Positions 1 to 64,000 of a DNA stretch of 64,000 bases are shown here, piece after piece (positions within the stretch are counted from its first letter, which is position 1; each line of letters starts with the position of its first letter). This DNA comes from Candidatus Nitrosopumilus sediminis (GTDB taxonomy: Archaea; Thermoproteota; Nitrososphaeria; Nitrososphaerales; Nitrosopumilaceae): assembly GCF_000299395.1 (NCBI RefSeq), contig NC_018656.1, forward strand, positions 62,001 to 126,000, given 5' to 3'. The position numbers and the translations under genes are program-made. The notes under the pieces are model-generated. The model was not told the DNA's origin. It saw only the letters and a list, made by a program, of their open reading frames with translations, and made no database searches.

Positions 1-185
1 AGATATGGCATGGTAGAATTAATTTTCTTAATTTCAAATTTTTTTGATTTTTCAAATTCAGTGTCAGTAGAAGTGTATAAAGTGATATCATGATTTGTTT
101 TTTTTAATGCATCAATTAATGCAGAAGTTGTCCTCTCAGCTCCCCCTAATAGATCTAGAAATTGATGAATTATCCCAATTTTCAT
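1..185 (-). CDS. Glycosyltransferase, GT4-like, N-terminal fragment
   Basis: The gene starts at an ATG (183-185) and runs off the left edge, so only about 61 residues are visible. The N-terminus MKIGIIHQFLDLLGGAERT has the short beta strand and GGAE(R/K) loop typical of GT4/GT-B glycosyltransferases that move sugars from nucleotide-sugar donors onto glycans or lipids. The donor-binding C-terminal half lies outside the window, so substrate cannot be judged. It is divergent from mtnA, and the 100 bp between them must hold both promoters. Confidence 0.7.
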   Translation of the reverse strand, partial: MKIGIIHQFLDLLGGAERTTSALIDALKKTNHDITLYTSTDTEFEKSKKFEIKKINSTMPY

Positions 186-260
186 TATATATCTTCAAAA
201 TTATCTAGAATATAATTTGAATATTGTTGAAAACAATTCAATTGGATAAAAACTAATTAT

Positions 261-268
261 TTTAAATA
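261..268 (+). promoter_or_regulatory. TATA box of mtnA
   Basis: TTTAAATA sits 22-29 bp before the ATG at 290. This is the archaeal TATA-to-start spacing, so the mRNA is expected to be leaderless or nearly so. Confidence 0.55.
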
Positions 269-289
269 TGGATGAAAAATTTCTAATTT

Positions 290-1351
290 ATGGATGACAA
301 AACCATAATAGATTCATCACTTCGAACAGTAGAATGGAAAGACAACAAAGTGATTATGATTGACCAGACCCAATTACCGAATGAACTAGTATTTGTAGAA
401 TATGACGATTTTAACCAAGTTGCAAATGCCATCAAAACTTTGATAGTCAGAGGTGCACCTGCAATTGGTGTATCTGGTGCATTTGGTTTAGCATTAGCCT
501 CTTTACAAAGCAAAGCAACAACAAAAGAAGAATTACTATCTGATTTGAAGAATGCAAGAAAAATTCTCTTTGCAACAAGACCCACTGCAGTAAATCTGGG
601 ATGGGGATTGGAAAAAATTATGAATATCGCTAAAACTGGTGAAACAGTTGAACAAATTAAAGATCTAGTAATCTCTACTGCTAAAAAAATGGCAGATGAA
701 GATATAGAAATAAACAAAGCTATGGGAAAGAATGGTTCTGTTTTATTTGATGATAATGATACAATAATGACTCACTGCAATGCTGGTGCTCTAGCTACTG
801 TTGCATATGGAACAGCATTAGGTGTAATTAGAGCAGCCAGAGAAAGTGGAAAAAATGTCAAGGTTATAGCAACTGAGACCAGACCGATTCAACAAGGATC
901 ACGATTAACAGCATTTGAGTTAAAACATGATGGATTTGATGTTAGTTTGGTTCCTGACACTGCAGTAGGATATTCGATGGCAAATGGATTAGTAAACAAA
1001 GTTGTAGTCGGAGCTGATAGAATTGTAAAGACAGGCCATGTCTTTAACAAAATTGGCACATATCAGGTAGCAACAATGGCCAAACAACACGGAATTCCAT
1101 TTTATGTTGCAGCCCCATTATCAACAATTGATCTAAAAACAAAGGCTGAAGATGTCATTATTGAAATGCGTAATGGGACAGAAGTTACAGGAATTGGTGA
1201 AAAAAAAACAGCCCCCGATGATATTGGAGTTATTAATCCTGCATTTGATATGACTCCCCCAGAATTAATTTCTGGAATAATTACTGAAAAAGGTGTGGCT
1301 ACAGCCCCTTATGAGGAATCAATCCCAAAATTATTTGAAGCTAATAATTAG
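290..1351 (+). CDS. mtnA: S-methyl-5-thioribose-1-phosphate isomerase (MtnA / aIF2B-alpha family)
   Basis: Converts methylthioribose-1-phosphate to methylthioribulose-1-phosphate in methionine salvage. At 353 aa it has the family's usual length. Visible motifs are RGAPAIGVSGAFGLALA near residue 55, a substrate-site RPTAVNLGW, the catalytic-cysteine segment MTHCNAGALATVAYG, the ETRPIQQGSRLTAFEL block and the GADRIV aspartate loop. The related ribose-1,5-bisphosphate isomerase and eIF2B-alpha branch of the fold is the alternative, but the HCNAG cysteine plus GADRI aspartate fit MtnA. The gene is preceded by a well-placed TATA box and is apparently monocistronic. Confidence 0.88.
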   Translation: MDDKTIIDSSLRTVEWKDNKVIMIDQTQLPNELVFVEYDDFNQVANAIKTLIVRGAPAIGVSGAFGLALASLQSKATTKEELLSDLKNARKILFATRPTAVNLGWGLEKIMNIAKTGETVEQIKDLVISTAKKMADEDIEINKAMGKNGSVLFDDNDTIMTHCNAGALATVAYGTALGVIRAARESGKNVKVIATETRPIQQGSRLTAFELKHDGFDVSLVPDTAVGYSMANGLVNKVVVGADRIVKTGHVFNKIGTYQVATMAKQHGIPFYVAAPLSTIDLKTKAEDVIIEMRNGTEVTGIGEKKTAPDDIGVINPAFDMTPPELISGIITEKGVATAPYEESIPKLFEANN

Positions 1352-1387
1352 AAAGTTTTTATTGTTTTTCAAACTGCCCTATACAAT

Positions 1388-2026
1388 ATGAGTACTGTTT
1401 CTGCACAGGCAATTGAGGATTCACTAAAACAATGCATGGATCCTGAAGTTCCACTAAATATTGTAGAAATGGGATTGATCTATGGAATTGATGTTACTGA
1501 AAACAATGATGTTAATATCAAAATGACAATGACCACACAAGGATGTCCTTTACATGAGACTTTAATTCAAGATGCAACAAGATACGCAAAAAAAGTTCCA
1601 GGAGTAAATAATGTGAAAATAGACATTGTATGGGAGCCTGCATGGTCAATGGATAAAATGACTGAAGAGGGAAAATTAAAAATCAAAAACATGGGTGCTG
1701 CAATGAATACTCCTGCTCCAATTAATTATGAAACTGCATTACCTCAAGGAGTTGGAAAACTAGTACAACAAGAAGACGGCTCTATGGTTTTGGCAAATGA
1801 GCATGAACAAGGATTTATGGTTAATCAAGCAATTGTTGACTTTTGGAAGTCTTGTAATGGACAACGTAAAGTCACCGAACTGGTTGAAGTGTTTGCTCAA
1901 CAGACAGGACTACAAAGAAAGCAAGTTGAAAAAGAAGTCATGCAGTTATTACAACAACTACGTGAGGGTGGATTGATTGCAATTGCAGGTCAGCCAGACT
2001 CACCAAATGTAGAGTTTAAAAAATAA
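1388..2026 (+). CDS. MIP18/DUF59 (SufT-like) protein fused to a PqqD-like winged helix
   Basis: Residues about 5-100 form a MIP18/DUF59 domain, with MDPEVPLNIVEMGLIYGI and the conserved cysteine segment TTQGCPLHETL. This family helps assemble or deliver Fe-S clusters. After a linker, residues about 140-200 read like a PqqD fold (FMVNQAIVDFWKSCNGQRKV, then VEKEVMQLLQQLREGGLI), a small winged-helix module that binds peptides in radical-SAM systems. The 212-aa length is about twice a lone MIP18 protein. The fusion is seen in the sequence; a role in targeting Fe-S transfer is inference. A T-rich TATA-like stretch lies about 30 bp upstream of the ATG. Confidence 0.75.
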   Translation: MSTVSAQAIEDSLKQCMDPEVPLNIVEMGLIYGIDVTENNDVNIKMTMTTQGCPLHETLIQDATRYAKKVPGVNNVKIDIVWEPAWSMDKMTEEGKLKIKNMGAAMNTPAPINYETALPQGVGKLVQQEDGSMVLANEHEQGFMVNQAIVDFWKSCNGQRKVTELVEVFAQQTGLQRKQVEKEVMQLLQQLREGGLIAIAGQPDSPNVEFKK

Positions 2027-2028
2027 TT

Positions 2029-2676
2029 CTAAAAAATATAGTCTGAATTTGCACCATCAAAGTTTATTGTGACTCCTGAAAGATATTTGATCTTATTTTG
2101 AATAATTGATTTGACAAAATTACCTATCTCTTCTGGCTCACCTAGTCTTTTCATAGGCAATGTTTTTTCAAATTCTTTGACATTTTCAATTAATTCTTGA
2201 GTTCTGTCTGTGTTAATAGGGCCAGGTGCTATGTTGATGCAAGAAATATTTTTTCCTGCATATTCTTTACTTAATACTTTGAAAACTTCTGCAAATGCAG
2301 CACGATATGCTGATGATATTATCAACTTTGCATTTGGCTCTTTAATTACACTAGAACTAATCAAAAAAATGTATCCTCCATCATTAATTTTGATATTTTG
2401 TAAAATGGTGATAAATCCTAGAAATAATTGATTGTGATATAGTTTCCAATCCTCTTCAGTTATTGTAGGAAATGGTTTTGGAGCTGGTCCCCCTGTGTTT
2501 AAAACTAGAATGTCTGTTTGAGTATTTTTTTCTAAAAATCCTTTAACACTATCCATATTTGATGTGTCAATATCATTTTTGGATGTTGCAAAAACATCAA
2601 TGTCTATTGATTTAAGTGAATCTGAAATGGCTTGACCTATTCCACGTGAACCTCCAAGAACGATTGCACTAGTCAT
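2029..2676 (-). CDS. Short-chain dehydrogenase/reductase-like protein without the YxxxK dyad
   Basis: A Rossmann-fold SDR of 215 aa. It has the cofactor loop GGSRGIGQAI near the N-terminus, the NTGGP segment equivalent to NAG, and the serine strand IFLISSS. Where the catalytic Tyr-x3-Lys should follow, the protein reads IISSAYRAAF, so Ser and Arg occupy the dyad positions under the most natural alignment. A divergent SDR subgroup annotated as FabG-like lacks the dyad in the same way. A cofactor-binding or non-canonical reductase role is likely; the substrate is unknown. It is convergent with the preceding gene, 2 bp apart. Confidence 0.7.
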   Translation of the reverse strand: MTSAIVLGGSRGIGQAISDSLKSIDIDVFATSKNDIDTSNMDSVKGFLEKNTQTDILVLNTGGPAPKPFPTITEEDWKLYHNQLFLGFITILQNIKINDGGYIFLISSSVIKEPNAKLIISSAYRAAFAEVFKVLSKEYAGKNISCINIAPGPINTDRTQELIENVKEFEKTLPMKRLGEPEEIGNFVKSIIQNKIKYLSGVTINFDGANSDYIF

Positions 2677-2818
2677 AATATTTCAAAAAACATTTGATAA
2701 TTAAATTTCTTTACTAAAATTTCTTAAAATGTTGTATGCTTGTATTAAAACAATCAGTATGATTTAATCTAATAATTTCTACGTATTCTTCTTAAGCATT
2801 TTTTTGTGTTTGTATGTA

Positions 2819-3655
2819 ATGACAAAATTACTGTATGCCACAATCATTACTTCTATAATTATAATGTCTGTTTTCAATACTAACGCATTTGCACAGTCAG
2901 ATTTTAAAAAAATCAATAATGATGAAATACAAAATAATCTGGTTGCACAAGATATTCTTGCAAAAATAGAGCTATCAAAAAAACAGTTCTTGCAAGCAAA
3001 AGAGATTGAAAACAAACGTAACGCACAACAAAAATTCATTGATGAGCAACGAACTATTGCACAAAAATCACTTCAACAAGAACTACAAAGAATGGAAAAA
3101 ACATATGAAGAATTTACACCTCGAAATGCCTTTACAAAATATGTTTCAAATCTTAATGTCACAAACCATGAGATATTCTGGGATCAATTTGATTATCTCC
3201 ATACAAAAATATCTCTGGCAAGAGACGCAAGGGATTCTGTTCTTAAACAGGGTGGAACATTTTCTGATGCCATGAAGCAATATGTTCAGTTTGCAAAGAT
3301 GCCAAAAATTGAAATGCAAAATATTGTGAAAGAACTTAACATAAAACACAATCTTGCACAAAAAGACATTCAATCAAATTTTGATATCAATGGAAAATTA
3401 CCAAGATACGAAAATGATCTTGAAGCTCCATGCTATGGTTGTACTGCAAAAATCTCTAAAGTCAAAATTGATTCTGAACAATCAGTTCCTATAACAAGAA
3501 CTGTTTTGGAACCAAAGCCTACAGAGATCACTGAACTAAAAGACTCTCTTTCAGATCTCCAAAACCAGTTCTTGGAATCAAAAAATATTATAGCTCAGAA
3601 AAAAATGGTATTTGAGATGAATGAAATCCTAAAACGAATTCAAATTCTTGAATAA
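2819..3655 (+). CDS. Secreted or surface coiled-coil protein, function unknown
   Basis: The ATG at 2819 gives 278 aa; a TTG at 2804 would add five residues before a better signal peptide, so the ATG is preferred. The N-terminus has a short basic start, a hydrophobic core (IITSIIIMSVF) and a likely cleavage after NAFA. The mature protein is charged and mostly helical, rich in Lys, Gln and Glu, with coiled-coil-like stretches near residues 30-100 and 230-275. A CYGC motif near residue 205 could bind metal or form a disulfide. No enzyme domain is recognised. Export to the pseudoperiplasm is inferred from the signal peptide. Confidence 0.65.
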   Translation: MTKLLYATIITSIIIMSVFNTNAFAQSDFKKINNDEIQNNLVAQDILAKIELSKKQFLQAKEIENKRNAQQKFIDEQRTIAQKSLQQELQRMEKTYEEFTPRNAFTKYVSNLNVTNHEIFWDQFDYLHTKISLARDARDSVLKQGGTFSDAMKQYVQFAKMPKIEMQNIVKELNIKHNLAQKDIQSNFDINGKLPRYENDLEAPCYGCTAKISKVKIDSEQSVPITRTVLEPKPTEITELKDSLSDLQNQFLESKNIIAQKKMVFEMNEILKRIQILE

Positions 3656-3711
3656 CCCTTTTCTCTTATTTTTGTAGATAAATTTTAATTTAATTAGAAT
3701 ATTTTTACTAT

Positions 3712-3957
3712 TTAGATTTCTTTAATTTCTGTTATGGTGCCTAACACTGAATCCATTTGAATAATTGCCTTTTTCTCATCCCATCCTAATGCAACATACC
3801 AATCTCCTGCATCATCATGATATTTCGTTTCCAGCGTTTTGAGAACTTCAGGCTTTACATCATATTTTTTTGCAATACCTGAAACTGCTAATGCAATTGC
3901 ATCTTTTTCCTTTTCTAGGCGCCTTTTCATTAATCCTATACCTGGACTCATAATCAA
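3712..3957 (-). CDS. Small conserved-looking protein, unknown function
   Basis: 81 aa, soluble. It has a basic helical N-terminus (LMKRRLEKEKDAIALAV), then a strand-rich half containing GDWYVALGWDEKKAIIQMDS. The fold resembles small alpha-plus-beta modules but no family is recognised. Two ATG codons three residues apart (3957 and 3951) are both possible starts. It is convergent with the secreted protein to its left and divergent from the membrane protein at 4069, about 110 bp away. Confidence 0.5.
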   Translation of the reverse strand: MIMSPGIGLMKRRLEKEKDAIALAVSGIAKKYDVKPEVLKTLETKYHDDAGDWYVALGWDEKKAIIQMDSVLGTITEIKEI

Positions 3958-4068
3958 ACTTGGATTGTTTCATCTAATATAGTTAATTCATAAAATTACC
4001 CACAAGCTGAATTTTTCTAATTGAAATCTTTACAATATTTCAAATAGCCCTACTATTGTAGATACAAA

Positions 4069-4662
4069 ATGAAACTAATTCAAAGATTTTCAAATTCCGC
4101 ACTTGCAAAATCAAGCACTCTTGTATCACTAGTATCAATTTTGGCAGTTATTGGCCCTATAGTTATTGTTTCAGCAGGATTTTGGGATGCTATATCCCAT
4201 CTCCAAAAAGAACCAGAGTTTTTCTGGAGCCCTTCTCATATTGTAGTATACTTTGGAGTTTCAATGACTAGTTGCGCTGCAATCATGGGATCTATTCTAA
4301 TAGTTAGAAAATCAGTTCGCGGTTCTCTAAAATCTGGAATCAAATTAGTAATTGTAGGATCTGTTTTACAAATTGTTTCAGGATTTGGGGATTCTTTGTC
4401 TCATGATGTATTTGGAATTGATGGATTAATCTCATGGTCTCACCAACCACTAGAATTAGGGCTGGTACTTGCATCATTGGGAGCTGTTTTGATATTAAAA
4501 AATAGAGAACACACTAAACTCAAAATATTTCTTCCATTCTCAATTGTAGCATTTTTATTTTTTACAACTTGGCTGATTTTTAATCTTGTATTGTTTTTTG
4601 GTCATACAATACAATGCATTCAGATCTATGAGATATTCTCTTCTGGCTGTTCTATATTGTAA
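4069..4662 (+). CDS. Integral membrane protein, unknown function
   Basis: 197 aa with about five hydrophobic helices (residues near 17-40, 58-80, 90-110, 128-146 and 155-178). Between the first two is a polar loop with GFWDAISHLQKE and SPSHIVVYFG, and later GDSLSHDVFG and SWSHQPLE. The repeated Asp/His pairs close to the membrane surface suggest metal or heme contacts, but that is inference. Its 3' end overlaps the convergent gene at 4626-5117 by 37 bp. Confidence 0.6.
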   Translation: MKLIQRFSNSALAKSSTLVSLVSILAVIGPIVIVSAGFWDAISHLQKEPEFFWSPSHIVVYFGVSMTSCAAIMGSILIVRKSVRGSLKSGIKLVIVGSVLQIVSGFGDSLSHDVFGIDGLISWSHQPLELGLVLASLGAVLILKNREHTKLKIFLPFSIVAFLFFTTWLIFNLVLFFGHTIQCIQIYEIFSSGCSIL

Positions 4663-5117
4663 TTTTTAATTTTCAAGTATGATATCATAATAATAACAAC
4701 AGCACCAACAAGTATCATCATCCCAGATGGAAACATTTTCTGAGAATTTGTATTCCCAAATTCTATTTGAAGATTAATTGGATTTTTTGCAATATTTGTA
4801 ATTTTCATTGTATACTCGCCATCTTCATTAAAATCAAAATATCCTACTGACATTTTTGTTTGTACCATTTGTTCTTGAATCACATTGTCTTTTGTATCTA
4901 AGATCTGAACAAATACTTCTTCTCCTGAAAATTCAGGCATGTATAGTTTGAAATACCCTATGTCTATTCCTGAGAATTCTGATTTTGCTTCAAATGAACT
5001 TGATTCTTTTAGTATGACTGAGTCATATTTTTTTTCAGTTTCATCAAAAATTAATGCTGTCCAAACCATTCCTATAATGACTATTATCAATCCAATCTTC
5101 AATGGTGATATCTTCAT
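4626..5117 (-). CDS. Membrane-anchored extracytoplasmic protein, unknown function
   Basis: 163 aa. It has an N-terminal transmembrane helix (IGLIIVIIGMVWTALIF), an external domain of about 95 residues rich in beta strands (FKLYMPEFSGEEVFVQIL; GYFDFNEDGEYTMKITNI), then a second helix (MMILVGAVVIIMISYL) and a short charged tail. The domain resembles beta-sandwich modules seen in archaeal surface proteins. No enzyme motif is present. It lies just left of tRNA-Arg on the same strand. Confidence 0.6.
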   Translation of the reverse strand: MKISPLKIGLIIVIIGMVWTALIFDETEKKYDSVILKESSSFEAKSEFSGIDIGYFKLYMPEFSGEEVFVQILDTKDNVIQEQMVQTKMSVGYFDFNEDGEYTMKITNIAKNPINLQIEFGNTNSQKMFPSGMMILVGAVVIIMISYLKIKNYNIEQPEENIS

Positions 5118-5160
5118 TTCACCATGCTGAGAAATTATTTACTTAATAAGATAATCTAAA

Positions 5161-5234
5161 GGGCTCGGAGGGCTTCGATCCCTCGACCTAGCGGTTCGAA
5201 GCCGCTCGCACTATCCAGACTGTGCAACGAGTCC
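5161..5234 (-). tRNA. tRNA-Arg (anticodon TCG)
   Basis: A 74-nt cloverleaf can be drawn on the minus strand: acceptor GGACTCG/CGAGCCC, D stem GCAC/GTGC with GG in the loop, anticodon stem AGCGG/CCGCT around loop CTTCGAA (anticodon TCG), and T stem GAGGG/CCCTC. There are three oddities. Acceptor pair 3:70 is A-C. The T loop reads ATCGAAG rather than TTCGAAT. The base after the acceptor, at the discriminator position, is T. CCA is not encoded. Confidence 0.85.
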
Positions 5235-5278
5235 AAACAAGTAAGATTTTAACAGGTGTAAATATCTGTCTAGATACT

Positions 5279-6451
5279 TTGAAGGTATCAAAAAAAGTAG
5301 TTGGAGTAGAATATGCAATTAGAGATATTGTTCTAGCTGCTAGAAAAGTAGAACAAAAAGGAATGCAAGTTGACTATCTGAACATTGGTGATCCTGTACA
5401 GTTTGGATTTCAGCCCCCTGAGAATGTAAAACAAGCTTTGATTGATGCAATTAACAGAGGTGATAATTTCTATTCTACATCTGAGGGACTATTGGAATTA
5501 AGGCAAGAAATTGCCAAAAAAGAAAATGCTAAAGGACTCTCAATTGGTGCAGATGAAATTCTAATCACAAATGGAGTTTCAGAAGGACTGGATATGGTAA
5601 TCTCCTCAATTGTTGAAGAAGGTGATGAAGTGCTGCTCCCTGGCCCTTACTATCCTCCATATGCTTCATACGTCAGATTACACGGCGGAATTCCTGTAGA
5701 GTTTGCAGTAGACTTGAACAATTCAACTCCTGATATTGATGATATAAAATCTAAAATTACCTCAAAGACTGTGGCTATCTGTTTAATCAGCCCAAACAAT
5801 CCTACAGGTGTTGTATTTAATGAAAAAGCACTCAAAGAACTAGTAGAGATTGCAAATCAACATAATCTTTACATCATCTGTGATGAAATTTATGATCAAA
5901 TAATTTTTGATGAAAAATTTGTTGGAATTGGTAAAGTTGCAGGTGATTCTCCTGTAATTATTCTTAATGGATTCTCCAAAGTACATCTAATGTCTGGCTG
6001 GAGAATTGGATACATTGCATTTAATCAATCACCACAACTTGATGAATTACGTGAACATCTTCCTAAACTAGCTAGAGTTAGAATTGCAACCAGTCTTCCT
6101 GTTCAGTATGCTGCTTTGGAATCTCTTCGCGGTCCGCAAGATTACATTAGTGACTTTGTTTCAGAAATGAAAAAACATAGAGACTTTGTTGTCAAACGAC
6201 TAAATGAAATGCCTGGATTGTCATGTCCTACTCCAAAAGGAGCATTTTATGCATTTCCAAAAATTGAAGATAAAAAATTTGGAACAGACAAAGAATTTGT
6301 TACAAAATTGTTAGAGCAAAAAGGTGTGCTTACTGTTCACGGTTCGGGATTTGGAGAGCAATATGGAAGTGGACATTTCAGACTTGTTTATCTTCCTGAT
6401 CTGAAAATATTAGATTCAGCGATGAACAAAATTCAAAAGTTTGTCAGTTAG
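5279..6451 (+). CDS. Class I PLP-dependent aminotransferase (aspartate/alanine type)
   Basis: Transfers amino groups between an amino acid and a 2-oxo acid using PLP. Visible are LNIGDPVQFGF near the N-terminus, the cofactor-anchoring SPNNPTG, the CDEIYD aspartate and the Schiff-base lysine in NGFSKVHLMSGWRIGY, then a C-terminal substrate-arginine segment (GHFRLVYL). The open frame reaches back to 5222 but that would run into tRNA-Arg. A TTG at 5279, giving MKVSKKVVGVEY and 390 aa, matches the family's N-terminus and length. Exact substrate is uncertain; alanine or aspartate aminotransferase is most likely. Confidence 0.82.
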   Translation: MKVSKKVVGVEYAIRDIVLAARKVEQKGMQVDYLNIGDPVQFGFQPPENVKQALIDAINRGDNFYSTSEGLLELRQEIAKKENAKGLSIGADEILITNGVSEGLDMVISSIVEEGDEVLLPGPYYPPYASYVRLHGGIPVEFAVDLNNSTPDIDDIKSKITSKTVAICLISPNNPTGVVFNEKALKELVEIANQHNLYIICDEIYDQIIFDEKFVGIGKVAGDSPVIILNGFSKVHLMSGWRIGYIAFNQSPQLDELREHLPKLARVRIATSLPVQYAALESLRGPQDYISDFVSEMKKHRDFVVKRLNEMPGLSCPTPKGAFYAFPKIEDKKFGTDKEFVTKLLEQKGVLTVHGSGFGEQYGSGHFRLVYLPDLKILDSAMNKIQKFVS

Positions 6452-6849
6452 TAATTCCAAACTGTGACTTTGTCAGGAACTATCTCAATAATGCAGTCAG
6501 TATCATCTAACAATTCTTTTGCTGACTTGTTTTGTAATGTTTTAAAATATCTTAACAAAATCTTTTTTGCAATTGTTTTTACCTTGGAATTTTCTAAGAT
6601 TAGATTGGCATTTCCTTGTCCCATCACTCCATAGATATTTGGAGCACTAATTCCTACATCTACACAAAATGAGACCCTGTTGTTTCTTTTGAGATTTTTT
6701 ACTTTTTGCCTGCTGGTGTTTGTTCCAATATAGAATTTTTTACCGCTGTACCTATACCAAACAGGTGAAATATGTGGAGTCTTGTTTTTGCCTACTGTAG
6801 CTAAACGTAATACTTTCTGCTCTGTTAGAAATTCATCTCTTTTGTTCAT
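6448..6849 (-). CDS. PPOX-fold (pyridoxamine 5'-phosphate oxidase-like) flavin/F420-binding protein
   Basis: 133 aa, the size of a one-domain split-barrel protein. The pattern RLATVGKNKTPHISPVWYRY, then FYIGTN, SRQKVKNLKRNNRVSFCVD and GVMGQGNANL follows the PPOX/F420-dependent reductase superfamily. Such proteins bind FMN, F420 or heme; which one cannot be read from sequence. NpdG, an F420 enzyme, is encoded two genes upstream on the same strand, so an F420 link is a reasonable inference. It overlaps the aminotransferase 3' end by 4 bp and the gene upstream by 17 bp. Confidence 0.7.
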   Translation of the reverse strand: MNKRDEFLTEQKVLRLATVGKNKTPHISPVWYRYSGKKFYIGTNTSRQKVKNLKRNNRVSFCVDVGISAPNIYGVMGQGNANLILENSKVKTIAKKILLRYFKTLQNKSAKELLDDTDCIIEIVPDKVTVWNY

Positions 6850-7066
6850 TTTTTCTAAATCCTAACGCTATCATAAAAAGCCCAAAGCCTATCATTGCCA
6901 CAGAAACTTTTTCATTTGTAAATTCAGCATTAAACAAAAAATCCTCTACAAAATCTATCCCCCATATCAGTAATTGTTGAATGAGAACTATTCCTCCCAT
7001 TATGCAAAATAATACCCCGATGGCTGTAAACCAGTTCCTTCCCCGTCTATAGTACTCGTGACTCAT
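6833..7066 (-). CDS. Small two-helix membrane protein
   Basis: 77 aa with a Tyr/Arg-rich start (MSHEYYRRGRNW) and hydrophobic helices at about residues 13-35 and 53-70, ending in a basic tail. It lies between npdG and the PPOX gene on the minus strand, 12 bp after npdG, and overlaps the PPOX gene by 17 bp, so the three are probably co-transcribed. No family is recognised. Confidence 0.6.
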   Translation of the reverse strand: MSHEYYRRGRNWFTAIGVLFCIMGGIVLIQQLLIWGIDFVEDFLFNAEFTNEKVSVAMIGFGLFMIALGFRKNEQKR

Positions 7067-7078
7067 GATAAATGAGAC

Positions 7079-7750
7079 TTAGATGATCTTGATACCTGGA
7101 TTCTTTATCTTGTTTCTAATCATTGCATTAAGTAGCAATGGAGTAGACATTTCTGCAAGATATGATAATTCAATTGGTCCCAAGTAGATTGATCTTAACC
7201 CCTTGATTTCATCAATTAGACTATTTACAACCTCGACTGATTCTTTATCATCTCCACAAACAAAGATGTCATAGTCTAGTTCTAGTGTTGGATTGATTAG
7301 TTTTTTTTCAGAAATTACATGAAATGCTGAAACAAGTTTTGATTTGTCTTTCATATGTTCTAAAACAAGTTTGTATGAGAATGGCTTGTTATCTTTAATT
7401 GAAACACACTCAAATCCAACATCTGTTTTTGTCATTGGGACAATTGGTGATACTACAACACAACTGTCTTTAACTTCTGATAAAATCCCTGAACATACAG
7501 AATCAATATTCTCATATGGTATTGATAAAATTAAAACATCACTTTCTTTTGCAACTGAAACATTATCGTTTCCCGTAATTGATCCTTTAATTTCACCAAA
7601 TGCTTCTTTTGCAAGATTAGTATATTCTACAGCTGATTCAGATGCTCTTGCAGCATCTCTAGATCCAACAATTACGTCATTGTTTTGCGACCATCTTAAT
7701 GCAAATCCTTTGCCCATTCCACCAGTTCCACCAATAATTCCTACTTTCAT
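7079..7750 (-). CDS. npdG: NADPH-dependent F420 reductase
   Basis: 223 aa. Moves hydride between F420H2 and NADP+ in the cytosol. The Rossmann N-terminus MKVGIIGGTGGMGKGFALRW with the following VGSRD (arginine for the NADP 2'-phosphate) is characteristic of F420H2:NADP oxidoreductase, as are VLILSIPYENI and VVSPIVPM. The C-terminal GPIELSYLAEMSTPLLLNA fits the family's helical tail. It probably heads a short operon with the membrane protein and PPOX gene downstream. Confidence 0.85.
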   Translation of the reverse strand: MKVGIIGGTGGMGKGFALRWSQNNDVIVGSRDAARASESAVEYTNLAKEAFGEIKGSITGNDNVSVAKESDVLILSIPYENIDSVCSGILSEVKDSCVVVSPIVPMTKTDVGFECVSIKDNKPFSYKLVLEHMKDKSKLVSAFHVISEKKLINPTLELDYDIFVCGDDKESVEVVNSLIDEIKGLRSIYLGPIELSYLAEMSTPLLLNAMIRNKIKNPGIKII

Positions 7751-7801
7751 GATTACCTATCTGACAATGTTATTATTATCTCTATTTGAAAATCGATCAA
7801 A

Positions 7802-8425
7802 TTGGGGCAGATAATCTTCCTTAGACACGGACAGGCAAAAAATAACACTGAGAGAATACTAGCTGGACGAACAGAAGGTGTTCCATTAACTGAAATTGGA
7901 GTAAAACAAGCAGAACATACTGCCGAACTACTTGAACACATGAATGTATCAGCAATCTATTCTAGTCCAATTCAAAGAGCAAAGCATACTGCTGAAATTG
8001 TTGGGAAACACAATTCAATTGATGTTACAATTGATGAGAGATTAATTGAACTTGACATGGGAAAATTTACTGGAATGCCATATGATGAGATTTTTAATAG
8101 TCATGGTAATGTCTTTATGAAATTCTACAATGGTGAATTGGAAATTGCTCACAACGGAGTAGAGACTTTTGATCAAGTCAAAAAACGAGTCTTAGGAATA
8201 GTAAATCATGTAACTGAAAAACATCCTGGTGAAAATGTCGTTTTGGTAACTCATATGGATCCTATCAAAGCAATGCTTTCAACTATTGTTGATCTGTCTC
8301 CTACAAACCTCTTTGAATTAATCATTGCAAATGCATCACTTAACATCTTTAGAGAAAAAGAACAAAAGTTTACTCTGTCAGGACTTAACGTAATGCATCC
8401 TTCTCGATTCGATCAAGGTTGGTAG
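7802..8425 (+). CDS. Histidine phosphatase family protein (phosphoglycerate-mutase-like)
   Basis: 207 aa starting at TTG 7802. The catalytic signature FLRHGQAKNN holds the phospho-accepting histidine. RTEGVPLTEIGVKQAE, then YSSPIQRAKHTAE and the late VTHMDPIKAML supply the second histidine and the acid. The family includes cofactor-dependent phosphoglycerate mutases, alpha-ribazole phosphatase (CobC/CobZ-like) and general phosphatases. Since the window has a cobalamin operon, alpha-ribazole phosphatase is one candidate, but nothing here decides it. It is divergent from npdG, 51 bp apart. Confidence 0.75.
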   Translation: MGQIIFLRHGQAKNNTERILAGRTEGVPLTEIGVKQAEHTAELLEHMNVSAIYSSPIQRAKHTAEIVGKHNSIDVTIDERLIELDMGKFTGMPYDEIFNSHGNVFMKFYNGELEIAHNGVETFDQVKKRVLGIVNHVTEKHPGENVVLVTHMDPIKAMLSTIVDLSPTNLFELIIANASLNIFREKEQKFTLSGLNVMHPSRFDQGW

Positions 8426-8443
8426 TTAATAATCTTGAAAACC

Positions 8444-8451
8444 CTTAAATA
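8444..8451 (+). promoter_or_regulatory. TATA box of terminal oxidase operon
   Basis: CTTAAATA lies about 30-37 bp before the ATG at 8481, which gives a predicted leader of only a few bases ahead of the first oxidase gene. Confidence 0.5.
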
Positions 8452-8480
8452 GAAATTATAGGCCACGTCATTCAATCACT

Positions 8481-8741
8481 ATGAAGAAATTCGTTGGATT
8501 ATTCTTGGTATTGGGAGTTTTAATGATAATTCCTGCTGTGGACTTGGCGTTTGCTGCAGGTGATGAACCTGGAGAATATCTTGATCGTAGAGTGGTTATT
8601 TGGAATTTATTTTATAGATTGATGACAGTCGGATTTACTGTAGGTGCAGTAGTATCTGGAACAATTATTTGGCAATGCTGGAGATTCAGAGAATCTCACC
8701 CAAAAGCAAAACCAACTCCATATGAGGGCACGGACTGGTAA
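8481..8741 (+). CDS. Terminal oxidase subunit II, N-terminal transmembrane piece
   Basis: 86 aa. It has a signal-like first helix (FVGLFLVLGVLMIIPAVDL, then AFAAG) and a second helix at about residues 44-66 (LMTVGFTVGAVVSGTIIWQ), ending in a polar tail (RFRESHPKAKPTPYEGTDW). It corresponds to the first membrane hairpin of cytochrome c oxidase subunit II, which here is a separate polypeptide. It stops 2 bp before the CuA-bearing gene, so the two are surely co-translated partners. Homologous small genes open the terminal oxidase cluster of other Nitrososphaerota (established knowledge). Confidence 0.7.
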   Translation: MKKFVGLFLVLGVLMIIPAVDLAFAAGDEPGEYLDRRVVIWNLFYRLMTVGFTVGAVVSGTIIWQCWRFRESHPKAKPTPYEGTDW

Positions 8742-8743
8742 TA

Positions 8744-9175
8744 ATGGGCGGACATTCTAACTGGCCTGAATGGATTTACATTGGTGTGGTAGTAGCACTA
8801 ATGGTTTGGGTAGGTGCAGAAGCTTGGGAAGCAGAAAGACTAGTTGAACATGTTCCAGAAGGTGCTGAAACAATTATTGTAACTGGTCAACAGTGGTTCT
8901 GGACTTTTGAACATGAAGATGGAACAAAAGAAATTGGTGAATTACATGTTGAAGTAGGAAAAGCTTACAAACTTGAAATAGTTTCTAAAGATGTCAATCA
9001 TTCATTTAACATTCACGATTATGTTGTTTTGATGGATGCAATTCCTGGTAGAGTTAATACAGTATGGTTTGCTCCAACTGATGCAGGAGAACATGATATT
9101 CAATGTAGAGAATATTGTGGTCTGATACACTATAACATGAGAGGAAAATTAATTGTGGAGGATCCAACGGCTTGA
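8744..9175 (+). CDS. coxB: Cytochrome c oxidase subunit II, CuA domain
   Basis: 143 aa. One transmembrane helix (IYIGVVVALMVWVGAEAW) is followed by the cupredoxin-fold CuA domain. Ligands are all present: His86 in VNHSFNIH, then CREYCGLIHYNM giving Cys121, Cys125, His129 and Met132, with Glu123 between the cysteines as in other CuA centres. GQQWFWTFEH is the conserved aromatic strand that passes electrons to subunit I. The domain faces the outside and should accept electrons from the membrane-bound cupredoxin encoded downstream. The first membrane helix of a normal subunit II is the separate gene just upstream. Confidence 0.9.
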   Translation: MGGHSNWPEWIYIGVVVALMVWVGAEAWEAERLVEHVPEGAETIIVTGQQWFWTFEHEDGTKEIGELHVEVGKAYKLEIVSKDVNHSFNIHDYVVLMDAIPGRVNTVWFAPTDAGEHDIQCREYCGLIHYNMRGKLIVEDPTA

Positions 9176-9224
9176 CAACGCTTTTATCACAACTTTCACT
9201 GGTTCAGACTGAGGAGACTATCTC

Positions 9225-10751
9225 ATGGTTCTAGAATTACAAAAGCCACGTCCAATTTGGCAAATAATGTTTTCAACACATCACACTGATGTTGGTTTAC
9301 TTTATCTAATTACATCGCTAGGATTCTTGTTCTTAGGTGGAGCCTTGGCTCTTGCAATCAGAGCAGAACTGTTCTTACCGGGAGCACAAATCATTGGCGA
9401 TGCCATGACGTTTAACAGAATTTTTACAGTTCACGGTACAACATTAATTTTCTTGTTTATCATTCCATTTGCATCTTCAGTTGGTAACTACTATGTTCCA
9501 ATTATGGTCAGATACAAAGACATGGCATATCCAAAACTAAACGCAATTGCATTTTGGATGATTCCTCCTGGTGGAGCACTCATCTGGCTAGGCTTTGCTG
9601 ACTTTACTTGGTATGCAACCCCGCCATATTCTATCATTAGTGCTCCAGGACCAGCAGCTGACATGTGGATTTTTGGATTAAAGATTCTAGGTATTTCATC
9701 AGTGTTAGGTGCAATCAACTTTATCGTTACCATTCTAAAGTGTAAACATCCGGATATGTCAATTGGACAAGTTCCGCTGTTAGCATGGTCTTTCTTATCA
9801 TCATCATTGATTATACTCGTTGCAATTCCAACATTTGCAGCAGCACTATTGATGTTGCTCACTGATAGACTCGGTGTAAGTGGATTCTTCAATCCTGCAA
9901 TGGGAGGAGATCCAATAGCATATGCACACTTGTTCTGGTTTACATTCCATCCTGAAGTGTATGTATTGGTAATTCCAGCAATTGGTATGATGTATGAAAT
10001 CATTCCAAGATTCTCAAGAAAACCAATCTACAGCTATAATTCTGGTGTCTTTGCATTTGTCTTGTTATCTATCGTCGGTTTCTCATCCTGGGCACATCAC
10101 ATGTATGCAACTGGAATGTCCTTTACTGAAAAAACCGTATTCATGGTAGGAACTCTTGCAGCAGTTCCGGCATCTGCCATGCACGTATTCAACTTTGTAG
10201 CAACCATGTGGAATGCAAGAATCAAATTCCTAACACCAATGATGTGGTCAGTAGGTGGAATTGCATTATTCTTCTCTGCAGGTGCAGGCGGTGTTGCAAA
10301 TGCCGCTATGCCATTAGACTTTACAACACACGATACATACTGGGTAGTAGGACACTTCCATCTCTTCGTGATGGGAACAATCGCATTTGGCTCCATTGGT
10401 TTCCTATACTACATGTTCCCATATGTGACTGGAAGAATGTACAATGAGACAATGGGTAAAATTCACTTTATCATGTCCTTTGTAGGTACTGTACTCGTAT
10501 TCTTTACACAACACGTACTTGGATTATATGGAATGCCAAGAAGAATTTTCGATTATCCGCCAATCCCAGAATGGATTGCTATGAACCAAATTGCAACAGT
10601 AGGAGCAATGATTATTGGTGTCAGTATGGCAATCTTCTTAGCAAATATGATTTACAGTTCCGGAAAAGGAAAACCTGCAAATACCGAAGATCCATTTGGA
10701 GTCGGTGGGAAATACTATTATCCATTTGAGGCAAAGAACCCATCACACTAG
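9225..10751 (+). CDS. coxA: Heme-copper terminal oxidase subunit I
   Basis: 508 aa with 12 or more hydrophobic helices; reduces O2 to water and pumps protons. Heme and copper ligands are visible: His70 (low-spin heme, TVHGTTL), His242 cross-linked to Tyr246 (FHPEVY), His291/292 (SWAHHMYATGM) and His377/379 (VGHFHLF). The HxxxY dyad makes it an A/B-type rather than a cNOR-like enzyme. GAGAGGVANAAMP lies before the last ligands. A purine-rich GAGGAG 9 bp before the ATG may serve as an internal ribosome site. Heme A supply is suggested by ctaA downstream and ctaB at 37.4 kb. Confidence 0.95.
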   Translation: MVLELQKPRPIWQIMFSTHHTDVGLLYLITSLGFLFLGGALALAIRAELFLPGAQIIGDAMTFNRIFTVHGTTLIFLFIIPFASSVGNYYVPIMVRYKDMAYPKLNAIAFWMIPPGGALIWLGFADFTWYATPPYSIISAPGPAADMWIFGLKILGISSVLGAINFIVTILKCKHPDMSIGQVPLLAWSFLSSSLIILVAIPTFAAALLMLLTDRLGVSGFFNPAMGGDPIAYAHLFWFTFHPEVYVLVIPAIGMMYEIIPRFSRKPIYSYNSGVFAFVLLSIVGFSSWAHHMYATGMSFTEKTVFMVGTLAAVPASAMHVFNFVATMWNARIKFLTPMMWSVGGIALFFSAGAGGVANAAMPLDFTTHDTYWVVGHFHLFVMGTIAFGSIGFLYYMFPYVTGRMYNETMGKIHFIMSFVGTVLVFFTQHVLGLYGMPRRIFDYPPIPEWIAMNQIATVGAMIIGVSMAIFLANMIYSSGKGKPANTEDPFGVGGKYYYPFEAKNPSH

Positions 10752-10763
10752 GAGATATATGAA

Positions 10764-11723
10764 ATGAGTCACGATAATTCCCAAGTTTACAGAACAACTT
10801 CAGCTAGAACTGGAAAAATGATGGCAATCATGTTAGGTATCTGTATCGTAGGTGGGGCCATCTTCTTTGGAATGTGGGACTATTGGATATCTCAACCTGC
10901 TCCAGTTGTAGCAATGATGGCAGGTGGCGATGATCATGCTGCTCCTGCAACACAAACTGGAAAAACTATCACACAAGATCTTCGATTTATTGAGTCATCA
11001 GACTTTAGGACTTTGGCATTTAATGCACTTCCTGGGGAACCCGATAACAATCCAACAATTAATATGAACGTTGGAGACAAAGTAATCTTTAATGTCGAAA
11101 ATGCAGGAAAATCATTCCATTCATTCGGTGTTACAAAAGATGCTGAAGGCTTTGGAGGAATTATTCCTGGCAGTGAAGTTGCATTAGCATCAAATCCATT
11201 AAAACCAGGTGAAGGTGGTACATCAGAATTTGTTGCAGGTGAGGAAGGAACTTACTACTACATTTGTACAGTTCCGGGTCATAGAGACCAAGGAATGGTA
11301 GGAGAAATTATTGTAGGACCTGCGCAAGCTGGTTCATCAGGAGTAGCAGCTGCCCCAACAGGAGTATCACATGACTTTACTTTGGACTTTGTAGAATCTG
11401 CAGATTTCAGAACTTTGGCATTTAACGCATTACCAGGAGAAGAAGGACACAATCCAGACATTCGTGTTAACTCAGGAGATAAAGTAACTGTAACTGCAAA
11501 TAATTTGGGAAAATCATTTCATGCATTTGGAGTAGTCTCAAATCCTGAAGACTTTAACAGCATAGTAATGGATTCTGCAATTGCAGCTGCAACAAACCCA
11601 TTAAAACCAGGTGAAGGTGGCAGTGTCACATTTACTGCTGGTGCACCAGGAACTTACTACTACATTTGTACAGTTCCAGGACATGCATTACAAGGCATGC
11701 AAGGTACTTTCATAGTAGAATAA
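10764..11723 (+). CDS. Membrane-anchored tandem cupredoxin (plastocyanin-like) protein
   Basis: 319 aa with an N-terminal membrane helix (MMAIMLGICIVGGAIFFGMW) and two repeated blue-copper domains at about residues 70-190 and 205-319. Each has the type 1 ligand set: a His in SFHSFGV or SFHAFGV, and C-x4-H-x4-M in CTVPGHRDQGM and CTVPGHALQGM. The repeats are about 110 residues each and clearly duplicated. Ammonia-oxidising archaea replace cytochrome c with copper proteins (established), so this is probably the electron donor or shuttle for the CuA subunit. It sits 12 bp after coxA in the same operon. Confidence 0.88.
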   Translation: MSHDNSQVYRTTSARTGKMMAIMLGICIVGGAIFFGMWDYWISQPAPVVAMMAGGDDHAAPATQTGKTITQDLRFIESSDFRTLAFNALPGEPDNNPTINMNVGDKVIFNVENAGKSFHSFGVTKDAEGFGGIIPGSEVALASNPLKPGEGGTSEFVAGEEGTYYYICTVPGHRDQGMVGEIIVGPAQAGSSGVAAAPTGVSHDFTLDFVESADFRTLAFNALPGEEGHNPDIRVNSGDKVTVTANNLGKSFHAFGVVSNPEDFNSIVMDSAIAAATNPLKPGEGGSVTFTAGAPGTYYYICTVPGHALQGMQGTFIVE

Positions 11724-11725
11724 TT

Positions 11726-12169
11726 TTGGCAATTCAGTATCTTGCATTAGCAACAATGATTGTTTTGTATTCTCTGATGTTTATCGGTGGATATATTTCA
11801 GCTGCAGGACTTGGATTGACTTGTCCTGAATGGCCTCTGTGTCCTAACGGAGTAATGCCATCTGAAGAATATCTTATTGAGTGGATTCATAGAACAACTG
11901 CTGCAACTACTGGAGTACTGGTAGTTTCAACCATGATTGCAAGTCTAATTAACAAGAATTCTGATTTGAAAATAAAAATTACAAGCTCACTTGCAACAGG
12001 TTTGGTAATTACACAAATTACACTGGGCGCTCTAGTCATTGACACAAAACTACATGCAGTACTGGTTGCAATTCATTTGGGAATTGGAATATGGCTGTTT
12101 GCTATGGTGTTGTTGACTGTACTCTTTGCATTTAGAATTTCAAAGTCTTCTAAGGCAATCACTGCTTAG
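11726..12169 (+). CDS. ctaA: Heme A synthase, half-size CtaA/COX15
   Basis: 147 aa from TTG 11726, 2 bp after the cupredoxin stop; longer frames overlap that gene and give an unlikely N-terminus. Four membrane helices are visible. The first external loop has the conserved cysteine pair (TCPEWPLC, Cys33 and Cys39), followed by Glu52 and His55 in EWIHRTTA; a second histidine lies in LHAVLVAIHLG. Bacterial CtaA has eight helices, and archaeal half-size forms that act as dimers are known. It oxidises heme O to heme A for coxA, which explains its place in the operon. Confidence 0.82.
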   Translation: MAIQYLALATMIVLYSLMFIGGYISAAGLGLTCPEWPLCPNGVMPSEEYLIEWIHRTTAATTGVLVVSTMIASLINKNSDLKIKITSSLATGLVITQITLGALVIDTKLHAVLVAIHLGIGIWLFAMVLLTVLFAFRISKSSKAITA

Positions 12170-12683
12170 ACTTTTTCAATAATTTTGGCAAATAGATGTA
12201 TAGCATTACTCCTAGAAATACAAAAGCCCCTGTAGTAATTGCGCCGATAAACACTATCCCAAACGGACTCTGTGTTCCCATGTTAAATGTATAAGTTAAA
12301 ACTCCATCTGTTCCTTCCATGTCATACAAATCTACTTTGACAATATGATTTCCTATATTCCTCCAAACATAATCAAAATCCCAATGAGAACTCTGTACAG
12401 ATGTGGGAGGAATAGCATCTACTTGCTGATCGTTGTAGAATACTCTGATTCCCATTGTAAAACTATCTACTTCATCATAATCAAACCCTTTAGTGACTTT
12501 GATGAGAAATTGAGATGGTTCATCAATTTGTGGGAACTCTGGGGCTGTAGCAACTTGGACTCTGTAGCCACCATATGATTGCTCAGCAGAATTGAACATG
12601 GAATGGGCATAAGCTGAACTAAATCCTGAAAATGATGAAAACATCAAAACAAAGATCAAAAAACATGATCGCTTTATCGTCAT
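12159..12683 (-). CDS. Exported membrane-anchored protein with possible N-terminal histidine, copper-related candidate
   Basis: 174 aa with a classical signal peptide ending AYA and followed directly by HSMFNSAEQ. A beta-rich external domain (VQVATAPEFPQIDEPSQFLIKV; GIRVFYNDQQVDAIPP; HWDFDYVWRNIGNHIVKVDLYD) precedes a C-terminal membrane helix (FGIVFIGAITTGAFVFLGVMLYIYLP). The layout resembles YtkA/CopC-like exported domains. If the peptidase cuts where expected, the mature protein starts with His. Its 3' end overlaps ctaA by 11 bp, so it borders the oxidase operon. A copper-handling role is inference. Confidence 0.6.
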   Translation of the reverse strand: MTIKRSCFLIFVLMFSSFSGFSSAYAHSMFNSAEQSYGGYRVQVATAPEFPQIDEPSQFLIKVTKGFDYDEVDSFTMGIRVFYNDQQVDAIPPTSVQSSHWDFDYVWRNIGNHIVKVDLYDMEGTDGVLTYTFNMGTQSPFGIVFIGAITTGAFVFLGVMLYIYLPKLLKKSKQ

Positions 12684-12749
12684 TCAGTTTTATGTATGGA
12701 ATAGATGAATATATTGTAAGTCAAATTTATGAGGAAAATCTTCAAAACC

Positions 12750-12756
12750 TTTAAAT
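12750..12756 (+). promoter_or_regulatory. TATA box of the SRPBCC gene
   Basis: TTTAAAT is centred 28 bp before the TTG start at 12781, supporting a leaderless transcript and that start codon. Confidence 0.55.
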
Positions 12757-12780
12757 CCTTATTGGCAAGAAACTCAATCG

Positions 12781-13383
12781 TTGACCCTCGTTACAAAATC
12801 AATCGATATCAAAACACCTGTAGAGAATGTTTTCACCTACTTTGCAAGACCAGAACATGTTTCTGATCAAATCAAAAATGACACTGTAGGCATGACAGTC
12901 GTTCCTATGGACATTAAAGAAGGAATGGGTGTTGGTACAACCTTTAGAATTATCGGTGACTTTAGCGGAAAACGTTTAGAGTGGGATTGTGAAACAACTG
13001 AATTCATCAGAAATGAAAAAATCACTGCCAAACAAATTGAAGGTCCTTTCAAGAACTGGCAAATTACCAACGAATTCAAAGCACTAGGTAATAACCTCAC
13101 AAGAGTAACCATGTCAGTAGACTATGAAATGCCATTTGGTCCCCTAGGAGCAATTTTGGATAAAGCAAAGTTTGCAAAATCTGCTGAGAAAGGAATGGAA
13201 ACTGCTCTATACAACGTTAGAGGACTACTAGAAGGAAACGGTTCAATTCCAGTATACATTACACTAGATGCATACCAAAAACTTCTAGCCGAAAAGAAAA
13301 AGATGAACGATGTTCCAGTTTCAACTGCACTTACAGCAATCATTGAAAAGTACAATGAAATTGAAGCTAAAGCACAAAACTAA
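12781..13383 (+). CDS. SRPBCC/START-fold protein (polyketide cyclase-like)
   Basis: 200 aa from TTG 12781, a start supported by the TATA box 28 bp upstream. Residues 1-145 follow the SRPBCC pattern: SIDIKTPVENVFTYFARPEHV at the N-terminus, a strand-rich middle (GTTFRIIGDFSGKRLEWDCE), and a final helix (KAKFAKSAEKGMETALYNVR). The fold binds hydrophobic ligands. A charged C-terminal extension of about 55 residues is added. Ligand unknown. It is followed by tRNA-Lys on the same strand. Confidence 0.72.
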   Translation: MTLVTKSIDIKTPVENVFTYFARPEHVSDQIKNDTVGMTVVPMDIKEGMGVGTTFRIIGDFSGKRLEWDCETTEFIRNEKITAKQIEGPFKNWQITNEFKALGNNLTRVTMSVDYEMPFGPLGAILDKAKFAKSAEKGMETALYNVRGLLEGNGSIPVYITLDAYQKLLAEKKKMNDVPVSTALTAIIEKYNEIEAKAQN

Positions 13384-13443
13384 AAATTTTCATTTATTTT
13401 AAAACTTAAGATTAATAACAACTCTAGGCTTATCCATTTTGGT

Positions 13444-13517
13444 GGGTCTATGGCGCAGCCAGGTAGCGCACCGGACTCTTAATCCGGTTGTCAAGGGTCC
13501 GAATCCCTTTAGACCCG
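13444..13517 (+). tRNA. tRNA-Lys (anticodon CTT)
   Basis: A 74-nt cloverleaf with acceptor GGGTCTA/TAGACCC plus G73, D stem GCGC/GCGC, anticodon stem CCGGA/TCCGG around CTCTTAA (anticodon CTT) and T stem AAGGG/CCCTT. The T loop reads TCCGAAT, with C at position 55 where nearly all tRNAs carry U. A T-rich stretch follows and may terminate transcription. Confidence 0.93.
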
Positions 13518-13568
13518 CTTTTTAATTTTAAAATAAACTTCTAAAATTGATATTTTTTCTAAATGAAA

Positions 13569-13946
13569 TTATTTTTCCACTTTAATTTGATTGTATTTTT
13601 TCGCAAGGGCAAGCAATTCGTTAATTCCCAATGGTTTTGAAATCACTTTGATTAATCCCTGTTTAATTGCCTCTTTGTTTTTTAAATCAGATTCTGAGAA
13701 TCCTGTAATGATTACAACATTTGCCTTATTGTCAATTTCTTTAATTTGTTTGAATGCTTGATATCCATCAAGTATTGGCATATCTCCGTCCATGATTGTC
13801 AGATGTGGTCTGAATTCTTTGAATTTCTTTACCCCTTCTTCTCCATTAAACGCCATTTCTACATCAAACTCATGCATCTCTAAAATCTCTCTGTAAATTT
13901 GAATTAAATCTTCATCATCCTCTACGATTAGAACTGTCCCACTCAT
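13569..13946 (-). CDS. Stand-alone response regulator receiver (CheY-like)
   Basis: 125 aa, a complete receiver domain and nothing else. Acidic pair Asp10/Asp11 (VEDDED), phospho-acceptor Asp53 (IMDGDMP), Thr81 (IITGFS) and Lys104 (ISKP) are all in place. There is no output domain, so it must act through protein contacts. A membrane histidine kinase gene starts 175 bp away on the opposite strand, making the two a likely signalling pair. Confidence 0.85.
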   Translation of the reverse strand: MSGTVLIVEDDEDLIQIYREILEMHEFDVEMAFNGEEGVKKFKEFRPHLTIMDGDMPILDGYQAFKQIKEIDNKANVVIITGFSESDLKNKEAIKQGLIKVISKPLGINELLALAKKYNQIKVEK

Positions 13947-14120
13947 GACCAGATAAGACTATCATATTTTGTTATTAAAGAATAAGTCAGTATTGATTAT
14001 AACATATTCCTCATTATCTATTATTTTTATCTATAAATTTTGGGAAAAATGCTATTGATTTTATGTGAAAATGTATATTCATCAATTCTAGAATATATGT
14101 CAAATCAGGAGAGTTGAACT

Positions 14121-15899
14121 TTGAGTGAGTCTATTTTAAAAACAAATTTGATTGATAATAAACGGATCTTAATCTGGCTAATTGTAACTCTGGTAGGATT
14201 TACCATTCTTTATCAATTAAGACCATTTCTTGATGATGATCAATTTATGTGGATCTCAATTCCTGCATATGCGATCCTTCCTGCATTAATGGCATCTTTT
14301 GCTATGTTTATTGCAGTAAAATTACATAAGCAAAAAAATCCAAACGCAAAGGCTTTTGTATTTTTTGCTTTAGGTTCCGTATTTTGGTTTATTGCTGAAC
14401 AATTATGGCAATTATATGATCATGTGTGGCAAGGTGATCCATTTCCATCAGAAGCTGATATTTTTTACATTGCATCATATCCATGTTATGTTATATTTTT
14501 ACTCATTCATCTAAAACCTACACTAAAATCAGTTAACAGAAATGTTTGGTTATTTGCAATTGCACTTTCTTTTTCTTTTCTGATCCCCTCTATTATGGCA
14601 GCATATGAAGACATGCAAGGAGAGGATCTATTTTCTACATCTATAGCACTTGCATATCCAATATTATCATCAGTACAATTGGTTCCTGCCATTGTTGGTA
14701 TCATGTATCTTGTCAAAAAATCATCTCATGTTTTCTGGGTGTTAATTATAATTGGATTTATTATGTATAATATTGCAGATACTTATTTTTTATTTGCTGA
14801 ATTAGATGGAACATATTATGATGGTCATCCTGTAGATTTGATTTTTGTTTATGGTTTCATATTTTTCATTTTCTCATTGTATCACCGTTCAAAATTCATA
14901 CCTATCTCTGATTACAGTGATGATCTTTTTTCTGAAAAAGTTAAATTTGAAACAATAACTAAATTTGGAATTCCACTTACTGTAGCAATTGTTTGCATGG
15001 TTGTCTTGACCATTCTTATCAATTCAACTTTTGACACTGTTGAGCAAGATATTTCTCATAATCTTTTCTTTGGAGTTGTGGCGATATTAGGTGTTGTAGC
15101 AGTTATTGTATTTACAATCAACAAGAATCTCTCTCGTCTGGTTAAAATGAGAACTGCTGAACTTACTGAGCAAAGAGACAACCTTGAAAATCTAGTTGAA
15201 GAAAAAACTCAACAAGTGCTAAAATCTGAACGATTATCTGCAATTGGAGAATTATCTGGACGACTTGCACATGACTTGAGAAATCCATTATCTGTAATGA
15301 AAATGTCTGTAGATTTGATTAAACAAAGTCCACAGGATTTAAAAATATCTGATCCTAATATTGTAAAACGAGTTGAGTTAATCGAAAAGAGTATTAATAG
15401 AATATCTCACCAAGTTAATGATGTTTTAGGCTATGTCAGGCTTTCTCCATTAAAATTATCAAATGTCTCTTTGTATGATGCTATTAGTGGGTCATTGAAA
15501 AAAATAAATATTCCATCTGACGTCCAAGTGGTTCTTCCTCAAAATGATATGCGTGTTGATTGTGATGTCATAAAACTTGACGCAGTTTTTATCAATCTAA
15601 TTGTCAATGCAATACAGGAATTACCTCAAGGAGGAAAAATTACAATTCAAATCTCAGAAAAAGATAATGCAGCAATTTTAAAATTTATTGATTCAGGAAA
15701 AGGAATTCCTGATGAAGACATATCCAAAGTATTTGAGCCCCTATTCACTACTAAACAAAAGGGCACTGGACTAGGTCTGGCAAGTTGTAAAAATATTATT
15801 GAACAACACCATGGAGAAATTAGTGTCACAAATAATCCTACAACTTTTACTATAATTTTGCCAAAAATGTTGTCAATTAAACACAAAAAATCTAAATAA
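14121..15899 (+). CDS. Multi-pass membrane sensor histidine kinase
   Basis: 592 aa from TTG 14121. About ten hydrophobic helices fill residues 15-340 and act as an unrecognised sensor region, then a coiled segment (residues 345-375) leads to the kinase. The phospho-accepting His384 lies in LAHDLRNPLSV. ATP-binding boxes follow: N box (FINLIVNAIQE), G1 (DSGKGIPDED) and G2 (KGTGLGLASCKNII). No PAS domain is visible. It is divergent from the single-domain response regulator at 13569-13946, and the 174 bp between them probably carry both promoters. Confidence 0.85.
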   Translation: MSESILKTNLIDNKRILIWLIVTLVGFTILYQLRPFLDDDQFMWISIPAYAILPALMASFAMFIAVKLHKQKNPNAKAFVFFALGSVFWFIAEQLWQLYDHVWQGDPFPSEADIFYIASYPCYVIFLLIHLKPTLKSVNRNVWLFAIALSFSFLIPSIMAAYEDMQGEDLFSTSIALAYPILSSVQLVPAIVGIMYLVKKSSHVFWVLIIIGFIMYNIADTYFLFAELDGTYYDGHPVDLIFVYGFIFFIFSLYHRSKFIPISDYSDDLFSEKVKFETITKFGIPLTVAIVCMVVLTILINSTFDTVEQDISHNLFFGVVAILGVVAVIVFTINKNLSRLVKMRTAELTEQRDNLENLVEEKTQQVLKSERLSAIGELSGRLAHDLRNPLSVMKMSVDLIKQSPQDLKISDPNIVKRVELIEKSINRISHQVNDVLGYVRLSPLKLSNVSLYDAISGSLKKINIPSDVQVVLPQNDMRVDCDVIKLDAVFINLIVNAIQELPQGGKITIQISEKDNAAILKFIDSGKGIPDEDISKVFEPLFTTKQKGTGLGLASCKNIIEQHHGEISVTNNPTTFTIILPKMLSIKHKKSK

Positions 15900-15901
15900 A
15901 A

Positions 15902-16456
15902 TTACAACTTTTTTAATAAAGTAAATCTTGGCTTTTCAGGCTCTATGTCTTCATGCATATCTACATTACTGACAAATTTTACGTTATAATCTAGCCATCT
16001 TTGTTTCATGTTGCGAAACTTTTGATTTTCATCAATTTGTTTTTCTGTCTCTTCAAACTTTTCACAATTCATTATGTATTTGCATGCAACCCTGAACATT
16101 TCTGAAATTCCTTTTTCTAGCGTATCATCATCCAAATAGTTCATTAATCCATGAGTAAACACAAAATCTACTGAGCTGTCTTCAAACGGTAATTCCACAA
16201 TTGAGCCTTTTTTGAAATCTGCAATAGATAATTTTTCTTTTGCTATGTTTAATGCATTATCATTTAGATCAACGCCATAAATTTGAAATGTATTTGGAAA
16301 TAATCTTAGATCAATTCCTGTACCGCACCCGATTTCTAGAACACTTGTACATCTCAAAGAAATGGCTAAATCCCGAACAAATTTAGAAAATTCTTCATTA
16401 TACCTTGTTTCATTCTCATTAGAGTATATGTTCCAAAATTCTTCGTTGTAACTCAT
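15902..16456 (-). CDS. Class I SAM-dependent methyltransferase
   Basis: 184 aa. Motif I VLEIGCGTGIDL and the acidic GVDLND at the end of strand 2 bind SAM; FKKGSIVELPFEDSSVDFV and FTHGLMNY are the usual following motifs. The substrate is not recognisable. It is shorter than most family members because it lacks a C-terminal domain. Convergent with the histidine kinase, 2 bp between stops. Confidence 0.72.
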   Translation of the reverse strand: MSYNEEFWNIYSNENETRYNEEFSKFVRDLAISLRCTSVLEIGCGTGIDLRLFPNTFQIYGVDLNDNALNIAKEKLSIADFKKGSIVELPFEDSSVDFVFTHGLMNYLDDDTLEKGISEMFRVACKYIMNCEKFEETEKQIDENQKFRNMKQRWLDYNVKFVSNVDMHEDIEPEKPRFTLLKKL

Positions 16457-16494
16457 AGAATTTTTTAAACAAAGCTGTATTTGATACTAATTGT

Positions 16495-16656
16495 TTAGTG
16501 ATTGCATTTGCATGGGATAAGTTTCGTATCAAAAGTGCAATCATGGGGTCCATCTGATTTTCCTTGCGTTGGAATTTCTTTCATACAGTCATTATGGCGA
16601 CCTTTTCTACAAAACCAGCATATTTCTTGCGTGTCACCAGTAGCGCATGAATCCAT
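16495..16656 (-). CDS. Tiny cysteine-rich putative zinc-binding protein
   Basis: 53 aa, ATG at 16654-16656, TAA at 16495-16497. It has seven cysteines (residues 4, 13, 16, 24, 40, 49, 51), with the pairs CWFC and CKC and three histidines, a density that is hard to explain unless the protein binds a metal. A stop codon lies six codons before the ATG in the same frame, so the start is well bounded. It sits between the methyltransferase and ilvE on the same strand. Family not recognised; a treble-clef or zinc-ribbon fold is inference. Confidence 0.6.
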   Translation of the reverse strand: MDSCATGDTQEICWFCRKGRHNDCMKEIPTQGKSDGPHDCTFDTKLIPCKCNH

Positions 16657-16696
16657 AATTTCTAGTCTCTCTTGTGGCTAAAAAACTTCATGGAAT

Positions 16697-17611
16697 TTAG
16701 ATAAATGTCAACCATGGCAAGAATCTCTCATCTTTTCCCATGACTACGTCTGTAAATGATTTTTGTAATGCTTTAGTGATACTGCCCATCTTTCCATTTC
16801 CAATCTTTACTTTGTCTACTTGAGTTACAGATTTTACTTCAGCTGCTGTACCTGTCATGAAAATTTCATCTGCATTATAGAGATCGTCTCGTTCTAGATC
16901 CCGCTCAATAACAAATCCTCCATTCTCTTCAATCATTTGAATAATGCTATCTCTAGTAATCCCTTCCAATCCTCCTGCTGAGAGTGGTGGAGTTTGAATA
17001 ATGTCGTCTTTAATGATGAAAATATTTTCTGCACTGCCTTCTGCAACTTTGCCGTGATAGTTTAACATAATCGCTTCATCATATCCATTTTCTAATGCTT
17101 CCATTCTTGCAAGTGCAGCATTTGCATAGTTTGATGCAGCTTTTGCTTGCATTGGCTGAGATCTTGAATCAATCTTAGTCCAACTTGACACTTTACATTT
17201 TGCTCCTGAAAATTTACCTGCTTTTGACTCGCCCATCTTCCATTCCCAACATGAAATTGAGACATCTACTTTATTGGTAGTGGGAGTTAATCCCATTGTT
17301 CCATATCCATAATATGCTAATGGTCTAATGTATGACTCTTTGAGCCCTCCAGCTTTTACAGTTTGTACAATTGCATCTGAAATTACTTTTTTTGAAAATT
17401 GCATTTTCATTGAATAGAGTTTTGCTGATTTGAAAAATCTATCAACATGTTCAGGCAATCTAAAAATTGCAGATCCTTTTGGGGTGTCATAGCATCTAAT
17501 TCCCTCAAAAATTGATGTTGAATAATGTAAGGCATGAGTCAATACGTGAACTTTGGCATCTTTGAATGGTACTAATTTTCCATTCATCCAAATTTTTCCA
17601 ATCTCTTTCAT
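16697..17611 (-). CDS. ilvE: Branched-chain amino acid aminotransferase (fold-type IV)
   Basis: 304 aa from the ATG at 17611; an in-frame ATG six codons earlier (17629) is less likely. The N-terminus KIWMNGKLVPFKDAKVHVLTHALHYSTSIFEGIRCY is classic IlvE. The PLP lysine lies in QAKAASNYAN, followed by EAIMLN, GSAENIF and ITRDSIIQM. It catalyses the last transamination of Leu, Ile and Val synthesis with glutamate. No operon partner is evident. Confidence 0.9.
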   Translation of the reverse strand: MKEIGKIWMNGKLVPFKDAKVHVLTHALHYSTSIFEGIRCYDTPKGSAIFRLPEHVDRFFKSAKLYSMKMQFSKKVISDAIVQTVKAGGLKESYIRPLAYYGYGTMGLTPTTNKVDVSISCWEWKMGESKAGKFSGAKCKVSSWTKIDSRSQPMQAKAASNYANAALARMEALENGYDEAIMLNYHGKVAEGSAENIFIIKDDIIQTPPLSAGGLEGITRDSIIQMIEENGGFVIERDLERDDLYNADEIFMTGTAAEVKSVTQVDKVKIGNGKMGSITKALQKSFTDVVMGKDERFLPWLTFI

Positions 17612-17707
17612 AGGAGAGCAAAAAAACAATGCTAATTTAAAGAATTATCTTTTTACCTACTTTTGAAGCATCTCAAACTTCATATTCTATTTATTATTAG
17701 TTCAAGT

Positions 17708-17914
17708 ATGGAGTGGGCTCTAGGATTTGCTGGAATTGCATGTCTTGTCGTAGGTTTAGTTGGTCAGGCATTTGAAATGAGAAAAATTCGTCTGACCACA
17801 TACAAAGATGAGGATTTAGGCTCAGTCAATATTTTCATGAATAAGAAAAACTACAAGTGGTATGCCTTGCTAGGAATAGGAATTGTTTTGTGGTACGCAG
17901 CTGAACGTATGTGA
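17708..17914 (+). CDS. Small membrane protein
   Basis: 68 aa from ATG 17708, or 83 aa from a TTG at 17663. One strong helix at the N-terminus (LGFAGIACLVVGLVGQAF), a polar stretch with RKIRLTTYKDEDLG, then a second helix (YALLGIGIVLWYAAE). No family recognised. The start is uncertain because no TATA box is clearly placed for either codon. Confidence 0.5.
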   Translation: MEWALGFAGIACLVVGLVGQAFEMRKIRLTTYKDEDLGSVNIFMNKKNYKWYALLGIGIVLWYAAERM

Positions 17915-17917
17915 ATG

Positions 17918-17931
17918 GATCTATATAGATC
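17918..17931. promoter_or_regulatory. Perfect 14-bp palindrome, candidate operator
   Basis: GATCTATATAGATC reads identically on both strands. It lies just upstream of a TATA-like TCTAAATA (17935-17942) and of the GC-rich block beginning near 17976, a position suited to a dimeric regulator. Function is inferred from symmetry and place only. Confidence 0.35.
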
Positions 17932-17973
17932 AGGTCTAAATACTATGAATTGTAATGTATAATATCGCGTGTT

Positions 17974-18051
17974 TTGGGTAACGCCGGACTAACTCTAGAT
18001 AAAGGTCCAAGAACAAACCCACGAATGGTGATTACAGGTGAAAGCCCGTAA
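17974..18051 (+). other. GC-rich mini-locus: 25-codon ORF or structured RNA
   Basis: Within an otherwise AT-rich gap, positions 17976-18055 are 40 of 80 G/C by direct count. A TTG-initiated frame of 25 codons (starting MGNAGLTLDKGPR, ending VITGESP) fills the block, with a stop just before the initiator in the same frame. The octamer GTAACGCC occurs at both ends (17978-17985 and 18048-18055). A TATA-like TCTAAATA lies 30-40 bp before the TTG. It could be a conserved micro-protein or a small RNA; the sequence alone does not decide. Confidence 0.4.
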
Positions 18052-18064
18052 CGCCACTTTTACA

Positions 18065-19480
18065 TTAAACAAAATTAATCTTTGAAATTTCTTGATGTAC
18101 TGCTTTGATAGCTTTTGTAATGTTGTCATGTGAATCTTCTACAACAATAATTATTCGTGAAGTTTCTTCTTGTGCATCCATGTTCAAAATGTTTAATCCT
18201 GATTCACCAATCTTTGCACTAGTTCTAGAGGCTACTTGCTGAACTCTCCACATCTCATCACCGATTAATGTAATGACGCCCCGGTTGTATGTAATCGTGG
18301 CAAGTGAATCAAATGCTAAAAGATACTTTTCATTCCTCTTAACATACTCTCCATCTAAGAATAATATTCTGGAGAATTCTATTCCATCTTTTGTAAATGG
18401 TGATAATATGATGAATTCACTGTAATGCTTGTCCTTTTCCAAAGATGTCAATAATCTTTGAATTGAATTAGTTTCAATTCTAAATATCGCGCAATTCTTT
18501 TTTCCTGTTACTATTTTGATTGGATGTCCTTTCTGCTCTTGTAGACTTCTTTTAATCGTGGTAATTTTTTCGGGATTTTTCATATTTGTAATTATGATTG
18601 GCATATCTACACCATTCTCAACAATCTCTTTAATTGCAATTGGATCTAAAATTTTCATTCCAAACATTCCTGCCAGTCTTGCTTCGTTATATGACAATTG
18701 AATTACTTCTCTTAATTCGGAATCTACTATTTTTGGATCTGCAGAAACTACTGCACTGTCCTTCTCAAAGTCTATGCTAGTTTCATATTTTTTATGAAAT
18801 AATATTCCTAAATCTGCTGCAGTTCTGTCTGATCCTCCACGCTCGTATGTTGTGGTAATTCCATCTATTGTTTTACCAATAAACCCGCCTATAGTAACTA
18901 CTTGATTATTATCTACCAGTTCTGCAATCTTACCCATTTTCTCTTTGGATTCTGTTCTGAGAAAATTTGTAAATTCTATATTGTGATCAGTAATAATTGG
19001 CCAGTCATCAAATTTCACTGCCTCCGTCCTGATATCGTTACTTCTTAGAATATGGGTCATTACATGTGACATTAAAATTTCTCCTGAAAACGCCAATGCA
19101 TTTGAACGCACTTCGTTGACAAATTCTTTACTGTCAAATGCCTGATCTAGTGCTTTTTGTGCTTTTTTTAAGTGAAAATCAATTGTTTTTTTACAATTTT
19201 CTTTATTATCTTCATCAACCATATCCAGGATTTTTTGATAAGTTGATTTTACAATATCTAGAGATGGTTTTATTCCATTTTCTGCGTTTTTACCCTGCTC
19301 TAAAATAATATCTGTCAACGAACGCTTTTTTTCATTGTAAATTGTTAATGGGGCTGAAAAAACTGCAATTACTTTGGAATCTGTTTTTAAATCAGAAATT
19401 CTTTGAATTATTTTTGGAATTGTCTCACCATTTTGACCTATGGCACTACCGCCGAATTTGGCAACTATTAGCTTAGTCAT
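18065..19480 (-). CDS. lysC: Aspartate kinase
   Basis: 471 aa, phosphorylates aspartate at the first step towards Lys, Thr and Met. The start MTKLIVAKFGGSAIGQ carries the KFGGS ATP loop, and YERGGSDRTAADL is the aspartate/ATP site. Two ACT-type regulatory segments follow in the C-terminal 150 residues (IFRIETNSIQRLL; ITLIGDEMWRVQQVASR), the usual place for feedback control by Lys or Thr. The next pathway enzyme, Asd, is at 38.9 kb rather than adjacent. Confidence 0.9.
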   Translation of the reverse strand: MTKLIVAKFGGSAIGQNGETIPKIIQRISDLKTDSKVIAVFSAPLTIYNEKKRSLTDIILEQGKNAENGIKPSLDIVKSTYQKILDMVDEDNKENCKKTIDFHLKKAQKALDQAFDSKEFVNEVRSNALAFSGEILMSHVMTHILRSNDIRTEAVKFDDWPIITDHNIEFTNFLRTESKEKMGKIAELVDNNQVVTIGGFIGKTIDGITTTYERGGSDRTAADLGILFHKKYETSIDFEKDSAVVSADPKIVDSELREVIQLSYNEARLAGMFGMKILDPIAIKEIVENGVDMPIIITNMKNPEKITTIKRSLQEQKGHPIKIVTGKKNCAIFRIETNSIQRLLTSLEKDKHYSEFIILSPFTKDGIEFSRILFLDGEYVKRNEKYLLAFDSLATITYNRGVITLIGDEMWRVQQVASRTSAKIGESGLNILNMDAQEETSRIIIVVEDSHDNITKAIKAVHQEISKINFV

Positions 19481-19525
19481 AGTACTTTATCAAAACCAAA
19501 TGGCCTTCTATTAAGCATTTGATTG

Positions 19526-20539
19526 CTAATTCGTTAGTTTCTGAATAATTTTTGCTGCAACTTTTGCACCATCTGTATTTACTTGGTTTCTTTTGGCTTC
19601 TAATTTTTCTAAAATTAATTCTTCTAATCTATTAATATCTCCAGACTCAAATCCCTCTTCTTTTGCATTGTCTTCTTGTTCAAAATGTCCTTTGATTGGT
19701 ATGAATATTGCAGGAGTTCCATATGCGTTAGCCTCGTCTATAGTTGATTTTCCTGCCAATGAAATAACCACATCTGCTGCAAAAATTAATTCATGCAGAT
19801 TATCAACAAATCCCAAATTTTTTACATTCTCAAATTTTTTGTTTAGTGTTGGACCTGAAACCAAAATCACGTCTACATCTTGATTAATTTTTGCAATAGC
19901 CCCTAGTGCTTTTTCGATTAGAAATAATCCTGCACTAGTTCCACCTATGGATATGATTATGGTCTTTTTTCCAAAAGAGAATCTCTTTCTTAATTCTTCC
20001 CTAGTGTAATTAGTTTCTCTGACAATAGGCCCAACTCTTTTAATATTGTCATGATCGTCTCCTAGTTCAGGAATTATCACTGTATCGCATTTTTTAATTA
20101 TCACTTGCATCGACTTGTTCATCTTTTTTTCTACAAATGATGCTATTCCTTTAGTAAAGTGGGTTTCTAAGACATCTGTAATTAACACTGTTGGAATTTT
20201 CATCTCCTGTGATACAGTTAGTGATGCAAAATCTTCATCACTAATAACCAAATTTGGTTTGTCATTTTGTAGAATTTTTTCTGAAATATTTTTACAATCT
20301 CTATAATATTGATAATAATTCCATAACCACTTTGCTGGATTCTTTAGAGTTCCGTTTTCGATAGTAAACAAAGGTGGATTGTATGCATCTTGTACACTAT
20401 AATCTAATTTTTTTAGAATTCTTGCAGCACCGCTTCCAGTTACAAAATTTGTTGAAATATTTTCAAAATTGTTTACTATTGCAATATCGCGAGTCACATG
20501 ACCCAATCCAATTGGACTGGAAAAAAAACTAAAATTCAT
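19526..20539 (-). CDS. Predicted GT28-like (MurG-fold) glycosyltransferase
   Basis: 337 aa with GT-B organisation. The N-terminal SPIGLGHVTRDIAI contains the glycine-rich GHVTR loop. The donor-side half has ISIGGTSAGL, VDNLHELIFAADVVISLAGKST, IDEANAYGTPAIFIPI and a Gln/Glu switch (GHFEQEDNA). This set matches archaeal MJ1255-type proteins. It probably uses a UDP-sugar; acceptor unknown. It starts 79 bp left of tRNA-Val on the opposite strand. Confidence 0.75.
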   Translation of the reverse strand: MNFSFFSSPIGLGHVTRDIAIVNNFENISTNFVTGSGAARILKKLDYSVQDAYNPPLFTIENGTLKNPAKWLWNYYQYYRDCKNISEKILQNDKPNLVISDEDFASLTVSQEMKIPTVLITDVLETHFTKGIASFVEKKMNKSMQVIIKKCDTVIIPELGDDHDNIKRVGPIVRETNYTREELRKRFSFGKKTIIISIGGTSAGLFLIEKALGAIAKINQDVDVILVSGPTLNKKFENVKNLGFVDNLHELIFAADVVISLAGKSTIDEANAYGTPAIFIPIKGHFEQEDNAKEEGFESGDINRLEELILEKLEAKRNQVNTDGAKVAAKIIQKLTN

Positions 20540-20588
20540 GATTTTCTTGATTTTTGATCAAATTTCTAGATTCTCTCTTGTCTCAAAG

Positions 20589-20596
20589 TTTAAATG
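20589..20596 (+). promoter_or_regulatory. TATA box of tRNA-Val
   Basis: TTTAAATG ends 23 bp before the mature 5' end of the tRNA, the spacing expected for an archaeal promoter with a very short leader. Confidence 0.5.
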
Positions 20597-20618
20597 GATT
20601 TTAACAAGGTAGGTTTCT

Positions 20619-20693
20619 GGGCTCATAGTCCAGGTCGGTTATGACGTCGCCCTTACACGGCGAAGATCCGGGGTTCAAATCCCCGTGGGCCCA
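20619..20693 (+). tRNA. tRNA-Val (anticodon TAC)
   Basis: A 75-nt cloverleaf: acceptor GGGCTCA/TGGGCCC plus A73, D arm GTC/GAC, anticodon stem TCGCC/GGCGA around CTTACAC (anticodon TAC), T stem CGGGG/CCCCG with loop TTCAAAT. Its last 19 bases plus 4 flanking bases recur at 22676-22698, so it looks like the attachment target of an integrated element. Confidence 0.95.
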
Positions 20694-20697
20694 TTTT
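20675..20697 (+). repeat. 23-bp direct repeat, copy 1 (3' end of tRNA-Val), att-like
   Basis: Starts at the T loop (TCAAATCCCC), ends TTTT after the discriminator. Identical over 23 bases to 22676-22698, 2,001 bp away. Duplication of a tRNA 3' end is the classic trace of tyrosine-recombinase integration. Confidence 0.85.
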
Positions 20698-20794
20698 ACG
20701 CCTAATTTAATGACTGAAATGAACCATCCTAAAAAATAGATTTTTGAAGTCATTATCTCACAAACTACTTTAAATTAAAAACACAATAAATTTC

Positions 20795-21478
20795 ATGATC
20801 AAAAAAAGTCCAAAAGATCTCGTTCCAATGTTTTTCAATGATACTTCTAATTCATATGATAAAATAGTAAATTATACTACTTTTGGAAAAGATAGTTTTT
20901 GGAAACATAAAATCCTAGAACAGTTATCTGCTGAAAAAACTGTATTGGATCTTGCTTGTGGTACTGGTATTCTTACAAAACAAATTGCAGAAAAACTCCC
21001 TCATGCAGAAATAATGGGTGTAGATGTTACCAAAAACTATCTTGAAAAAGCAAAAGAAAAGTTAATTTCATTTCAAAAAGTATCTTTTGTGAATCAAGAT
21101 GCTGAAAAACTTGATCTAGGAAAAAAATTTGACTGTATTACTGCATCATACTTGCCAAAATATTGTATATCTGATGTTCTGGTCAAAAATTGTATAAATC
21201 ATCTTAATGATGGTGGAAAAATGGTTTTACATGATTTTACATATCCAAAAAATAAATTAGTTCAAAAACTATGGGATTTTTATTTCAAAGTTCTTTATTT
21301 AATAGGATTCTTTATCCCTAATTGGAAACAAGTTTTCCTTGATCTACCTAATCTAATAAAAACCACAAATTGGGTAGAAGATTATAAAGAGACTATGAAA
21401 AATTATGGTCTAAAAATACATACACAAGATTTGACATGGGGATCTTCAACTATTATTGTTGGAACTAAGATTGTCTAA
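20795..21478 (+). CDS. UbiE/MenG-like SAM methyltransferase
   Basis: 227 aa. VPMFFNDTSNSYDKIVNYTTFGKDSFWK resembles the opening of UbiE/COQ5 C-methyltransferases, followed by motif I VLDLACGTGIL, the acidic MGVDVT, and motif II/III segments FDCITASYLPKY and GGKMVLHDFTYP. A hydrophobic stretch near residue 165 (VLYLIGFFIPNW) is typical where the substrate is a membrane lipid. UbiE enzymes methylate the ring of prenylated quinones. The two other genes of the islet look like UbiC and UbiA functions, which strengthens this assignment; the actual product is unknown. Its 3' end overlaps the next convergent gene by 33 bp. Confidence 0.68.
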   Translation: MIKKSPKDLVPMFFNDTSNSYDKIVNYTTFGKDSFWKHKILEQLSAEKTVLDLACGTGILTKQIAEKLPHAEIMGVDVTKNYLEKAKEKLISFQKVSFVNQDAEKLDLGKKFDCITASYLPKYCISDVLVKNCINHLNDGGKMVLHDFTYPKNKLVQKLWDFYFKVLYLIGFFIPNWKQVFLDLPNLIKTTNWVEDYKETMKNYGLKIHTQDLTWGSSTIIVGTKIV

Positions 21479-21883
21479 TCTTATTTCTTCTATAATGTTA
21501 AACCAAATTATTCCATTATGAATAATCTCATATTCTCTTGTTACTTTGCTCTCATCATGATTACGATTCAAGGAAATTATCTTTCTAGTAGCATTGATCT
21601 TATTTGCATTAAGAATATCACCAATACCTTGTTTTTTCTTTAAAATCTCAGCCATAATTAATTCTGGTAAAACAGTAGAGTCAAATTCCACATTAGCTTT
21701 TATCACTGGAAATCCATCTGCAGTAATTGAGACTTTTCTCACAAATTGATTTGGGGTTATGGCATTTTGTTCAATTACTTCTAGTTTGATATTATTATCA
21801 AGAATCTCTCTAAGAATAGTAATTACATTGCCTACTGGAGCATCTAATATTTTATTTAACAGATTCTCAGAAAATTTATTCAT
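21446..21883 (-). CDS. Chorismate pyruvate-lyase-like (UbiC/DUF98 type) protein
   Basis: 145 aa. The order of blocks, namely VIEQN early, FVRKVSITADGFPVIKANVEF, VLPELIMAEILKKKQGIGDIL, then REYEIIHNGIIWFNIIEEI at the end, matches single-domain chorismate lyases that release 4-hydroxybenzoate and pyruvate from chorismate. The early Arg (R in FVRKV) and late Glu (IIEEI) fit the known substrate-binding positions. The call is by pattern only. It is co-directional with the UbiA-like gene 24 bp upstream and convergent with the methyltransferase. Confidence 0.55.
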   Translation of the reverse strand: MNKFSENLLNKILDAPVGNVITILREILDNNIKLEVIEQNAITPNQFVRKVSITADGFPVIKANVEFDSTVLPELIMAEILKKKQGIGDILNANKINATRKIISLNRNHDESKVTREYEIIHNGIIWFNIIEEIRLDNLSSNNNS

Positions 21884-21907
21884 ACTATCTTATCTTATTT
21901 TAATAAA

Positions 21908-22588
21908 TTAAAGGTACCTTAACATGAAAAATAAAATTGTACTAAATATTACACTCAAACTTATGCTTTTTAGAATTATTTCATTTTTGTAATATGTTTT
22001 CTGATTTTCTTTTTTTAGTTGTTTATATTTCCTAGATGTAACTATCAAAATATAACTTAGAAAACCAGCAATTATAGAAAACATAATTGTTTCAACAGTT
22101 ATAGAATTAGATTGAATTACAGCTCCTGCAAAAACAGGTAAAATCCCCCAGGAAATTACAAATGATAAATTATTATGAAATTTACCACGAAATAATTCAA
22201 GATTATATGCAAAAAGAAAAAACCCTTCTGCTATTCCTATAGGAATTAGTAACCAAGAATCTAAAAATGCGTAATACAATCCAATAGAAAAAGATATGAT
22301 TAAGAAAACTATTGCTGTTGACCATAACTTTGAGTGTGATATGTCTCCCCAAGGTTTTTTCTTACTTCCGACTGCATCAAGGCAATGTGCTGATATGCCA
22401 ATTGCAAAAAAATAAAGTAAACTGATGGATGCTAACCTATCCAGACTAAATCCTGCTGAAAGAGAACCCCATATGGCAAAAGATACTACCATTCCAGTGT
22501 ATGGTAGAAATAAAATCCCTATTGATAATCTAAAATTTCTAGAACCAAATTTTGGGACAAACCATTCAGACAATCTGTCTTCTTGCAT
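21908..22588 (-). CDS. UbiA-like integral membrane protein (prenyltransferase candidate)
   Basis: 226 aa with about seven hydrophobic helices. LLYFFAIGISAHCLDAVGSKKKPW sits where UbiA enzymes have the first Asp-rich prenyl-diphosphate site, but only one Asp is retained; the second polar loop near LFRGKFHNN also lacks a clear DxxxD. This is therefore a divergent or degraded UbiA-type protein, and a non-enzymatic membrane protein is possible. Pairing with a chorismate-lyase-like gene (24 bp downstream) is the main support. UbiA proteins attach prenyl chains to aromatic acids. Confidence 0.5.
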   Translation of the reverse strand: MQEDRLSEWFVPKFGSRNFRLSIGILFLPYTGMVVSFAIWGSLSAGFSLDRLASISLLYFFAIGISAHCLDAVGSKKKPWGDISHSKLWSTAIVFLIISFSIGLYYAFLDSWLLIPIGIAEGFFLFAYNLELFRGKFHNNLSFVISWGILPVFAGAVIQSNSITVETIMFSIIAGFLSYILIVTSRKYKQLKKENQKTYYKNEIILKSISLSVIFSTILFFMLRYL

Positions 22589-22675
22589 TACTTTTTAATG
22601 ATAATCTAACATTAAATGATTTGAAAAAATTAATTTCATTCCTAACTGCGTCTCATTTTATCCCCAAAACAGTAG

Positions 22676-22698
22676 TCAAATCCCCGTGGGCCCATTTT
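22676..22698 (+). repeat. 23-bp direct repeat, copy 2 (partial tRNA-Val), att-like
   Basis: Exact copy of 20675-20697 without the rest of the tRNA, so it cannot encode a functional tRNA. Lies 88 bp after the start of the UbiA-like gene in an otherwise featureless AT-rich spacer (22589-22777). Confidence 0.85.
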
Positions 22699-22777
22699 TG
22701 TTCCCAAAAATAGCATTTTGTTGTTGTATCATTTGAACACAATTTACTTTTTGAGGCGATATTCATGACTATGATTT

Positions 22778-22996
22778 GTGCCTAAAAACGATGATAAACT
22801 CACTATTGAATTAGAATGTGAAGAAAAAATTATTTCTGAAAAACACAGGTTTGGACGAGTTCGCTCAAAGATGATGTCTCAATTAAGATCAGAATATGGA
22901 TCAGAAATAGCAAATCGATCATTAGCAAGAATTAACAAAAGGATTTCTCTTGGATCAAAGATGACAAAAATTCATTCTGATGAATTTTCAATCTGA
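22778..22996 (+). CDS. Small basic protein, unknown function
   Basis: 72 aa from GTG 22778. N-terminal acidic strand (KLTIELECEEKI), then a basic helical part (RFGRVRSKMMSQLRSEYGSEIANRSLARINKRISLG). The charge pattern could suit nucleic-acid binding, which is inference. No family recognised. Confidence 0.45.
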   Translation: MPKNDDKLTIELECEEKIISEKHRFGRVRSKMMSQLRSEYGSEIANRSLARINKRISLGSKMTKIHSDEFSI

Positions 22997-23111
22997 AAAT
23001 CATCTCATTTCATTTTAATTCAACTTTGTTCATTCAAGTTCCCTTTCAAGAAAATTTTTTGTTCAAATATACAGCGGTGATTTTATGACAAATTCAATTA
23101 CTGTGTGATTA

Positions 23112-23534
23112 ATGACAAAAAGATTAGCAATAACTGCAATCACAATGTTTGCAATTATGATGGGAATTTCCGCAATCGCTCCTGCAATGGCAGACAAAGC
23201 CACAGCACCAGGACACAACAAAATTGACATTTGTCATTTTGATGATGAGGAAATGCAATATGTTCTAATCAGTATTCCAGAAAAAGCAGTACAAGCTCAT
23301 GAGAAAAACCATGACATGGATATCATTCCAGCACCTGAAGATGGTTGTCCAGTCATTGAACCAGAGCCAGTAGATACTGATGGAGATGGATTAACTGATG
23401 ACGAAGAAATTGTTTTAGGAACTGATCCATTAGTTGCAGATACTGATGAAGGTGGTGTATCTGATGGTCAAGAAGTTCTTGATGGAACTGATCCATTAGA
23501 TGGTTCAGATGATTTGGTGATTATTACACCATAA
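23112..23534 (+). CDS. Secreted calcium-binding protein with thrombospondin type 3-like repeats
   Basis: 140 aa. Signal peptide with hydrophobic core ([19 protein letters not shown]) and cleavage after AMA. Residues about 38-75 form a module starting [10 protein letters not shown] and ending in AHEKNHD-like His/Asp spacing that recurs in exported proteins. The C-terminal 55 residues carry [13 protein letters not shown] and [13 protein letters not shown], typical Ca2+-binding thrombospondin type 3 repeats, with GTDPL following each. Probably extracellular or surface attached; no catalytic motif. Confidence 0.72.
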
Positions 23535-23571
23535 TCTCTTTTTTATTTTTCAATACTTTCTATTTTCATCC

Positions 23572-24810
23572 CTAATTTGGCTGACGCTTAGATAGTAAGA
23601 CACCTACACCCATTGCAAAGAACACTACTAAAGGTACAAACCTGTATGGCTGATTTGTCTGTGTAGTAAAGCCTGTGAGAATTGGTGCAACTAGCAGCAT
23701 TCCTGAGATAAATACCATCATAGATTCTCCATGTTTGACTCCTTTTCTTGATACAATGAAGAGCCCCACCATTAATGGAATCATGAATAGCATTACTGCA
23801 CCATCTGATCTTAACTGGTATGCAAAGGATGTCAAGCCCATCTGAAACTCTTTTGCATCAAATGCTTCCTCTGTGCCTTGTGTCGGAGATAGGCTTCCAG
23901 TAGCTGCCAGTCCTCCAGCTAGAATCATTCCTGCAGTAATACTCGATACTATGATCTTCTGCTTTCTTGGGATCTGACTGCGTAAAATAAAATAAATTGA
24001 CATTGGCAGAAACGCTACAGTTAGTGCCTTTGATAGAATGGATAACATATATGCTACAGGTGAGAGCGGCCAGAATCTATACACTGCATACAGTGATGCC
24101 AAATAAAATAGAATCCAAAAGTTTGTGTAAGACACTGTCGTGTCATATGTTAGAAACACTGAACTCTGCAGTAAAATTATTGTAGATATGATGCCTGCAA
24201 ATCTCTTATTGGTAATCTTTGTTGTAATAAGATATGTTGTGATTAGTAATGCTATGCTTGCAAGAAATGGAATTATCTTGTAGCTTCCAAATAGATTCAT
24301 TGATGCAGACAATAGTGCATATCTTACATGCGGCTCAAATGATGTTATTTTGTCAACTGACCAAGTTTCTAGTCTATTTTTCACTCCAACATAGTCTTCC
24401 AAGTTTTCTTGAGTTGCCAACTCTCCAGCTGATGATATGATATAGATTGTAAGTAATATTACTAAAACTATCAAAGATGTCTTTTTTGATATCTCAAATG
24501 AGAATATCTTTTCAAATAGTTTGGATAGTGCTGGAATCTTTTTTTTGTGGTGGAGTATTGCCAGACTGAAAATTATGATGCTTGTAATAATTACACCACC
24601 AGACCAAACTCCAGTTTCAAACGGATCAGGCGTTATTGGCTGTATCCCTGGAATTCTTACAGTATCTGAAGCTAAAATTAGCGCTGGAAATATCACAGAG
24701 ATGAAGCTAATCAGTACAATTGATATGGAAAATAAAAACACAATCCATGGAATTATGGTGCTATTTGTGCTCGAATCTGTGATTTTGCCTTCCATCAAGA
24801 TCATATTCAT
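23572..24810 (-). CDS. Polytopic membrane protein, GT-C glycosyltransferase-like
   Basis: 412 aa with about eleven hydrophobic helices. After the second helix, a loop with ENLEDYVGVKNRLETW and FEPHVRYALLSASMNLFGSY resembles the external loop of dolichyl-phosphate-sugar-dependent GT-C enzymes, where an acidic residue near the first loop is catalytic. The family match is loose. A role in S-layer or glycolipid glycosylation is suggested by the other glycosyltransferase genes nearby. ATG codons at residues 1, 3 and 6 leave the exact start open. Confidence 0.55.
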   Translation of the reverse strand: MNMILMEGKITDSSTNSTIIPWIVFLFSISIVLISFISVIFPALILASDTVRIPGIQPITPDPFETGVWSGGVIITSIIIFSLAILHHKKKIPALSKLFEKIFSFEISKKTSLIVLVILLTIYIISSAGELATQENLEDYVGVKNRLETWSVDKITSFEPHVRYALLSASMNLFGSYKIIPFLASIALLITTYLITTKITNKRFAGIISTIILLQSSVFLTYDTTVSYTNFWILFYLASLYAVYRFWPLSPVAYMLSILSKALTVAFLPMSIYFILRSQIPRKQKIIVSSITAGMILAGGLAATGSLSPTQGTEEAFDAKEFQMGLTSFAYQLRSDGAVMLFMIPLMVGLFIVSRKGVKHGESMMVFISGMLLVAPILTGFTTQTNQPYRFVPLVVFFAMGVGVLLSKRQPN

Positions 24811-24848
24811 GTAAAAATTGGTCCGTTATATCCTCAACGGTACAGTAA

Positions 24849-25049
24849 ATGGGATATTCTAACTATTATTGTCTGTCAGTTCATGTGTCTGCAATTCGCA
24901 CTATACTGCCTGAACAATGGAAAGCATGGGATAAGATCCGTGAAGCAAGATTCAAGCTGGTAAATATGCCACGAAATACAAGATACAATACAAGGCTTGC
25001 AAGATACAACGATCAGAAAATGTGGAATAAACTGATTGGAAAAGACTAA
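24849..25049 (+). CDS. Small basic protein, unknown function
   Basis: 66 aa, rich in Arg, Lys, Asn and Tyr (KLVNMPRNTRYNTRLARYNDQ), with Trp residues spaced in helices. Starts 38 bp from the divergent membrane gene and stops 51 bp before the PGI/PMI start. No family recognised. Confidence 0.4.
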   Translation: MGYSNYYCLSVHVSAIRTILPEQWKAWDKIREARFKLVNMPRNTRYNTRLARYNDQKMWNKLIGKD

Positions 25050-25100
25050 TTGTTATATTGTTTCAATTTTTTTACAATTGTGTTGCTTGATGTAAAAACA

Positions 25101-26093
25101 ATGGATGCGATTGACACTCAAGGAATGTACAAGGTCTATGATAGATGGCCTGAGATTGCCAGAGATGCATACCATACTGATTTAGAACCAGTCAATTACA
25201 GTGGAATAGATCACATTGTCTTTGCGGGAATGGGTGGCTCTGGAGCTATCGGAGATTTGTTTGCATCTATACTGTCCAAGAATGACATTCACGTAAACGT
25301 GGTAAAGGGATATCTTTTGCCAAAGACAGTAGATGCAAACACGCTTGTGGTATGTACTAGTATCTCTGGAAACACTGTAGAAACCCTCACAGTACTGGAA
25401 TCCGCATCAAGACTTCCATGCAAAGTAACTGCCTTTTCATCTGGCGGCATAATGGAAACAATTTGTCATTCCAACAAAATCGTGTTTCGTAAAATTCCAA
25501 TGACCCACTCCCCTAGAGCTTCCTTTGTTGCTTTTGTTTACTCAATGTTGCATGTGCTAGATTCTGTTCTGCCAATCCAGAAATCTGACATTTTGGAATC
25601 AATTGAAAATCTTGTAGAGCAGTCTGCAAAAATATCGTCTGCAAATCTATCCCAAAATAATATGTCATTGAACTTGGCAGAATTCCTAGAGGGTATGCCA
25701 TGTATCTATTACCCGCATGGTCTGTATGCTGCAGCCATTCGTTTTAAGAACTCGCTGCAGGAAAACTCCAAGATGCATGCATTTACCGAAGACGTAATCG
25801 AGGCATGTCACAACGGTATAGTTGCGTGGGAAGGAAGCGTTAACACATGTCCAGTGCTGATTCGCGGAACACAAGACTATGCAAAAACACAGGAAAGATG
25901 GGGGATAATAAAGCAGTACTTTGATCAGAACAATACCAAATACATAGAAGTAAAATCAGTTGAGGGCAACATACTATCAAAGATTGTCTGTTTGATTTAC
26001 CTGCTTGATTACTGTTCCATATACAGGGCAGTAATCACTGGTGTGGATCCATCCCCTGTCAAATCTATTGATTTTATCAAGGACAGATTATAG
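25101..26093 (+). CDS. Bifunctional phosphoglucose/phosphomannose isomerase (SIS family)
   Basis: 330 aa from ATG 25101; the open frame continues 17 codons upstream but those residues do not resemble the family start. FAGMGGSGAIGDLFASIL is the phosphosugar-binding loop, and VVCTSISGNTVETL is the second SIS motif with the TSxSGNTxET signature. HSPRASF and CHNGIVAWEG carry the later catalytic Arg, His and Glu. It interconverts fructose-6-P with glucose-6-P and mannose-6-P, supplying sugar precursors for glycosylation, in keeping with the glycosyltransferases around it. Composition here is richer in GC than in the core regions. Confidence 0.85.
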   Translation: MDAIDTQGMYKVYDRWPEIARDAYHTDLEPVNYSGIDHIVFAGMGGSGAIGDLFASILSKNDIHVNVVKGYLLPKTVDANTLVVCTSISGNTVETLTVLESASRLPCKVTAFSSGGIMETICHSNKIVFRKIPMTHSPRASFVAFVYSMLHVLDSVLPIQKSDILESIENLVEQSAKISSANLSQNNMSLNLAEFLEGMPCIYYPHGLYAAAIRFKNSLQENSKMHAFTEDVIEACHNGIVAWEGSVNTCPVLIRGTQDYAKTQERWGIIKQYFDQNNTKYIEVKSVEGNILSKIVCLIYLLDYCSIYRAVITGVDPSPVKSIDFIKDRL

Positions 26094-26094
26094 T

Positions 26095-26441
26095 TTATGT
26101 GTTAATTATCTTTAGCAACTCCTTAAAGTCATAAGGCTTGTACAGGACTGCAACAGGACCTATCTGTCTTAGCCTTTCAGCAGTATTTTCTGTCTTGTCT
26201 CCTGTGACCATAATCATTTTGGCAGAGTCATAGCGGTGTATTCTTTTAAGCGCATACACGCCGTCATATCCTGGTATGGATACGTCAAGAATCACAATGT
26301 CTGGTCTTAGCCTTTAAAAATATTCCACAGCTTCCTTTCCGTCTTTTGCAGGGCAAGTACGGCTATCCCTGATGCTCCAAGAATCTCTGATGTCATGTTT
26401 AAGACATACTCATCATCATCTGCAATTATTGCAGTCTTCAT
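26095..26441 (-). pseudogene. Disrupted single-domain response regulator
   Basis: Read from ATG 26441, the frame encodes an intact receiver start (MKTAIIADDDEYVLNMTSEI, then LGASGIAVLA). It then falls out of frame: the expected AKDGKEAVEYF lies in another frame, and that frame itself meets a TAA before RLRPDIVILDVSIPGYDG resumes (around 26315). The C-terminal half, with the phospho-acceptor Asp (LDVSIP), MVTGDK and YKPYD, is intact to 26095. At least one frameshift and one nonsense change are therefore present. It was probably co-transcribed with the small gene upstream (ATGA overlap). Sequencing error is the alternative. Confidence 0.75.
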
Positions 26442-26620
26442 TCTTCGGGCTCTTCTTCTGGATATGCCCACTCTGACCACAAATTCTCTATGTGTTTTTG
26501 CAGAATTTTTCCGCGCTTCATTTTTCTTGGTCCGCTTGATGGTATGGACACCTTGGCCTGATTAGCACAAACATAATGGCTTTTTTTCCTGACATGAAAA
26601 ATAATTCTACGAAAAATCAT
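26438..26620 (-). CDS. Small basic protein coupled to the broken response regulator
   Basis: About 60 aa from an ATG at 26620 (a longer frame reaches 26662 but would overlap the promoter of the divergent gene). Basic first half (MIFRRIIFHVRKKSH), acidic end (WAYPEEEPEE). Its TGA overlaps the ATG of the response regulator by 4 bp, a translational-coupling layout. Function unknown; the protein may be a chance frame, hence the low score. Confidence 0.3.
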   Translation of the reverse strand: MIFRRIIFHVRKKSHYVCANQAKVSIPSSGPRKMKRGKILQKHIENLWSEWAYPEEEPEE

Positions 26621-26676
26621 AATACTTGTTCTTTTAATTGCAGCTAAATTCTTTTCATGCAAGCTAACTAGAGACT

Positions 26677-26955
26677 ATGAAGAAAATGCCATTCTGTCTT
26701 TGTATGAGTGATTCTAATTTGGGAATCGTGCTTTCTGATGAGCAGGTGCAACATGTAAAGTACATCCAGTCCATGCTTTCTGATTCATTAAAAGAAGATG
26801 TCAGTTTTGAGGATACAGTGAGTTACTTGCTGTTGTATGGCATTGATGCTCAGAGATTATCACATGATGTGTATGATGTGTTATCATGTATTGAATGTGT
26901 GGAGATAATACAACATATGATACAATGCTCTGTATGCCTTGAGGATTACACTTAG
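26677..26955 (+). CDS. Small protein, unknown function
   Basis: 92 aa. Helical middle (LSDEQVQHVKYIQSMLSDSLKEDVSFEDTVSYLLL) and a C-terminal part with four cysteines (LSCIECVEII; QCSVCLEDY) that might bind metal. A TATA-like GCTAAATTC lies about 30 bp before the ATG. It is convergent with the glycosyltransferase, 8 bp apart. Confidence 0.4.
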   Translation: MKKMPFCLCMSDSNLGIVLSDEQVQHVKYIQSMLSDSLKEDVSFEDTVSYLLLYGIDAQRLSHDVYDVLSCIECVEIIQHMIQCSVCLEDYT

Positions 26956-26963
26956 CCTGATTG

Positions 26964-28127
26964 CTAATTTCTCAAAATACCCTCATACATTTTGATTATG
27001 TTTTCATAAAATGATCTCGTACTATATTTTTTGTCTAAAATTCCATATGCTGTATTTCCCATAGATTGAGACAGGTCATGGTCTTTTATCATTATTTTTA
27101 TTTTCTCTGCCCATGACTTTTCGTTGTCTGCATCTAAGAGGAATCCATTTTTACCATCCTGTATTATTTCTGACATTGGAGGTATGTCCGATGCAATGAC
27201 TGCCTTTTTTTGCTGAAATGCCTCAAGCATAACTAGCCCAAACCCTTCAATTTTTGATGGAAACAGCATTGCATTTGATTCTGCAATCACTACTTCCTTT
27301 TCTTTTGGAGTTACGTATCCTCTAAACTCTATGTTCTCATTTACATCCAGTTCCTCTGCTAGTTTCTCAAGCATGTTTCTGTACGGGCCGTCTCCTGCAA
27401 CTATTATCTTAAAGTCTGGAAATTCCTCTGAGACAATTGATGCGGCCCTGATCAGTACCTGGACATTCTTGTAAAAAACAAGCCTTCCTATGAAAACAAA
27501 CTGTCTGGAATTTGTCTTTACAGAAATCGGGTTCTTGTGCAAAATGCAGTTTGGAATTATCTGTACTGGCTTTTTTGCACCAAGTTGTACTATGTCGTTT
27601 TTTGTAGCTTCGCTTACCGTATGGATGCACTCTGCCTTTAGACGTATCATTAATTTTTCAAAGAATGGGACTAACCTTGCATTGATTTGTGATGTCCCTG
27701 GTTGTTTTGCCCACTCTGTCCAGAAATTCTTTCCATATGATGAGAAAACATCATGTATGGTAGTAATATGTGGGATTCCTGCAAGCATGGACAGAAATGA
27801 TCCTGCAAGGACTGGTGCAAAATTATTTGAATGTATTATCTCTATTTTTTCTTTTTTTGCAATTTTGTATCCTGCAAAAAGCGCATTTATTGAATACTTG
27901 ATGTTGTCAAAAAACGAGGGGGGAATTCCTCCGGCATACTCTAGATGCGGTTTTACTCTGACTATTCTGAGATTCTCTGACTCTTCATATGACTCGTTTT
28001 TTACATCATTGGTGACTACCCATACTCTGTGACCATTCTCTGACAATACTTTTGCAATTGTCTTGAAAACGTATTCTCCTCCTCCTTTTGTTGTGGAAAA
28101 AAACTGGGAAAAAAGCAGGACATTCAA
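26964..28127 (-). CDS. GT4-family glycosyltransferase
   Basis: 387 aa, GT-B fold. The N-terminus MNVLLFSQFFSTTKGGGEYVF has the glycine-rich acceptor loop. The C-terminal half has VFIGRLVFYKNVQVLI, IVAGDGPYRNMLE, and the donor signature MLFPSKIEGFGLVMLEAFQ with its two glutamates (E-x7-E). Retaining transfer from a nucleotide sugar onto a glycan or lipid is expected. HIEPs of this type usually act on the cytosolic membrane face. No membrane helix is obvious. Confidence 0.85.
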   Translation of the reverse strand: MNVLLFSQFFSTTKGGGEYVFKTIAKVLSENGHRVWVVTNDVKNESYEESENLRIVRVKPHLEYAGGIPPSFFDNIKYSINALFAGYKIAKKEKIEIIHSNNFAPVLAGSFLSMLAGIPHITTIHDVFSSYGKNFWTEWAKQPGTSQINARLVPFFEKLMIRLKAECIHTVSEATKNDIVQLGAKKPVQIIPNCILHKNPISVKTNSRQFVFIGRLVFYKNVQVLIRAASIVSEEFPDFKIIVAGDGPYRNMLEKLAEELDVNENIEFRGYVTPKEKEVVIAESNAMLFPSKIEGFGLVMLEAFQQKKAVIASDIPPMSEIIQDGKNGFLLDADNEKSWAEKIKIMIKDHDLSQSMGNTAYGILDKKYSTRSFYENIIKMYEGILRN

Positions 28128-28159
28128 CTAGAAACCAAGCTGTCACCTAAAATATAAAA

Positions 28160-28798
28160 TCAGTGTAGAGCATTTCTTCTCAAAATAGAGTATACCGGAT
28201 AACTGCTCTTTAATCCCGATGAAAAGCTGCAGATCTGTTTGAATTGGTATGATGAAATCGCCTTTACCATCTGGAACATGTCTCCGCCTATTACCATCCC
28301 GTTTGGATGTGCCTCCCGGTTTATCTTGGCGCAAACATTGACTGGCGGCCCAAATATGTCTACGGTATCATAAAGCGTAACTGCAATGAGTACTGTTCCA
28401 TAATCGATGCTTACTCTGTAGCTAATTGATGGAAGCCTGCTTTCAAACATTATGTTGTTGATCATACATCGTGACTCTATCATGGAAAGACCGCACTCTA
28501 TTGCATTCTGGAATCCTTTCATGTCTGCAGAGTTGACCGTACTTGGAAAGTAAAACAGCAAGCTGTCACCTATATTTTTTACAACACTTGCATCAAACCT
28601 TACTGCAATATCTGCCATCTTGTTGAGAAATATGGAATAATATATTCCCAAACTTACTGGTGGCATCTTTGCTGCAATCTTTGTGGAATTTACGATATCT
28701 ACGATTCCGATGCAATAGTTTCTATACTCACCGTTAAACGAAATGAGACTTTCTTGAACCTTGTCTCTCATTTGGCTTTGCTTTCTGACAACCATCAT
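28160..28798 (-). CDS. Class III nucleotidyl cyclase domain protein
   Basis: 212 aa from ATG 28798 (a TTG at 28816 is possible). A lone cyclase homology domain: metal-binding Asp in IGIVDIVNST, second Asp in NIGDSLLFYF, and the dimer-partner segment FGPPVNVCAKINREA, which keeps the transition-state Asn but has Lys where the catalytic Arg usually sits. Homodimerisation is required for activity in this class. It probably makes cAMP or another cyclic nucleotide. A second cyclase gene starts 165 bp away on the other strand. No sensor domain is fused. Confidence 0.78.
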   Translation of the reverse strand: MMVVRKQSQMRDKVQESLISFNGEYRNYCIGIVDIVNSTKIAAKMPPVSLGIYYSIFLNKMADIAVRFDASVVKNIGDSLLFYFPSTVNSADMKGFQNAIECGLSMIESRCMINNIMFESRLPSISYRVSIDYGTVLIAVTLYDTVDIFGPPVNVCAKINREAHPNGMVIGGDMFQMVKAISSYQFKQICSFSSGLKSSYPVYSILRRNALH

Positions 28799-28931
28799 TA
28801 GTATTAGTGCGCACAAATGATTGATAACAGATCATTAGCTTGCGTGCAAAAAGATTAGTTTGTATAGTAACTAATAATGTAGCAGTTTGATGGAATCATA
28901 CGGTCTGCAGTAAGGCGACACGGTAATGGAT

Positions 28932-28940
28932 TCTTAATAA
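28932..28940 (+). promoter_or_regulatory. TATA box of the cyclase-tyrosinase operon
   Basis: TCTTAATAA lies about 24-32 bp before the GTG at 28964, consistent with leaderless initiation there. Confidence 0.45.
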
Positions 28941-28963
28941 GATCCTATTCCGGTATATTATTT

Positions 28964-30349
28964 GTGACCTCAAAAATTAATGTCATAGCTGAAATCCTTG
29001 GATTGATGGAGGAAAACAAACAGACAAAGGACTGGCTCTTAGATAAAACAAAAATTCATCATATCAAAGTTGATCCAACACTTACCAGCTTTAAAATTTT
29101 AAAAAAATGCCCGATCAAGTTTCTAAATTCACTGTTAAAATCGTTGCAAAGTAATGACTATACTTATGGAGATATTGAAAAATTCACCCGTACATATCAT
29201 TGGTTTTTTACAGACATTGTTGCAAGCGCAACACCAAAAAATGTGACTATTGAGCAACTTCAAAAGATTATTGTTTTAAATAAATTGATTAGTCAAAGTG
29301 ATGTATTTCAGAAAAACAAGGATTATGCAGCACTGGTCCCAACCGGTGATGGTATTGCAATAGGATTTCCATTTAGTGCAGAGCATCCATTGCAACTTGC
29401 AATTGATCTTCATAAAGGCATTACAAAATATAATCAAAATAGAAAAGGCAGAGATAGACTTTCAATAAGAGTTGGGATTGAAACTGGCTCAGTCTACATA
29501 ATAAAATCATTTACTGGATATGATAATTACTGGGGCTCTGGAATTATCATGGCAAGACGAATAATGGACACTGCAGGAGACATGAATATTTTTACATCAA
29601 AAACATTTGCTGAGGATGCAAGAAAGTTATCAAGAGAATACAAAGAAATCTTTCATGACATTGGAGAATATGGAATTAAGCACGGTGAAAAAATCAAACT
29701 ATGCAATGTATATGGAAAAGGTTTTGGAAATAGAAACAGCCCACGAAAGACAAAGATTGTAAATAGGCAAGAATCAATTGATGATTTTAGAGGACCTAGT
29801 TCATTTCGATTCAATGAAGTTGATATCGAGTTAGTTGTAAAAGATCCCAAAACCATGCTGACACATCATACGTGGACTTGGAAGATTGAAAGCATTGCAA
29901 AAGAAGTGCGTGATGTGATATTTTATACAATTGCAGGTGATTCTAAAAAAGACTTTGCAGATCTGAATGTCAAAGTAACAGATAGAGGCAAAAGACTAGC
30001 ATTAGATAGAATAAAAAAAGACGAGCCTAAACTAAAAAAGTTTTACATAAAATTTGCAAAGCCAATAAAGCCCAAACAAAAACGCATCCTAAAACTTGAA
30101 TATGATTGGGAAGAGCCTGATCGGGAATTTTCTTACAATCTTGCCAGCAACTGTAAAAAATTCTCGTACAAGTTTTCAATTCCAAAAGATCATCCTATTG
30201 AAAGCAGAATAATTCACTCTGTTCCAAATGTCGGGTATGAGGCTTATCCTTCTGAGCCTGCCAAGATATCATATGGCAAAAAAAATACTGTAGTTACGTG
30301 GAAATCTACAAACCTAAAGGCAAACGATGAAATCACACACAAATGGTAA
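28964..30349 (+). CDS. Cyclase-homology protein with an unassigned C-terminal domain
   Basis: 461 aa from GTG 28964. Residues about 70-260 form a class III cyclase domain: metal Asp in WFFTDIVASATPKN, second Asp in PTGDGIAIGFPF, then IRVGIETGSVYII. The partner segment reads WGSGIIMARRIMD, so the usual catalytic Asn is Ile; the second conserved position of the motif is shifted, and activity is uncertain. Residues about 275-461 are a strand-rich domain (VDIELVVKDP; HHTWTWKIESI; KRILKLEYDWEEPDREFSY) that I cannot assign. It leads an operon with a 59-residue protein and a tyrosinase. Confidence 0.72.
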   Translation: MTSKINVIAEILGLMEENKQTKDWLLDKTKIHHIKVDPTLTSFKILKKCPIKFLNSLLKSLQSNDYTYGDIEKFTRTYHWFFTDIVASATPKNVTIEQLQKIIVLNKLISQSDVFQKNKDYAALVPTGDGIAIGFPFSAEHPLQLAIDLHKGITKYNQNRKGRDRLSIRVGIETGSVYIIKSFTGYDNYWGSGIIMARRIMDTAGDMNIFTSKTFAEDARKLSREYKEIFHDIGEYGIKHGEKIKLCNVYGKGFGNRNSPRKTKIVNRQESIDDFRGPSSFRFNEVDIELVVKDPKTMLTHHTWTWKIESIAKEVRDVIFYTIAGDSKKDFADLNVKVTDRGKRLALDRIKKDEPKLKKFYIKFAKPIKPKQKRILKLEYDWEEPDREFSYNLASNCKKFSYKFSIPKDHPIESRIIHSVPNVGYEAYPSEPAKISYGKKNTVVTWKSTNLKANDEITHKW

Positions 30350-30388
30350 GAACATAAGACTTTATTATTACCGAACCAATTCAATTTA

Positions 30389-30568
30389 TTGTCTACTGAA
30401 TCATACAAGGGTAGAACTATAGAATTTGATGAGAATAATTTGAGCATTGACGGTGACAAGATATCTGTAGAAAAAGATAATTCTGGAAAATTTGTAAGCG
30501 TGAAATTTCCATATTCATCATTTGACAATCTCTTAGATCTTGCAAAGGCAATAATTGATAATATGTAA
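30389..30568 (+). CDS. Small 59-residue protein between cyclase and tyrosinase
   Basis: Starts at TTG 30389, 39 bp after the cyclase stop, and ends 11 bp before the tyrosinase ATG, so all three genes are probably on one mRNA. The protein is acidic and strand-rich at first (GRTIEFDENNLSIDGDKISV), then helical (FDNLLDLAKAIIDNM). Bacterial tyrosinases often have a small caddie protein next door that loads copper, but this one has no His or Cys, so that role is unlikely. Function unknown. Confidence 0.55.
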   Translation: MSTESYKGRTIEFDENNLSIDGDKISVEKDNSGKFVSVKFPYSSFDNLLDLAKAIIDNM

Positions 30569-30579
30569 AGGGAAAAGAT

Positions 30580-31815
30580 ATGGGAGAAAGAAAGAATCAG
30601 TCTGAACTATCGTCGCAAGAAAAACAAGACTTTGTTGATGCCGTTCTTGCGCTAAAGAGTTCTGGCAAGTATGATCAGTTTGTGCAGATGCATGTTGATG
30701 CAATGGCAAACCCGACACCGTCAACTGGCAGTCCAATGATGAGAAACTCTGCACACAGGGGACCTGCATTTCTTCCATGGCACAGGGAATATCTTCGGCT
30801 ATTTGAGATAGAACTTCAAAAGATAAATCCGTCAGTTAATCTTCCGTACTGGGACTGGACAGTAGATAACAACCTCAACTCGTCAATCTTTTCTGATAAT
30901 TTTATGGGAGGAAATGGCAATCCCTCAAACGGAAATCGCGTAGAGACTGGGCCGTTTGCATTTGATAACAACTGGGAGCTGACAATTGACGGGCCTGCGC
31001 TGCGAAGAACAATAGGTAGCAGCATATCCTCACTTCCGACTTCTGTTCAGGTGGATGATTGTCTTTCAATTGCAACCTATGATTCTGCACCATGGGATGC
31101 AACAAGTGATCCTGCAACAAGCTTTAGAAACAGACTGGAGGGATGGCTTGGGACTGGCAACATACACAACCGTGTCCATGTCTGGATTGGAGGATCCATG
31201 ACGCTTGGCTCATCGCCTAATGATCCACTGTTTTTTCTTCATCACTGTTTTATTGACAAGATTTGGGCCGAGTGGCAGCAAAAGCCACAATCTTCAGGAT
31301 ATCTTCCTACGGGCGGAACAAACACGGGACACAACCTTCATGATCAAATGTTTCCGTGGAGTGCTGGAACTACACCAGAAAGCGTATTGGATATTTCTAA
31401 ACTGGGATATACGTATGATACCATGTCAGGTGGAACGACTCATAGTGTCAACCTTACCGAATCCATCGATGTGTCCGATGATGCAAACGTAGAAAAAAAG
31501 CCACATTCTAGCACAAGCAAACCTGCCCCTTCTACTAGTAAGTGTTTTATTGCAACTGCTGCATACGGCTCAGAACTTGAACCTCCCGTCCAGTTTCTAC
31601 GTGAGTTTCGTGATGATGTGGTGCTACAGTCGCGTTTCCAAAAATCGTTTTCAAGGATGCTAGATGGATACTACAAATTCAGTCCGCCAATTGCTGATCA
31701 GATGCGAAAACACGACTCACTAAAGTATCTCATAAAATACTCTGTCGTGTGGCCATTTGTTGCAATAACTGGTGCATGTGCATTGGTACTGCAAAAGCTT
31801 GGGCTTTCAAAATAG
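30580..31815 (+). CDS. Tyrosinase with C-terminal CFI-box and membrane tail
   Basis: 411 aa. A type 3 copper enzyme that oxidises phenols to quinones. CuA ligands: His38, His59 and His68 (MHVDAM; NSAHRGPAFLPWH). CuB ligands: His196, His200 and His221/222 (IHNRVHVWIGG; FFLHHCFIDKIWAEW). PYWDWT is also conserved. Residues about 320-411 form a separate tail starting KCFIATAAYGSELEPP, the CFI-box type C-terminal domain, ending in a hydrophobic stretch (VVWPFVAITGACALVLQKL) that could anchor the protein. No signal peptide is visible. A purine-rich AAAGGGAAAAGA precedes the ATG. Confidence 0.85.
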   Translation: MGERKNQSELSSQEKQDFVDAVLALKSSGKYDQFVQMHVDAMANPTPSTGSPMMRNSAHRGPAFLPWHREYLRLFEIELQKINPSVNLPYWDWTVDNNLNSSIFSDNFMGGNGNPSNGNRVETGPFAFDNNWELTIDGPALRRTIGSSISSLPTSVQVDDCLSIATYDSAPWDATSDPATSFRNRLEGWLGTGNIHNRVHVWIGGSMTLGSSPNDPLFFLHHCFIDKIWAEWQQKPQSSGYLPTGGTNTGHNLHDQMFPWSAGTTPESVLDISKLGYTYDTMSGGTTHSVNLTESIDVSDDANVEKKPHSSTSKPAPSTSKCFIATAAYGSELEPPVQFLREFRDDVVLQSRFQKSFSRMLDGYYKFSPPIADQMRKHDSLKYLIKYSVVWPFVAITGACALVLQKLGLSK

Positions 31816-31816
31816 A

Positions 31817-32632
31817 TTACCGTATCTTGCTTTCCTGAAAACTAGATGCACTATTCCAGCAGTGAATAAAATAGTCATGACACCACTCCAAAAACTCTGG
31901 AGAGTCGCCGTAAAACATTTTTGACATGTCTGCCTCTCCGTCCTTTGGAAAGACAACTCCTGCCTCTTTTTCATTTAGTACCAGGACTATTTTTACATCC
32001 TTTACCATTTTGCGTTTTACCTTCCCATCATCTACGAATTTTTTGAATCCCTTGTTCTTGAATATCTTCTTTCTATCGCTTGGAACTACTACTGATTCAG
32101 AAAATATGGTAGATACTGTAATTCCATTTTTTAGTCCTGTTACTAGTGGCCTTGTTATGTCTTCCGTGTATGGAACTTCAGATAATATGTTGCAGATGTA
32201 TTTTTGTGCATTGGCATAGATGTCTTTGCATGTCTCCATGACCTTTACGTATCCTTTGATCTCTTTTCCACTTGACAACTCGCCTATTCTACTTTGAAAT
32301 TTTTTTGGCAGTTCGTCTAGAGTATGGTCCTTAAAGTAGGTCTGGCTCTTTGTAATGAATTGTAATTGGGGGAAGATGTTGCATACTAGTTTGCCTTTTG
32401 TTGTAAGGCAATAACTTCCATCGGTTTCTTTTTTTATCGCCTCCATCTTTAATAGACGGGAAATGTTTCTGTGAATCTCAGGTGCCGTGGCATTTAGCTT
32501 TTTTGCCATCCCTGATAGCGAAGTCTGCTCTTTTTGCAGCTGCATCAGTATTGCTATTCTTTGCTCGCTTGCCATCTCAAATAACTCAGCTGAGACAATC
32601 TCTGATACATCTACCATACACAGACTAGACAT
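31817..32632 (-). CDS. Winged-helix transcriptional regulator with FilR1-like domain
   Basis: 271 aa from ATG 32632 (further start codons upstream would run into the tiny zinc-ribbon gene). Residues about 10-80 are a winged helix (RIAILMQLQKEQTSLSGMAKKL, then ATAPEIHRNISRLLKM). The remainder (YFKDHTLDELPKKFQSRIGEL, ITRPLVTGLKNGITVSTIFSE, KIVLVLNEKEAGVVFP) follows the FilR1/DUF1724 domain of archaeal regulators. The ligand is unknown. It is convergent with the tyrosinase (1 bp apart) and co-directional with the zinc-ribbon gene just upstream; control of the tyrosinase operon is a guess. Confidence 0.75.
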   Translation of the reverse strand: MSSLCMVDVSEIVSAELFEMASEQRIAILMQLQKEQTSLSGMAKKLNATAPEIHRNISRLLKMEAIKKETDGSYCLTTKGKLVCNIFPQLQFITKSQTYFKDHTLDELPKKFQSRIGELSSGKEIKGYVKVMETCKDIYANAQKYICNILSEVPYTEDITRPLVTGLKNGITVSTIFSESVVVPSDRKKIFKNKGFKKFVDDGKVKRKMVKDVKIVLVLNEKEAGVVFPKDGEADMSKMFYGDSPEFLEWCHDYFIHCWNSASSFQESKIR

Positions 32633-32652
32633 GTCTGTTTCTAAACATTTTG

Positions 32653-32772
32653 TTAGGATTCTGGCCAATTCCCACCACATCTATTACAGCATCCACGCAA
32701 GCCGTTATACCTTGAATCAGAAATTATGATGATCTTTGTAGAGCCGCAACCCATGCATGAATAATTGCCCAT
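32653..32772 (-). CDS. Tiny zinc-ribbon protein upstream of the FilR1-like regulator
   Basis: 39 aa from ATG 32772. Two cysteine knuckles (CMGCG at residues 6-10 and CCNRCGG near the end) separated by about 18 residues, a compact zinc ribbon. It stops 20 bp before the regulator's ATG, so co-expression is likely. Function unknown; a cofactor of the regulator is possible. Confidence 0.6.
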   Translation of the reverse strand: MGNYSCMGCGSTKIIIISDSRYNGLRGCCNRCGGNWPES

Positions 32773-32876
32773 GGCTATTCTTGTTTTAGTTTATATATTA
32801 TTCTGGTTTAGCTACCCTGTAGAATCTTTAGCTGTGCTAATAATTCTTACATAAATCCTATCTACTATAATGTAGT

Positions 32877-34631
32877 ATGAATATGGGAAAATATCAAATG
32901 AATAGGACACTTGTATTGCTCCTTGTAGTCTTAGGAACTGGCATAAATGCAGTTCCGTATTCTGATGCCTCAAGTCACAGCATTGCATTTGATAGTGCAA
33001 CATACTTTCTTAGCAGCGGTCAGGTTGGAGGCAGTGCTGTTAAAATTACCGTAACTGACTCATCGGCTAATTTAGATTCGGGAGCAATTGACACAGTTAC
33101 AATTAACGTTTCTTCTGATACTGACACTTTGGGGATTTCACTAGTACTTTCTGAAACTGGAGTAAACACCGGAATATTTGAGAACACCAATCTGATATTC
33201 ATGGAAGCTAACTGGCAGTTTGCAATAGCTAACTCTGTAACGGTTACAGTTGATGATTCTTCTGCTGACACTACGGCAGGAATTGATTCCACATCAGTTA
33301 CCGTAGTTTCTGAGTCAGATGGTACAGGAATTACTGTATCACTTCAAGAGACATCTGGTACTTCAGGAATATTTACTGGCACCTTGCAATTTACAACCGG
33401 AACATCTAGTGGAAACGCAATCAAAGTTGCACAGGGAGACATTGTAAGTATCTTTTATGCTCCAAGCTCTCAGATATCAAATGCGTTGATTATACCAAAC
33501 CCTGATTCTGGAAAAGGCGCCTTGCAGGCATTGGTAGGTGATACCATTACTGCAACGTATGACTCTGTATCTGATACTGCAACCATTGGAAGCTCCGGTG
33601 GCGGTGGAGGCGGGGGCGGAATAGCCCGTGCAGGACTAGTAGTTGATGCAGTAGCTGGATTTGGCGGAGGATGCAGAAGTGACTGTACTCCACCAACGCT
33701 TGGAGTCACAAGTAATGGAATAAGATTAGTCACTGATGGTTTTTCATACAATGGAAATACAGTAGATGTACAACTTTACTATACGCCATATCCGCTAATT
33801 CCAGTAGAGGTAGGCCAGAAAAATACTGCAGTACTCAAAGTGTATGAGAATGGTGGCATTGAAAACATACGACACGTCGAGCTTGGATTTGGAATAGGAA
33901 AAGACAAGGTAATCAGCCAGAGCAAGGCAGTAATTAATTATGATATATTCTTTGATGGTACCGCATCAGTTGATGTCTTTGATCCAGAAGACGCACTAGA
34001 TGAAGTGGATGTGTCATCTAGGCCTGTTCCATGTACGGACCAGTCCCTAGAGGAGAAATGTCTTGAGGTTACCATTAACCATATGTTTCGCACACCATTG
34101 GAGTTTAACATGGTTGGAACAAATACATGGGATGCAAAACGAAACAGCTGGCAAAACTATTACAACCACGGCATAGAAATAACTGGAGAATCACTCAATC
34201 CTCCAAAGACAGTAAATGTTTTGGATAGGGTTGGGCATCTACATACAATTACGCTGATTGACTCTGAACATGGAATAGACAAGTCTGGAAAGTTATGGTA
34301 CAAAGAAAAGTTTTGGACGCAGGAGATTGACACGTCTCAAAGACATGACGTAATAACTTCACATGGAATTGACAGAAATCACATGCTGTTTTATGATTAC
34401 ATGCTTGACCAGACAAAGATTGCACAAAAAACACTTGATGAAATAGTTCGGGGAAAGATAATCCATAACTCTGACTATGGAAAAAACTACTATCTGCAAA
34501 TCTATCCAGAATCTGTTTCCAGATCTGAAAATGAATTGTTGCAAAAACAAATCATACAAGAAATACTACAAGCTCAATCTGTTGTAAATGAAAAGTGGCC
34601 ATATATTATGCTGACAAAAAATGATAAATAG
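32877..34631 (+). CDS. Large secreted surface protein, thaumarchaeal type
   Basis: 584 aa from ATG 32877; a TATA-like ATAAATC about 26 bp upstream supports this start. Signal peptide (LVLLLVVLGTGINA), then two similar beta-sandwich repeats (residues about 30-120 and 120-215), each with a D(S/A)SA...VTINVSS or TVTVDDSS pattern ending G(I)F. A run of nine glycines near residue 240 forms a linker. The C-terminal 330 residues hold a large beta domain and a charged helical tail. This layout is common in exported proteins of ammonia-oxidising archaea (established), but its function is not known. No membrane anchor is obvious. Confidence 0.65.
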   Translation: MNMGKYQMNRTLVLLLVVLGTGINAVPYSDASSHSIAFDSATYFLSSGQVGGSAVKITVTDSSANLDSGAIDTVTINVSSDTDTLGISLVLSETGVNTGIFENTNLIFMEANWQFAIANSVTVTVDDSSADTTAGIDSTSVTVVSESDGTGITVSLQETSGTSGIFTGTLQFTTGTSSGNAIKVAQGDIVSIFYAPSSQISNALIIPNPDSGKGALQALVGDTITATYDSVSDTATIGSSGGGGGGGGIARAGLVVDAVAGFGGGCRSDCTPPTLGVTSNGIRLVTDGFSYNGNTVDVQLYYTPYPLIPVEVGQKNTAVLKVYENGGIENIRHVELGFGIGKDKVISQSKAVINYDIFFDGTASVDVFDPEDALDEVDVSSRPVPCTDQSLEEKCLEVTINHMFRTPLEFNMVGTNTWDAKRNSWQNYYNHGIEITGESLNPPKTVNVLDRVGHLHTITLIDSEHGIDKSGKLWYKEKFWTQEIDTSQRHDVITSHGIDRNHMLFYDYMLDQTKIAQKTLDEIVRGKIIHNSDYGKNYYLQIYPESVSRSENELLQKQIIQEILQAQSVVNEKWPYIMLTKNDK

Positions 34632-34655
34632 TAACTGCATATTCATAATGACGGG

Positions 34656-36128
34656 GTGTGGGAATTGCCTAAAATAAAATTATCTTATAATATTATTTTA
34701 CTTGCAATGGTGAGTTTATTTTTTGTTTTTGGAACTGATTCAGTTTATGCACAATCTTCATACCCTCAAATTATTTTTATGAATCAGCTTGAACCCGAAG
34801 ATCCTATTGTTGAAAATTCTATTTTCATATCCCATGGATTACATATACGAATTTTAACGGATTCAAATTTTTCTGATGATACACTCCAAGTTGACATAGA
34901 ATCAATTGTTGGTAATAACATCAGAGCAAAGTTTACTCCTAAACTAACGTTTGAACGAATACCTAATACCAATTGGTTTGATCTACCTACTACCTATGTT
35001 TACTTTAACCAAACTGAGACTGATAATGACAAACCTGCATTATTTGCAGAGATTGGTGATACAATCAAGGTAAGTTATGGAGGTGTTGAAAATACTGTCA
35101 AGGTAATTGACGATGAAATAGGAGAAATACCTTACATAGATCCTGACATTAATCCCTACTATGCTTTTCCACAATGTTCCGATGAACAAAAGGACCCTGA
35201 TGGATTATGTACATCATGGAAAAAAAATAACGGATTGGAAATAACATATACAAATTCTGAATCTACTGGTGTGTTTTTTTGGCCCTGCTCTGATCTTGAC
35301 TCTGATCCTCTAAATAATTGCCCAACCGTCGGAGGCAAAGATATCTACGTTGAGATTGATTACATGATAGGTCATGAACCTGATGTTACTGCATTAGAAA
35401 ATATTGCTGAGGCCTTCTCCAAACAAGGAATAACACTACACGTCAATATTGATGATAGAATTCCATATCATAGTGATACGATGTCTCCTCCCTCCGAAGG
35501 TGGAATCATTGATCTTTCAAGCCCATTAATGCCTGACTTTGACAAACTAAAAAAATCATATTTTGGAACTACTGATGAACGCAACAATGCTTCTAGTGAT
35601 GCAGAACTTCAAAATATTCTGACTGCAAAAAGAATGGCAGTTCATTATGTTATTTATGGTCATTCTATTCCTAGCGGTTCTTCTGGAATGGCAGAGATTC
35701 CTGGAAATGACTTTTTGATAACTCTTGGAAACTGGGCTGGAGGAGTTGGTTCTTCTGATGATCAGGCAGGAACATTCATGCATGAACTAGGACACAACCT
35801 TGGATTGTTTCATGGTGGACATGATGATGTAAACTGCAAGCCAAACTATCTTAGTGTCATGAGTTGGTCAAGACAGTTTTCAGATTTCTTTACTACCACC
35901 AGAACACTTGACTATTCATCTGAGTATTTGATATCTTCTACTACGTATCCTGTGGATGTTATTGATGAATCTAATCTTGATGAGCTTTTCGGACTTACTT
36001 CCATGCAATCAGATAAACCAATAGAGTTTGTGTATTCTGATGATATAGGAAACATTAAACGTGGATTTAGTGGATACTGGACTGGTCCTGACATTACTGA
36101 GAACAATTTTCTAAAGTTAAGGAGTTAG
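34656..36128 (+). CDS. Secreted metzincin-type zinc metalloprotease, probably truncated
   Basis: 490 aa from GTG 34656 (TTG 34665 also possible). Signal peptide (IILLAMVSLFFVFGTDSVYA), a beta-rich pro or N-domain, then the catalytic signature HELGHNLGLFHGG (three zinc His and the catalytic Glu, near residue 375) and the Met-turn SVMSW. The C-terminus ends abruptly at NNFLKLRS. Beyond the stop a different frame continues as a charged helix plus zinc ribbon with no start codon, so the natural C-terminus is probably missing. Confidence 0.75.
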   Translation: MWELPKIKLSYNIILLAMVSLFFVFGTDSVYAQSSYPQIIFMNQLEPEDPIVENSIFISHGLHIRILTDSNFSDDTLQVDIESIVGNNIRAKFTPKLTFERIPNTNWFDLPTTYVYFNQTETDNDKPALFAEIGDTIKVSYGGVENTVKVIDDEIGEIPYIDPDINPYYAFPQCSDEQKDPDGLCTSWKKNNGLEITYTNSESTGVFFWPCSDLDSDPLNNCPTVGGKDIYVEIDYMIGHEPDVTALENIAEAFSKQGITLHVNIDDRIPYHSDTMSPPSEGGIIDLSSPLMPDFDKLKKSYFGTTDERNNASSDAELQNILTAKRMAVHYVIYGHSIPSGSSGMAEIPGNDFLITLGNWAGGVGSSDDQAGTFMHELGHNLGLFHGGHDDVNCKPNYLSVMSWSRQFSDFFTTTRTLDYSSEYLISSTTYPVDVIDESNLDELFGLTSMQSDKPIEFVYSDDIGNIKRGFSGYWTGPDITENNFLKLRS

Positions 36129-36421
36129 AAAAAGAAATTGAAAGACTTGAGGCTGTAGATATTGAACATGAAATTATACAAAAATTACGAAAGCAAAACA
36201 AAAAACTAGATGATATTGAAAATAATCTAAATTCTCAGAATAGTTCTAAATCAAAAATTTCAGAAATAGTTTCACAAGAAGCATATTGTGTAAAATGTAA
36301 AACTAAAAGACTTATCAAAGATCCTGAAGAGACTACAATGAAAAATGGCAAACCTGCTATTAGAGGATTTTGTTCAATATGTCAATGCAAAGTTTTTAGA
36401 ATAGGAAAAATGAAAAAATAA
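36101..36421 (+). pseudogene. Headless coiled-coil zinc-ribbon fragment
   Basis: An open frame of 106 codons that has no ATG, GTG or TTG until far inside. It begins with a charged helix (EQFSKVKELEKEIERLEAVD), then ends with a zinc ribbon: YCVKCKTKR and CSICQC, with KNGKPAIRGF between, the pattern of DUF5679-type domains. It overlaps the last 28 bp of the metalloprotease in a different frame. Most likely a deletion removed the start of this gene and the end of the protease gene; a frameshift joining the two is the alternative. Confidence 0.65.
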
Positions 36422-36444
36422 AAATTTTAGCTAATATATGAAAA

Positions 36445-36924
36445 TTACATTTGTCCAGATTGCCATGCCTGATTAAATTTTTTGATAGCCTCTTGATATG
36501 CTATTATTGAATCATCTCCAGATGTTTTGAGAAATTTTTCCCATTGGATATTGAATTTTTTTATTGATTCGATGTTAGTTTCTTTAAAGATATTCTCCAT
36601 CATCTTTGTTTGTTGTTTAATGTATTCTGGACCAATTTCTTCCCAAGTATTTTCCCAACTTGAACTAACTTTTTTTAATAATTCAGCATCTGATTCTAAT
36701 GCTTTTTGACAGGCATCATGATATGTCATCAAAGTTTCATTTGTAGCCTTTTGCCATTGTGCAAGAGATTCTTTCCAGCCATTCAAGGCAGAATTGTAGT
36801 CATTCCATGCTTTTTCAAATTCAGGTTTTTTTGATGTAGCTTTGCCTTGTTTTTTTGATTTAGATACCGTTTTTTTTACCGTTCTTTTTACTGTCTTTTT
36901 GGGATTTTTTTTCTTGGCTGCCAT
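36445..36924 (-). CDS. Helical protein with a lysine-rich N-terminus (phasin-like candidate)
   Basis: 159 aa. The first 33 residues are almost all Lys, Thr and Ala (MAAKKKNPKKTVKRTV) and likely disordered or nucleic-acid binding. Residues 35-155 are helices with regularly spaced Trp and Gln (YNSALNGWKESLAQWQKATNE; IQWEKFLKTSGD; KKFNQAWQSGQM), which resembles phasins or PhaE-like helical proteins of polyhydroxyalkanoate granules. That link is pattern-based; a chromatin-associated basic protein is another reading. Confidence 0.5.
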   Translation of the reverse strand: MAAKKKNPKKTVKRTVKKTVSKSKKQGKATSKKPEFEKAWNDYNSALNGWKESLAQWQKATNETLMTYHDACQKALESDAELLKKVSSSWENTWEEIGPEYIKQQTKMMENIFKETNIESIKKFNIQWEKFLKTSGDDSIIAYQEAIKKFNQAWQSGQM

Positions 36925-36993
36925 ATTTTGCTTTAAAAATGGTAGATGTTAAATCTTTCAATGATTCTATAATTTAAAAAGGAATTTGATTCG

Positions 36994-37149
36994 CTAAGAA
37001 TTTGATGCCTTAGAAAATTTTGGAACATGTTTTTTATCTTTATTAATAAATAATTTGTAATGCTCCTCACACAAATTTCGTGTTTCCCGAAAACTAATTT
37101 TTACTGTTTCTATTGATTTTTGTTTACATTCTGAGATACTACATCGCAT
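36994..37149 (-). CDS. Tiny zinc-finger-like protein
   Basis: 51 aa from ATG 37149. Cysteines at residues 3, 8 and 27 and His30 (MRCSISECK; NLCEEHYKLF) form a C-x4-C/C-x2-H set suitable for one zinc. Basic C-terminus (NKDKKHVPKFSK). Alone in the spacer between the phasin-like gene and the plus-strand gene at 37240. Family unknown. Confidence 0.55.
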   Translation of the reverse strand: MRCSISECKQKSIETVKISFRETRNLCEEHYKLFINKDKKHVPKFSKASNS

Positions 37150-37239
37150 AATCAAAAATTGATATTATTTGCTAATAAAACTTTGAAATAATGTAATTAC
37201 CAATGCTAACTTTTTATCATTGTTTCATAACAAAAAATT

Positions 37240-37449
37240 ATGAATGATGATGAAAAAGGAAAGCGGTTTTTAGAATTAATTGATGATCAAAATAATTTTC
37301 AATGGGAAATTGTTGCAAAATTAACTTCTTTAATCTCATCTGATTGGAACTCTGAACAATTAAAAAATGAATTAAAGACTTTGGTAGAAAACCATTCTAA
37401 AATAACCAAGGAACTTAATAGTCTAGATGATAAAGGCAGTATTTTATAA
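37240..37449 (+). CDS. Small helical protein, unknown function
   Basis: 69 aa, acidic, two predicted helices (GKRFLELIDDQNNFQWEIVAKL; SEQLKNELKTLVENHSKITKEL) with coiled-coil character. Its 3' end overlaps the convergent ctaB by 6 bp. A possible TATA lies in the AT-rich 30 bp upstream. Confidence 0.45.
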   Translation: MNDDEKGKRFLELIDDQNNFQWEIVAKLTSLISSDWNSEQLKNELKTLVENHSKITKELNSLDDKGSIL

Positions 37450-38373
37450 TGCAGAATCAACCATTAATGCAATAAATAACACTGCCAAATATGGACTAGA
37501 AAATTTAAACAAAGTCCATGCAGCTTTTTCCATAGGTTTGATTATGACCCATATTGACAATCCTACCATTAATGCCCCTGACGCAATAGCTGTCCATAGA
37601 TACACTGCACCAACCATTTCTTCACCACTTTGAGTTGTAATAAAAAATGGAGCAATAGAAAATAATACCATAACAACTGTTGAAAGTGCAATAGCTCTTG
37701 CAGAAGTTTTTTCTGATTGTACGGCAGTTAACATTGGAACATTTACTTTGTTATAGTCTTCTTTGAAATGTAAAGTGAGTGCCCAAATATGCATTGGAAT
37801 CCAAATAAACACTAATCCAGCCATTGCAAGACCCATAGTCCATAAATCTGACATACTAACAGCTACCCAACCAATCATTGGTGGCGAACCTCCACATAAT
37901 CCTCCCAAAATTATATTGGTTCTAGAATTTCGTTTCAGAACATATGAGTAAATCAGAATGTTGTTTACTAATCCAAACGCAATGAAGGCAGTTGCCCATG
38001 CACCTTGTTCTAATGTAGTAGTAAAAGAAATTCCAAATGCTAAAACTAATGAAATGCCTGCTAATGCTAATCCAAAATTCCTTGCTTTAACTGCCGGATA
38101 GATTCTTTTTGAAGGTAAAGGTCTGTCTTTTGTTCTCTCCATAATAGCATCAATGTCTCTATCATGATAATTTGTTAGAGTATTTGCGGCAGCTGAACCG
38201 GCTGCAACTGAAAATAACATCAGAAGCCATGTTGCTGGAGAAATCTCAATATCATAAATGTTAGATGCTGTTAGTGCTGCACCAAATGCTGTAAAAACTA
38301 GTAAATACCAAATTTTTGGCTTTGTTAATTCATAATAAACTGCTACTCTAGATTCAGATTTTTGTTTTTGCAA
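37444..38373 (-). CDS. ctaB: Heme O synthase (protoheme IX farnesyltransferase)
   Basis: 309 aa with eight or nine membrane helices. The prenyl-diphosphate site NYHDRDIDAIMERTKDRPLP is the diagnostic CtaB/CyoE sequence, and a second acidic loop lies near HFKEDYNKVNVPML. It attaches a farnesyl chain to heme B, making heme O for CtaA (11.7 kb) and the oxidase at 9.2 kb. It is 2 bp downstream of an Lrp/AsnC gene and probably shares its transcript. Confidence 0.92.
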   Translation of the reverse strand: MQKQKSESRVAVYYELTKPKIWYLLVFTAFGAALTASNIYDIEISPATWLLMLFSVAAGSAAANTLTNYHDRDIDAIMERTKDRPLPSKRIYPAVKARNFGLALAGISLVLAFGISFTTTLEQGAWATAFIAFGLVNNILIYSYVLKRNSRTNIILGGLCGGSPPMIGWVAVSMSDLWTMGLAMAGLVFIWIPMHIWALTLHFKEDYNKVNVPMLTAVQSEKTSARAIALSTVVMVLFSIAPFFITTQSGEEMVGAVYLWTAIASGALMVGLSIWVIIKPMEKAAWTLFKFSSPYLAVLFIALMVDSAL

Positions 38374-38375
38374 TA

Positions 38376-38843
38376 TTAGTCACTATCCTTTGATGGCATA
38401 TATGGCATTGCTTTCATTCGTGATTTCATTTCAATAAATGATTCAGAAGATTGAATACCTTCAATCCTCCCAATCCTCTCAGAGACCATTTTATGCATTT
38501 GATCCAGTGATTTTGAATACATTGTTACGAGAATATCAAATCTACCTGTAACTTCAGCGACTTCTCTAACACCATCAATCTTGAATAATTCTTCAATAAT
38601 ATGATCTCGTTTTTTTGTATCCATATTAATTCCAGTCAATGCCTTGACATTATATCCAAGTTCTTCATCATTTACCACAATTGTAAAACGCTCTATCAGT
38701 TTTCTTTTAACTAATCTTTTGATTCTTGAATATACTACAGATGAATTAACGTTAATTTTTTTCGATAAACGAGGAACAGAAATTGAAGCATCATTGGATA
38801 ACTCTGATAAAATTTGTAAATCTAAGTCATCTACTTTTGCCGT
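38376..38843 (-). CDS. Lrp/AsnC family regulator, apparently initiated at ACG
   Basis: 155 aa if read from ACG 38843: an N-terminal helix-turn-helix (VDDLDLQILSELSNDASI, then VNSSVVYSRIKRLVKRKLI) followed by an RAM/Lrp ligand domain (EVAEVTGRFDILVTMYS). No ATG, GTG or TTG exists in this frame before GTG 38678, which would delete the whole DNA-binding half, and a TAA lies immediately upstream of the ACG. The codons ACG GCA AAA GTA GAT read as M-A-K-V-D if ACG initiates. A TATA box at 38877-38885 would place transcription start about 10 bp before the ACG. Confidence 0.75.
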   Translation of the reverse strand, partial: TAKVDDLDLQILSELSNDASISVPRLSKKINVNSSVVYSRIKRLVKRKLIERFTIVVNDEELGYNVKALTGINMDTKKRDHIIEELFKIDGVREVAEVTGRFDILVTMYSKSLDQMHKMVSERIGRIEGIQSSESFIEMKSRMKAMPYMPSKDSD

Positions 38844-38876
38844 TTAAAACACCTGAGTCGATCTAGTTTTCTGGAT

Positions 38877-38885
38877 CTTATAAAG
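38877..38885 (-). promoter_or_regulatory. TATA box of the Lrp-ctaB transcript
   Basis: On the minus strand CTTTATAAG precedes the ACG codon at 38843 by about 37 bp, predicting a TSS near 38853 and a leader of roughly ten bases. This spacing supports initiation at the ACG and not at the distant GTG. Confidence 0.5.
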
Positions 38886-38914
38886 TTATTATTGTAAAAA
38901 TTGCAAAAAATTAT

Positions 38915-39991
38915 CTAAATCTTGCCTTTTTTGTATAACATTTCTGCTAACAATACTGCACCTTTTGCTGAACCCATTTTCTTATTGTGAGAGAACAACA
39001 TGTATTTCAGACCATTGTCAAATAATTCTTCCTTCTCTACTCTGCCAATAGTTGTAGTCATTCCATCTCCAACAGATCTTTCCATTCTTGGTTGAGGTCT
39101 TGTAGGATCTTCATGAAATGCATAATAATTCTCTGGAGCTGATGGTAGTCCTGCTACGGAGATATCTTTGTTATATTCATTATAGGTATCTTTTGCTTTT
39201 GCTGGATTAATTTCCTCTGTAGTTTCAACAAAAACAGACTCTGTATGTCCATCAATTACTGGTACTCTTGTACATGTACAACTAATTCTAATATCAGCAT
39301 CCTCTATTTTTCCATCTCTTAGTTTACCAAGGATTTTTCTTGTTTCTAATCTTACTTTTCCTTCCTCTTTTGGAATGTATGGAATTATGTTATCTGTGAT
39401 ACCCATAGCAGATACTCCTGATTTTCCACCACCTGATATTGCTTGCATTGAAGTCATCATAACTTTTTTTGCTCCATATTTTTCAAGTAGTGGTTTTAAT
39501 GTTATTGCTAAACCTGTAGTGGTACAATTTGGTAATGGTGCTACCCATCCTTTCCAATTCCTATTCTTTTTTTGTACTTCAAGTAATTCTGTCTGCTCAT
39601 CATTGATTCCTGGAATTAAAATTGGGACATCTTCTTCATATCTATAAGCTGAACTTGTTGAAATTACTGGCAAATCTGCTGCCATTTTAGTTTCTATGGC
39701 TTTAGCAGCTTCTGATTCAACTGCTGAAAATACTAAATCCAATTGAGAAACATCTAATTCATCAATTGATCTTACTGTCATTTCTTTGATATATTCTGGA
39801 ATTTCTCCGCCTACATCCCATGCAACTATTCCACTTGCATCTTTTATTGCATCGAGATACTTTTTTCCTGCAGAACGTGAAGACGCAGCAATTTGAGTCA
39901 CTTCAAACCATGGATGATTATTTAATGATTGTACAAATTCCTGACCAACAGCACCTGTAACACCAATAATTGCGACTCTTTTCTTATCCAT
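38915..39991 (-). CDS. asd: Aspartate-semialdehyde dehydrogenase
   Basis: 358 aa. NADP loop VAIIGVTGAVGQEF, phosphate-binding SRSAGKKY, the catalytic cysteine in LPNCTTTGLA and the active-site His in RVPVIDGHTESVF. The NCTTT form and length place it with archaeal/fungal-type enzymes. It reduces aspartyl phosphate from LysC (18.0 kb) on the way to Lys, Thr and Met. Divergent from the cobalamin operon. Confidence 0.92.
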   Translation of the reverse strand: MDKKRVAIIGVTGAVGQEFVQSLNNHPWFEVTQIAASSRSAGKKYLDAIKDASGIVAWDVGGEIPEYIKEMTVRSIDELDVSQLDLVFSAVESEAAKAIETKMAADLPVISTSSAYRYEEDVPILIPGINDEQTELLEVQKKNRNWKGWVAPLPNCTTTGLAITLKPLLEKYGAKKVMMTSMQAISGGGKSGVSAMGITDNIIPYIPKEEGKVRLETRKILGKLRDGKIEDADIRISCTCTRVPVIDGHTESVFVETTEEINPAKAKDTYNEYNKDISVAGLPSAPENYYAFHEDPTRPQPRMERSVGDGMTTTIGRVEKEELFDNGLKYMLFSHNKKMGSAKGAVLLAEMLYKKGKI

Positions 39992-40073
39992 GTTAAGTCA
40001 TCGATCGCTTTCACCTAATAATCGTTTTCTGGATTACCAAAACATACTAAATCGGCTAATTCTATTTGGAACT

Positions 40074-41148
40074 GTGAAAATAAGAACAAAATTATCTATT
40101 ATCAGACATGTGCCTGTAATTCATGGAGGAAGACCTCTTTTAACCAATCCTCAAATCATTGATTTTAGTTCAAATATCTCTCCAATTGGTACTCCGTCAT
40201 CAGTAAAAAAACCCTTAAAAAAATATTGATAATATCAAAAATTACCCTGATTTTAGCTCATCATCAGTAATTTCAAGCCTAAAAAAATACACGAAATTAG
40301 AGAAATCAAATATTTTGGTTGGAAATGGAGCAATCGAAATAATCTATAATTTTTGTTTTGCATTCTTATCTAAAAAAACAAAAGTATTGATTCCAATTCC
40401 AACTTTTCAAGAATATGAAACAGCAGCTAAACTCAATAATTGTATAATTTCATATTTTAAAACAATGAATATATCTGAAAATCTTAATTTGTTTATTTCA
40501 CAAATTCCAAAAAATGGATGTGTGTTCATTTGTAACCCTAATAATCCTACAGGAAAACTTTTGCCAAAAAACCAATTACTTGAAATAATTAAAAAAGCAA
40601 AAAAACTTTCCACATTTGTATTTGTTGATGAATGTTTTATTGAAATGGTTCCAGAATCAAATGAATCTGTAATATCATATATTAAAAAATATGACAATCT
40701 TTTTGTTTTACGTTCGTTAACAAAATCTTTTGCATTACCAGGAATAAGAATTGGATATGCCATAGCATCAAAACAAATGATTGAAATTTTGCAAAAAATA
40801 AAAATTCCTTGGAGTGTTAATTCTTTAGCCCAAATTGCCGCAAATAAAGCTCTTGACAATAAATCACATCTTATTAGATCAAATTTAGTAATTAAAAAAG
40901 AGCTGAATTACTTGACAAATAAAATTAATAGATTGGATGGATTTGATTGTATTGATTCGTCTACAAATTTTATTCTGATAAAAACAAAAAAAGATTCAAC
41001 AAAATTACAAAAAAAACTGCTTGAGCATAAAATCTTAATTCGTGATTGTAAAAATTTTAGAGGATTAAACAATCATTACATTCGAATCGCTGTTAAATCT
41101 CATAAAGATAATTTAGAACTTGTTAAAGCATTGGAGAATGTATCATGA
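40074..41148 (+). pseudogene. L-threonine-O-3-phosphate decarboxylase-like (CobC/HisC fold), frameshifted
   Basis: Two frames together encode one complete fold-type I PLP enzyme of about 357 aa. The first part (GTG 40074; VIHGGRPLL, IIDFSSNISPIGTP) stops at TGA 40227-40229. The rest (NYPDFSSSS, VGNGAIEIIYNF, CNPNNPTGK, VDECFIEM, and Schiff-base Lys in SLTKSFALPGIRIGY) is in another frame. Removing one A from the seven-A run 40217-40223 joins them perfectly. It heads the cobalamin operon, where this activity makes aminopropanol phosphate. Frameshift, sequencing error or transcript slippage are all possible. Confidence 0.75.
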
Positions 41149-41984
41149 AATCATTAATGATTCAGGGTACATCATCTGGTGCAGGTAAAACAACATTAGT
41201 AGCCGCACTTTGCAGAATTTTTTCTGATAAAGGTTACACTGTAGCTCCATTCAAATCTCAAAATATGTCAAATTTTGCATATATTACGCCTGAATTTGAG
41301 ATATCCCGTGCTCAAGCAATTCAGGCTATTGGTGCAAGATGTAAAATCACCACTGATCTGAATCCAATTTTGCTTAAACCTATGGGAAATTACGATAGTA
41401 TTGTGTATCTTAATGGAAAACGATACAAGAAAATGCATGCAAAAGAGTATTATGAAGAATTTGTAAATAGTGAAGGAATTCGTATGGCCACAAAATCGTT
41501 AAAAACATTACAAAAAAATTTTGATTTGGTTATTTTGGAGGGTGCTGGCTCTCCAGCTGAAATAAATCTACAAAAATTTGATATTGCAAATATGAAAATT
41601 GCACAAAAGGCTAATGCCTCTGTGTTATTAGTTTCAGATGTTGATAAGGGAGGTGCTTTTGCAAGTCTTGTTGGGACAATGGCTTTGATTGAAAAAAAAT
41701 ATCAAAAATTAGTCAAAGGTTTTATTTTTAACAAATTCCGAGGAGATTTAGATGTACTAAAACCAGGATTCCAAAAACTTAAAAAAATTACCAAGAAACC
41801 TGTTCTAGGAACAATTCCTTTGATGATTCTGGACTTACCCGAGGAAGATTCTCTTAATGCTAATCCTAAAGAGATTTTGTGGACTAAAAAAAACATTTCA
41901 AAAATTGATAATGAACTAGATAAATTAGCAAAAACTGTCAAATCAAACATTGCAATTAAAGATATTGAGAAAATGCTACAATGA
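41145..41984 (+). CDS. cobQ: Cobyric acid synthase ATPase domain, lacking glutaminase domain
   Basis: 279 aa. P-loop GTSSGAGKTTLVAALC at the N-terminus, then KSQNMSNFAY, SRAQAIQAIGARC, LNPILLKPMGN and LEGAGSPAEINL, which are the CobQ/CbiP ATPase landmarks. The usual LPEEDS segment appears near residue 240, after which CobQ normally continues for about 240 residues of class I amidotransferase with a catalytic Cys; here only about 40 residues follow. Ammonia must come from elsewhere if the enzyme is active. It overlaps its neighbours by 4 bp (ATGA) on both sides. Confidence 0.75.
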   Translation: MKSLMIQGTSSGAGKTTLVAALCRIFSDKGYTVAPFKSQNMSNFAYITPEFEISRAQAIQAIGARCKITTDLNPILLKPMGNYDSIVYLNGKRYKKMHAKEYYEEFVNSEGIRMATKSLKTLQKNFDLVILEGAGSPAEINLQKFDIANMKIAQKANASVLLVSDVDKGGAFASLVGTMALIEKKYQKLVKGFIFNKFRGDLDVLKPGFQKLKKITKKPVLGTIPLMILDLPEEDSLNANPKEILWTKKNISKIDNELDKLAKTVKSNIAIKDIEKMLQ

Positions 41985-42952
41985 TCATTGAATCTCTATT
42001 AATAATTGGCATTGCTCTTTTACTTGATTTCAAGTTTGGTGATCCTAAAAATAAATATCATCCCACGGCTTGGATTGGTTCTTTTCTTGCAAAACTCATC
42101 CCAATTACAAAAAATAAAAATTCTACCATAGAAAAATTTGGAGGAGCCTGTGTTGTAATAATTACTTTGTTCATGGTAATTTTACTACTTTTAGCATTGA
42201 ATATTGGAATTTCTTTAATTACGGTTGACTATGTCTCGTTAATCGTTTCTGTAATAGTTGGTGCATTATTATTAAAAAGTACAATTGCCATTCATGGAAT
42301 GGAAAAACATGCAAGATCTGTAATTGAATCCATTGATGAGAAAAACCTCGATATGGCTAGAAACAATCTATCAATGATTGTAAAAAGAAATACCACTAAT
42401 CTGGACAAAGATCACATACTTTCAGGCGTGCTTGAAAGTATTAGTGAAAATACAGTTGATGGAATAACAGGACCTATGTTTTATTATGCTCTTTTTGGAT
42501 TACCTGGAGCATTTGCATATCGTGTAATAAACACTGCAGATTCGATGATTGGATACAAGACTGATATTTTCAAAAATGTTGGGTGGTTTGCAGCAACCTG
42601 TGACAGTATTTTAAATTACATTCCATCTCGACTCACAGGACTAATCATGATCATCTCTGCTGCTATTTTGCAAAACAATTGGAAAGAATCATACAAAATA
42701 ATGATTAGAGATGGCAAAAAGACTGAAAGTCCTAATGCTGGATATCCTATGGCTGCATTAGCAGGAGCATTAGAAACAAAATTTGAAAAAATTAATCATT
42801 ACAAATTAGGTGATGGTGAAACTATGCTGACAAAAGAACATGTCCATTCTGCAATTGCAATTATGAAGCTGACATCATTACTTTTCTTTGGAATAATAAC
42901 TATTCCAATAATATGCGTTCTGACATTACTTGGATGGTGGGTACATGCTTAA
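41981..42952 (+). CDS. cbiB: Adenosylcobinamide-phosphate synthase
   Basis: 323 aa integral membrane protein with a family-typical start (LLDFKFGDPKNKYHPTAWIG), a central RNTTNLDKDHILSGVLESISENTVDG block and YRVINTADSMIGYK. Joins aminopropanol (or its phosphate) to adenosylcobyric acid. Co-transcribed: overlaps cobQ by 4 bp and cobS by 8 bp. Confidence 0.9.
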   Translation: MIIESLLIIGIALLLDFKFGDPKNKYHPTAWIGSFLAKLIPITKNKNSTIEKFGGACVVIITLFMVILLLLALNIGISLITVDYVSLIVSVIVGALLLKSTIAIHGMEKHARSVIESIDEKNLDMARNNLSMIVKRNTTNLDKDHILSGVLESISENTVDGITGPMFYYALFGLPGAFAYRVINTADSMIGYKTDIFKNVGWFAATCDSILNYIPSRLTGLIMIISAAILQNNWKESYKIMIRDGKKTESPNAGYPMAALAGALETKFEKINHYKLGDGETMLTKEHVHSAIAIMKLTSLLFFGIITIPIICVLTLLGWWVHA

Positions 42953-43670
42953 AGAAATTGGATCTGTTTTTTCATTTTTAACAATTTTTCCATCATCAAA
43001 TGCTACTTTAGATAACATTGCAAAATACATGTTTATGTTTCCCATTGTTGGAATCGCAATTGGACTTTTAGTTGGTTCATTAGGTTTTGGTTTATCTTTT
43101 TTCTTAGATCCTCTGTTAGTTAGTCTACTAGTTGTTGCTTCTCTAGCAATTGTTACTGGACTACATCATGCAGATGGCCTAGCTGATTTTGCAGATGGGC
43201 TCATGGTAAAAGGCACAAAAGATAAAAAACTAAAAGCTATGAAAGATCTTTCTACTGGGTCTGCAGGAATTGTTACGATTGTTTTATATCTGATTGGATT
43301 GATTATTACTATTTCTCTTACTAGTGGATTTGATTTGTTTAAGGCAATCTTGATTAGTGAAATATTGGCAAAATTTTCAATGGTGATGATGGCCAGTTTA
43401 GGTAAATCGGCATCATTAGGCTCAAATTCACCCTTTGTTGAATTCATGAAGGATAAGAAAAAACTTGCAGCAGCATTTTTGATAATGTTGATTCCTGTTA
43501 TTGTGATTGGTGAAACAACCGGATTGGTAATGCTTGGCGTGACTGTTACATTAACTTTATTTCTTTTAGCTCTTTCTACTCGTAGTTTTGGTGGAATTAC
43601 AGGTGATGTACTTGGTGCAACAAATGAATTTACACGATTAGCTTCATTGATGGTATTTGTTTCAATATGA
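42945..43670 (+). CDS. cobS: Adenosylcobinamide-GDP ribazoletransferase (cobalamin synthase)
   Basis: 241 aa from ATG 42945; a TTG at 42930 would add five residues. Six or seven membrane helices. Family signature HHADGLADFADGLMVKGTKDKK with the conserved acidic residues, then MKDLSTGSAGIV. It joins alpha-ribazole to activated cobinamide in the membrane, completing the lower loop of B12. Overlaps cbiB by 8 bp and cobY by 4 bp. Confidence 0.9.
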   Translation: MLKEIGSVFSFLTIFPSSNATLDNIAKYMFMFPIVGIAIGLLVGSLGFGLSFFLDPLLVSLLVVASLAIVTGLHHADGLADFADGLMVKGTKDKKLKAMKDLSTGSAGIVTIVLYLIGLIITISLTSGFDLFKAILISEILAKFSMVMMASLGKSASLGSNSPFVEFMKDKKKLAAAFLIMLIPVIVIGETTGLVMLGVTVTLTLFLLALSTRSFGGITGDVLGATNEFTRLASLMVFVSI

Positions 43671-44251
43671 TTGGTATTGTTATGGCTGGTGGAAAAGGCA
43701 CTAGGATGAATTTAGATAATGAAAAATTATTACTTGAATATAAAAAACCTATAATCCTTCATGTAGTTGATTCATTAAAAAATTCAAATTCATTTTCAAA
43801 AATATTGGCTATTACTAGTTGCAATTCTCCTAAAACAAAAAAATTCCTTGAAAAAAATAATGTAGAAACTTTTGATACTCCTGGAATTGGTTATGTGGAG
43901 GATCTTAATTTGGTATTAAAAACTATTCATGATAAAGTCTTAGTTACATCCGGTGATTTACCATTACTGGATAAAGAAATCATTCAACACATTATCAATA
44001 AATTTGATCCTAAAAAAATTTGGACTAGCATTCTTGTTACAAATGAATTTTTAACTTCCCTTGGTCTTGAATCTGATTACTCAGTTATTTTTGATGGTAA
44101 AAAATGTCATTATACTGGAATTTCTTTGGTAAATTCAGAAAAGATTTCTTCACTAGAAGATTTGGTTGAAAATTATATTGTTATTGATGATAAGAGGATT
44201 GCTTTTAATTTAAATTCAAAACAAGATTATGATTTACTCAGCACTACCTGA
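43667..44251 (+). CDS. cobY: GTP:adenosylcobinamide-phosphate guanylyltransferase (archaeal CobY)
   Basis: 194 aa. Nucleotidyltransferase loop GIVMAGGKGTRMN at the N-terminus, substrate lysine region EKLLLEYKKPII and metal-binding VTSGDLPLLD. Archaea use CobY in place of bacterial CobU (established). It closes the cobalamin operon. Its 3' end overlaps the convergent eS27 gene by 18 bp. Confidence 0.88.
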   Translation: MIGIVMAGGKGTRMNLDNEKLLLEYKKPIILHVVDSLKNSNSFSKILAITSCNSPKTKKFLEKNNVETFDTPGIGYVEDLNLVLKTIHDKVLVTSGDLPLLDKEIIQHIINKFDPKKIWTSILVTNEFLTSLGLESDYSVIFDGKKCHYTGISLVNSEKISSLEDLVENYIVIDDKRIAFNLNSKQDYDLLSTT

Positions 44252-44431
44252 AATCTTTCCATTTATTTGAGCCTTTGATCCTGTTGGCTCTGAAATAGTA
44301 TTTCCACAGGAATTACATGCTATTTGGGTTGATGCGTGAGAATAAATTATTTGTAATTCACCGCATTCATTACAATTAACTTTTTGAAACTTACTTGAAG
44401 GCTTTGGAATTTCAACGTGATCTTTTTTCAT
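44234..44431 (-). CDS. rps27e: Ribosomal protein eS27
   Basis: 65 aa. Zinc ribbon with cysteines in VNCNECGELQII and IACNSCGNTISEP, the small-subunit protein eS27. Overlaps the eL42 gene upstream by 4 bp (ATGA), the usual archaeal eL42-eS27 pair. Confidence 0.93.
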   Translation of the reverse strand: MKKDHVEIPKPSSKFQKVNCNECGELQIIYSHASTQIACNSCGNTISEPTGSKAQINGKISGSAE

Positions 44432-44709
44432 GCTGCAACCAACTCAAATTTCTTAATTCTAACACCTTTTTTATTGTATTTCTTTTTGCATACAGTACAA
44501 GTCATAAGTGGAGTAACTTTCTTTGTAACTTTAGCTGGTTTTGCTAATTTTGGGAATTTTTGTCCACCATATCCCTGTTTACGCTCTGCGTGTCTACGTT
44601 CACCCCTAGCAGAACCTCGTCTTTTTCCAGCCTTGTAAATGGAGACTTTTTGTTCAGTATGTGTTTTGCATTTTGCACAGTACTTTCGAATCACCTTAGG
44701 GATGTTCAT
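44428..44709 (-). CDS. rpl44e: Ribosomal protein eL42 (L44e)
   Basis: 93 aa. Start MNIPKVIRKYCAKCKTHTEQ, basic GSARGERRHAERKQGYGGQ centre, and a second cysteine pair in TCTVCKKKY give the zinc-binding eL42 of the 50S E site. Leads the two-gene ribosomal operon. Confidence 0.95.
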   Translation of the reverse strand: MNIPKVIRKYCAKCKTHTEQKVSIYKAGKRRGSARGERRHAERKQGYGGQKFPKLAKPAKVTKKVTPLMTCTVCKKKYNKKGVRIKKFELVAA

Positions 44710-44779
44710 ATCAACAAAACCTCTTAATCCGTAATTTAAGCATTGAATCTATAATAGGCGCAAAACCCAATACAAAGAC

Positions 44780-46543
44780 GTGACTTCGAGCCTAGCAAAT
44801 TCGATCTCTAATCTTAATTCAGTAGCAATGGGTGACAAGAAAGCCGATCTAGTTTTAAAAAATTGCAATTTGTTATCAGTCTACACTAGAGAAATTATTT
44901 CAAATATTCAGATTGCAATTGTTAAAGAAAGAATTGCATATGTTGGTCCAGATGCGTCACATACAGTTGGTCCAAAAACTATTGTAATTGATGTAAAAGG
45001 AAAATATGTTGGTCCTGGTTTTGCAGATCCTCATTTACATATTGATCAATTCGTATTGCCGTCTGAATTTGCAAAAAAGGCTTTACTTTGTGGTGTCACA
45101 TCTTTATTTTCTGATCCAATTGATATTGTTAGTGTTGCAGGATATCGTGGTTTTCAAGAATTTCTTAAACTTGGAGAAAATCTTCCAATTCGAATCTTCC
45201 AAGTGGTTCCAGGAGGTTTACCTGTAGATAAAAAATTTAGTAGTAGTAAATCATTAACTTTGTCACAAGAAAAATCTGCAATAAAACATCCTCATGTTCT
45301 TGGAATGGGAGAAGTTTTTTCATGGACTAAAGTTACACTGCGTGAACCAAAAACAATGAAATCACTTTCAACAATGCTTGAGTGTGATTGCATAATTAAT
45401 GGACATACTGCTGGTGCAAGTGAAAAAAAACTTAACGCATATGTTTCATCTGGTGTACTATCTTGTCATGAGCCAATCAATTTTGATCAAGTTTTAGAAA
45501 GATTGCGCCTTGGAATGTGGATAATGATTAGAGAGGGCTCCATTAGACGTGATTTGAAAGAAATAATTCCACGGGTTTTATCTCATGGAACATACCAAAA
45601 TCGCTTAATGTTTTGTTCTGATGGTCTTGATCCACTTGATATTTCTAAATTTGGACACATAGACCATTGTATACGTGAATCAGTCAAACTTGGTCTGAAG
45701 CCTATAGATGCAATTACGATGGCGTCAAAGAACAATTTTGATTATTACAATATGGCAAAAGATCTTGGTGGTATAGCACCTGGAAAATTAGCAGATATTC
45801 TAATTTTTGATGACATGAAATCATTCAAACCAAACAAAGTCTTTGTTGGTGGAAAACTTGTAGTATCCAATGGACAAATTGTTACTCCTATCAAAAAGAA
45901 AATTATTCCTACATGGATTAAAAATACTGTTAAACTAAAAAATTTCTCAAAAAATGATTTTCTGATAAAATCAAAGAAAAAAGATGTTGTTGCAAATACC
46001 ATCTACATGCAAACTGAAATAATTACAAAGATTGGTTCGGCTGAACTTCATTCTAAAGATGGCTATGTATCTGCTTCTTTAGATTCTGATATATGGAAAG
46101 TTGCGGCCTTTGATAGAATACATGGAAAAAATAAACACGCGATTGGTTTTCTTGAAAATTTTGAGGCAGATATAGGAGCTTTTGCTTCAACTTGGAGTTT
46201 TCATGAAAATGATATGATTGTCATTGGTTCAAATGATTCTGATATGGCTGTTGCCTCTAACTATCTAATCAAGAATCAAGGCGGTTTAGTTGCAGTCAAA
46301 TCTGGAAAAATTCTTGCATCTTTACCATTACAACTTGGAGGAATTATTTCCACTGATTCATTTGAAAATGTCTCTTCTAGTTTTGAAAAAATCAACAATG
46401 TAATTGTAGATTCAGGTTCTAAATTTTCTAGACCTCATTTGATTCCTTTATTCTTGCCTTTTCTTGCTCTACCATCGGTTAGAATTCTTTCTGGTGGTAT
46501 TGTTGATGTGAAAAAACGAAGCTACATTTTACCGATCAACTAA
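44780..46543 (+). CDS. ade: Adenine deaminase
   Basis: 587 aa from GTG 44780. An amidohydrolase: metal-binding GFADPHLHIDQF, VTSLFSDPIDIV, the EVFSW catalytic segment, NGHTAGAS and the late CSDGLDP. The last 200 residues form the C-terminal domain specific to adenine deaminases (GSNDSDMAVASNYLIKNQGG). It turns adenine into hypoxanthine and ammonia in purine salvage, feeding the IMP-to-GMP route encoded at 49.7-55 kb. Confidence 0.88.
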   Translation: MTSSLANSISNLNSVAMGDKKADLVLKNCNLLSVYTREIISNIQIAIVKERIAYVGPDASHTVGPKTIVIDVKGKYVGPGFADPHLHIDQFVLPSEFAKKALLCGVTSLFSDPIDIVSVAGYRGFQEFLKLGENLPIRIFQVVPGGLPVDKKFSSSKSLTLSQEKSAIKHPHVLGMGEVFSWTKVTLREPKTMKSLSTMLECDCIINGHTAGASEKKLNAYVSSGVLSCHEPINFDQVLERLRLGMWIMIREGSIRRDLKEIIPRVLSHGTYQNRLMFCSDGLDPLDISKFGHIDHCIRESVKLGLKPIDAITMASKNNFDYYNMAKDLGGIAPGKLADILIFDDMKSFKPNKVFVGGKLVVSNGQIVTPIKKKIIPTWIKNTVKLKNFSKNDFLIKSKKKDVVANTIYMQTEIITKIGSAELHSKDGYVSASLDSDIWKVAAFDRIHGKNKHAIGFLENFEADIGAFASTWSFHENDMIVIGSNDSDMAVASNYLIKNQGGLVAVKSGKILASLPLQLGGIISTDSFENVSSSFEKINNVIVDSGSKFSRPHLIPLFLPFLALPSVRILSGGIVDVKKRSYILPIN

Positions 46544-46587
46544 GTAATGTTAAAAAGGGGGATTTAGTGGATTGAAGCTGAATCTAA

Positions 46588-48213
46588 ATGGCATCAATTC
46601 AACAAGGACCAAATGGACCTGTTTTAGTTCTCAAAGAGAGTGCATTACAGCAAAAAGGTAAAGATGCTCAACAAAACAATATTGCTGCAGCAAAATTGGT
46701 TGCACAATTAGTTAGAAGTAGTCTCGGACCTAGAGGCCTTGATAAAATGTTAGTTGATTCCTTAGGTGATGTAACTATTACAAATGATGGTGCCACAATT
46801 TTGAAAGAAATTGATGTTCAACATCCAGCAGCCAAAATGATGGTTGAAATTTCTAAAACTGTTGATAACGAAGTAGGTGATGGTACAACTTCTTCTGTAA
46901 TTTTTGGAGGTGCATTATTAGCAAAAGCTGAAGATCTTCTCAAAAAAGATGTACATTCTTCAACAATTATTGATGGATACCAAGCCGCTGCAGATAAGAC
47001 CCTTGAAATTTTTTCTGACTTGGCAAAGAAAATCCAACCTGATGATAAGGCATCCCTTCTAAAAATTGCTACAACAAGTATGCAATCAAAATTAATTTCT
47101 GAAGATAGCTCATTACTTTCTAAAATTATAGTCGATGCAATTCTTAGTATTGCAATAAAGAAAGGCGATTCTTATTCTGTTGACCTTGAAAATATCAAAA
47201 TAGAAAAGAAATCTGGCGGTTCAATTGATGATACCCAAATTATCAAAGGAATTGTTTTAGATAAAGAAATTGTTCATAGTGGAATGCCTACAAGAATCGA
47301 GAATGCAAAAATTGCATTACTTAACTCAGCATTAGAAATAGAAAAAACAGAACTAAGTTCAGAAATTAGAATTACTGACCCAACACAAATGCAGATGTTC
47401 TTAGAGGAAGAAAATAGAATGTTAAAGTCCATGGTTGACAAGTTGCATGATGTTGGAGTTAACGTATTAATTTGTCAAAAGGGAATTGATGATATTTCAC
47501 AACACTATCTTGCAAAATATGGCATTATGGCAGTACGTCGTGTCAAAGAAAGTGATATGATTAAACTTTCTAAAGCAACAGGCGGACGTGTAATTAGTAA
47601 TCTTGATGATCTTTCAGAGAATGATCTTGGGACTGCAGATTTGGCTCATCAAAAGAAAGTTGAATCTGACAAATGGGTCTTCATTGAAGGATGTAAACAT
47701 CCACAATCTGTTACAATGTTAATTCGCGGTGGAACTCAAAGAGTAATCGATGAAGTTGATCGTTCAATACATGATTCTTTAATGGTCGTAAAAGACGTTA
47801 TCGAAACACCAGCAATTGTTGCTGGCGGCGGTGCCCCTGAAGCATTTGCAGCTTCATTACTCAAAGATTGGGCTGATAATTTTGATGGAAGAGAACAACT
47901 TGCAATCAAAAAATATGCAGAAGCATTAGAAACAATTCCACTTACTATTGCTGAGAATGCTGGAATGGATCCTATTGATACTATGGCTAATCTTAGAGCA
48001 AAACAAAATCAAGGTCATAAATGGACTGGAATTGATGCTAGAAATATGAAGATTTCTGATATGATGGCAATTAATGTTATAGAACCAATTGTAGTTAAAG
48101 AACAAATTATCAAATCTGCAACTGAAGCTGCATGTATGATACTCAGAATTGATGATGTTATCTCTATATCTGGGGCTCCAGGCGGTGGCGGCGGCATGCC
48201 TCCAATGGGCTAA
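46588..48213 (+). CDS. Thermosome subunit (group II chaperonin)
   Basis: 541 aa. [37 protein letters not shown] and the GDGTTSSVI ATPase motif near residue 92 are typical CCT/thermosome; a GGGAPEAFA block follows near 410. The C-terminus is the usual Gly/Met tail ([10 protein letters not shown]), which projects into the cavity. Cytosolic ATP-driven folding of proteins. Thaumarchaea carry one or more paralogues; which one this is cannot be told. Confidence 0.95.
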
Positions 48214-48254
48214 AATTTTAGCTAAAGCTTAAGCGTTTTCCTTTTTGATATTCA

Positions 48255-49121
48255 TTGTTGTACAAACTTGGTGTTGATTTAGGTGGGACCAAAATTGAAG
48301 CCATTCTATTAGATGAAAACTTTGATGTCATCACAAGAAAAAGAATTTCCACCCCTCAAGATGACTATGAAAAGATTTTAGATTCAATTTCATCTTTGGT
48401 AAGAGAAATATCTGAAAATATATCTGATTTTTCATTAGGAATCTGTACTCCAGGAGCAATTTCAAAACAAACAGGATTAATCAAAAATAGTAATACTCAA
48501 TGCTTGATTGGAAAATCACTAAAAGATGATTTAGAAAACAAGCTCAGAAAAAAAATCTCTATGGAAAATGATGCTAATTGTTTTACAATGGCAGAAGCAA
48601 CATTAGGTGCTGCCATTGATTTTGATTTAGTTTTTGGTGTAATTATTGGCACTGGTGTGGGTGGTGGAATTGTAATTGATAAAAAACTATATCCTGGGCG
48701 GACAAATATTGGAGGCGAATGGGGGCATCATACATTACATCGTAATGGCAATCTTTGCTACTGCGGCAAAACTGGATGTGTTGAGACTTACATTAGCGGC
48801 CCTTCACTTGAAAATCAATGGACAAAATTAACTGGCAAATCTTCCTCTATACAAGAAATTCTTACTAATGTTGATAGTGAAATTGGAAAAAAATGGAAAG
48901 ATGAATTTATAGAAAATTTTGGATTTGGTCTTGCAAATGTCATTGACATTTTAGATCCTGATGCAATTGTTTTAGGTGGAGGTTTATCTAATATCGATTT
49001 TTTATACACTGAGGGAAAAGAATCAGTTTACAACAAAGTTTTTTCAGATTTAGTTGACACTCCAATTCTGAAAAATAAACTAGGTGATTCTGCAGGTGTT
49101 TTTGGTGCCTGTATGCTCTAA
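48255..49121 (+). CDS. ROK-family sugar kinase (glucokinase-like)
   Basis: 288 aa from TTG 48255, with a TATA-like GCTTAAGCG about 24 bp upstream. N-terminal ATP loop GVDLGGTKIEA, catalytic Asp in MENDANCFTMAE, the sugar-binding GEWGHH, and the ROK zinc motif CYCGKTGCVETYISG. Phosphorylates glucose or an amino-sugar such as N-acetylmannosamine; specificity not readable. Convergent with the DUF2024-like gene, 4 bp overlap. Confidence 0.85.
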   Translation: MLYKLGVDLGGTKIEAILLDENFDVITRKRISTPQDDYEKILDSISSLVREISENISDFSLGICTPGAISKQTGLIKNSNTQCLIGKSLKDDLENKLRKKISMENDANCFTMAEATLGAAIDFDLVFGVIIGTGVGGGIVIDKKLYPGRTNIGGEWGHHTLHRNGNLCYCGKTGCVETYISGPSLENQWTKLTGKSSSIQEILTNVDSEIGKKWKDEFIENFGFGLANVIDILDPDAIVLGGGLSNIDFLYTEGKESVYNKVFSDLVDTPILKNKLGDSAGVFGACML

Positions 49122-49378
49122 TTTGGACATCCTTCCATCTTTGAAATTGAATATCCATCTGTCATAATTTCAATTTCCATATCTTCTGGAACGGATTGTG
49201 TATGACAAAACTTACATTCTTCTGTAGTTACTATAGATGATTCTTCCCCAATTGATTTTAGCCATTCTTTTGCATATGAAATTGCTTTTTCTACGTCACT
49301 ATTGTCAGTAACTACATCAAAATGCATTGTATGACCATCTTTTGCTTTTACATATGTATCAAAAACATGAAAATCCAT
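49118..49378 (-). CDS. DUF2024-like small protein
   Basis: 86 aa from ATG 49378. The start MDFHVFDTYVKAKDGHTMHF and the helix KAISYAKEWLKSIG match the DUF2024 family. A C-x2-C (CKFC) near residue 60 and a final Cys may bind metal. Function of the family is not known. Confidence 0.65.
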   Translation of the reverse strand: MDFHVFDTYVKAKDGHTMHFDVVTDNSDVEKAISYAKEWLKSIGEESSIVTTEECKFCHTQSVPEDMEIEIMTDGYSISKMEGCPN

Positions 49379-49390
49379 ACTAATCACAAA

Positions 49391-49756
49391 TTATGAAGAA
49401 TATTGGTTTTTAATTGTTATAATTTTTTCTACTATTGAATTTACATCTATATCCAATTCTGTGCTGATTAAAATCAATCCTGCACCTCCAATAGGAATCG
49501 TTATCCTGTAAATTTTCTCATATTTTGCTAGTGCAAAAATTGGCTTTCCAATTTTATCTGCAGTTTTTTTCCTAGTTGACCATCGATAAACTGCTTGTGA
49601 TAAAGATATTTCAGTTTCTTCTTTTGTTAAATGACTCTTTAACCCTGGACGCATTTTCTCATAAAGTTCACCAAAATCATAAACTCCTACATATCGAATT
49701 TTTTTATCAGAATCTAATATCTGATCACACATTTTTTCATATTCCATTTTTATCAT
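49391..49756 (-). CDS. Conserved hypothetical thaumarchaeal protein
   Basis: 121 aa. Roadblock/profilin-like alternation: KIRYVGVYDFGELYEKMRPG, then ETEISLSQAVYRWSTRKKTADKIGKPIFALAKYEKIYRITIPI and a final amphipathic helix. This pattern, with HLTKEE and KIGKPIFA, recurs in small Nitrososphaerota proteins that may sense signals. Its start touches the guaA stop (1-bp overlap), so it is likely in the guaA transcript. Confidence 0.55.
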   Translation of the reverse strand: MIKMEYEKMCDQILDSDKKIRYVGVYDFGELYEKMRPGLKSHLTKEETEISLSQAVYRWSTRKKTADKIGKPIFALAKYEKIYRITIPIGGAGLILISTELDIDVNSIVEKIITIKNQYSS

Positions 49757-51279
49757 TATTGTGGTTCAATTGTTGCTGGTGGTTTACTTGATATTGTATA
49801 GGTGACCCACGTAACATCTTCAATCTCATTTGTTATTCTATTACTCATTTTTTCTAATAATCCATGTGGCAATCTTGTCCAATCTGCGGTCATTGCATCA
49901 ACTGAATCTACAACTCTAATCATTACAATATTTCCATATCTGCGTTCATCTCCAACAACTCCCACTGCCCTATCATCACCTACTGCTGCATATGCCTGCC
50001 ATACTTTTTCATACAAACCTGCTTCAATTAACTCCTCTTCGACTATTTTACTGGCTACTTTACAAATCTCTAGTTTTGTTGGAGTAACTTCTCCGATTAT
50101 CCTTACTGACAAACCTGGACCTGGAAATGGGTGTCTCATGAAAAGTTTTTCTGGAACTTGAAGAATTTTGGCAATTTTCCTTACTTCATCTTTATACAAG
50201 TCCCTTAATGGCTCTAAAATTTCTAAATTCAGCCATTCTGGTAGTCCTCCTACATTATGATGTGATTTTATTACTGCAGCGGGTCCTTTTGATACTCCAC
50301 TTTCAATCACATCTGGATACAATGTACCTTGAGCTAACCATTTGAATGGACCATTTCCTTTAGCAAATTCAGTAAATACCTGAATAAATTCTTCTCCAAC
50401 AATCATTCTTTTCTTTTCAGGATCTTCTACTCCTTTGAGTTTTCCAAGAAATGCATCTGCAGCATTTACTGCTGTAAAATCTACTTTGAAATTATCTTTG
50501 AACATTTCCTCAATCTCTTTTTCTTCATTCAATCGTAGCAAGCCGTTATCAACAAAAACACACTTTAGTCTATCTCCGATTGCTTTGTGAATAAGCAATG
50601 CAACTACTGTAGAATCTATGCCACCACTAACTCCACAAAGCACATTTCCATCGATTTTTGAGATTTTTTCAATAGCTGTATCGATAAAACCTTCCATGGT
50701 CCAATCTTGTTTGGCACCACAAACTTTCAAAACAAAATTTTTTAGAATTTCTGTACCTTGCTCTGTATGTACCACCTCAGGATGAAATTGAATTCCATAG
50801 ATTGATTTTTCTTTTAATGCAATTGCAGCTGCCTTTGCACTTTCAGTATGACCTATTACTTGGAAACCCTCTGGAATTTGCTCTGCCTCATCCCCATGAC
50901 TCATCCATGCTCTGATTGATTCACCAATTCCGTTTAGAAGGTCTTCATTACTATCGATTGTTAGTAATGATGAACCATATTCTTTGTTTGCCCTTTTTAC
51001 TTTTCCTCCATATTTGTTAACAATCAGTTGATGACCATAACAGATTCCAAGTAATGGTAAGTTCATATCAAAAATTTTATTTTCTGGAATAGGTGCATCT
51101 GAATTATAAACACTGGATGGGCCACCCGAAAAAATTATCCCTGTAGGATTTATTTTTTGTAATTCCTCATAACTGATATCATAAGGAACTAGTTCTGCAT
51201 AGACAGAAAACTCTCGAATTCTCCTACAGATTAAATGGCTATACTGTGATCCAAAATCTAAAACTACAATTTTATCCAT
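49756..51279 (-). CDS. guaA: GMP synthase (glutamine-hydrolysing)
   Basis: 507 aa, both halves fused. Class I amidotransferase with catalytic Cys in LGICYGHQL and His/Glu in YGIQFHPEVVHT; ATP-pyrophosphatase P-loop GVSGGIDSTVVALL; and a C-terminal dimerisation domain (ITNEIEDVTWVTYTISSKPPATIE). Many archaea split GuaA into two genes, so the fused form here is worth noting. It aminates XMP made by GuaB (53.5 kb). Confidence 0.95.
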   Translation of the reverse strand: MDKIVVLDFGSQYSHLICRRIREFSVYAELVPYDISYEELQKINPTGIIFSGGPSSVYNSDAPIPENKIFDMNLPLLGICYGHQLIVNKYGGKVKRANKEYGSSLLTIDSNEDLLNGIGESIRAWMSHGDEAEQIPEGFQVIGHTESAKAAAIALKEKSIYGIQFHPEVVHTEQGTEILKNFVLKVCGAKQDWTMEGFIDTAIEKISKIDGNVLCGVSGGIDSTVVALLIHKAIGDRLKCVFVDNGLLRLNEEKEIEEMFKDNFKVDFTAVNAADAFLGKLKGVEDPEKKRMIVGEEFIQVFTEFAKGNGPFKWLAQGTLYPDVIESGVSKGPAAVIKSHHNVGGLPEWLNLEILEPLRDLYKDEVRKIAKILQVPEKLFMRHPFPGPGLSVRIIGEVTPTKLEICKVASKIVEEELIEAGLYEKVWQAYAAVGDDRAVGVVGDERRYGNIVMIRVVDSVDAMTADWTRLPHGLLEKMSNRITNEIEDVTWVTYTISSKPPATIEPQ

Positions 51280-51283
51280 ACTA

Positions 51284-51853
51284 TCACTTGTTTACATTTT
51301 CTAGCATTCGGGTTAATGACCATCCTGCCGTATTGATTAACTCATTTACTCTTTCTTTTTGCCTGTAGTTTTTAATTATAATTTCTCTAATGTCTGCCCC
51401 ATTTTTGTTAACGATGTAATCAATAACTGACTCTTTTTGGATTTTTCCACTCTCTGCTTCTACAACATCTTTCTTTTTCATTTCTCCAATTATTCTGTCT
51501 AAAAAGAATGATTTGAAAGGCGGTGTATCTGCATTAATTGCAATTTCATTATCTAAAACTATGGAAACTTGATCTGGTGTAACAAATGCCTTGGCAATAA
51601 TTTTACCATCATTGACTCTTTTGATAGGAATTGAATTTTCTACAGGCTTTTCTTTGATCTCTGGTTTAGGCTTTTCATCTTTTCTTATTCCTAACTGAGA
51701 AGCTTTTGTAAAACTAGAGTCTTTTAAGAACAAGTCTAAAACACTGATGTTTTTTTCTAGCATTTCGATTCCCTCTTGATGTTTACTGATTTGCTCGATC
51801 AAACTCTCTTTCAAAGCAACAATCTCTTTTACTTGCTCCTCTGAAAATCTCAT
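51284..51853 (-). CDS. Hypothetical protein with N-terminal coiled coil
   Basis: 189 aa. Residues 1-45 are a coiled coil (EEQVKEIVALKESLIEQISKHQEGIEMLEK). A Lys/Pro/Glu-rich linker (KDEKPKPEIKEKP) leads to a mixed domain with DGKIIAKAFVTPDQVSIVLDN and IIGEMKKKD. It stops 4 bp before guaA on the same strand. Function unknown. Confidence 0.6.
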   Translation of the reverse strand: MRFSEEQVKEIVALKESLIEQISKHQEGIEMLEKNISVLDLFLKDSSFTKASQLGIRKDEKPKPEIKEKPVENSIPIKRVNDGKIIAKAFVTPDQVSIVLDNEIAINADTPPFKSFFLDRIIGEMKKKDVVEAESGKIQKESVIDYIVNKNGADIREIIIKNYRQKERVNELINTAGWSLTRMLENVNK

Positions 51854-51888
51854 AATCTGATTAATGATGAATGGGTATTAAATGCATT

Positions 51889-52626
51889 CTAGGTAATTAT
51901 AATATCCAGTTCTTTATATGATATTTTTTTAAATCCTTTGATTGACTTTGACGTAGTAAATAATTCCGATTTTGTAAATGTGGATAGCCATTCTAAAAGA
52001 GATTTTCCTCGTTTTAATTTCATTAGTTTAATTTTTCTCTCTGATTTTTTTGTTTTTGAATATTTACCTATCTGCTCTCCAAAATCCATCCCAAACAAAA
52101 CAATTTTTTTTGCTTGAAAATAGCTTGCTAGAAAAATACCTCTGTCCCCATCTGTAAATCCTCCAAAGTTTTTAATTTTACTAAATGGAGTTGATTGTGT
52201 TGTACCAATACAATTTTTGAATTTTTTAGTCAATCCTAATTTTTCTATATTGTCTCCATGTGCATGTACAACAAAAATAGAATCTGTTTTTCCAATTTTT
52301 TTTAATGTATCTTCATCACCATCTAAATCTGTAACAACGATATCTGGAATGATCCCTTTTTCTACAAGTGGTTTAATTGAGCTGTCTGCAGCAATTTTAA
52401 TAATTTTCTCATATTTTTTTAATTTTGGAATTGCAAATGACAAAGAAGGCCCTGAGCCGATAACAAACACTGTTCTACCTTTTAACATATTTGAAATTCT
52501 CTTGTTAGCATCAGATTTTTTTAAAATTGAATTCAAAATAATTGCCGATTCTGTATCTTTCTTTTCACTGTATCTGAATTCTCTTAAAATATCATGATAT
52601 CTCTTTTTCCAACCTAAAATCATCAT
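51889..52626 (-). CDS. mptE: 6-hydroxymethyl-7,8-dihydropterin pyrophosphokinase (archaeal MptE, DUF115)
   Basis: 245 aa from ATG 52626 (a TTG at 52635 is the longest start). FVIGSGPSLSFAIPKL, IAADSSIKPLVEKGIIPDIVVTDLDGD, VVHAHGDN and GGFTDGDRGIFLA form the DUF115/MptE set. It activates the pterin for joining to an aryl amine. Its divergent neighbour, a dihydropteroate synthase, is the next enzyme of the pathway. Confidence 0.85.
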   Translation of the reverse strand: MMILGWKKRYHDILREFRYSEKKDTESAIILNSILKKSDANKRISNMLKGRTVFVIGSGPSLSFAIPKLKKYEKIIKIAADSSIKPLVEKGIIPDIVVTDLDGDEDTLKKIGKTDSIFVVHAHGDNIEKLGLTKKFKNCIGTTQSTPFSKIKNFGGFTDGDRGIFLASYFQAKKIVLFGMDFGEQIGKYSKTKKSERKIKLMKLKRGKSLLEWLSTFTKSELFTTSKSIKGFKKISYKELDIIIT

Positions 52627-52647
52627 ATCACTCAAATTGTATTAGAT

Positions 52648-53526
52648 TTGATAAACCATGTGGCAAAAATTGCAAATGTGGGTGTGGGTGGAACGAATCC
52701 TGTCCGAATCATGGGAATTCTAAACACAAGCCCTGAATCATTTTACAAAAAATCTGTCAATACTAGTAAAACAAACATAAGAAATACTGTTAAACTAATG
52801 GAAAGTCAGGGAGCAGATTTTATTGATGTCGGTGGCATGTCTACTGCACCATATCTATCTACGATGATTTCAGAAAAAACTGAATCAAAAAGGATTCTTA
52901 ACGCAATTAAGATTGTTCAAAATTCTACAAATCTTCCAGTATCTGTAGATACTTGTAGAGCATCTGTTGCAAGAGATGCTTTAGAATGTGGAGCTGAAAT
53001 AATCAATGACATTTCTGGATTAAAATATGATAAAAAAATGCAAGATGTCATATCAGAATTTTCCCCATCTTTAATTTTATGTGCATTTGCCCCAAAAACT
53101 GTATTTGGAAATCCTGTCACATCAACTAAAAAATTACTTAGAGACAGCTTACAAATAGCAAAAAAATCCAACATTTCTTCTGAAAACATCGTTTTAGATC
53201 CTGCCATTGGCTTTTTTAGAAAATCTGGTAAAGGCCCATTTTTTACAAAAATCAAATCAGATTGGCTAGAAAGAGATCTATCTGTGTTAAAAAATCTGAG
53301 TTCTATTAAACAGACTTTCCCCATTCTGATCTCAGTTTCTAACAAATCATTCATAGGAAAAATATTGGGAAAAGAAAATCCAAAGGATCGAATATTTGGC
53401 TCCATTGCAGCAGAAACTATTTCTGTAATGAATGGAGCTGATGTCATTCGTACTCATAATGTGGAGGCTACCAAAGATGCAATAACGATCACTTCTAAAC
53501 TGTACAAAAAACACAAAGGCTTATAA
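52648..53526 (+). CDS. folP: Dihydropteroate synthase
   Basis: 292 aa from TTG 52648, or 288 from GTG 52660, which leaves more space to the divergent mptE. TIM-barrel landmarks: MGILNTSPESFY, IDVGGMSTAP, VSVDTCRASVARDAL, IINDISGLKYD and the late IRTHNVEATKDAI. It joins the activated pterin (from MptE) to p-aminobenzoate or an analogue. In archaea the product may be a tetrahydrofolate or methanopterin-type carrier; the sequence does not say which. Confidence 0.85.
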   Translation: MINHVAKIANVGVGGTNPVRIMGILNTSPESFYKKSVNTSKTNIRNTVKLMESQGADFIDVGGMSTAPYLSTMISEKTESKRILNAIKIVQNSTNLPVSVDTCRASVARDALECGAEIINDISGLKYDKKMQDVISEFSPSLILCAFAPKTVFGNPVTSTKKLLRDSLQIAKKSNISSENIVLDPAIGFFRKSGKGPFFTKIKSDWLERDLSVLKNLSSIKQTFPILISVSNKSFIGKILGKENPKDRIFGSIAAETISVMNGADVIRTHNVEATKDAITITSKLYKKHKGL

Positions 53527-53556
53527 TCAATATTTTACTTTCTTAACAAGGTTTCA

Positions 53557-54987
53557 TTGGAATTCAAAGAAGGATTAACTTTTGACGATGTTCTTCTCGT
53601 ACCCAAATATTCAGATATTACAAGTAGAAGTCAGACCGATCTAACTACAAAATTATCTCGAAATTTATCAATTAACATTCCATTTGTGAGCGCAAATATG
53701 GATACTGTAACTGAATCTATGATGGCAGGAACAATGGCTCGTGCTGGAGGAATTGGAATTATTCATAGATTTTTGACAATCAAAGAACAAGCAAACGAGG
53801 TTCTCAAAGTCAAACGATCAGGCAGTGTGATGATTGAAAATCCATACTCTATATCTCCCGACAAATCTGTTGCGGAAGCCATTGATTATGCAGAAGATAA
53901 AGAAATTTCTGGATTATTAGTTATTGATTCTAATTCTAAATTAATAGGAATTGTAACTGAACGAGATTTACTATTTGCAAATAAAGCAAATAAAATTCAA
54001 GATGTAATGACTAAAGATGTTGTAACAGCAAAACTTGGTGTCACATTAGATGAATCTAAAGAAATCTTACATAAACATAGAATTGAAAAACTACCAATAG
54101 TTGATGATTCTGGAACTGTAAAAGGTTTGATTACGAGTAAAGATATTACCAATAATGCCGATTTTCCAAATGCATCTAAAGATAAGAAAGGTAGACCATT
54201 AGTTGGTGCAGCAGTTGGAGTAAAAGGTGACTTTTTAGAAAGAAGTGAATCTCTTTTAGAGGCTGGTGCAGATGTCCTTGTAGTTGACATTGCTCATGGA
54301 CATAGCGAAAATGCAATGAGCACAGTTCGTAATATCAAAAAGGCATTTCCAGATTGTGAACTAATTGCAGGAAACATTGCAACTGCTCAAGGAGCTGAAG
54401 ATTTGATTAAAGCTGGAGTTGATGCGGTCAAAGTTGGTGTAGGTTCTGGATCAATTTGTATTACTAGAGTTATTACTGGATCTGGTGTTCCTCAATTAAC
54501 TGCTGTAATGGATTGTGCAAAAGTTGGAAAAGATTACGGTATCCCAATAATTTCTGATGGTGGTACTAGAACTTCAGGTGATGCTACCAAAGCATTAGCT
54601 GCTGGTGCTTCAACTGTAATGGTTGGAAGTATGCTTGGAGGAACTGATGAATCTCCCGGTACAGTTTTGACTAAAAATGGAAAACGATTCAAAGTGTATA
54701 GAGGAATGGCATCATTAGCAGCATCGATTGGAAGAAAATCAAAAGAATCAGGCACAATATCACTTGATGATGATCTGAATGATTATGTTGCAGAAGGAGT
54801 AGAGGCAATGGTCCCATACAAAGGGACTGTAACTGATATTCTAAAACAATTGACAGGAGGAGTACGTTCTGGTTTGAGTTATTGTGGTGCACATACAATT
54901 CCACAAATGCAAGAAAATGCAGAATTTATCAAAATGTCAAGAGCTGGATTTGCAGAGAGTCAGCCTCATGATGTTTCTTTGATGTAG
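53557..54987 (+). CDS. guaB: IMP dehydrogenase
   Basis: 476 aa from TTG 53557. Barrel start [20 protein letters not shown]; two CBS domains at about residues 95-205 ([23 protein letters not shown]); catalytic loop [20 protein letters not shown] with its Cys; and the flap end [11 protein letters not shown]. It oxidises IMP to XMP for GuaA. Lies 30 bp after folP on the same strand. Confidence 0.95.
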
Positions 54988-55022
54988 ATAATTTTTTAAA
55001 CAGTATCCAGACCCATACAATT

Positions 55023-55490
55023 ATGCTTTCTAAAAGAACTATTATTGGATTAGTAGTTGGTACTACTATTATTGCAATTGGAGGATATTCTTTACTTTCA
55101 CACATTGGAACAATTACAATTAATGAAAATTATGTATTGGGAGTAGGTGATGCAATACCTTACACGATTCCTGCCCCTGCTTCAACTCCACAACATATGA
55201 AAATAGTTGGAGATGCTTTTGATCTTAAATTACAAAGCCCTGCAGATGGATTACAAATTCCAAACACTTCTTACAAAAAGGAGCTAACTTTAGATTGGGT
55301 TCACTTCGAAGATGGTGAGACAAAAATTCTGATTCAAAATACAGGAAATACTGAATTAACTATCACTGGAAAATTAATTCGTAGTTCTGATCCTATTTGG
55401 TTTACCTTTGATCTTATGGTGATTACATCAGGAATGGTTATCATTGGATTTAGTATGGGTTTTACTCTTAGAAAACCAAAAGGGTTTTAG
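55023..55490 (+). CDS. Membrane-anchored extracytoplasmic protein, unknown
   Basis: 155 aa: an N-terminal helix (TIIGLVVGTTIIAIGGYSLL), about 90 external beta-rich residues (MKIVGDAFDLKLQSPADGL; HFEDGETKILIQNTGNTELTIT), then a second helix (FDLMVITSGMVIIGFSMGFTL). Layout like the protein at 4626-5117. Overlaps convergent pheA by 4 bp. Confidence 0.55.
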   Translation: MLSKRTIIGLVVGTTIIAIGGYSLLSHIGTITINENYVLGVGDAIPYTIPAPASTPQHMKIVGDAFDLKLQSPADGLQIPNTSYKKELTLDWVHFEDGETKILIQNTGNTELTITGKLIRSSDPIWFTFDLMVITSGMVIIGFSMGFTLRKPKGF

Positions 55491-56302
55491 CTCAATTTAG
55501 CTGAAGGATAGGAACCTAAAACTTTCATAAACAGAGTTTCTTGTTTTATTTTTCCTAACATCTCAGAAATTTTAGGGTTGTTTTGATGTCCTTCAAAATC
55601 TACATAGAAATTGTATTCCCAAGTATTCGTTTTTGTTGGTCTTGATTCTATCTTTGTTAAATTGACATTATTTCTGTGAAAATTCTCTATTATTCTAAAC
55701 AATGAGCCTGGTTCGTGCTTTATTGAAAAAATTATTGATGTCTTATCATTGCCTGATTCTGAGTTACTTGTTTTTGACAAAATCAAAAATCTGGTATAGT
55801 TATTTAGATTATTTGCAATATTCTCCAAAATTATTGGCATATGATATATCTCTGCAGCATCTTTGCTAGCAATACATGCACAATTTTCTTTGTTTATCTC
55901 TTTGATCATTTTTACACTTCCTGCAGTATCATATGCAGGAATTGTTTTCATATTGTGCTCTTCAATGAATTTCCTACATTGACCTAAAGCTTGTGGATGT
56001 GAATAGACTGTATCTATTTGATCAATTTTTCCAGTTCCAATCAAACAATGTTCTATTCTATGATATATTTCACCTGTTGCATTAAGAGAAGTAGAATATA
56101 ACAAATCATAACTCTCGCCTACGCTACCTTCTATAGAATTCTCTACTGGCAAAATAGCAAATTGTGTTTTATCATTGCTAGTACTCTCTAATGCTTCAGC
56201 AAATGTGGTATGAGGAACTGTTTCAATTTCTTTGCTAAAAAATAATCTTGCTGCAGCTTCACTATAAGCTCCTCGTTCACCTTGGAACGAAACATGTATC
56301 AT
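55487..56302 (-). CDS. pheA: Prephenate dehydratase
   Basis: 271 aa. FQGERGAYSEAAARLFF start, LPVENSIEGSVGESYDLL, and the catalytic T-R-F in NNYTRFLILSK. The C-terminal 80 residues are an ACT domain (EPGSLFRIIENFHRNNVNLTKIESRP) for phenylalanine feedback. No chorismate mutase is fused. It lies 3 bp after the csl4 gene on the same strand. Confidence 0.92.
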   Translation of the reverse strand: MIHVSFQGERGAYSEAAARLFFSKEIETVPHTTFAEALESTSNDKTQFAILPVENSIEGSVGESYDLLYSTSLNATGEIYHRIEHCLIGTGKIDQIDTVYSHPQALGQCRKFIEEHNMKTIPAYDTAGSVKMIKEINKENCACIASKDAAEIYHMPIILENIANNLNNYTRFLILSKTSNSESGNDKTSIIFSIKHEPGSLFRIIENFHRNNVNLTKIESRPTKTNTWEYNFYVDFEGHQNNPKISEMLGKIKQETLFMKVLGSYPSAKLS

Positions 56303-56305
56303 TTC

Positions 56306-56857
56306 TTACCCTCTTAAATTTACGAAATCACTATTTCCAAAATTTGAAGAAAGTTTTCTCTCATCAATCCACGCACAGTCTGTACATTTTATTGCATCAC
56401 GCATTGGAACAACCTTTCCTCCACATTTTCTACATTTGGTAAATAAAACTCCTAAATTTGGTTCGCTAATTGATGCATGAATAGTACCATTGAGATGGCT
56501 GATAATTTTTAATGTAACAATATCGTTAACTAGTGCAACATTTCTGATTCTTAAATTTCGTGTTCCACAAATACATTCCACTTTTGATGTTGTTGGTTTT
56601 CCATTAATGTAATCAATTGAAACTGCAATCATAGATGACATTACAGCGGCAACTGTTCCAATTATGATATCGCCTGCTCTTGGGATTGATAGAAGTTTTG
56701 GATGCTTTACGTTGGCAGTTCGTGTTTCCTTGTCAATGTCCTTTTCTCCGACTGTTGCTGCTCTCACCATATCTCCGTCATCAAATGCATTATTTCCTGC
56801 CTCGTATTCTTCAATAGATGCTATTTTATCACCTGGAAATATTGCATTTTCAGACAT
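56306..56857 (-). CDS. csl4: Exosome RNA-binding subunit Csl4
   Basis: 183 aa from ATG 56857; the open frame starts 24 codons earlier but those residues are unlike the family. The N-terminal strand IFPGDKIASIEEYEAG, a central S1 RNA-binding domain (RAGDIIIGTVAAVMSSMIAVSIDYING), and a C-terminal zinc ribbon (CRKCGGKVV; IKCTDCAW). Caps the archaeal exosome for RNA decay and tailing. Confidence 0.88.
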   Translation of the reverse strand: MSENAIFPGDKIASIEEYEAGNNAFDDGDMVRAATVGEKDIDKETRTANVKHPKLLSIPRAGDIIIGTVAAVMSSMIAVSIDYINGKPTTSKVECICGTRNLRIRNVALVNDIVTLKIISHLNGTIHASISEPNLGVLFTKCRKCGGKVVPMRDAIKCTDCAWIDERKLSSNFGNSDFVNLRG

Positions 56858-56936
56858 ATTGAGAATCTTGTTTTTATGATTATAATTGTTTGTGGTTTGA
56901 TGGATCTTTGATAAATCATATATTTTCAAAAATTAG

Positions 56937-58022
56937 ATGAAAATCATGAAAGCTCTAGTATACGATGAATATACTGTCGATGATGATTTTTCTAAAATCT
57001 TGAAAATTAAAGAAATTCCAATACCTGAACCAAAATCTAACGAAGTAATAATCAAAGTAAAAGCTGCTGCTCTAAACTATGATGATATTTGGGGAATGAG
57101 AGGTAAGCCATTGGCAATTCCATTACCTCATATTTCTGGTACAGATGCTGCTGGTGAAGTAACAGCAATTGGCACTGATGTAAAAAACATCAAAGTTGGA
57201 GATAGAGTTGTATCACATGGAAATATGTCTTGTAGAGTTTGTAAAGCATGTACTGATGGTAGAGAGTTTGATTGTAGAAAACGAACTATCTGGGGTTTTG
57301 AAACAGGTCCACTATGGGGTGGTTACTGTGAATTTACACATCTTCCAGAAGTTAATGTTGTAAAAATCCCAGAGGGTGTTTCATATGACGAAGCAGCTGC
57401 TGCATCCATGACTTTGTTGACATCATGGCATATGTTAGTCGGTAGAGCAAAAATCCAACCGGGACAAATAATTTTGATAATGGGTGGCAGTTCTGGAGTT
57501 GGCAATTATGGAATTCAAATTGCAAAACTTTTTGGATGTACTGTAATTGCTACTGCAAGTCCTGATAAATTAGATAAATTATTGGAATTGGGAGCTGATT
57601 TTGCAGTAGATCATAGAAAAGAAGATTGGCATAAGGAAGTGCGTTCAATTGCAAAAAAAATTCCAAAACCATTAGGTGATGTACCTGGAGTTGATGTAAT
57701 TTTTGAACACATTGGTGGTTCTCATTGGAATAAAGAATTAACTTTGTTAAATTATGGTGGAACAATAGTTACGACTGGCGCAACAACTGGATATGATGCC
57801 AAGACTGACTTGCGACATATTTTCTTTAAAGGCATCAATATTTTAGGTTCTACTCAGGGAACCAGAGCAGAACTTGAACAAGGTATGTATTGGATGTCAC
57901 AAGGTAAAATCAAATCCATAATTGATTCAGTATATACTCTAGAAGAGGCATCTGTTGCTCATACAAAGATGCTCAAAGGTAAAGGACTGTTTGGAAAAAT
58001 CTTAATCAAACCTGGATCTTGA
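56937..58022 (+). CDS. Zinc-type MDR dehydrogenase/reductase
   Basis: 361 aa (ATG 56937 or 56946). MDR layout: IPLPHISGTDAAGEVTAIG, structural zinc lobe with four cysteines (CRVCKACTDGREFDC), NAD(P) loop IMGGSSGVGNYGIQIA. The position that normally holds the catalytic zinc Cys reads YDDIWGMRG, so catalytic zinc is probably absent, as in quinone oxidoreductase and enoyl/acryloyl-CoA reductase relatives. A reductase in the 3-hydroxypropionate/4-hydroxybutyrate cycle is one candidate, not shown here. The TPR gene overlaps its stop by 4 bp. Confidence 0.75.
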   Translation: MKIMKALVYDEYTVDDDFSKILKIKEIPIPEPKSNEVIIKVKAAALNYDDIWGMRGKPLAIPLPHISGTDAAGEVTAIGTDVKNIKVGDRVVSHGNMSCRVCKACTDGREFDCRKRTIWGFETGPLWGGYCEFTHLPEVNVVKIPEGVSYDEAAAASMTLLTSWHMLVGRAKIQPGQIILIMGGSSGVGNYGIQIAKLFGCTVIATASPDKLDKLLELGADFAVDHRKEDWHKEVRSIAKKIPKPLGDVPGVDVIFEHIGGSHWNKELTLLNYGGTIVTTGATTGYDAKTDLRHIFFKGINILGSTQGTRAELEQGMYWMSQGKIKSIIDSVYTLEEASVAHTKMLKGKGLFGKILIKPGS

Positions 58023-58627
58023 TTGATGTGGAAGATCCAAAAACAAATTCAATTTTAGATGAAGGCAATAGGTTATTTTTGCAAGGAAAACTACGTGAAG
58101 CTATCATATATTATGATAAAATTTTAGATGTAAATCCTCAACATTTGAGTTCTCTTAACAATAAAGGGTATGCTTTGAGCAAATTGAAAGACTATGATAA
58201 TGCATTAAGATGCTATGATGCTGCTCTGGAGGTTTCTCCAGATGATTTGTCTGTACTAGTTAACAAAATATCGTCATTTCGTAAACAAGGAAATTTTGAT
58301 AATGCATTATCTATTTGTAATAATATCCTAAAGAATAATCCAAAATACAATATTGCCCTATATCATAAAGAACGAGTTTTATTTTCTATGGGTAATTTTG
58401 ATGAATCTGTTTTATGTTGTAATCAAATTCTAAATGATTATCCTAACAATGGTGATGTATTATTTGATAAATCATGTAATTTTGCAATGTTGTCTAGAAA
58501 TGACGAGGCACTAGATCTTCTTGAGCATGCAATTTCCCAAGGAATACAATACAAGATTAAAGCTAAAAAATCAAAATCATTTGAAAAACTATCAGATAAT
58601 CCTAGATTCAAAAAATTAATTTTATGA
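58019..58627 (+). CDS. Tetratricopeptide repeat protein
   Basis: 202 aa from TTG 58019, overlapping the MDR stop. About four TPR units between residues 10 and 175, with the repeating pattern LREAIIYYDKILDVNP, DYDNALRCYDAALEVSP and NFDNALSICNNILKNNP. Likely a protein-binding scaffold; partner unknown, possibly the co-transcribed dehydrogenase. Confidence 0.78.
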   Translation: MIDVEDPKTNSILDEGNRLFLQGKLREAIIYYDKILDVNPQHLSSLNNKGYALSKLKDYDNALRCYDAALEVSPDDLSVLVNKISSFRKQGNFDNALSICNNILKNNPKYNIALYHKERVLFSMGNFDESVLCCNQILNDYPNNGDVLFDKSCNFAMLSRNDEALDLLEHAISQGIQYKIKAKKSKSFEKLSDNPRFKKLIL

Positions 58628-59623
58628 TTATAACCAATGTGGGATTTCCAAGTATTCATCAATGCTTTCTTTTCTTAAAATTTTTAGTAGTGCATTTGCC
58701 TGTGGTGTTGATAAAACAGGTTTATCAAATTGATTATCTGTAGAAATTCTTGGGCATGCAACTTGAATAAATGCATCAATTCCCCTAAGATTGTTTAATC
58801 TTTCATTTGTAATGTCTGTAAGTGCAAATAACTGAACCTTTTTTCCTTCCTTTTCTAGTTCTTTTTTAAATTTCAAGCCGAATACTTTTGATAGTTGCCC
58901 TTCTTTTAACCCGATAATTATTCCAAATGATTTTGCCTCTGCTGCTTTGAATATTGCTAGACTTGCTTTCTTTTTTAGCATACGTGCAAATTCTGTTACT
59001 TCTCTTACTTCATTAAAATAAGGATCTAAAACAAATGTCGGTAAATTTGTTGACAATGCTATTCCTGCAGCATGAAAATTACTTTGTCCTAAAAATACAT
59101 AGGCATCAACTTCTTTTTTTAATTCTGTTGCAGGATAAAACTCACATCCAAACACTTGACCGTCATTTAATTGCCCTTTCCCCTTTCCAATTTTTACTTT
59201 AATGCCATTTTTTGTTAAAATTTTTTCAACTTTATCCATTTGATGCAAATGTTGACTGTCTGTAACTAGTGAAATTACTTTTCCTTTTAAGAGTTCTGTG
59301 CACTTTTCTGCAACAGTATCAAATTCAACATCATCAAATGCATCAATTAAAACTAAATTCTTTTCTAGTGATTCTGTATTAATTGTATGTCCTATGTTAA
59401 ATTGAATTTCTGCTCCTAAAATTTTTGAACCTGTTGTGTTTAAGTCACAAGTTCCCCATGTTGTATCTGCTAAAACATATGCTGGTATTCCATATTTCGT
59501 TGAAATTTTAATTGCCATATCTTGAACTTGAGGTAACATACCATCTGGACCATTTAATGAAACTGATGCTGGTTTCTTTTTTTCTATTTCTTTGAAAATT
59601 CTTGCTTCATCTATTATAATCAA
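58628..59623 (-). CDS. dph2: Diphthamide synthase, radical-SAM Dph2
   Basis: 331 aa from TTG 59623, placed 26-30 bp after a TATA box at 59648-59657; a GTG at 59641 would add six residues. The [4Fe-4S] cysteines are Cys59 (WGTCDLN), Cys160 (VFGCEFY) and a third in VACPRIST near residue 285. It transfers an aminocarboxypropyl group from SAM to the EF-2 histidine, an archaeal and eukaryotic reaction. SVSLNGPDGMLPQ is also typical. Confidence 0.9.
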   Translation of the reverse strand: MIIIDEARIFKEIEKKKPASVSLNGPDGMLPQVQDMAIKISTKYGIPAYVLADTTWGTCDLNTTGSKILGAEIQFNIGHTINTESLEKNLVLIDAFDDVEFDTVAEKCTELLKGKVISLVTDSQHLHQMDKVEKILTKNGIKVKIGKGKGQLNDGQVFGCEFYPATELKKEVDAYVFLGQSNFHAAGIALSTNLPTFVLDPYFNEVREVTEFARMLKKKASLAIFKAAEAKSFGIIIGLKEGQLSKVFGLKFKKELEKEGKKVQLFALTDITNERLNNLRGIDAFIQVACPRISTDNQFDKPVLSTPQANALLKILRKESIDEYLEIPHWL

Positions 59624-59705
59624 TTCAGCTTGGAATAGCACATTATTAATTTAAATCAACTGTATAGTACAACAACTAAAAATGTCTGATTAGTTAAAAC
59701 AAGTC

Positions 59706-61034
59706 ATGGAAAAACCAACAATTCTCAATGTAGGATTTGATGATACTGATTCCCCTAAAGGAATGTGTACAACCTTTCTTGCTTACAAAATTGTTGATTT
59801 GTTACAAAAACAGAAAACAGAGTTTTTGGATTTTCCACGATTAATTCGATTTAATCCCAATATTCCGTGGAAAACAAGGGGAAACGGAGCAGTTTCTATG
59901 AGGATAAAGACAAAAAATCCATCTAAAATAAAAAACCAAATCAAAAATCTAGTTGCAAAATATTCTGATACCGAAAATGGAGCAAATCCTGGACTAGTAT
60001 TTTTTGAAAATGATTTGATTCCGTCAGAATTTACCAAATTTAGTAAATTAGCTTTATGGCAACTGATTAACAGAAACAATGCAAAAAAATTTGCTAAAAA
60101 AAATAATCTTGAAATTTACTATCAAGGAAACGGTCAAGGATTAGTAGGTGCAATTGGTGCAATAGGTTATGATTTTGATGATCATACATTAGAGCTTTTG
60201 AGCTATCGTAAAAAGCCAAAGTTTGGAAAAGAAAGAAAAATTTCTACTGAAAGTGTTAAAGTCATGCAAGAAAAAACTTCTCCTAATACGTTTAACAGTT
60301 TTGATACTAAGAAAGGGAGGATCCTAATTACTCCTCATGGACCTGATCCTGTTTTCTATGGTGTTAGAGGTGAAAATGTAGATTCTTTAGTTTATGCTAC
60401 TAAAATTCTAAAGACCACTGAAAAATTAGATGGCTATATGATCTTCAAATCAAATCAGGGAACAGGTGATCATTTGAAAAATGAGTTAAATTTTGAAAAC
60501 ATGAAACCATATGCATCTGGAAAAATTACTGGAATTGTATCTAACATGCCAAAAACTGTAAAGGGCGGACATGTATTTTTTAAAATTATTTCTAAAAATC
60601 ATGAATTTTGGTGTGCTGTTTACAAACCAACCGGCATGACTACAATTGCATCTAATCTGTTAAAGGGTGATAAAATATGTGTGGGAGGCGGTGTTAGAAA
60701 GGCCTCAAAAAATTTCCCTCGTATAATTAATTTAGAATTTCTTGATGTGATTAATCTTGTAAAAAATACCCTCCTATCAAATCCTAAATGTAAAAAATGC
60801 AATAAAAAAATGAAATCTAAAGGTGTGAATCAAGGATTTCAATGCATTCGATGCGGAACAAAATCTTCTAAAAAAATAACCATTGAAAATTCAAGAAAAA
60901 TAAAAAATCAACTATATCTTCCAGAAATATCTGCCCATAGGCATCTTAGTAGACCTTTGCAGAGAATTGGGATTGTCAACAAATCTGCAAAATTTGATAA
61001 TTCTCTTTCGTGGTTTTGTGTATATGATAAGTAG
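59706..61034 (+). CDS. tiaS: tRNA-Ile2 agmatinylcytidine synthetase TiaS
   Basis: 442 aa. The start NVGFDDTDSPKGMCTTFLAYK carries the kinase/TCKD Asp motif; WKTRGNGAVSMRI and GNGQGLVGAIGAIGYDFDD follow; an OB-fold (ASGKITGIVSNMPK) precedes a C-terminal zinc ribbon (CKKCNKKMK; CIRCGTKS). It charges C34 of tRNA-Ile(CAU) with agmatine so that it reads AUA. Its TAG overlaps the last 3 bases of the convergent initiator tRNA gene. Confidence 0.92.
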   Translation: MEKPTILNVGFDDTDSPKGMCTTFLAYKIVDLLQKQKTEFLDFPRLIRFNPNIPWKTRGNGAVSMRIKTKNPSKIKNQIKNLVAKYSDTENGANPGLVFFENDLIPSEFTKFSKLALWQLINRNNAKKFAKKNNLEIYYQGNGQGLVGAIGAIGYDFDDHTLELLSYRKKPKFGKERKISTESVKVMQEKTSPNTFNSFDTKKGRILITPHGPDPVFYGVRGENVDSLVYATKILKTTEKLDGYMIFKSNQGTGDHLKNELNFENMKPYASGKITGIVSNMPKTVKGGHVFFKIISKNHEFWCAVYKPTGMTTIASNLLKGDKICVGGGVRKASKNFPRIINLEFLDVINLVKNTLLSNPKCKKCNKKMKSKGVNQGFQCIRCGTKSSKKITIENSRKIKNQLYLPEISAHRHLSRPLQRIGIVNKSAKFDNSLSWFCVYDK

Positions 61035-61106
61035 CGGGGAGTAGATTTGAACTACTGAACTGCGGGTTATGAGCCCGCCGGGATGACCTGGCTTCCCCAC
61101 CCCGCT
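61032..61106 (-). tRNA. Initiator tRNA-Met (anticodon CAT)
   Basis: A 75-nt cloverleaf on the minus strand: acceptor AGCGGGG/CCCCGCT plus A73, anticodon stem GCGGG/CCCGC around CTCATAA, T stem AGTAG/CTACT with loop TTCAAAT. The A1-U72 end and three G-C pairs next to the anticodon loop are initiator marks in archaea. CCA is not encoded. Confidence 0.94.
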
Positions 61107-61188
61107 GAACATAAATGAAGTTGAGCCGTATATACGCTTTATCAAATTCTTGAAAGTAATTAATAGGATTTGTAAAGATTGTTTTCTC

Positions 61189-62280
61189 ATGGATAAGAAA
61201 ATACAAATTGCTGCAATTGCTGTAGCAGCAGTATTTTCTATCTTGGTTTTAACATCTCCTACTGATCCAATTCCACTACCTGAACTAAATTCAAATTCTA
61301 AAGGTGACTTTGTAACTATTCTTGCTGAAAACCTTGACAAACCTCGTGCTATTGCTGTTTCAGATGATCGAATTTTTGTTACAGAAAAAGATGGAATGAT
61401 CAGAGTAATTCAAAATAATACTTTGTTAGAATCCCCATTAGCTACACTACGTGCTGCTGATGTGTTTGATGGTGGATTACTAGGCATTACAGTACATCCA
61501 AATTTTTCAAACAATCATTATCTGTATGTGTTTTTGACATATGATGAGAATGGAAATTTATGGAATAAAATTTTAAGAATTACAGAATCTAAAAATAAAT
61601 TAGTTGATGCAGAAACTATCTTCGATAAGATTCCTGGCTCTTCATTTACAAATGGTGGTTTTATTAAATTCGGTCCTGATGAAAAATTGTATGTAGGAAC
61701 TGGAACCGTTTCTGATGCGTCACATCTTCCACAAGATCTTAACTCTTTGTCTGGAAAAATTTTGAGATTAAATGATGATGGTTCAATTCCAGATGATAAC
61801 CCTTTTTCAAACTCACCCGTCTATTCATTGGGACACAGAAATCCTCAAGGGATGACTTGGGATAACGATGGAAATTTGTTTGTAGCAGAATTTGGACCCG
61901 AAAAAAATGATGAAATTAATCTGATCCAACCAGGAAAAAACTATGGGTGGCCTGAACAACAATGTTCTGGAAATGAAAATTTCCAAGATGCGATTCTCTG
62001 CTATGATCCAAGCATAGAACCTGGTGGCATATTGTTTTATTCTGGAGATACGCTAAATTTTGAATCTTCATTCATAATGGCGTCTATGAGGGCATCAAAT
62101 CTATATCAATTGGATTTTGAGGAGGGATTGAGTTCGCAAAAATCAATTCTTAGTGGTATAGGACGTGTTCGTGATGTAGTTCAAGGTCAGGATGGAAGTC
62201 TTTATGTGATCACTTCAAATACTGATGGAAAAGGTTTTCCAGACAGTATGGATGATAAACTATTGAGGATATTGAAATAA
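61189..62280 (+). CDS. Exported PQQ-type sugar (glucose/sorbosone-like) dehydrogenase
   Basis: 363 aa from ATG 61189. N-terminal membrane or signal helix (IQIAAIAVAAVFSILVLTS), then a six-bladed propeller: LDKPRAIAVSDDRIFVTEKDG, GLLGITVHPNFSNNHYLYVF, FGPDEKLYVGTG, SLSGKILRLNDDG and SLGHRNPQGMTWDNDGNLFVAEFGPEKNDEIN. These match the soluble aldose sugar dehydrogenase family (the HRN and GP(E)KNDE segments bind PQQ and Ca2+). Whether the cell makes PQQ is not evident from this window. Confidence 0.82.
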   Translation: MDKKIQIAAIAVAAVFSILVLTSPTDPIPLPELNSNSKGDFVTILAENLDKPRAIAVSDDRIFVTEKDGMIRVIQNNTLLESPLATLRAADVFDGGLLGITVHPNFSNNHYLYVFLTYDENGNLWNKILRITESKNKLVDAETIFDKIPGSSFTNGGFIKFGPDEKLYVGTGTVSDASHLPQDLNSLSGKILRLNDDGSIPDDNPFSNSPVYSLGHRNPQGMTWDNDGNLFVAEFGPEKNDEINLIQPGKNYGWPEQQCSGNENFQDAILCYDPSIEPGGILFYSGDTLNFESSFIMASMRASNLYQLDFEEGLSSQKSILSGIGRVRDVVQGQDGSLYVITSNTDGKGFPDSMDDKLLRILK

Positions 62281-62281
62281 G

Positions 62282-63538
62282 ATGCCTGATTCATCAATTT
62301 CCAAATTCTTTGAAAAATCTAGAAAAGATAGACTAGACATCGTTGCAAACTTTGCCAATCTTTCAGATGAAGACATAGATGTTTTACAAAATGAAAATGG
62401 TGGAATTTCTTTTGATAAAGCAGATAAAATGGTAGAAAACGCCATTGGAACATTTTCACTTCCATTAGGAATTGCAACAAATTTCAAGATAAACGGCAAA
62501 GATTACATTGTTCCTATGGTCATTGAAGAACCATCCGTGATAGCCGCAGCATCAAAGGGAGCTAAAATTGCACGAATAAAGGGTGGATTTGAAGTTTCTG
62601 CAAATGAATCTTTTAGCATTGGGCAAATACAGATGTTAGATGTTGATATTCCTTTAGCTATTTCACAAATTAAAAATTCTTCAAATGAACTTCTCGAACT
62701 AGCAAATTCAAAAAGTAATACTTTGTCTAAAATGGGAAAAGGTGCCAAAGAAGTCTCATGTAAAGAAATTGATACTCCTTCTGGAAAAATGCTCATTGTT
62801 GAATTGTTAATTGATGTTGGTGATGCGATGGGTGCCAATGTAACCAATACCATGTGTGAAGCTATTTCTCCCTTAATCGAAAAGATTACTGACGGTAGAG
62901 CACTACTTCGTATTTTATCTAATTATTCTACTCGAAGAATAGCCAAAGCAAAAGCTGTATTTGAAAAAGAAGCAGTTGGAGGTGAGCAAGTAGTTGATAA
63001 CATTATTTCTGCTTTTGAATTTGCTGACAATGATGTGTATAGAGCTGTCACTCATAACAAAGGTATCATGAATGGAACTATAGCTGTTGCAAATGCTGTA
63101 GGTCAGGATAGTAGAGCCATTGAAGCTGCCGCAAATGCATATGCCGCACAATCTGGAAGATATCGCTCTTTAAGTAAGTGGAGTAAAGACAAGGACGGAA
63201 ATTTGGTTGGAATTTTGGAAATCCCACTTTCTGTAGGTATTGTAGGAGGGATTGCCAATGTTCATCCAGTAGCTAAAGTCTGTACAAAAATTCTAGGAGC
63301 TTCTTCGGCACAAGAACTAGCATGTATTATGACTGCTACTGGTCTGGCTCAAAATTATAGTGCAATTAGAGCACTTGCTACTGAAGGAATACAAAAAGGA
63401 CACATGCGACTTCATGCAAGAAATTTGGCTGCTGCAGCAGGTGCCACACCTGATCAAATCGATGATATTGTTCAGAAAATGATTAAAGAAAAGAAAATTT
63501 CACTTGATAGAGCTAAAGAATTACTTGAGCAAATTTAA
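62282..63538 (+). CDS. hmgA: HMG-CoA reductase, class II type
   Basis: 418 aa. ENAIGTFSLPLGIATNFKING and VIEEPSVIAAASKGAK are the class II (Pseudomonas mevalonii-like) forms of the substrate loop. DVGDAMGANVTNTMCEAI holds the cofactor Asp and dinucleotide motif, and THNKGIMNGTIAVANAVGQDSRAIEA the catalytic Lys and Asp; a His is present in GHMRLHARNLA. It makes mevalonate for isoprenoid lipids. Sits 1 bp after the sugar dehydrogenase, probably co-transcribed. Confidence 0.9.
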   Translation: MPDSSISKFFEKSRKDRLDIVANFANLSDEDIDVLQNENGGISFDKADKMVENAIGTFSLPLGIATNFKINGKDYIVPMVIEEPSVIAAASKGAKIARIKGGFEVSANESFSIGQIQMLDVDIPLAISQIKNSSNELLELANSKSNTLSKMGKGAKEVSCKEIDTPSGKMLIVELLIDVGDAMGANVTNTMCEAISPLIEKITDGRALLRILSNYSTRRIAKAKAVFEKEAVGGEQVVDNIISAFEFADNDVYRAVTHNKGIMNGTIAVANAVGQDSRAIEAAANAYAAQSGRYRSLSKWSKDKDGNLVGILEIPLSVGIVGGIANVHPVAKVCTKILGASSAQELACIMTATGLAQNYSAIRALATEGIQKGHMRLHARNLAAAAGATPDQIDDIVQKMIKEKKISLDRAKELLEQI

Positions 63539-63577
63539 ACATGCGATTATATACACTAAAAAGTGAAAAAATTAAAA

Positions 63578-64000
63578 ATGTCTGAAGTAAAATTTGCTAT
63601 TCCAAAAGGAAGTTTAGAAGAGGCTACATTCAAACTATTAGAAAAATCTTGGACTAGAGTAAATCGTAAGAGTAGAACTTATCGAGTTTATCTTGATGAT
63701 CCTAGTATTGTTGTCAAAATGCTTCGCCCTCAAGAAATTCCAACATTGGTTGCAGAAGGATTGTATGATGTAGGAATAACTGGCAAGGATTGGGTGGGGG
63801 AAACAAATGCTGATGTTGAACCTATCTTAGATTTAGAATATGGTAAAATTAGATTAGTAATTGCTTTTCCTGACAAGTATCGCTACAAAAATCTTGACGA
63901 AATGATTGCAGATTATGGTAAAAAGAAAAAAACACTTAGAATTTCATCTGAATATCTTACAACAGCTTCAAAATTTCTAAAACAATCAAAATCTTACAAA
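63578..64000 (+). CDS. hisG: ATP phosphoribosyltransferase, N-terminal part
   Basis: The first 141 codons, from ATG 63578, before the right edge. FAIPKGSLEEATFKLLEKS and the PRPP/ATP-site segments EIPTLVAEGLYDVGITGKDWV and LRISSEYLTTA identify HisG, the first enzyme of histidine synthesis. Whether it has the C-terminal regulatory domain (long form) cannot be seen. Confidence 0.9.
   Translation, partial: MSEVKFAIPKGSLEEATFKLLEKSWTRVNRKSRTYRVYLDDPSIVVKMLRPQEIPTLVAEGLYDVGITGKDWVGETNADVEPILDLEYGKIRLVIAFPDKYRYKNLDEMIADYGKKKKTLRISSEYLTTASKFLKQSKSYK

Follow-up and report, generated by a model that had tools for sequence, protein, structure and literature searches.

The window analysed here is a stretch of 64,000 nucleotides from a 1.69-Mb, single-contig genome of Candidatus Nitrosopumilus sediminis (the window genome). 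It contains a tRNA-Val(TAC) gene whose 3' end recurs as an exact direct repeat, TCAAATCCCCGTGGGCCCATTTT, at a distance of 2,001 bp, and only three genes, the trio considered below, lie between the two copies (Table 1). The labels G and L denote the genomes and loci compared, and C denotes a contig. With the end of the tRNA gene set by ARAGORN, each copy consists of the last 20 tRNA bases and 3 flanking bases; the first-pass annotation was therefore right about the exactness of the repeat and the three genes between its copies, and its division into 19 tRNA bases and 4 flanking ones has to be corrected. The repeat is real and a chance origin is ruled out, because the right-hand copy lies within a match to the joining-site model described below (E about 1e-26 in the window) and the same arrangement was found in other species. 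Homology of this islet with trio loci elsewhere starts at 20745-20795 and stops at 22596-22663. No integrase gene was found among the ORFs of the islet, and the matches of the window genome to the PF00589 profile, which was used for the recombinase search, all lie elsewhere. Of the features that define a tRNA-targeted tyrosine-recombinase element, the islet thus has the flanking direct repeats of the tRNA 3' end and lacks the internal integrase.

Table 1 Features of the tRNA-Val locus and of the adjoining segment (window coordinates)
Feature	Position	Strand	Remarks
tRNA-Val(TAC)	20618-20694	+	Anchor, attB/attL side; end as set by ARAGORN
23-bp repeat, left copy (attL core)	20675-20697	+	Exact direct repeat
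Islet (putative cassette 1)	20698-22675	+	Defined by the repeat and by homology to trio loci elsewhere
UbiE-family SAM methyltransferase, 227 aa	20795-21478	+
UbiC/Rv2949c-like protein, 145 aa, predicted chorismate-lyase fold	21446-21883	-	Stop overlaps methyltransferase stop, convergent
Divergent UbiA-superfamily membrane protein, 226 aa	21908-22588	-	HxLDxxGSKxxPWG replaces NDxxDxxxD
Right arm of joining site	22635-22675	+	Conserved; TTCATTCCTAACTGCGTCTCATTTTATCCCCAAAACAGTAGT
23-bp repeat, right copy (attR core)	22676-22698	+	Exact direct repeat; equals tRNA-Val 3' end
Cassette 2 (probable)	22699-23584	+	Homologous to site-terminated cassette in G032:C9
72-aa ORF, cassette 2	22778-22996	+
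TSP3-repeat protein, 140 aa, cassette 2	23112-23534	+
Possible decayed joining site	23559-23584	+	TCTATTTTCATCCCTAATTTGGCTGA; from G032 alignment only, model hit E = 13

The three activities previously proposed for the trio fared differently. The methyltransferase was supported at the family level, as its score against PF01209 (74.4 bits) passed the cut-off of 20.1; the cut-off of the NCBIfam equivalog was not reached (109.6 against 216). The structure model of the middle gene product (pLDDT 89.6) has the chorismate-lyase fold, and its comparison by Foldseek with AF1396 (E 8.6e-10, TM 0.78) and with E. coli chorismate lyase (1fw9; E 3.7e-5, TM 0.59) supported a UbiC-type fold. The Pfam Rv2949c-like score of this protein was below the cut-off (13.7 bits against 22), and 3 of 12 relatives matched that family at E <= 0.1. 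R49 and E132, putative counterparts of the catalytic Arg and Glu of chorismate lyase, are invariant in 12 UbiC-like sequences and retained in AF1396. The UbiA-like protein matched PF01040 with E 4e-6, below the Pfam cut-off, and carries the motif given in Table 1, together with TSRxYK, where the Asp motifs are expected; the canonical motifs are absent in all 29 aligned relatives. Prenyl transfer by this protein is unproven, because of the sub-threshold match and the missing Asp motifs, and the UbiA-type prenylation proposed earlier was not substantiated. Its structure model (pLDDT 49) was too poor for a structure search, and a PDB sequence search gave no match. A canonical UbiA-family gene (141 bits) is located in the window at 37498-38304 on the minus strand, apart from the islet.

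Judging from its distribution, the trio is an old, phylum-wide thaumarchaeal cluster and no invention of the islet. The UbiA-like gene occurs throughout Nitrososphaeria and in two Nitrospirota-type bins, and it is accompanied by the methyltransferase gene in 69 of 80 loci and by the UbiC-like gene in about 51 of them. Relatives of the UbiA-like protein in Manganitrophaceae and Troglogloeales bins (L272 and L274) may bear on a quinone-like chemistry shared with ammonia-oxidising archaea. A conjugative element of Nitrosocaldus carries UbiC, UbiA and UbiE as cargo with prenyl-lipid genes (PMC5797428), and so, with the trio spread across Nitrososphaeria, the earlier suggestion of a pathway new to mobile DNA or special to this islet could not be maintained. 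This integrative and conjugative element of Nitrosocaldus cavascurensis resembles the islet in that the same three activities are named on a thaumarchaeal mobile element; it differs in being large and conjugative and in having more lipid genes, the likeness being one of named activities (PMC5797428).

It is somewhat doubtful that the trio represents a compact quinone or prenyl-hydroxybenzoate pathway travelling as a dedicated mobile pathway. The chorismate-lyase fold, the UbiE-family methyltransferase, the weak UbiA match and the cargo of the Nitrosocaldus element are in its favour, whereas the Asp motifs missing from every aligned relative and the presence of three canonical UbiA proteins elsewhere in the window genome speak against it, and the quinone reading is unproven. 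Most likely, the trio serves as an accessory route in which chorismate would be lysed to 4-hydroxybenzoate, followed by modification of 4-hydroxybenzoate or a related lipid, with substrate and product being presumed.

The surroundings of tRNA-Val were compared at 16 fetched Nitrosopumilus loci. Upstream of the tRNA, the genes for a glycosyltransferase and an aspartokinase are retained at every locus whose contig extends so far; the genes directly downstream vary, so that nearly every genome is distinct there, and the distance to the conserved downstream core (genes of 171, 83, 150, about 295 (radical-SAM), 100, 94, 147, 118, 698, and 508 aa) varies as well. In the window genome, the core radical-SAM gene lies about 57 kb past tRNA-Val, at C1:139525. 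The claim that the islet is a tRNA-bounded inserted unit was thus corroborated by downstream neighbourhoods that differ among relatives. At the same time, the observation named in advance as speaking against it, namely the trio at the same place in relatives without a repeat, was made in part: some relatives have the trio near tRNA-Val without the right-hand repeat, and other genera have it within the core behind tRNA-Val, again with no repeat.

Additional copies of the tRNA-Val end were detected downstream of the gene in six species, with three in G022 (four core copies counting tRNA-Val itself) and others in G018, G015, G012, G016 and the window genome, where a solitary copy is also present at C1:1351280. 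Every extra copy is preceded by a conserved arm of ~45 bp, ACGCCTATCTGCGTCCATTTTTATCCCCAAAAAGGTGGCTGAA (consensus CACGCCTATCTGCGTCCATTTTTATCCCCAAAAAGGTGGCTGAA), and the whole joining site comprises roughly 60 bases. A sequence-only model of this site, built partly from loci that were later counted in the census, recognised about 120 sites, many of them degenerate, in 28 of 37 Nitrosopumilus genomes, mostly draft MAGs with contigs that break at repeats. In 24 genomes of other genera, the model gave two matches only, with E about 0.004-0.005, which is near chance. Adjacent sites share their orientation in 28 of 29 pairs when tRNA-Val is counted as a site (binomial P 5.6e-8 under equal odds, the pairs being not fully independent) and are spaced by 0.57-4.6 kb (median 1.3 kb). 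Sites rarely fall inside an ORF (2 of 73), and the gene before the site points at it in a ratio of 53:16, with its stop at a median of 54 bp from the site. Moreover, homology between genomes is broken near non-tRNA sites (within 70 bp) in 5.9% of bins, the background being 1.5%. The occurrence of several units in a row behind one tRNA, with a copy of its end between each and the next, is as expected of an additive island.

The same units recur at different loci. An intact trio with the same gene order was found in eight Nitrosopumilus genomes; it follows tRNA-Val in G003 and the window genome and is surrounded by unrelated genes in G013, G018 and G011/G017. A site follows the trio in at least five relatives. 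This site can be recognised clearly in G016, L201, L206 and the window genome, and a weak or degenerate version of it is present in L200, G003 and G015. Its distance from the UbiA start is about 40 bp in L200, L201 and L206. L203 and L205 have a site at the other end of the trio, beside the methyltransferase gene, and in L205 tRNA-Val follows 1.3 kb further on. The G016 contig starts inside the left end of the trio cassette. No site is present on either side of the trio in four of its eight genomes, which counts against the cassette reading. The L200 contig is labelled Planctomycetaceae, although it carries the trio with a UbiA-like protein 89% identical and a site trace, and is probably a misbinned Nitrosopumilus contig.

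A second example of reuse is a 0.7-kb single-gene cassette common to G012 and G000 at different loci; in G012 the segment lies between two sites and is 86% identical to a site-adjoining segment at C1:1351 kb of the window genome. Directly behind the islet, the pair of genes for the 72-aa and TSP3 proteins (22778-23534) is 77-81% identical to a G032 pair ending in a full site, and the degenerate site trace in Table 1 occupies the position that matches this full site, so the pair is probably a second cassette on the evidence of this alignment. A second array of sites (L060, C1:1343000-1360000; sites 5194, 6098 and 8307 on the minus strand) is located far from any tRNA, adjoining a leucyl-tRNA synthetase gene, and its segments match different loci in different relatives.

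A candidate for the joining enzyme was found in G012, where the first gene behind tRNA-Val (G012:C2:126144-127307) is intact and codes for a tyrosine-recombinase-family protein of 388 aa, which matches PF00589 weakly and shows the Arg, HxxR, GH and C-terminal Tyr in order, as read by eye. In G015, G008, G009 and G010, the gene at this position is truncated and retains the first 18-132 residues, joined to other sequence. In the tRNA-Val recombinase element, the left arm repeats the right arm in inverted orientation (shuffle p <= 0.0005 for G012 and G015; p 0.0025 for G010). In L149 (G007) and L145 (G002), a joining site has a distant tyrosine recombinase, 26-28% identical to that of G012, no more than about 1.5 kb away. 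Among 2.9 million viral contigs, the arm gave two matches, both attributable to chance and inside coding genes of one phage, and no match was obtained for the core, the integrase or the UbiA-like protein; this search thus revealed no carrier of the sites.

By its layout, the islet is an integrase-less cassette, integron-like in arrangement and devoid of a foldable attC site; it is regarded as integrase-less because the recombinase is intact in one relative, truncated in others and absent from the islet. Probably, site-specific recombination placed it at the 3' end of tRNA-Val as a non-autonomous gene cassette, a view suggested by the exact repeat, the conserved arm, the hypervariable tRNA-Val flank, the like-oriented arrays, the reuse of cassettes and the G012 recombinase beside tRNA-Val with the same right arm. 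It appears to belong to a family of small cassettes collected by marine ammonia-oxidising archaea behind tRNA-Val and also at other sites, with the same joining site at the end of each cassette. We tentatively propose that Nitrosopumilus may possess a cassette-capture system that is integron-like in its working and built differently, with a conserved double-stranded joining site, entry at the tRNA-Val 3' end and movement in trans by a tRNA-Val tyrosine recombinase that is lost or fragmentary in most genomes. In this scheme, the tRNA-Val recombinase family, now absent from the window genome or only distantly represented there, would link a circular cassette through its CCCCGTGGGCCCA core with the end of tRNA-Val, and new cassettes would enter beside tRNA-Val, pushing the older ones outward, as in an additive island. 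We infer the action in trans, and current activity is doubtful, because the closest relative of the G012 recombinase in the window genome is only about 31% identical (C1:998 kb). Also counting against the cassette reading are the missing integrase of the islet, the lack of a carrier among the viral contigs and the fact that neither a circular form nor an exact empty site was seen in the genomes examined, mostly draft MAGs.

Alternatively, a single ordinary integrative element at tRNA-Val may have shed its integrase and most of its genes by deletion, leaving the islet behind; the other sites would then be similar remnants, and no cassette would be moving today. The integrase fragments beside tRNA-Val in four genomes document such decay, and many sites are degenerate. 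Nevertheless, we consider this unlikely, since the extent of the trio and its 3' site are unchanged at different loci in several species, and like-oriented arrays with a spacing of 0.6-4.6 kb are unexpected under independent decay.

Still less probable is that the trio is an old resident near tRNA-Val and that the repeat on its right came from a separate neighbouring insertion. This would agree with CSP1-1-like genomes and two other genera, in which the radical-SAM gene and the 100-aa gene of the tRNA-Val core enclose the trio, without repeats. In Nitrosopumilus, however, these two core genes are direct neighbours and the trio is missing or lies at another locus, the core of the window genome is trio-free, and the trio also occurs at unrelated loci. 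Because other genera have the trio near tRNA-Val without a repeat, its association with this tRNA is partly old, and the cassette pool may have acquired a cluster that had been resident near tRNA-Val. In L214, L215, L218 and L220 (Nitrosarchaeum) and in L267-L279 (Nitrososphaerales), the trio or its UbiA gene is found near tRNA-Pro or tRNA-Ala; for tRNA-Pro of Nitrosarchaeum and tRNA-Ala of Nitrososphaera beside the trio, no stretch of 13 or more bases from the 3' half of the tRNA recurred exactly.

The reading of the sites as integron attC, and of the array as an attC cluster without an integron integrase, has a negligible likelihood: the array layout, single orientation and small cassettes do resemble integrons, and archaeal integrons with foldable attC sites are known (PMC9668308), but for both strands of four sites the folding did not surpass that of shuffled sequences (z -0.93 to +0.22), which contradicts an attC identity, the anchor is a tRNA end and not attI, and the related recombinase stands at tRNA-Val with an inverted-arm site.

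Compared with known systems, the cassettes of Nitrosopumilus share with integron cassettes the like-oriented arrays of small units, each ending in a recombination site, and differ in the missing attC-like fold and in the anchorage at tRNA-Val (PMC9668308). The additive flexible islands at tRNA-Lys of Methylopumilus likewise have repeats of the last ~20 tRNA bases and variable small gene groups behind the tRNA, with no integrase needed per unit (PMC10872708); unlike these, the Nitrosopumilus sites have a modellable ~45-bp arm before each core and also occur away from tRNA, and the host is archaeal. Thaumarchaeal integrated elements often use tRNA ends with short att sites, and the cryptic ones are similar to the islet in their hosts, tyrosine recombinases and short att repeats (median 17 bp) in tRNA 3' ends (PMC6563490). 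However, every cryptic element described there has an integrase, by which they are defined, and the smallest is 2.6 kb, whereas the islet is 2.0 kb, has no integrase and stands in a like-oriented array. Tycheposons, as summarised in PMC10872708, are also tRNA-bounded cargo elements of marine streamlined microbes; by that account, they are 4-200 kb in size and have a tyrosine recombinase, unlike the islet. A genus-wide conserved cassette site at tRNA-Val of Nitrosopumilus was not found in the openly accessible papers of PMC that were searched.

Nitrosopumilus and its relatives are among the most abundant marine cells, and little is known about their traffic in accessory genes. With a defined joining site at cassette ends that can be searched for, the mobile gene pool of the genus could be listed directly, and the site could also be put to the test as a second cassette system, built independently, beside integrons.

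Additionally, the stretch of about 57 kb (C1:84700-139500; from 22700 of the window to beyond its end) that splits tRNA-Val from the core in the window genome, the core being close behind tRNA-Val in relatives, contains near its far end histidine-biosynthesis-type genes (C1:130-133 kb) and a weak joining site (C1:136822).
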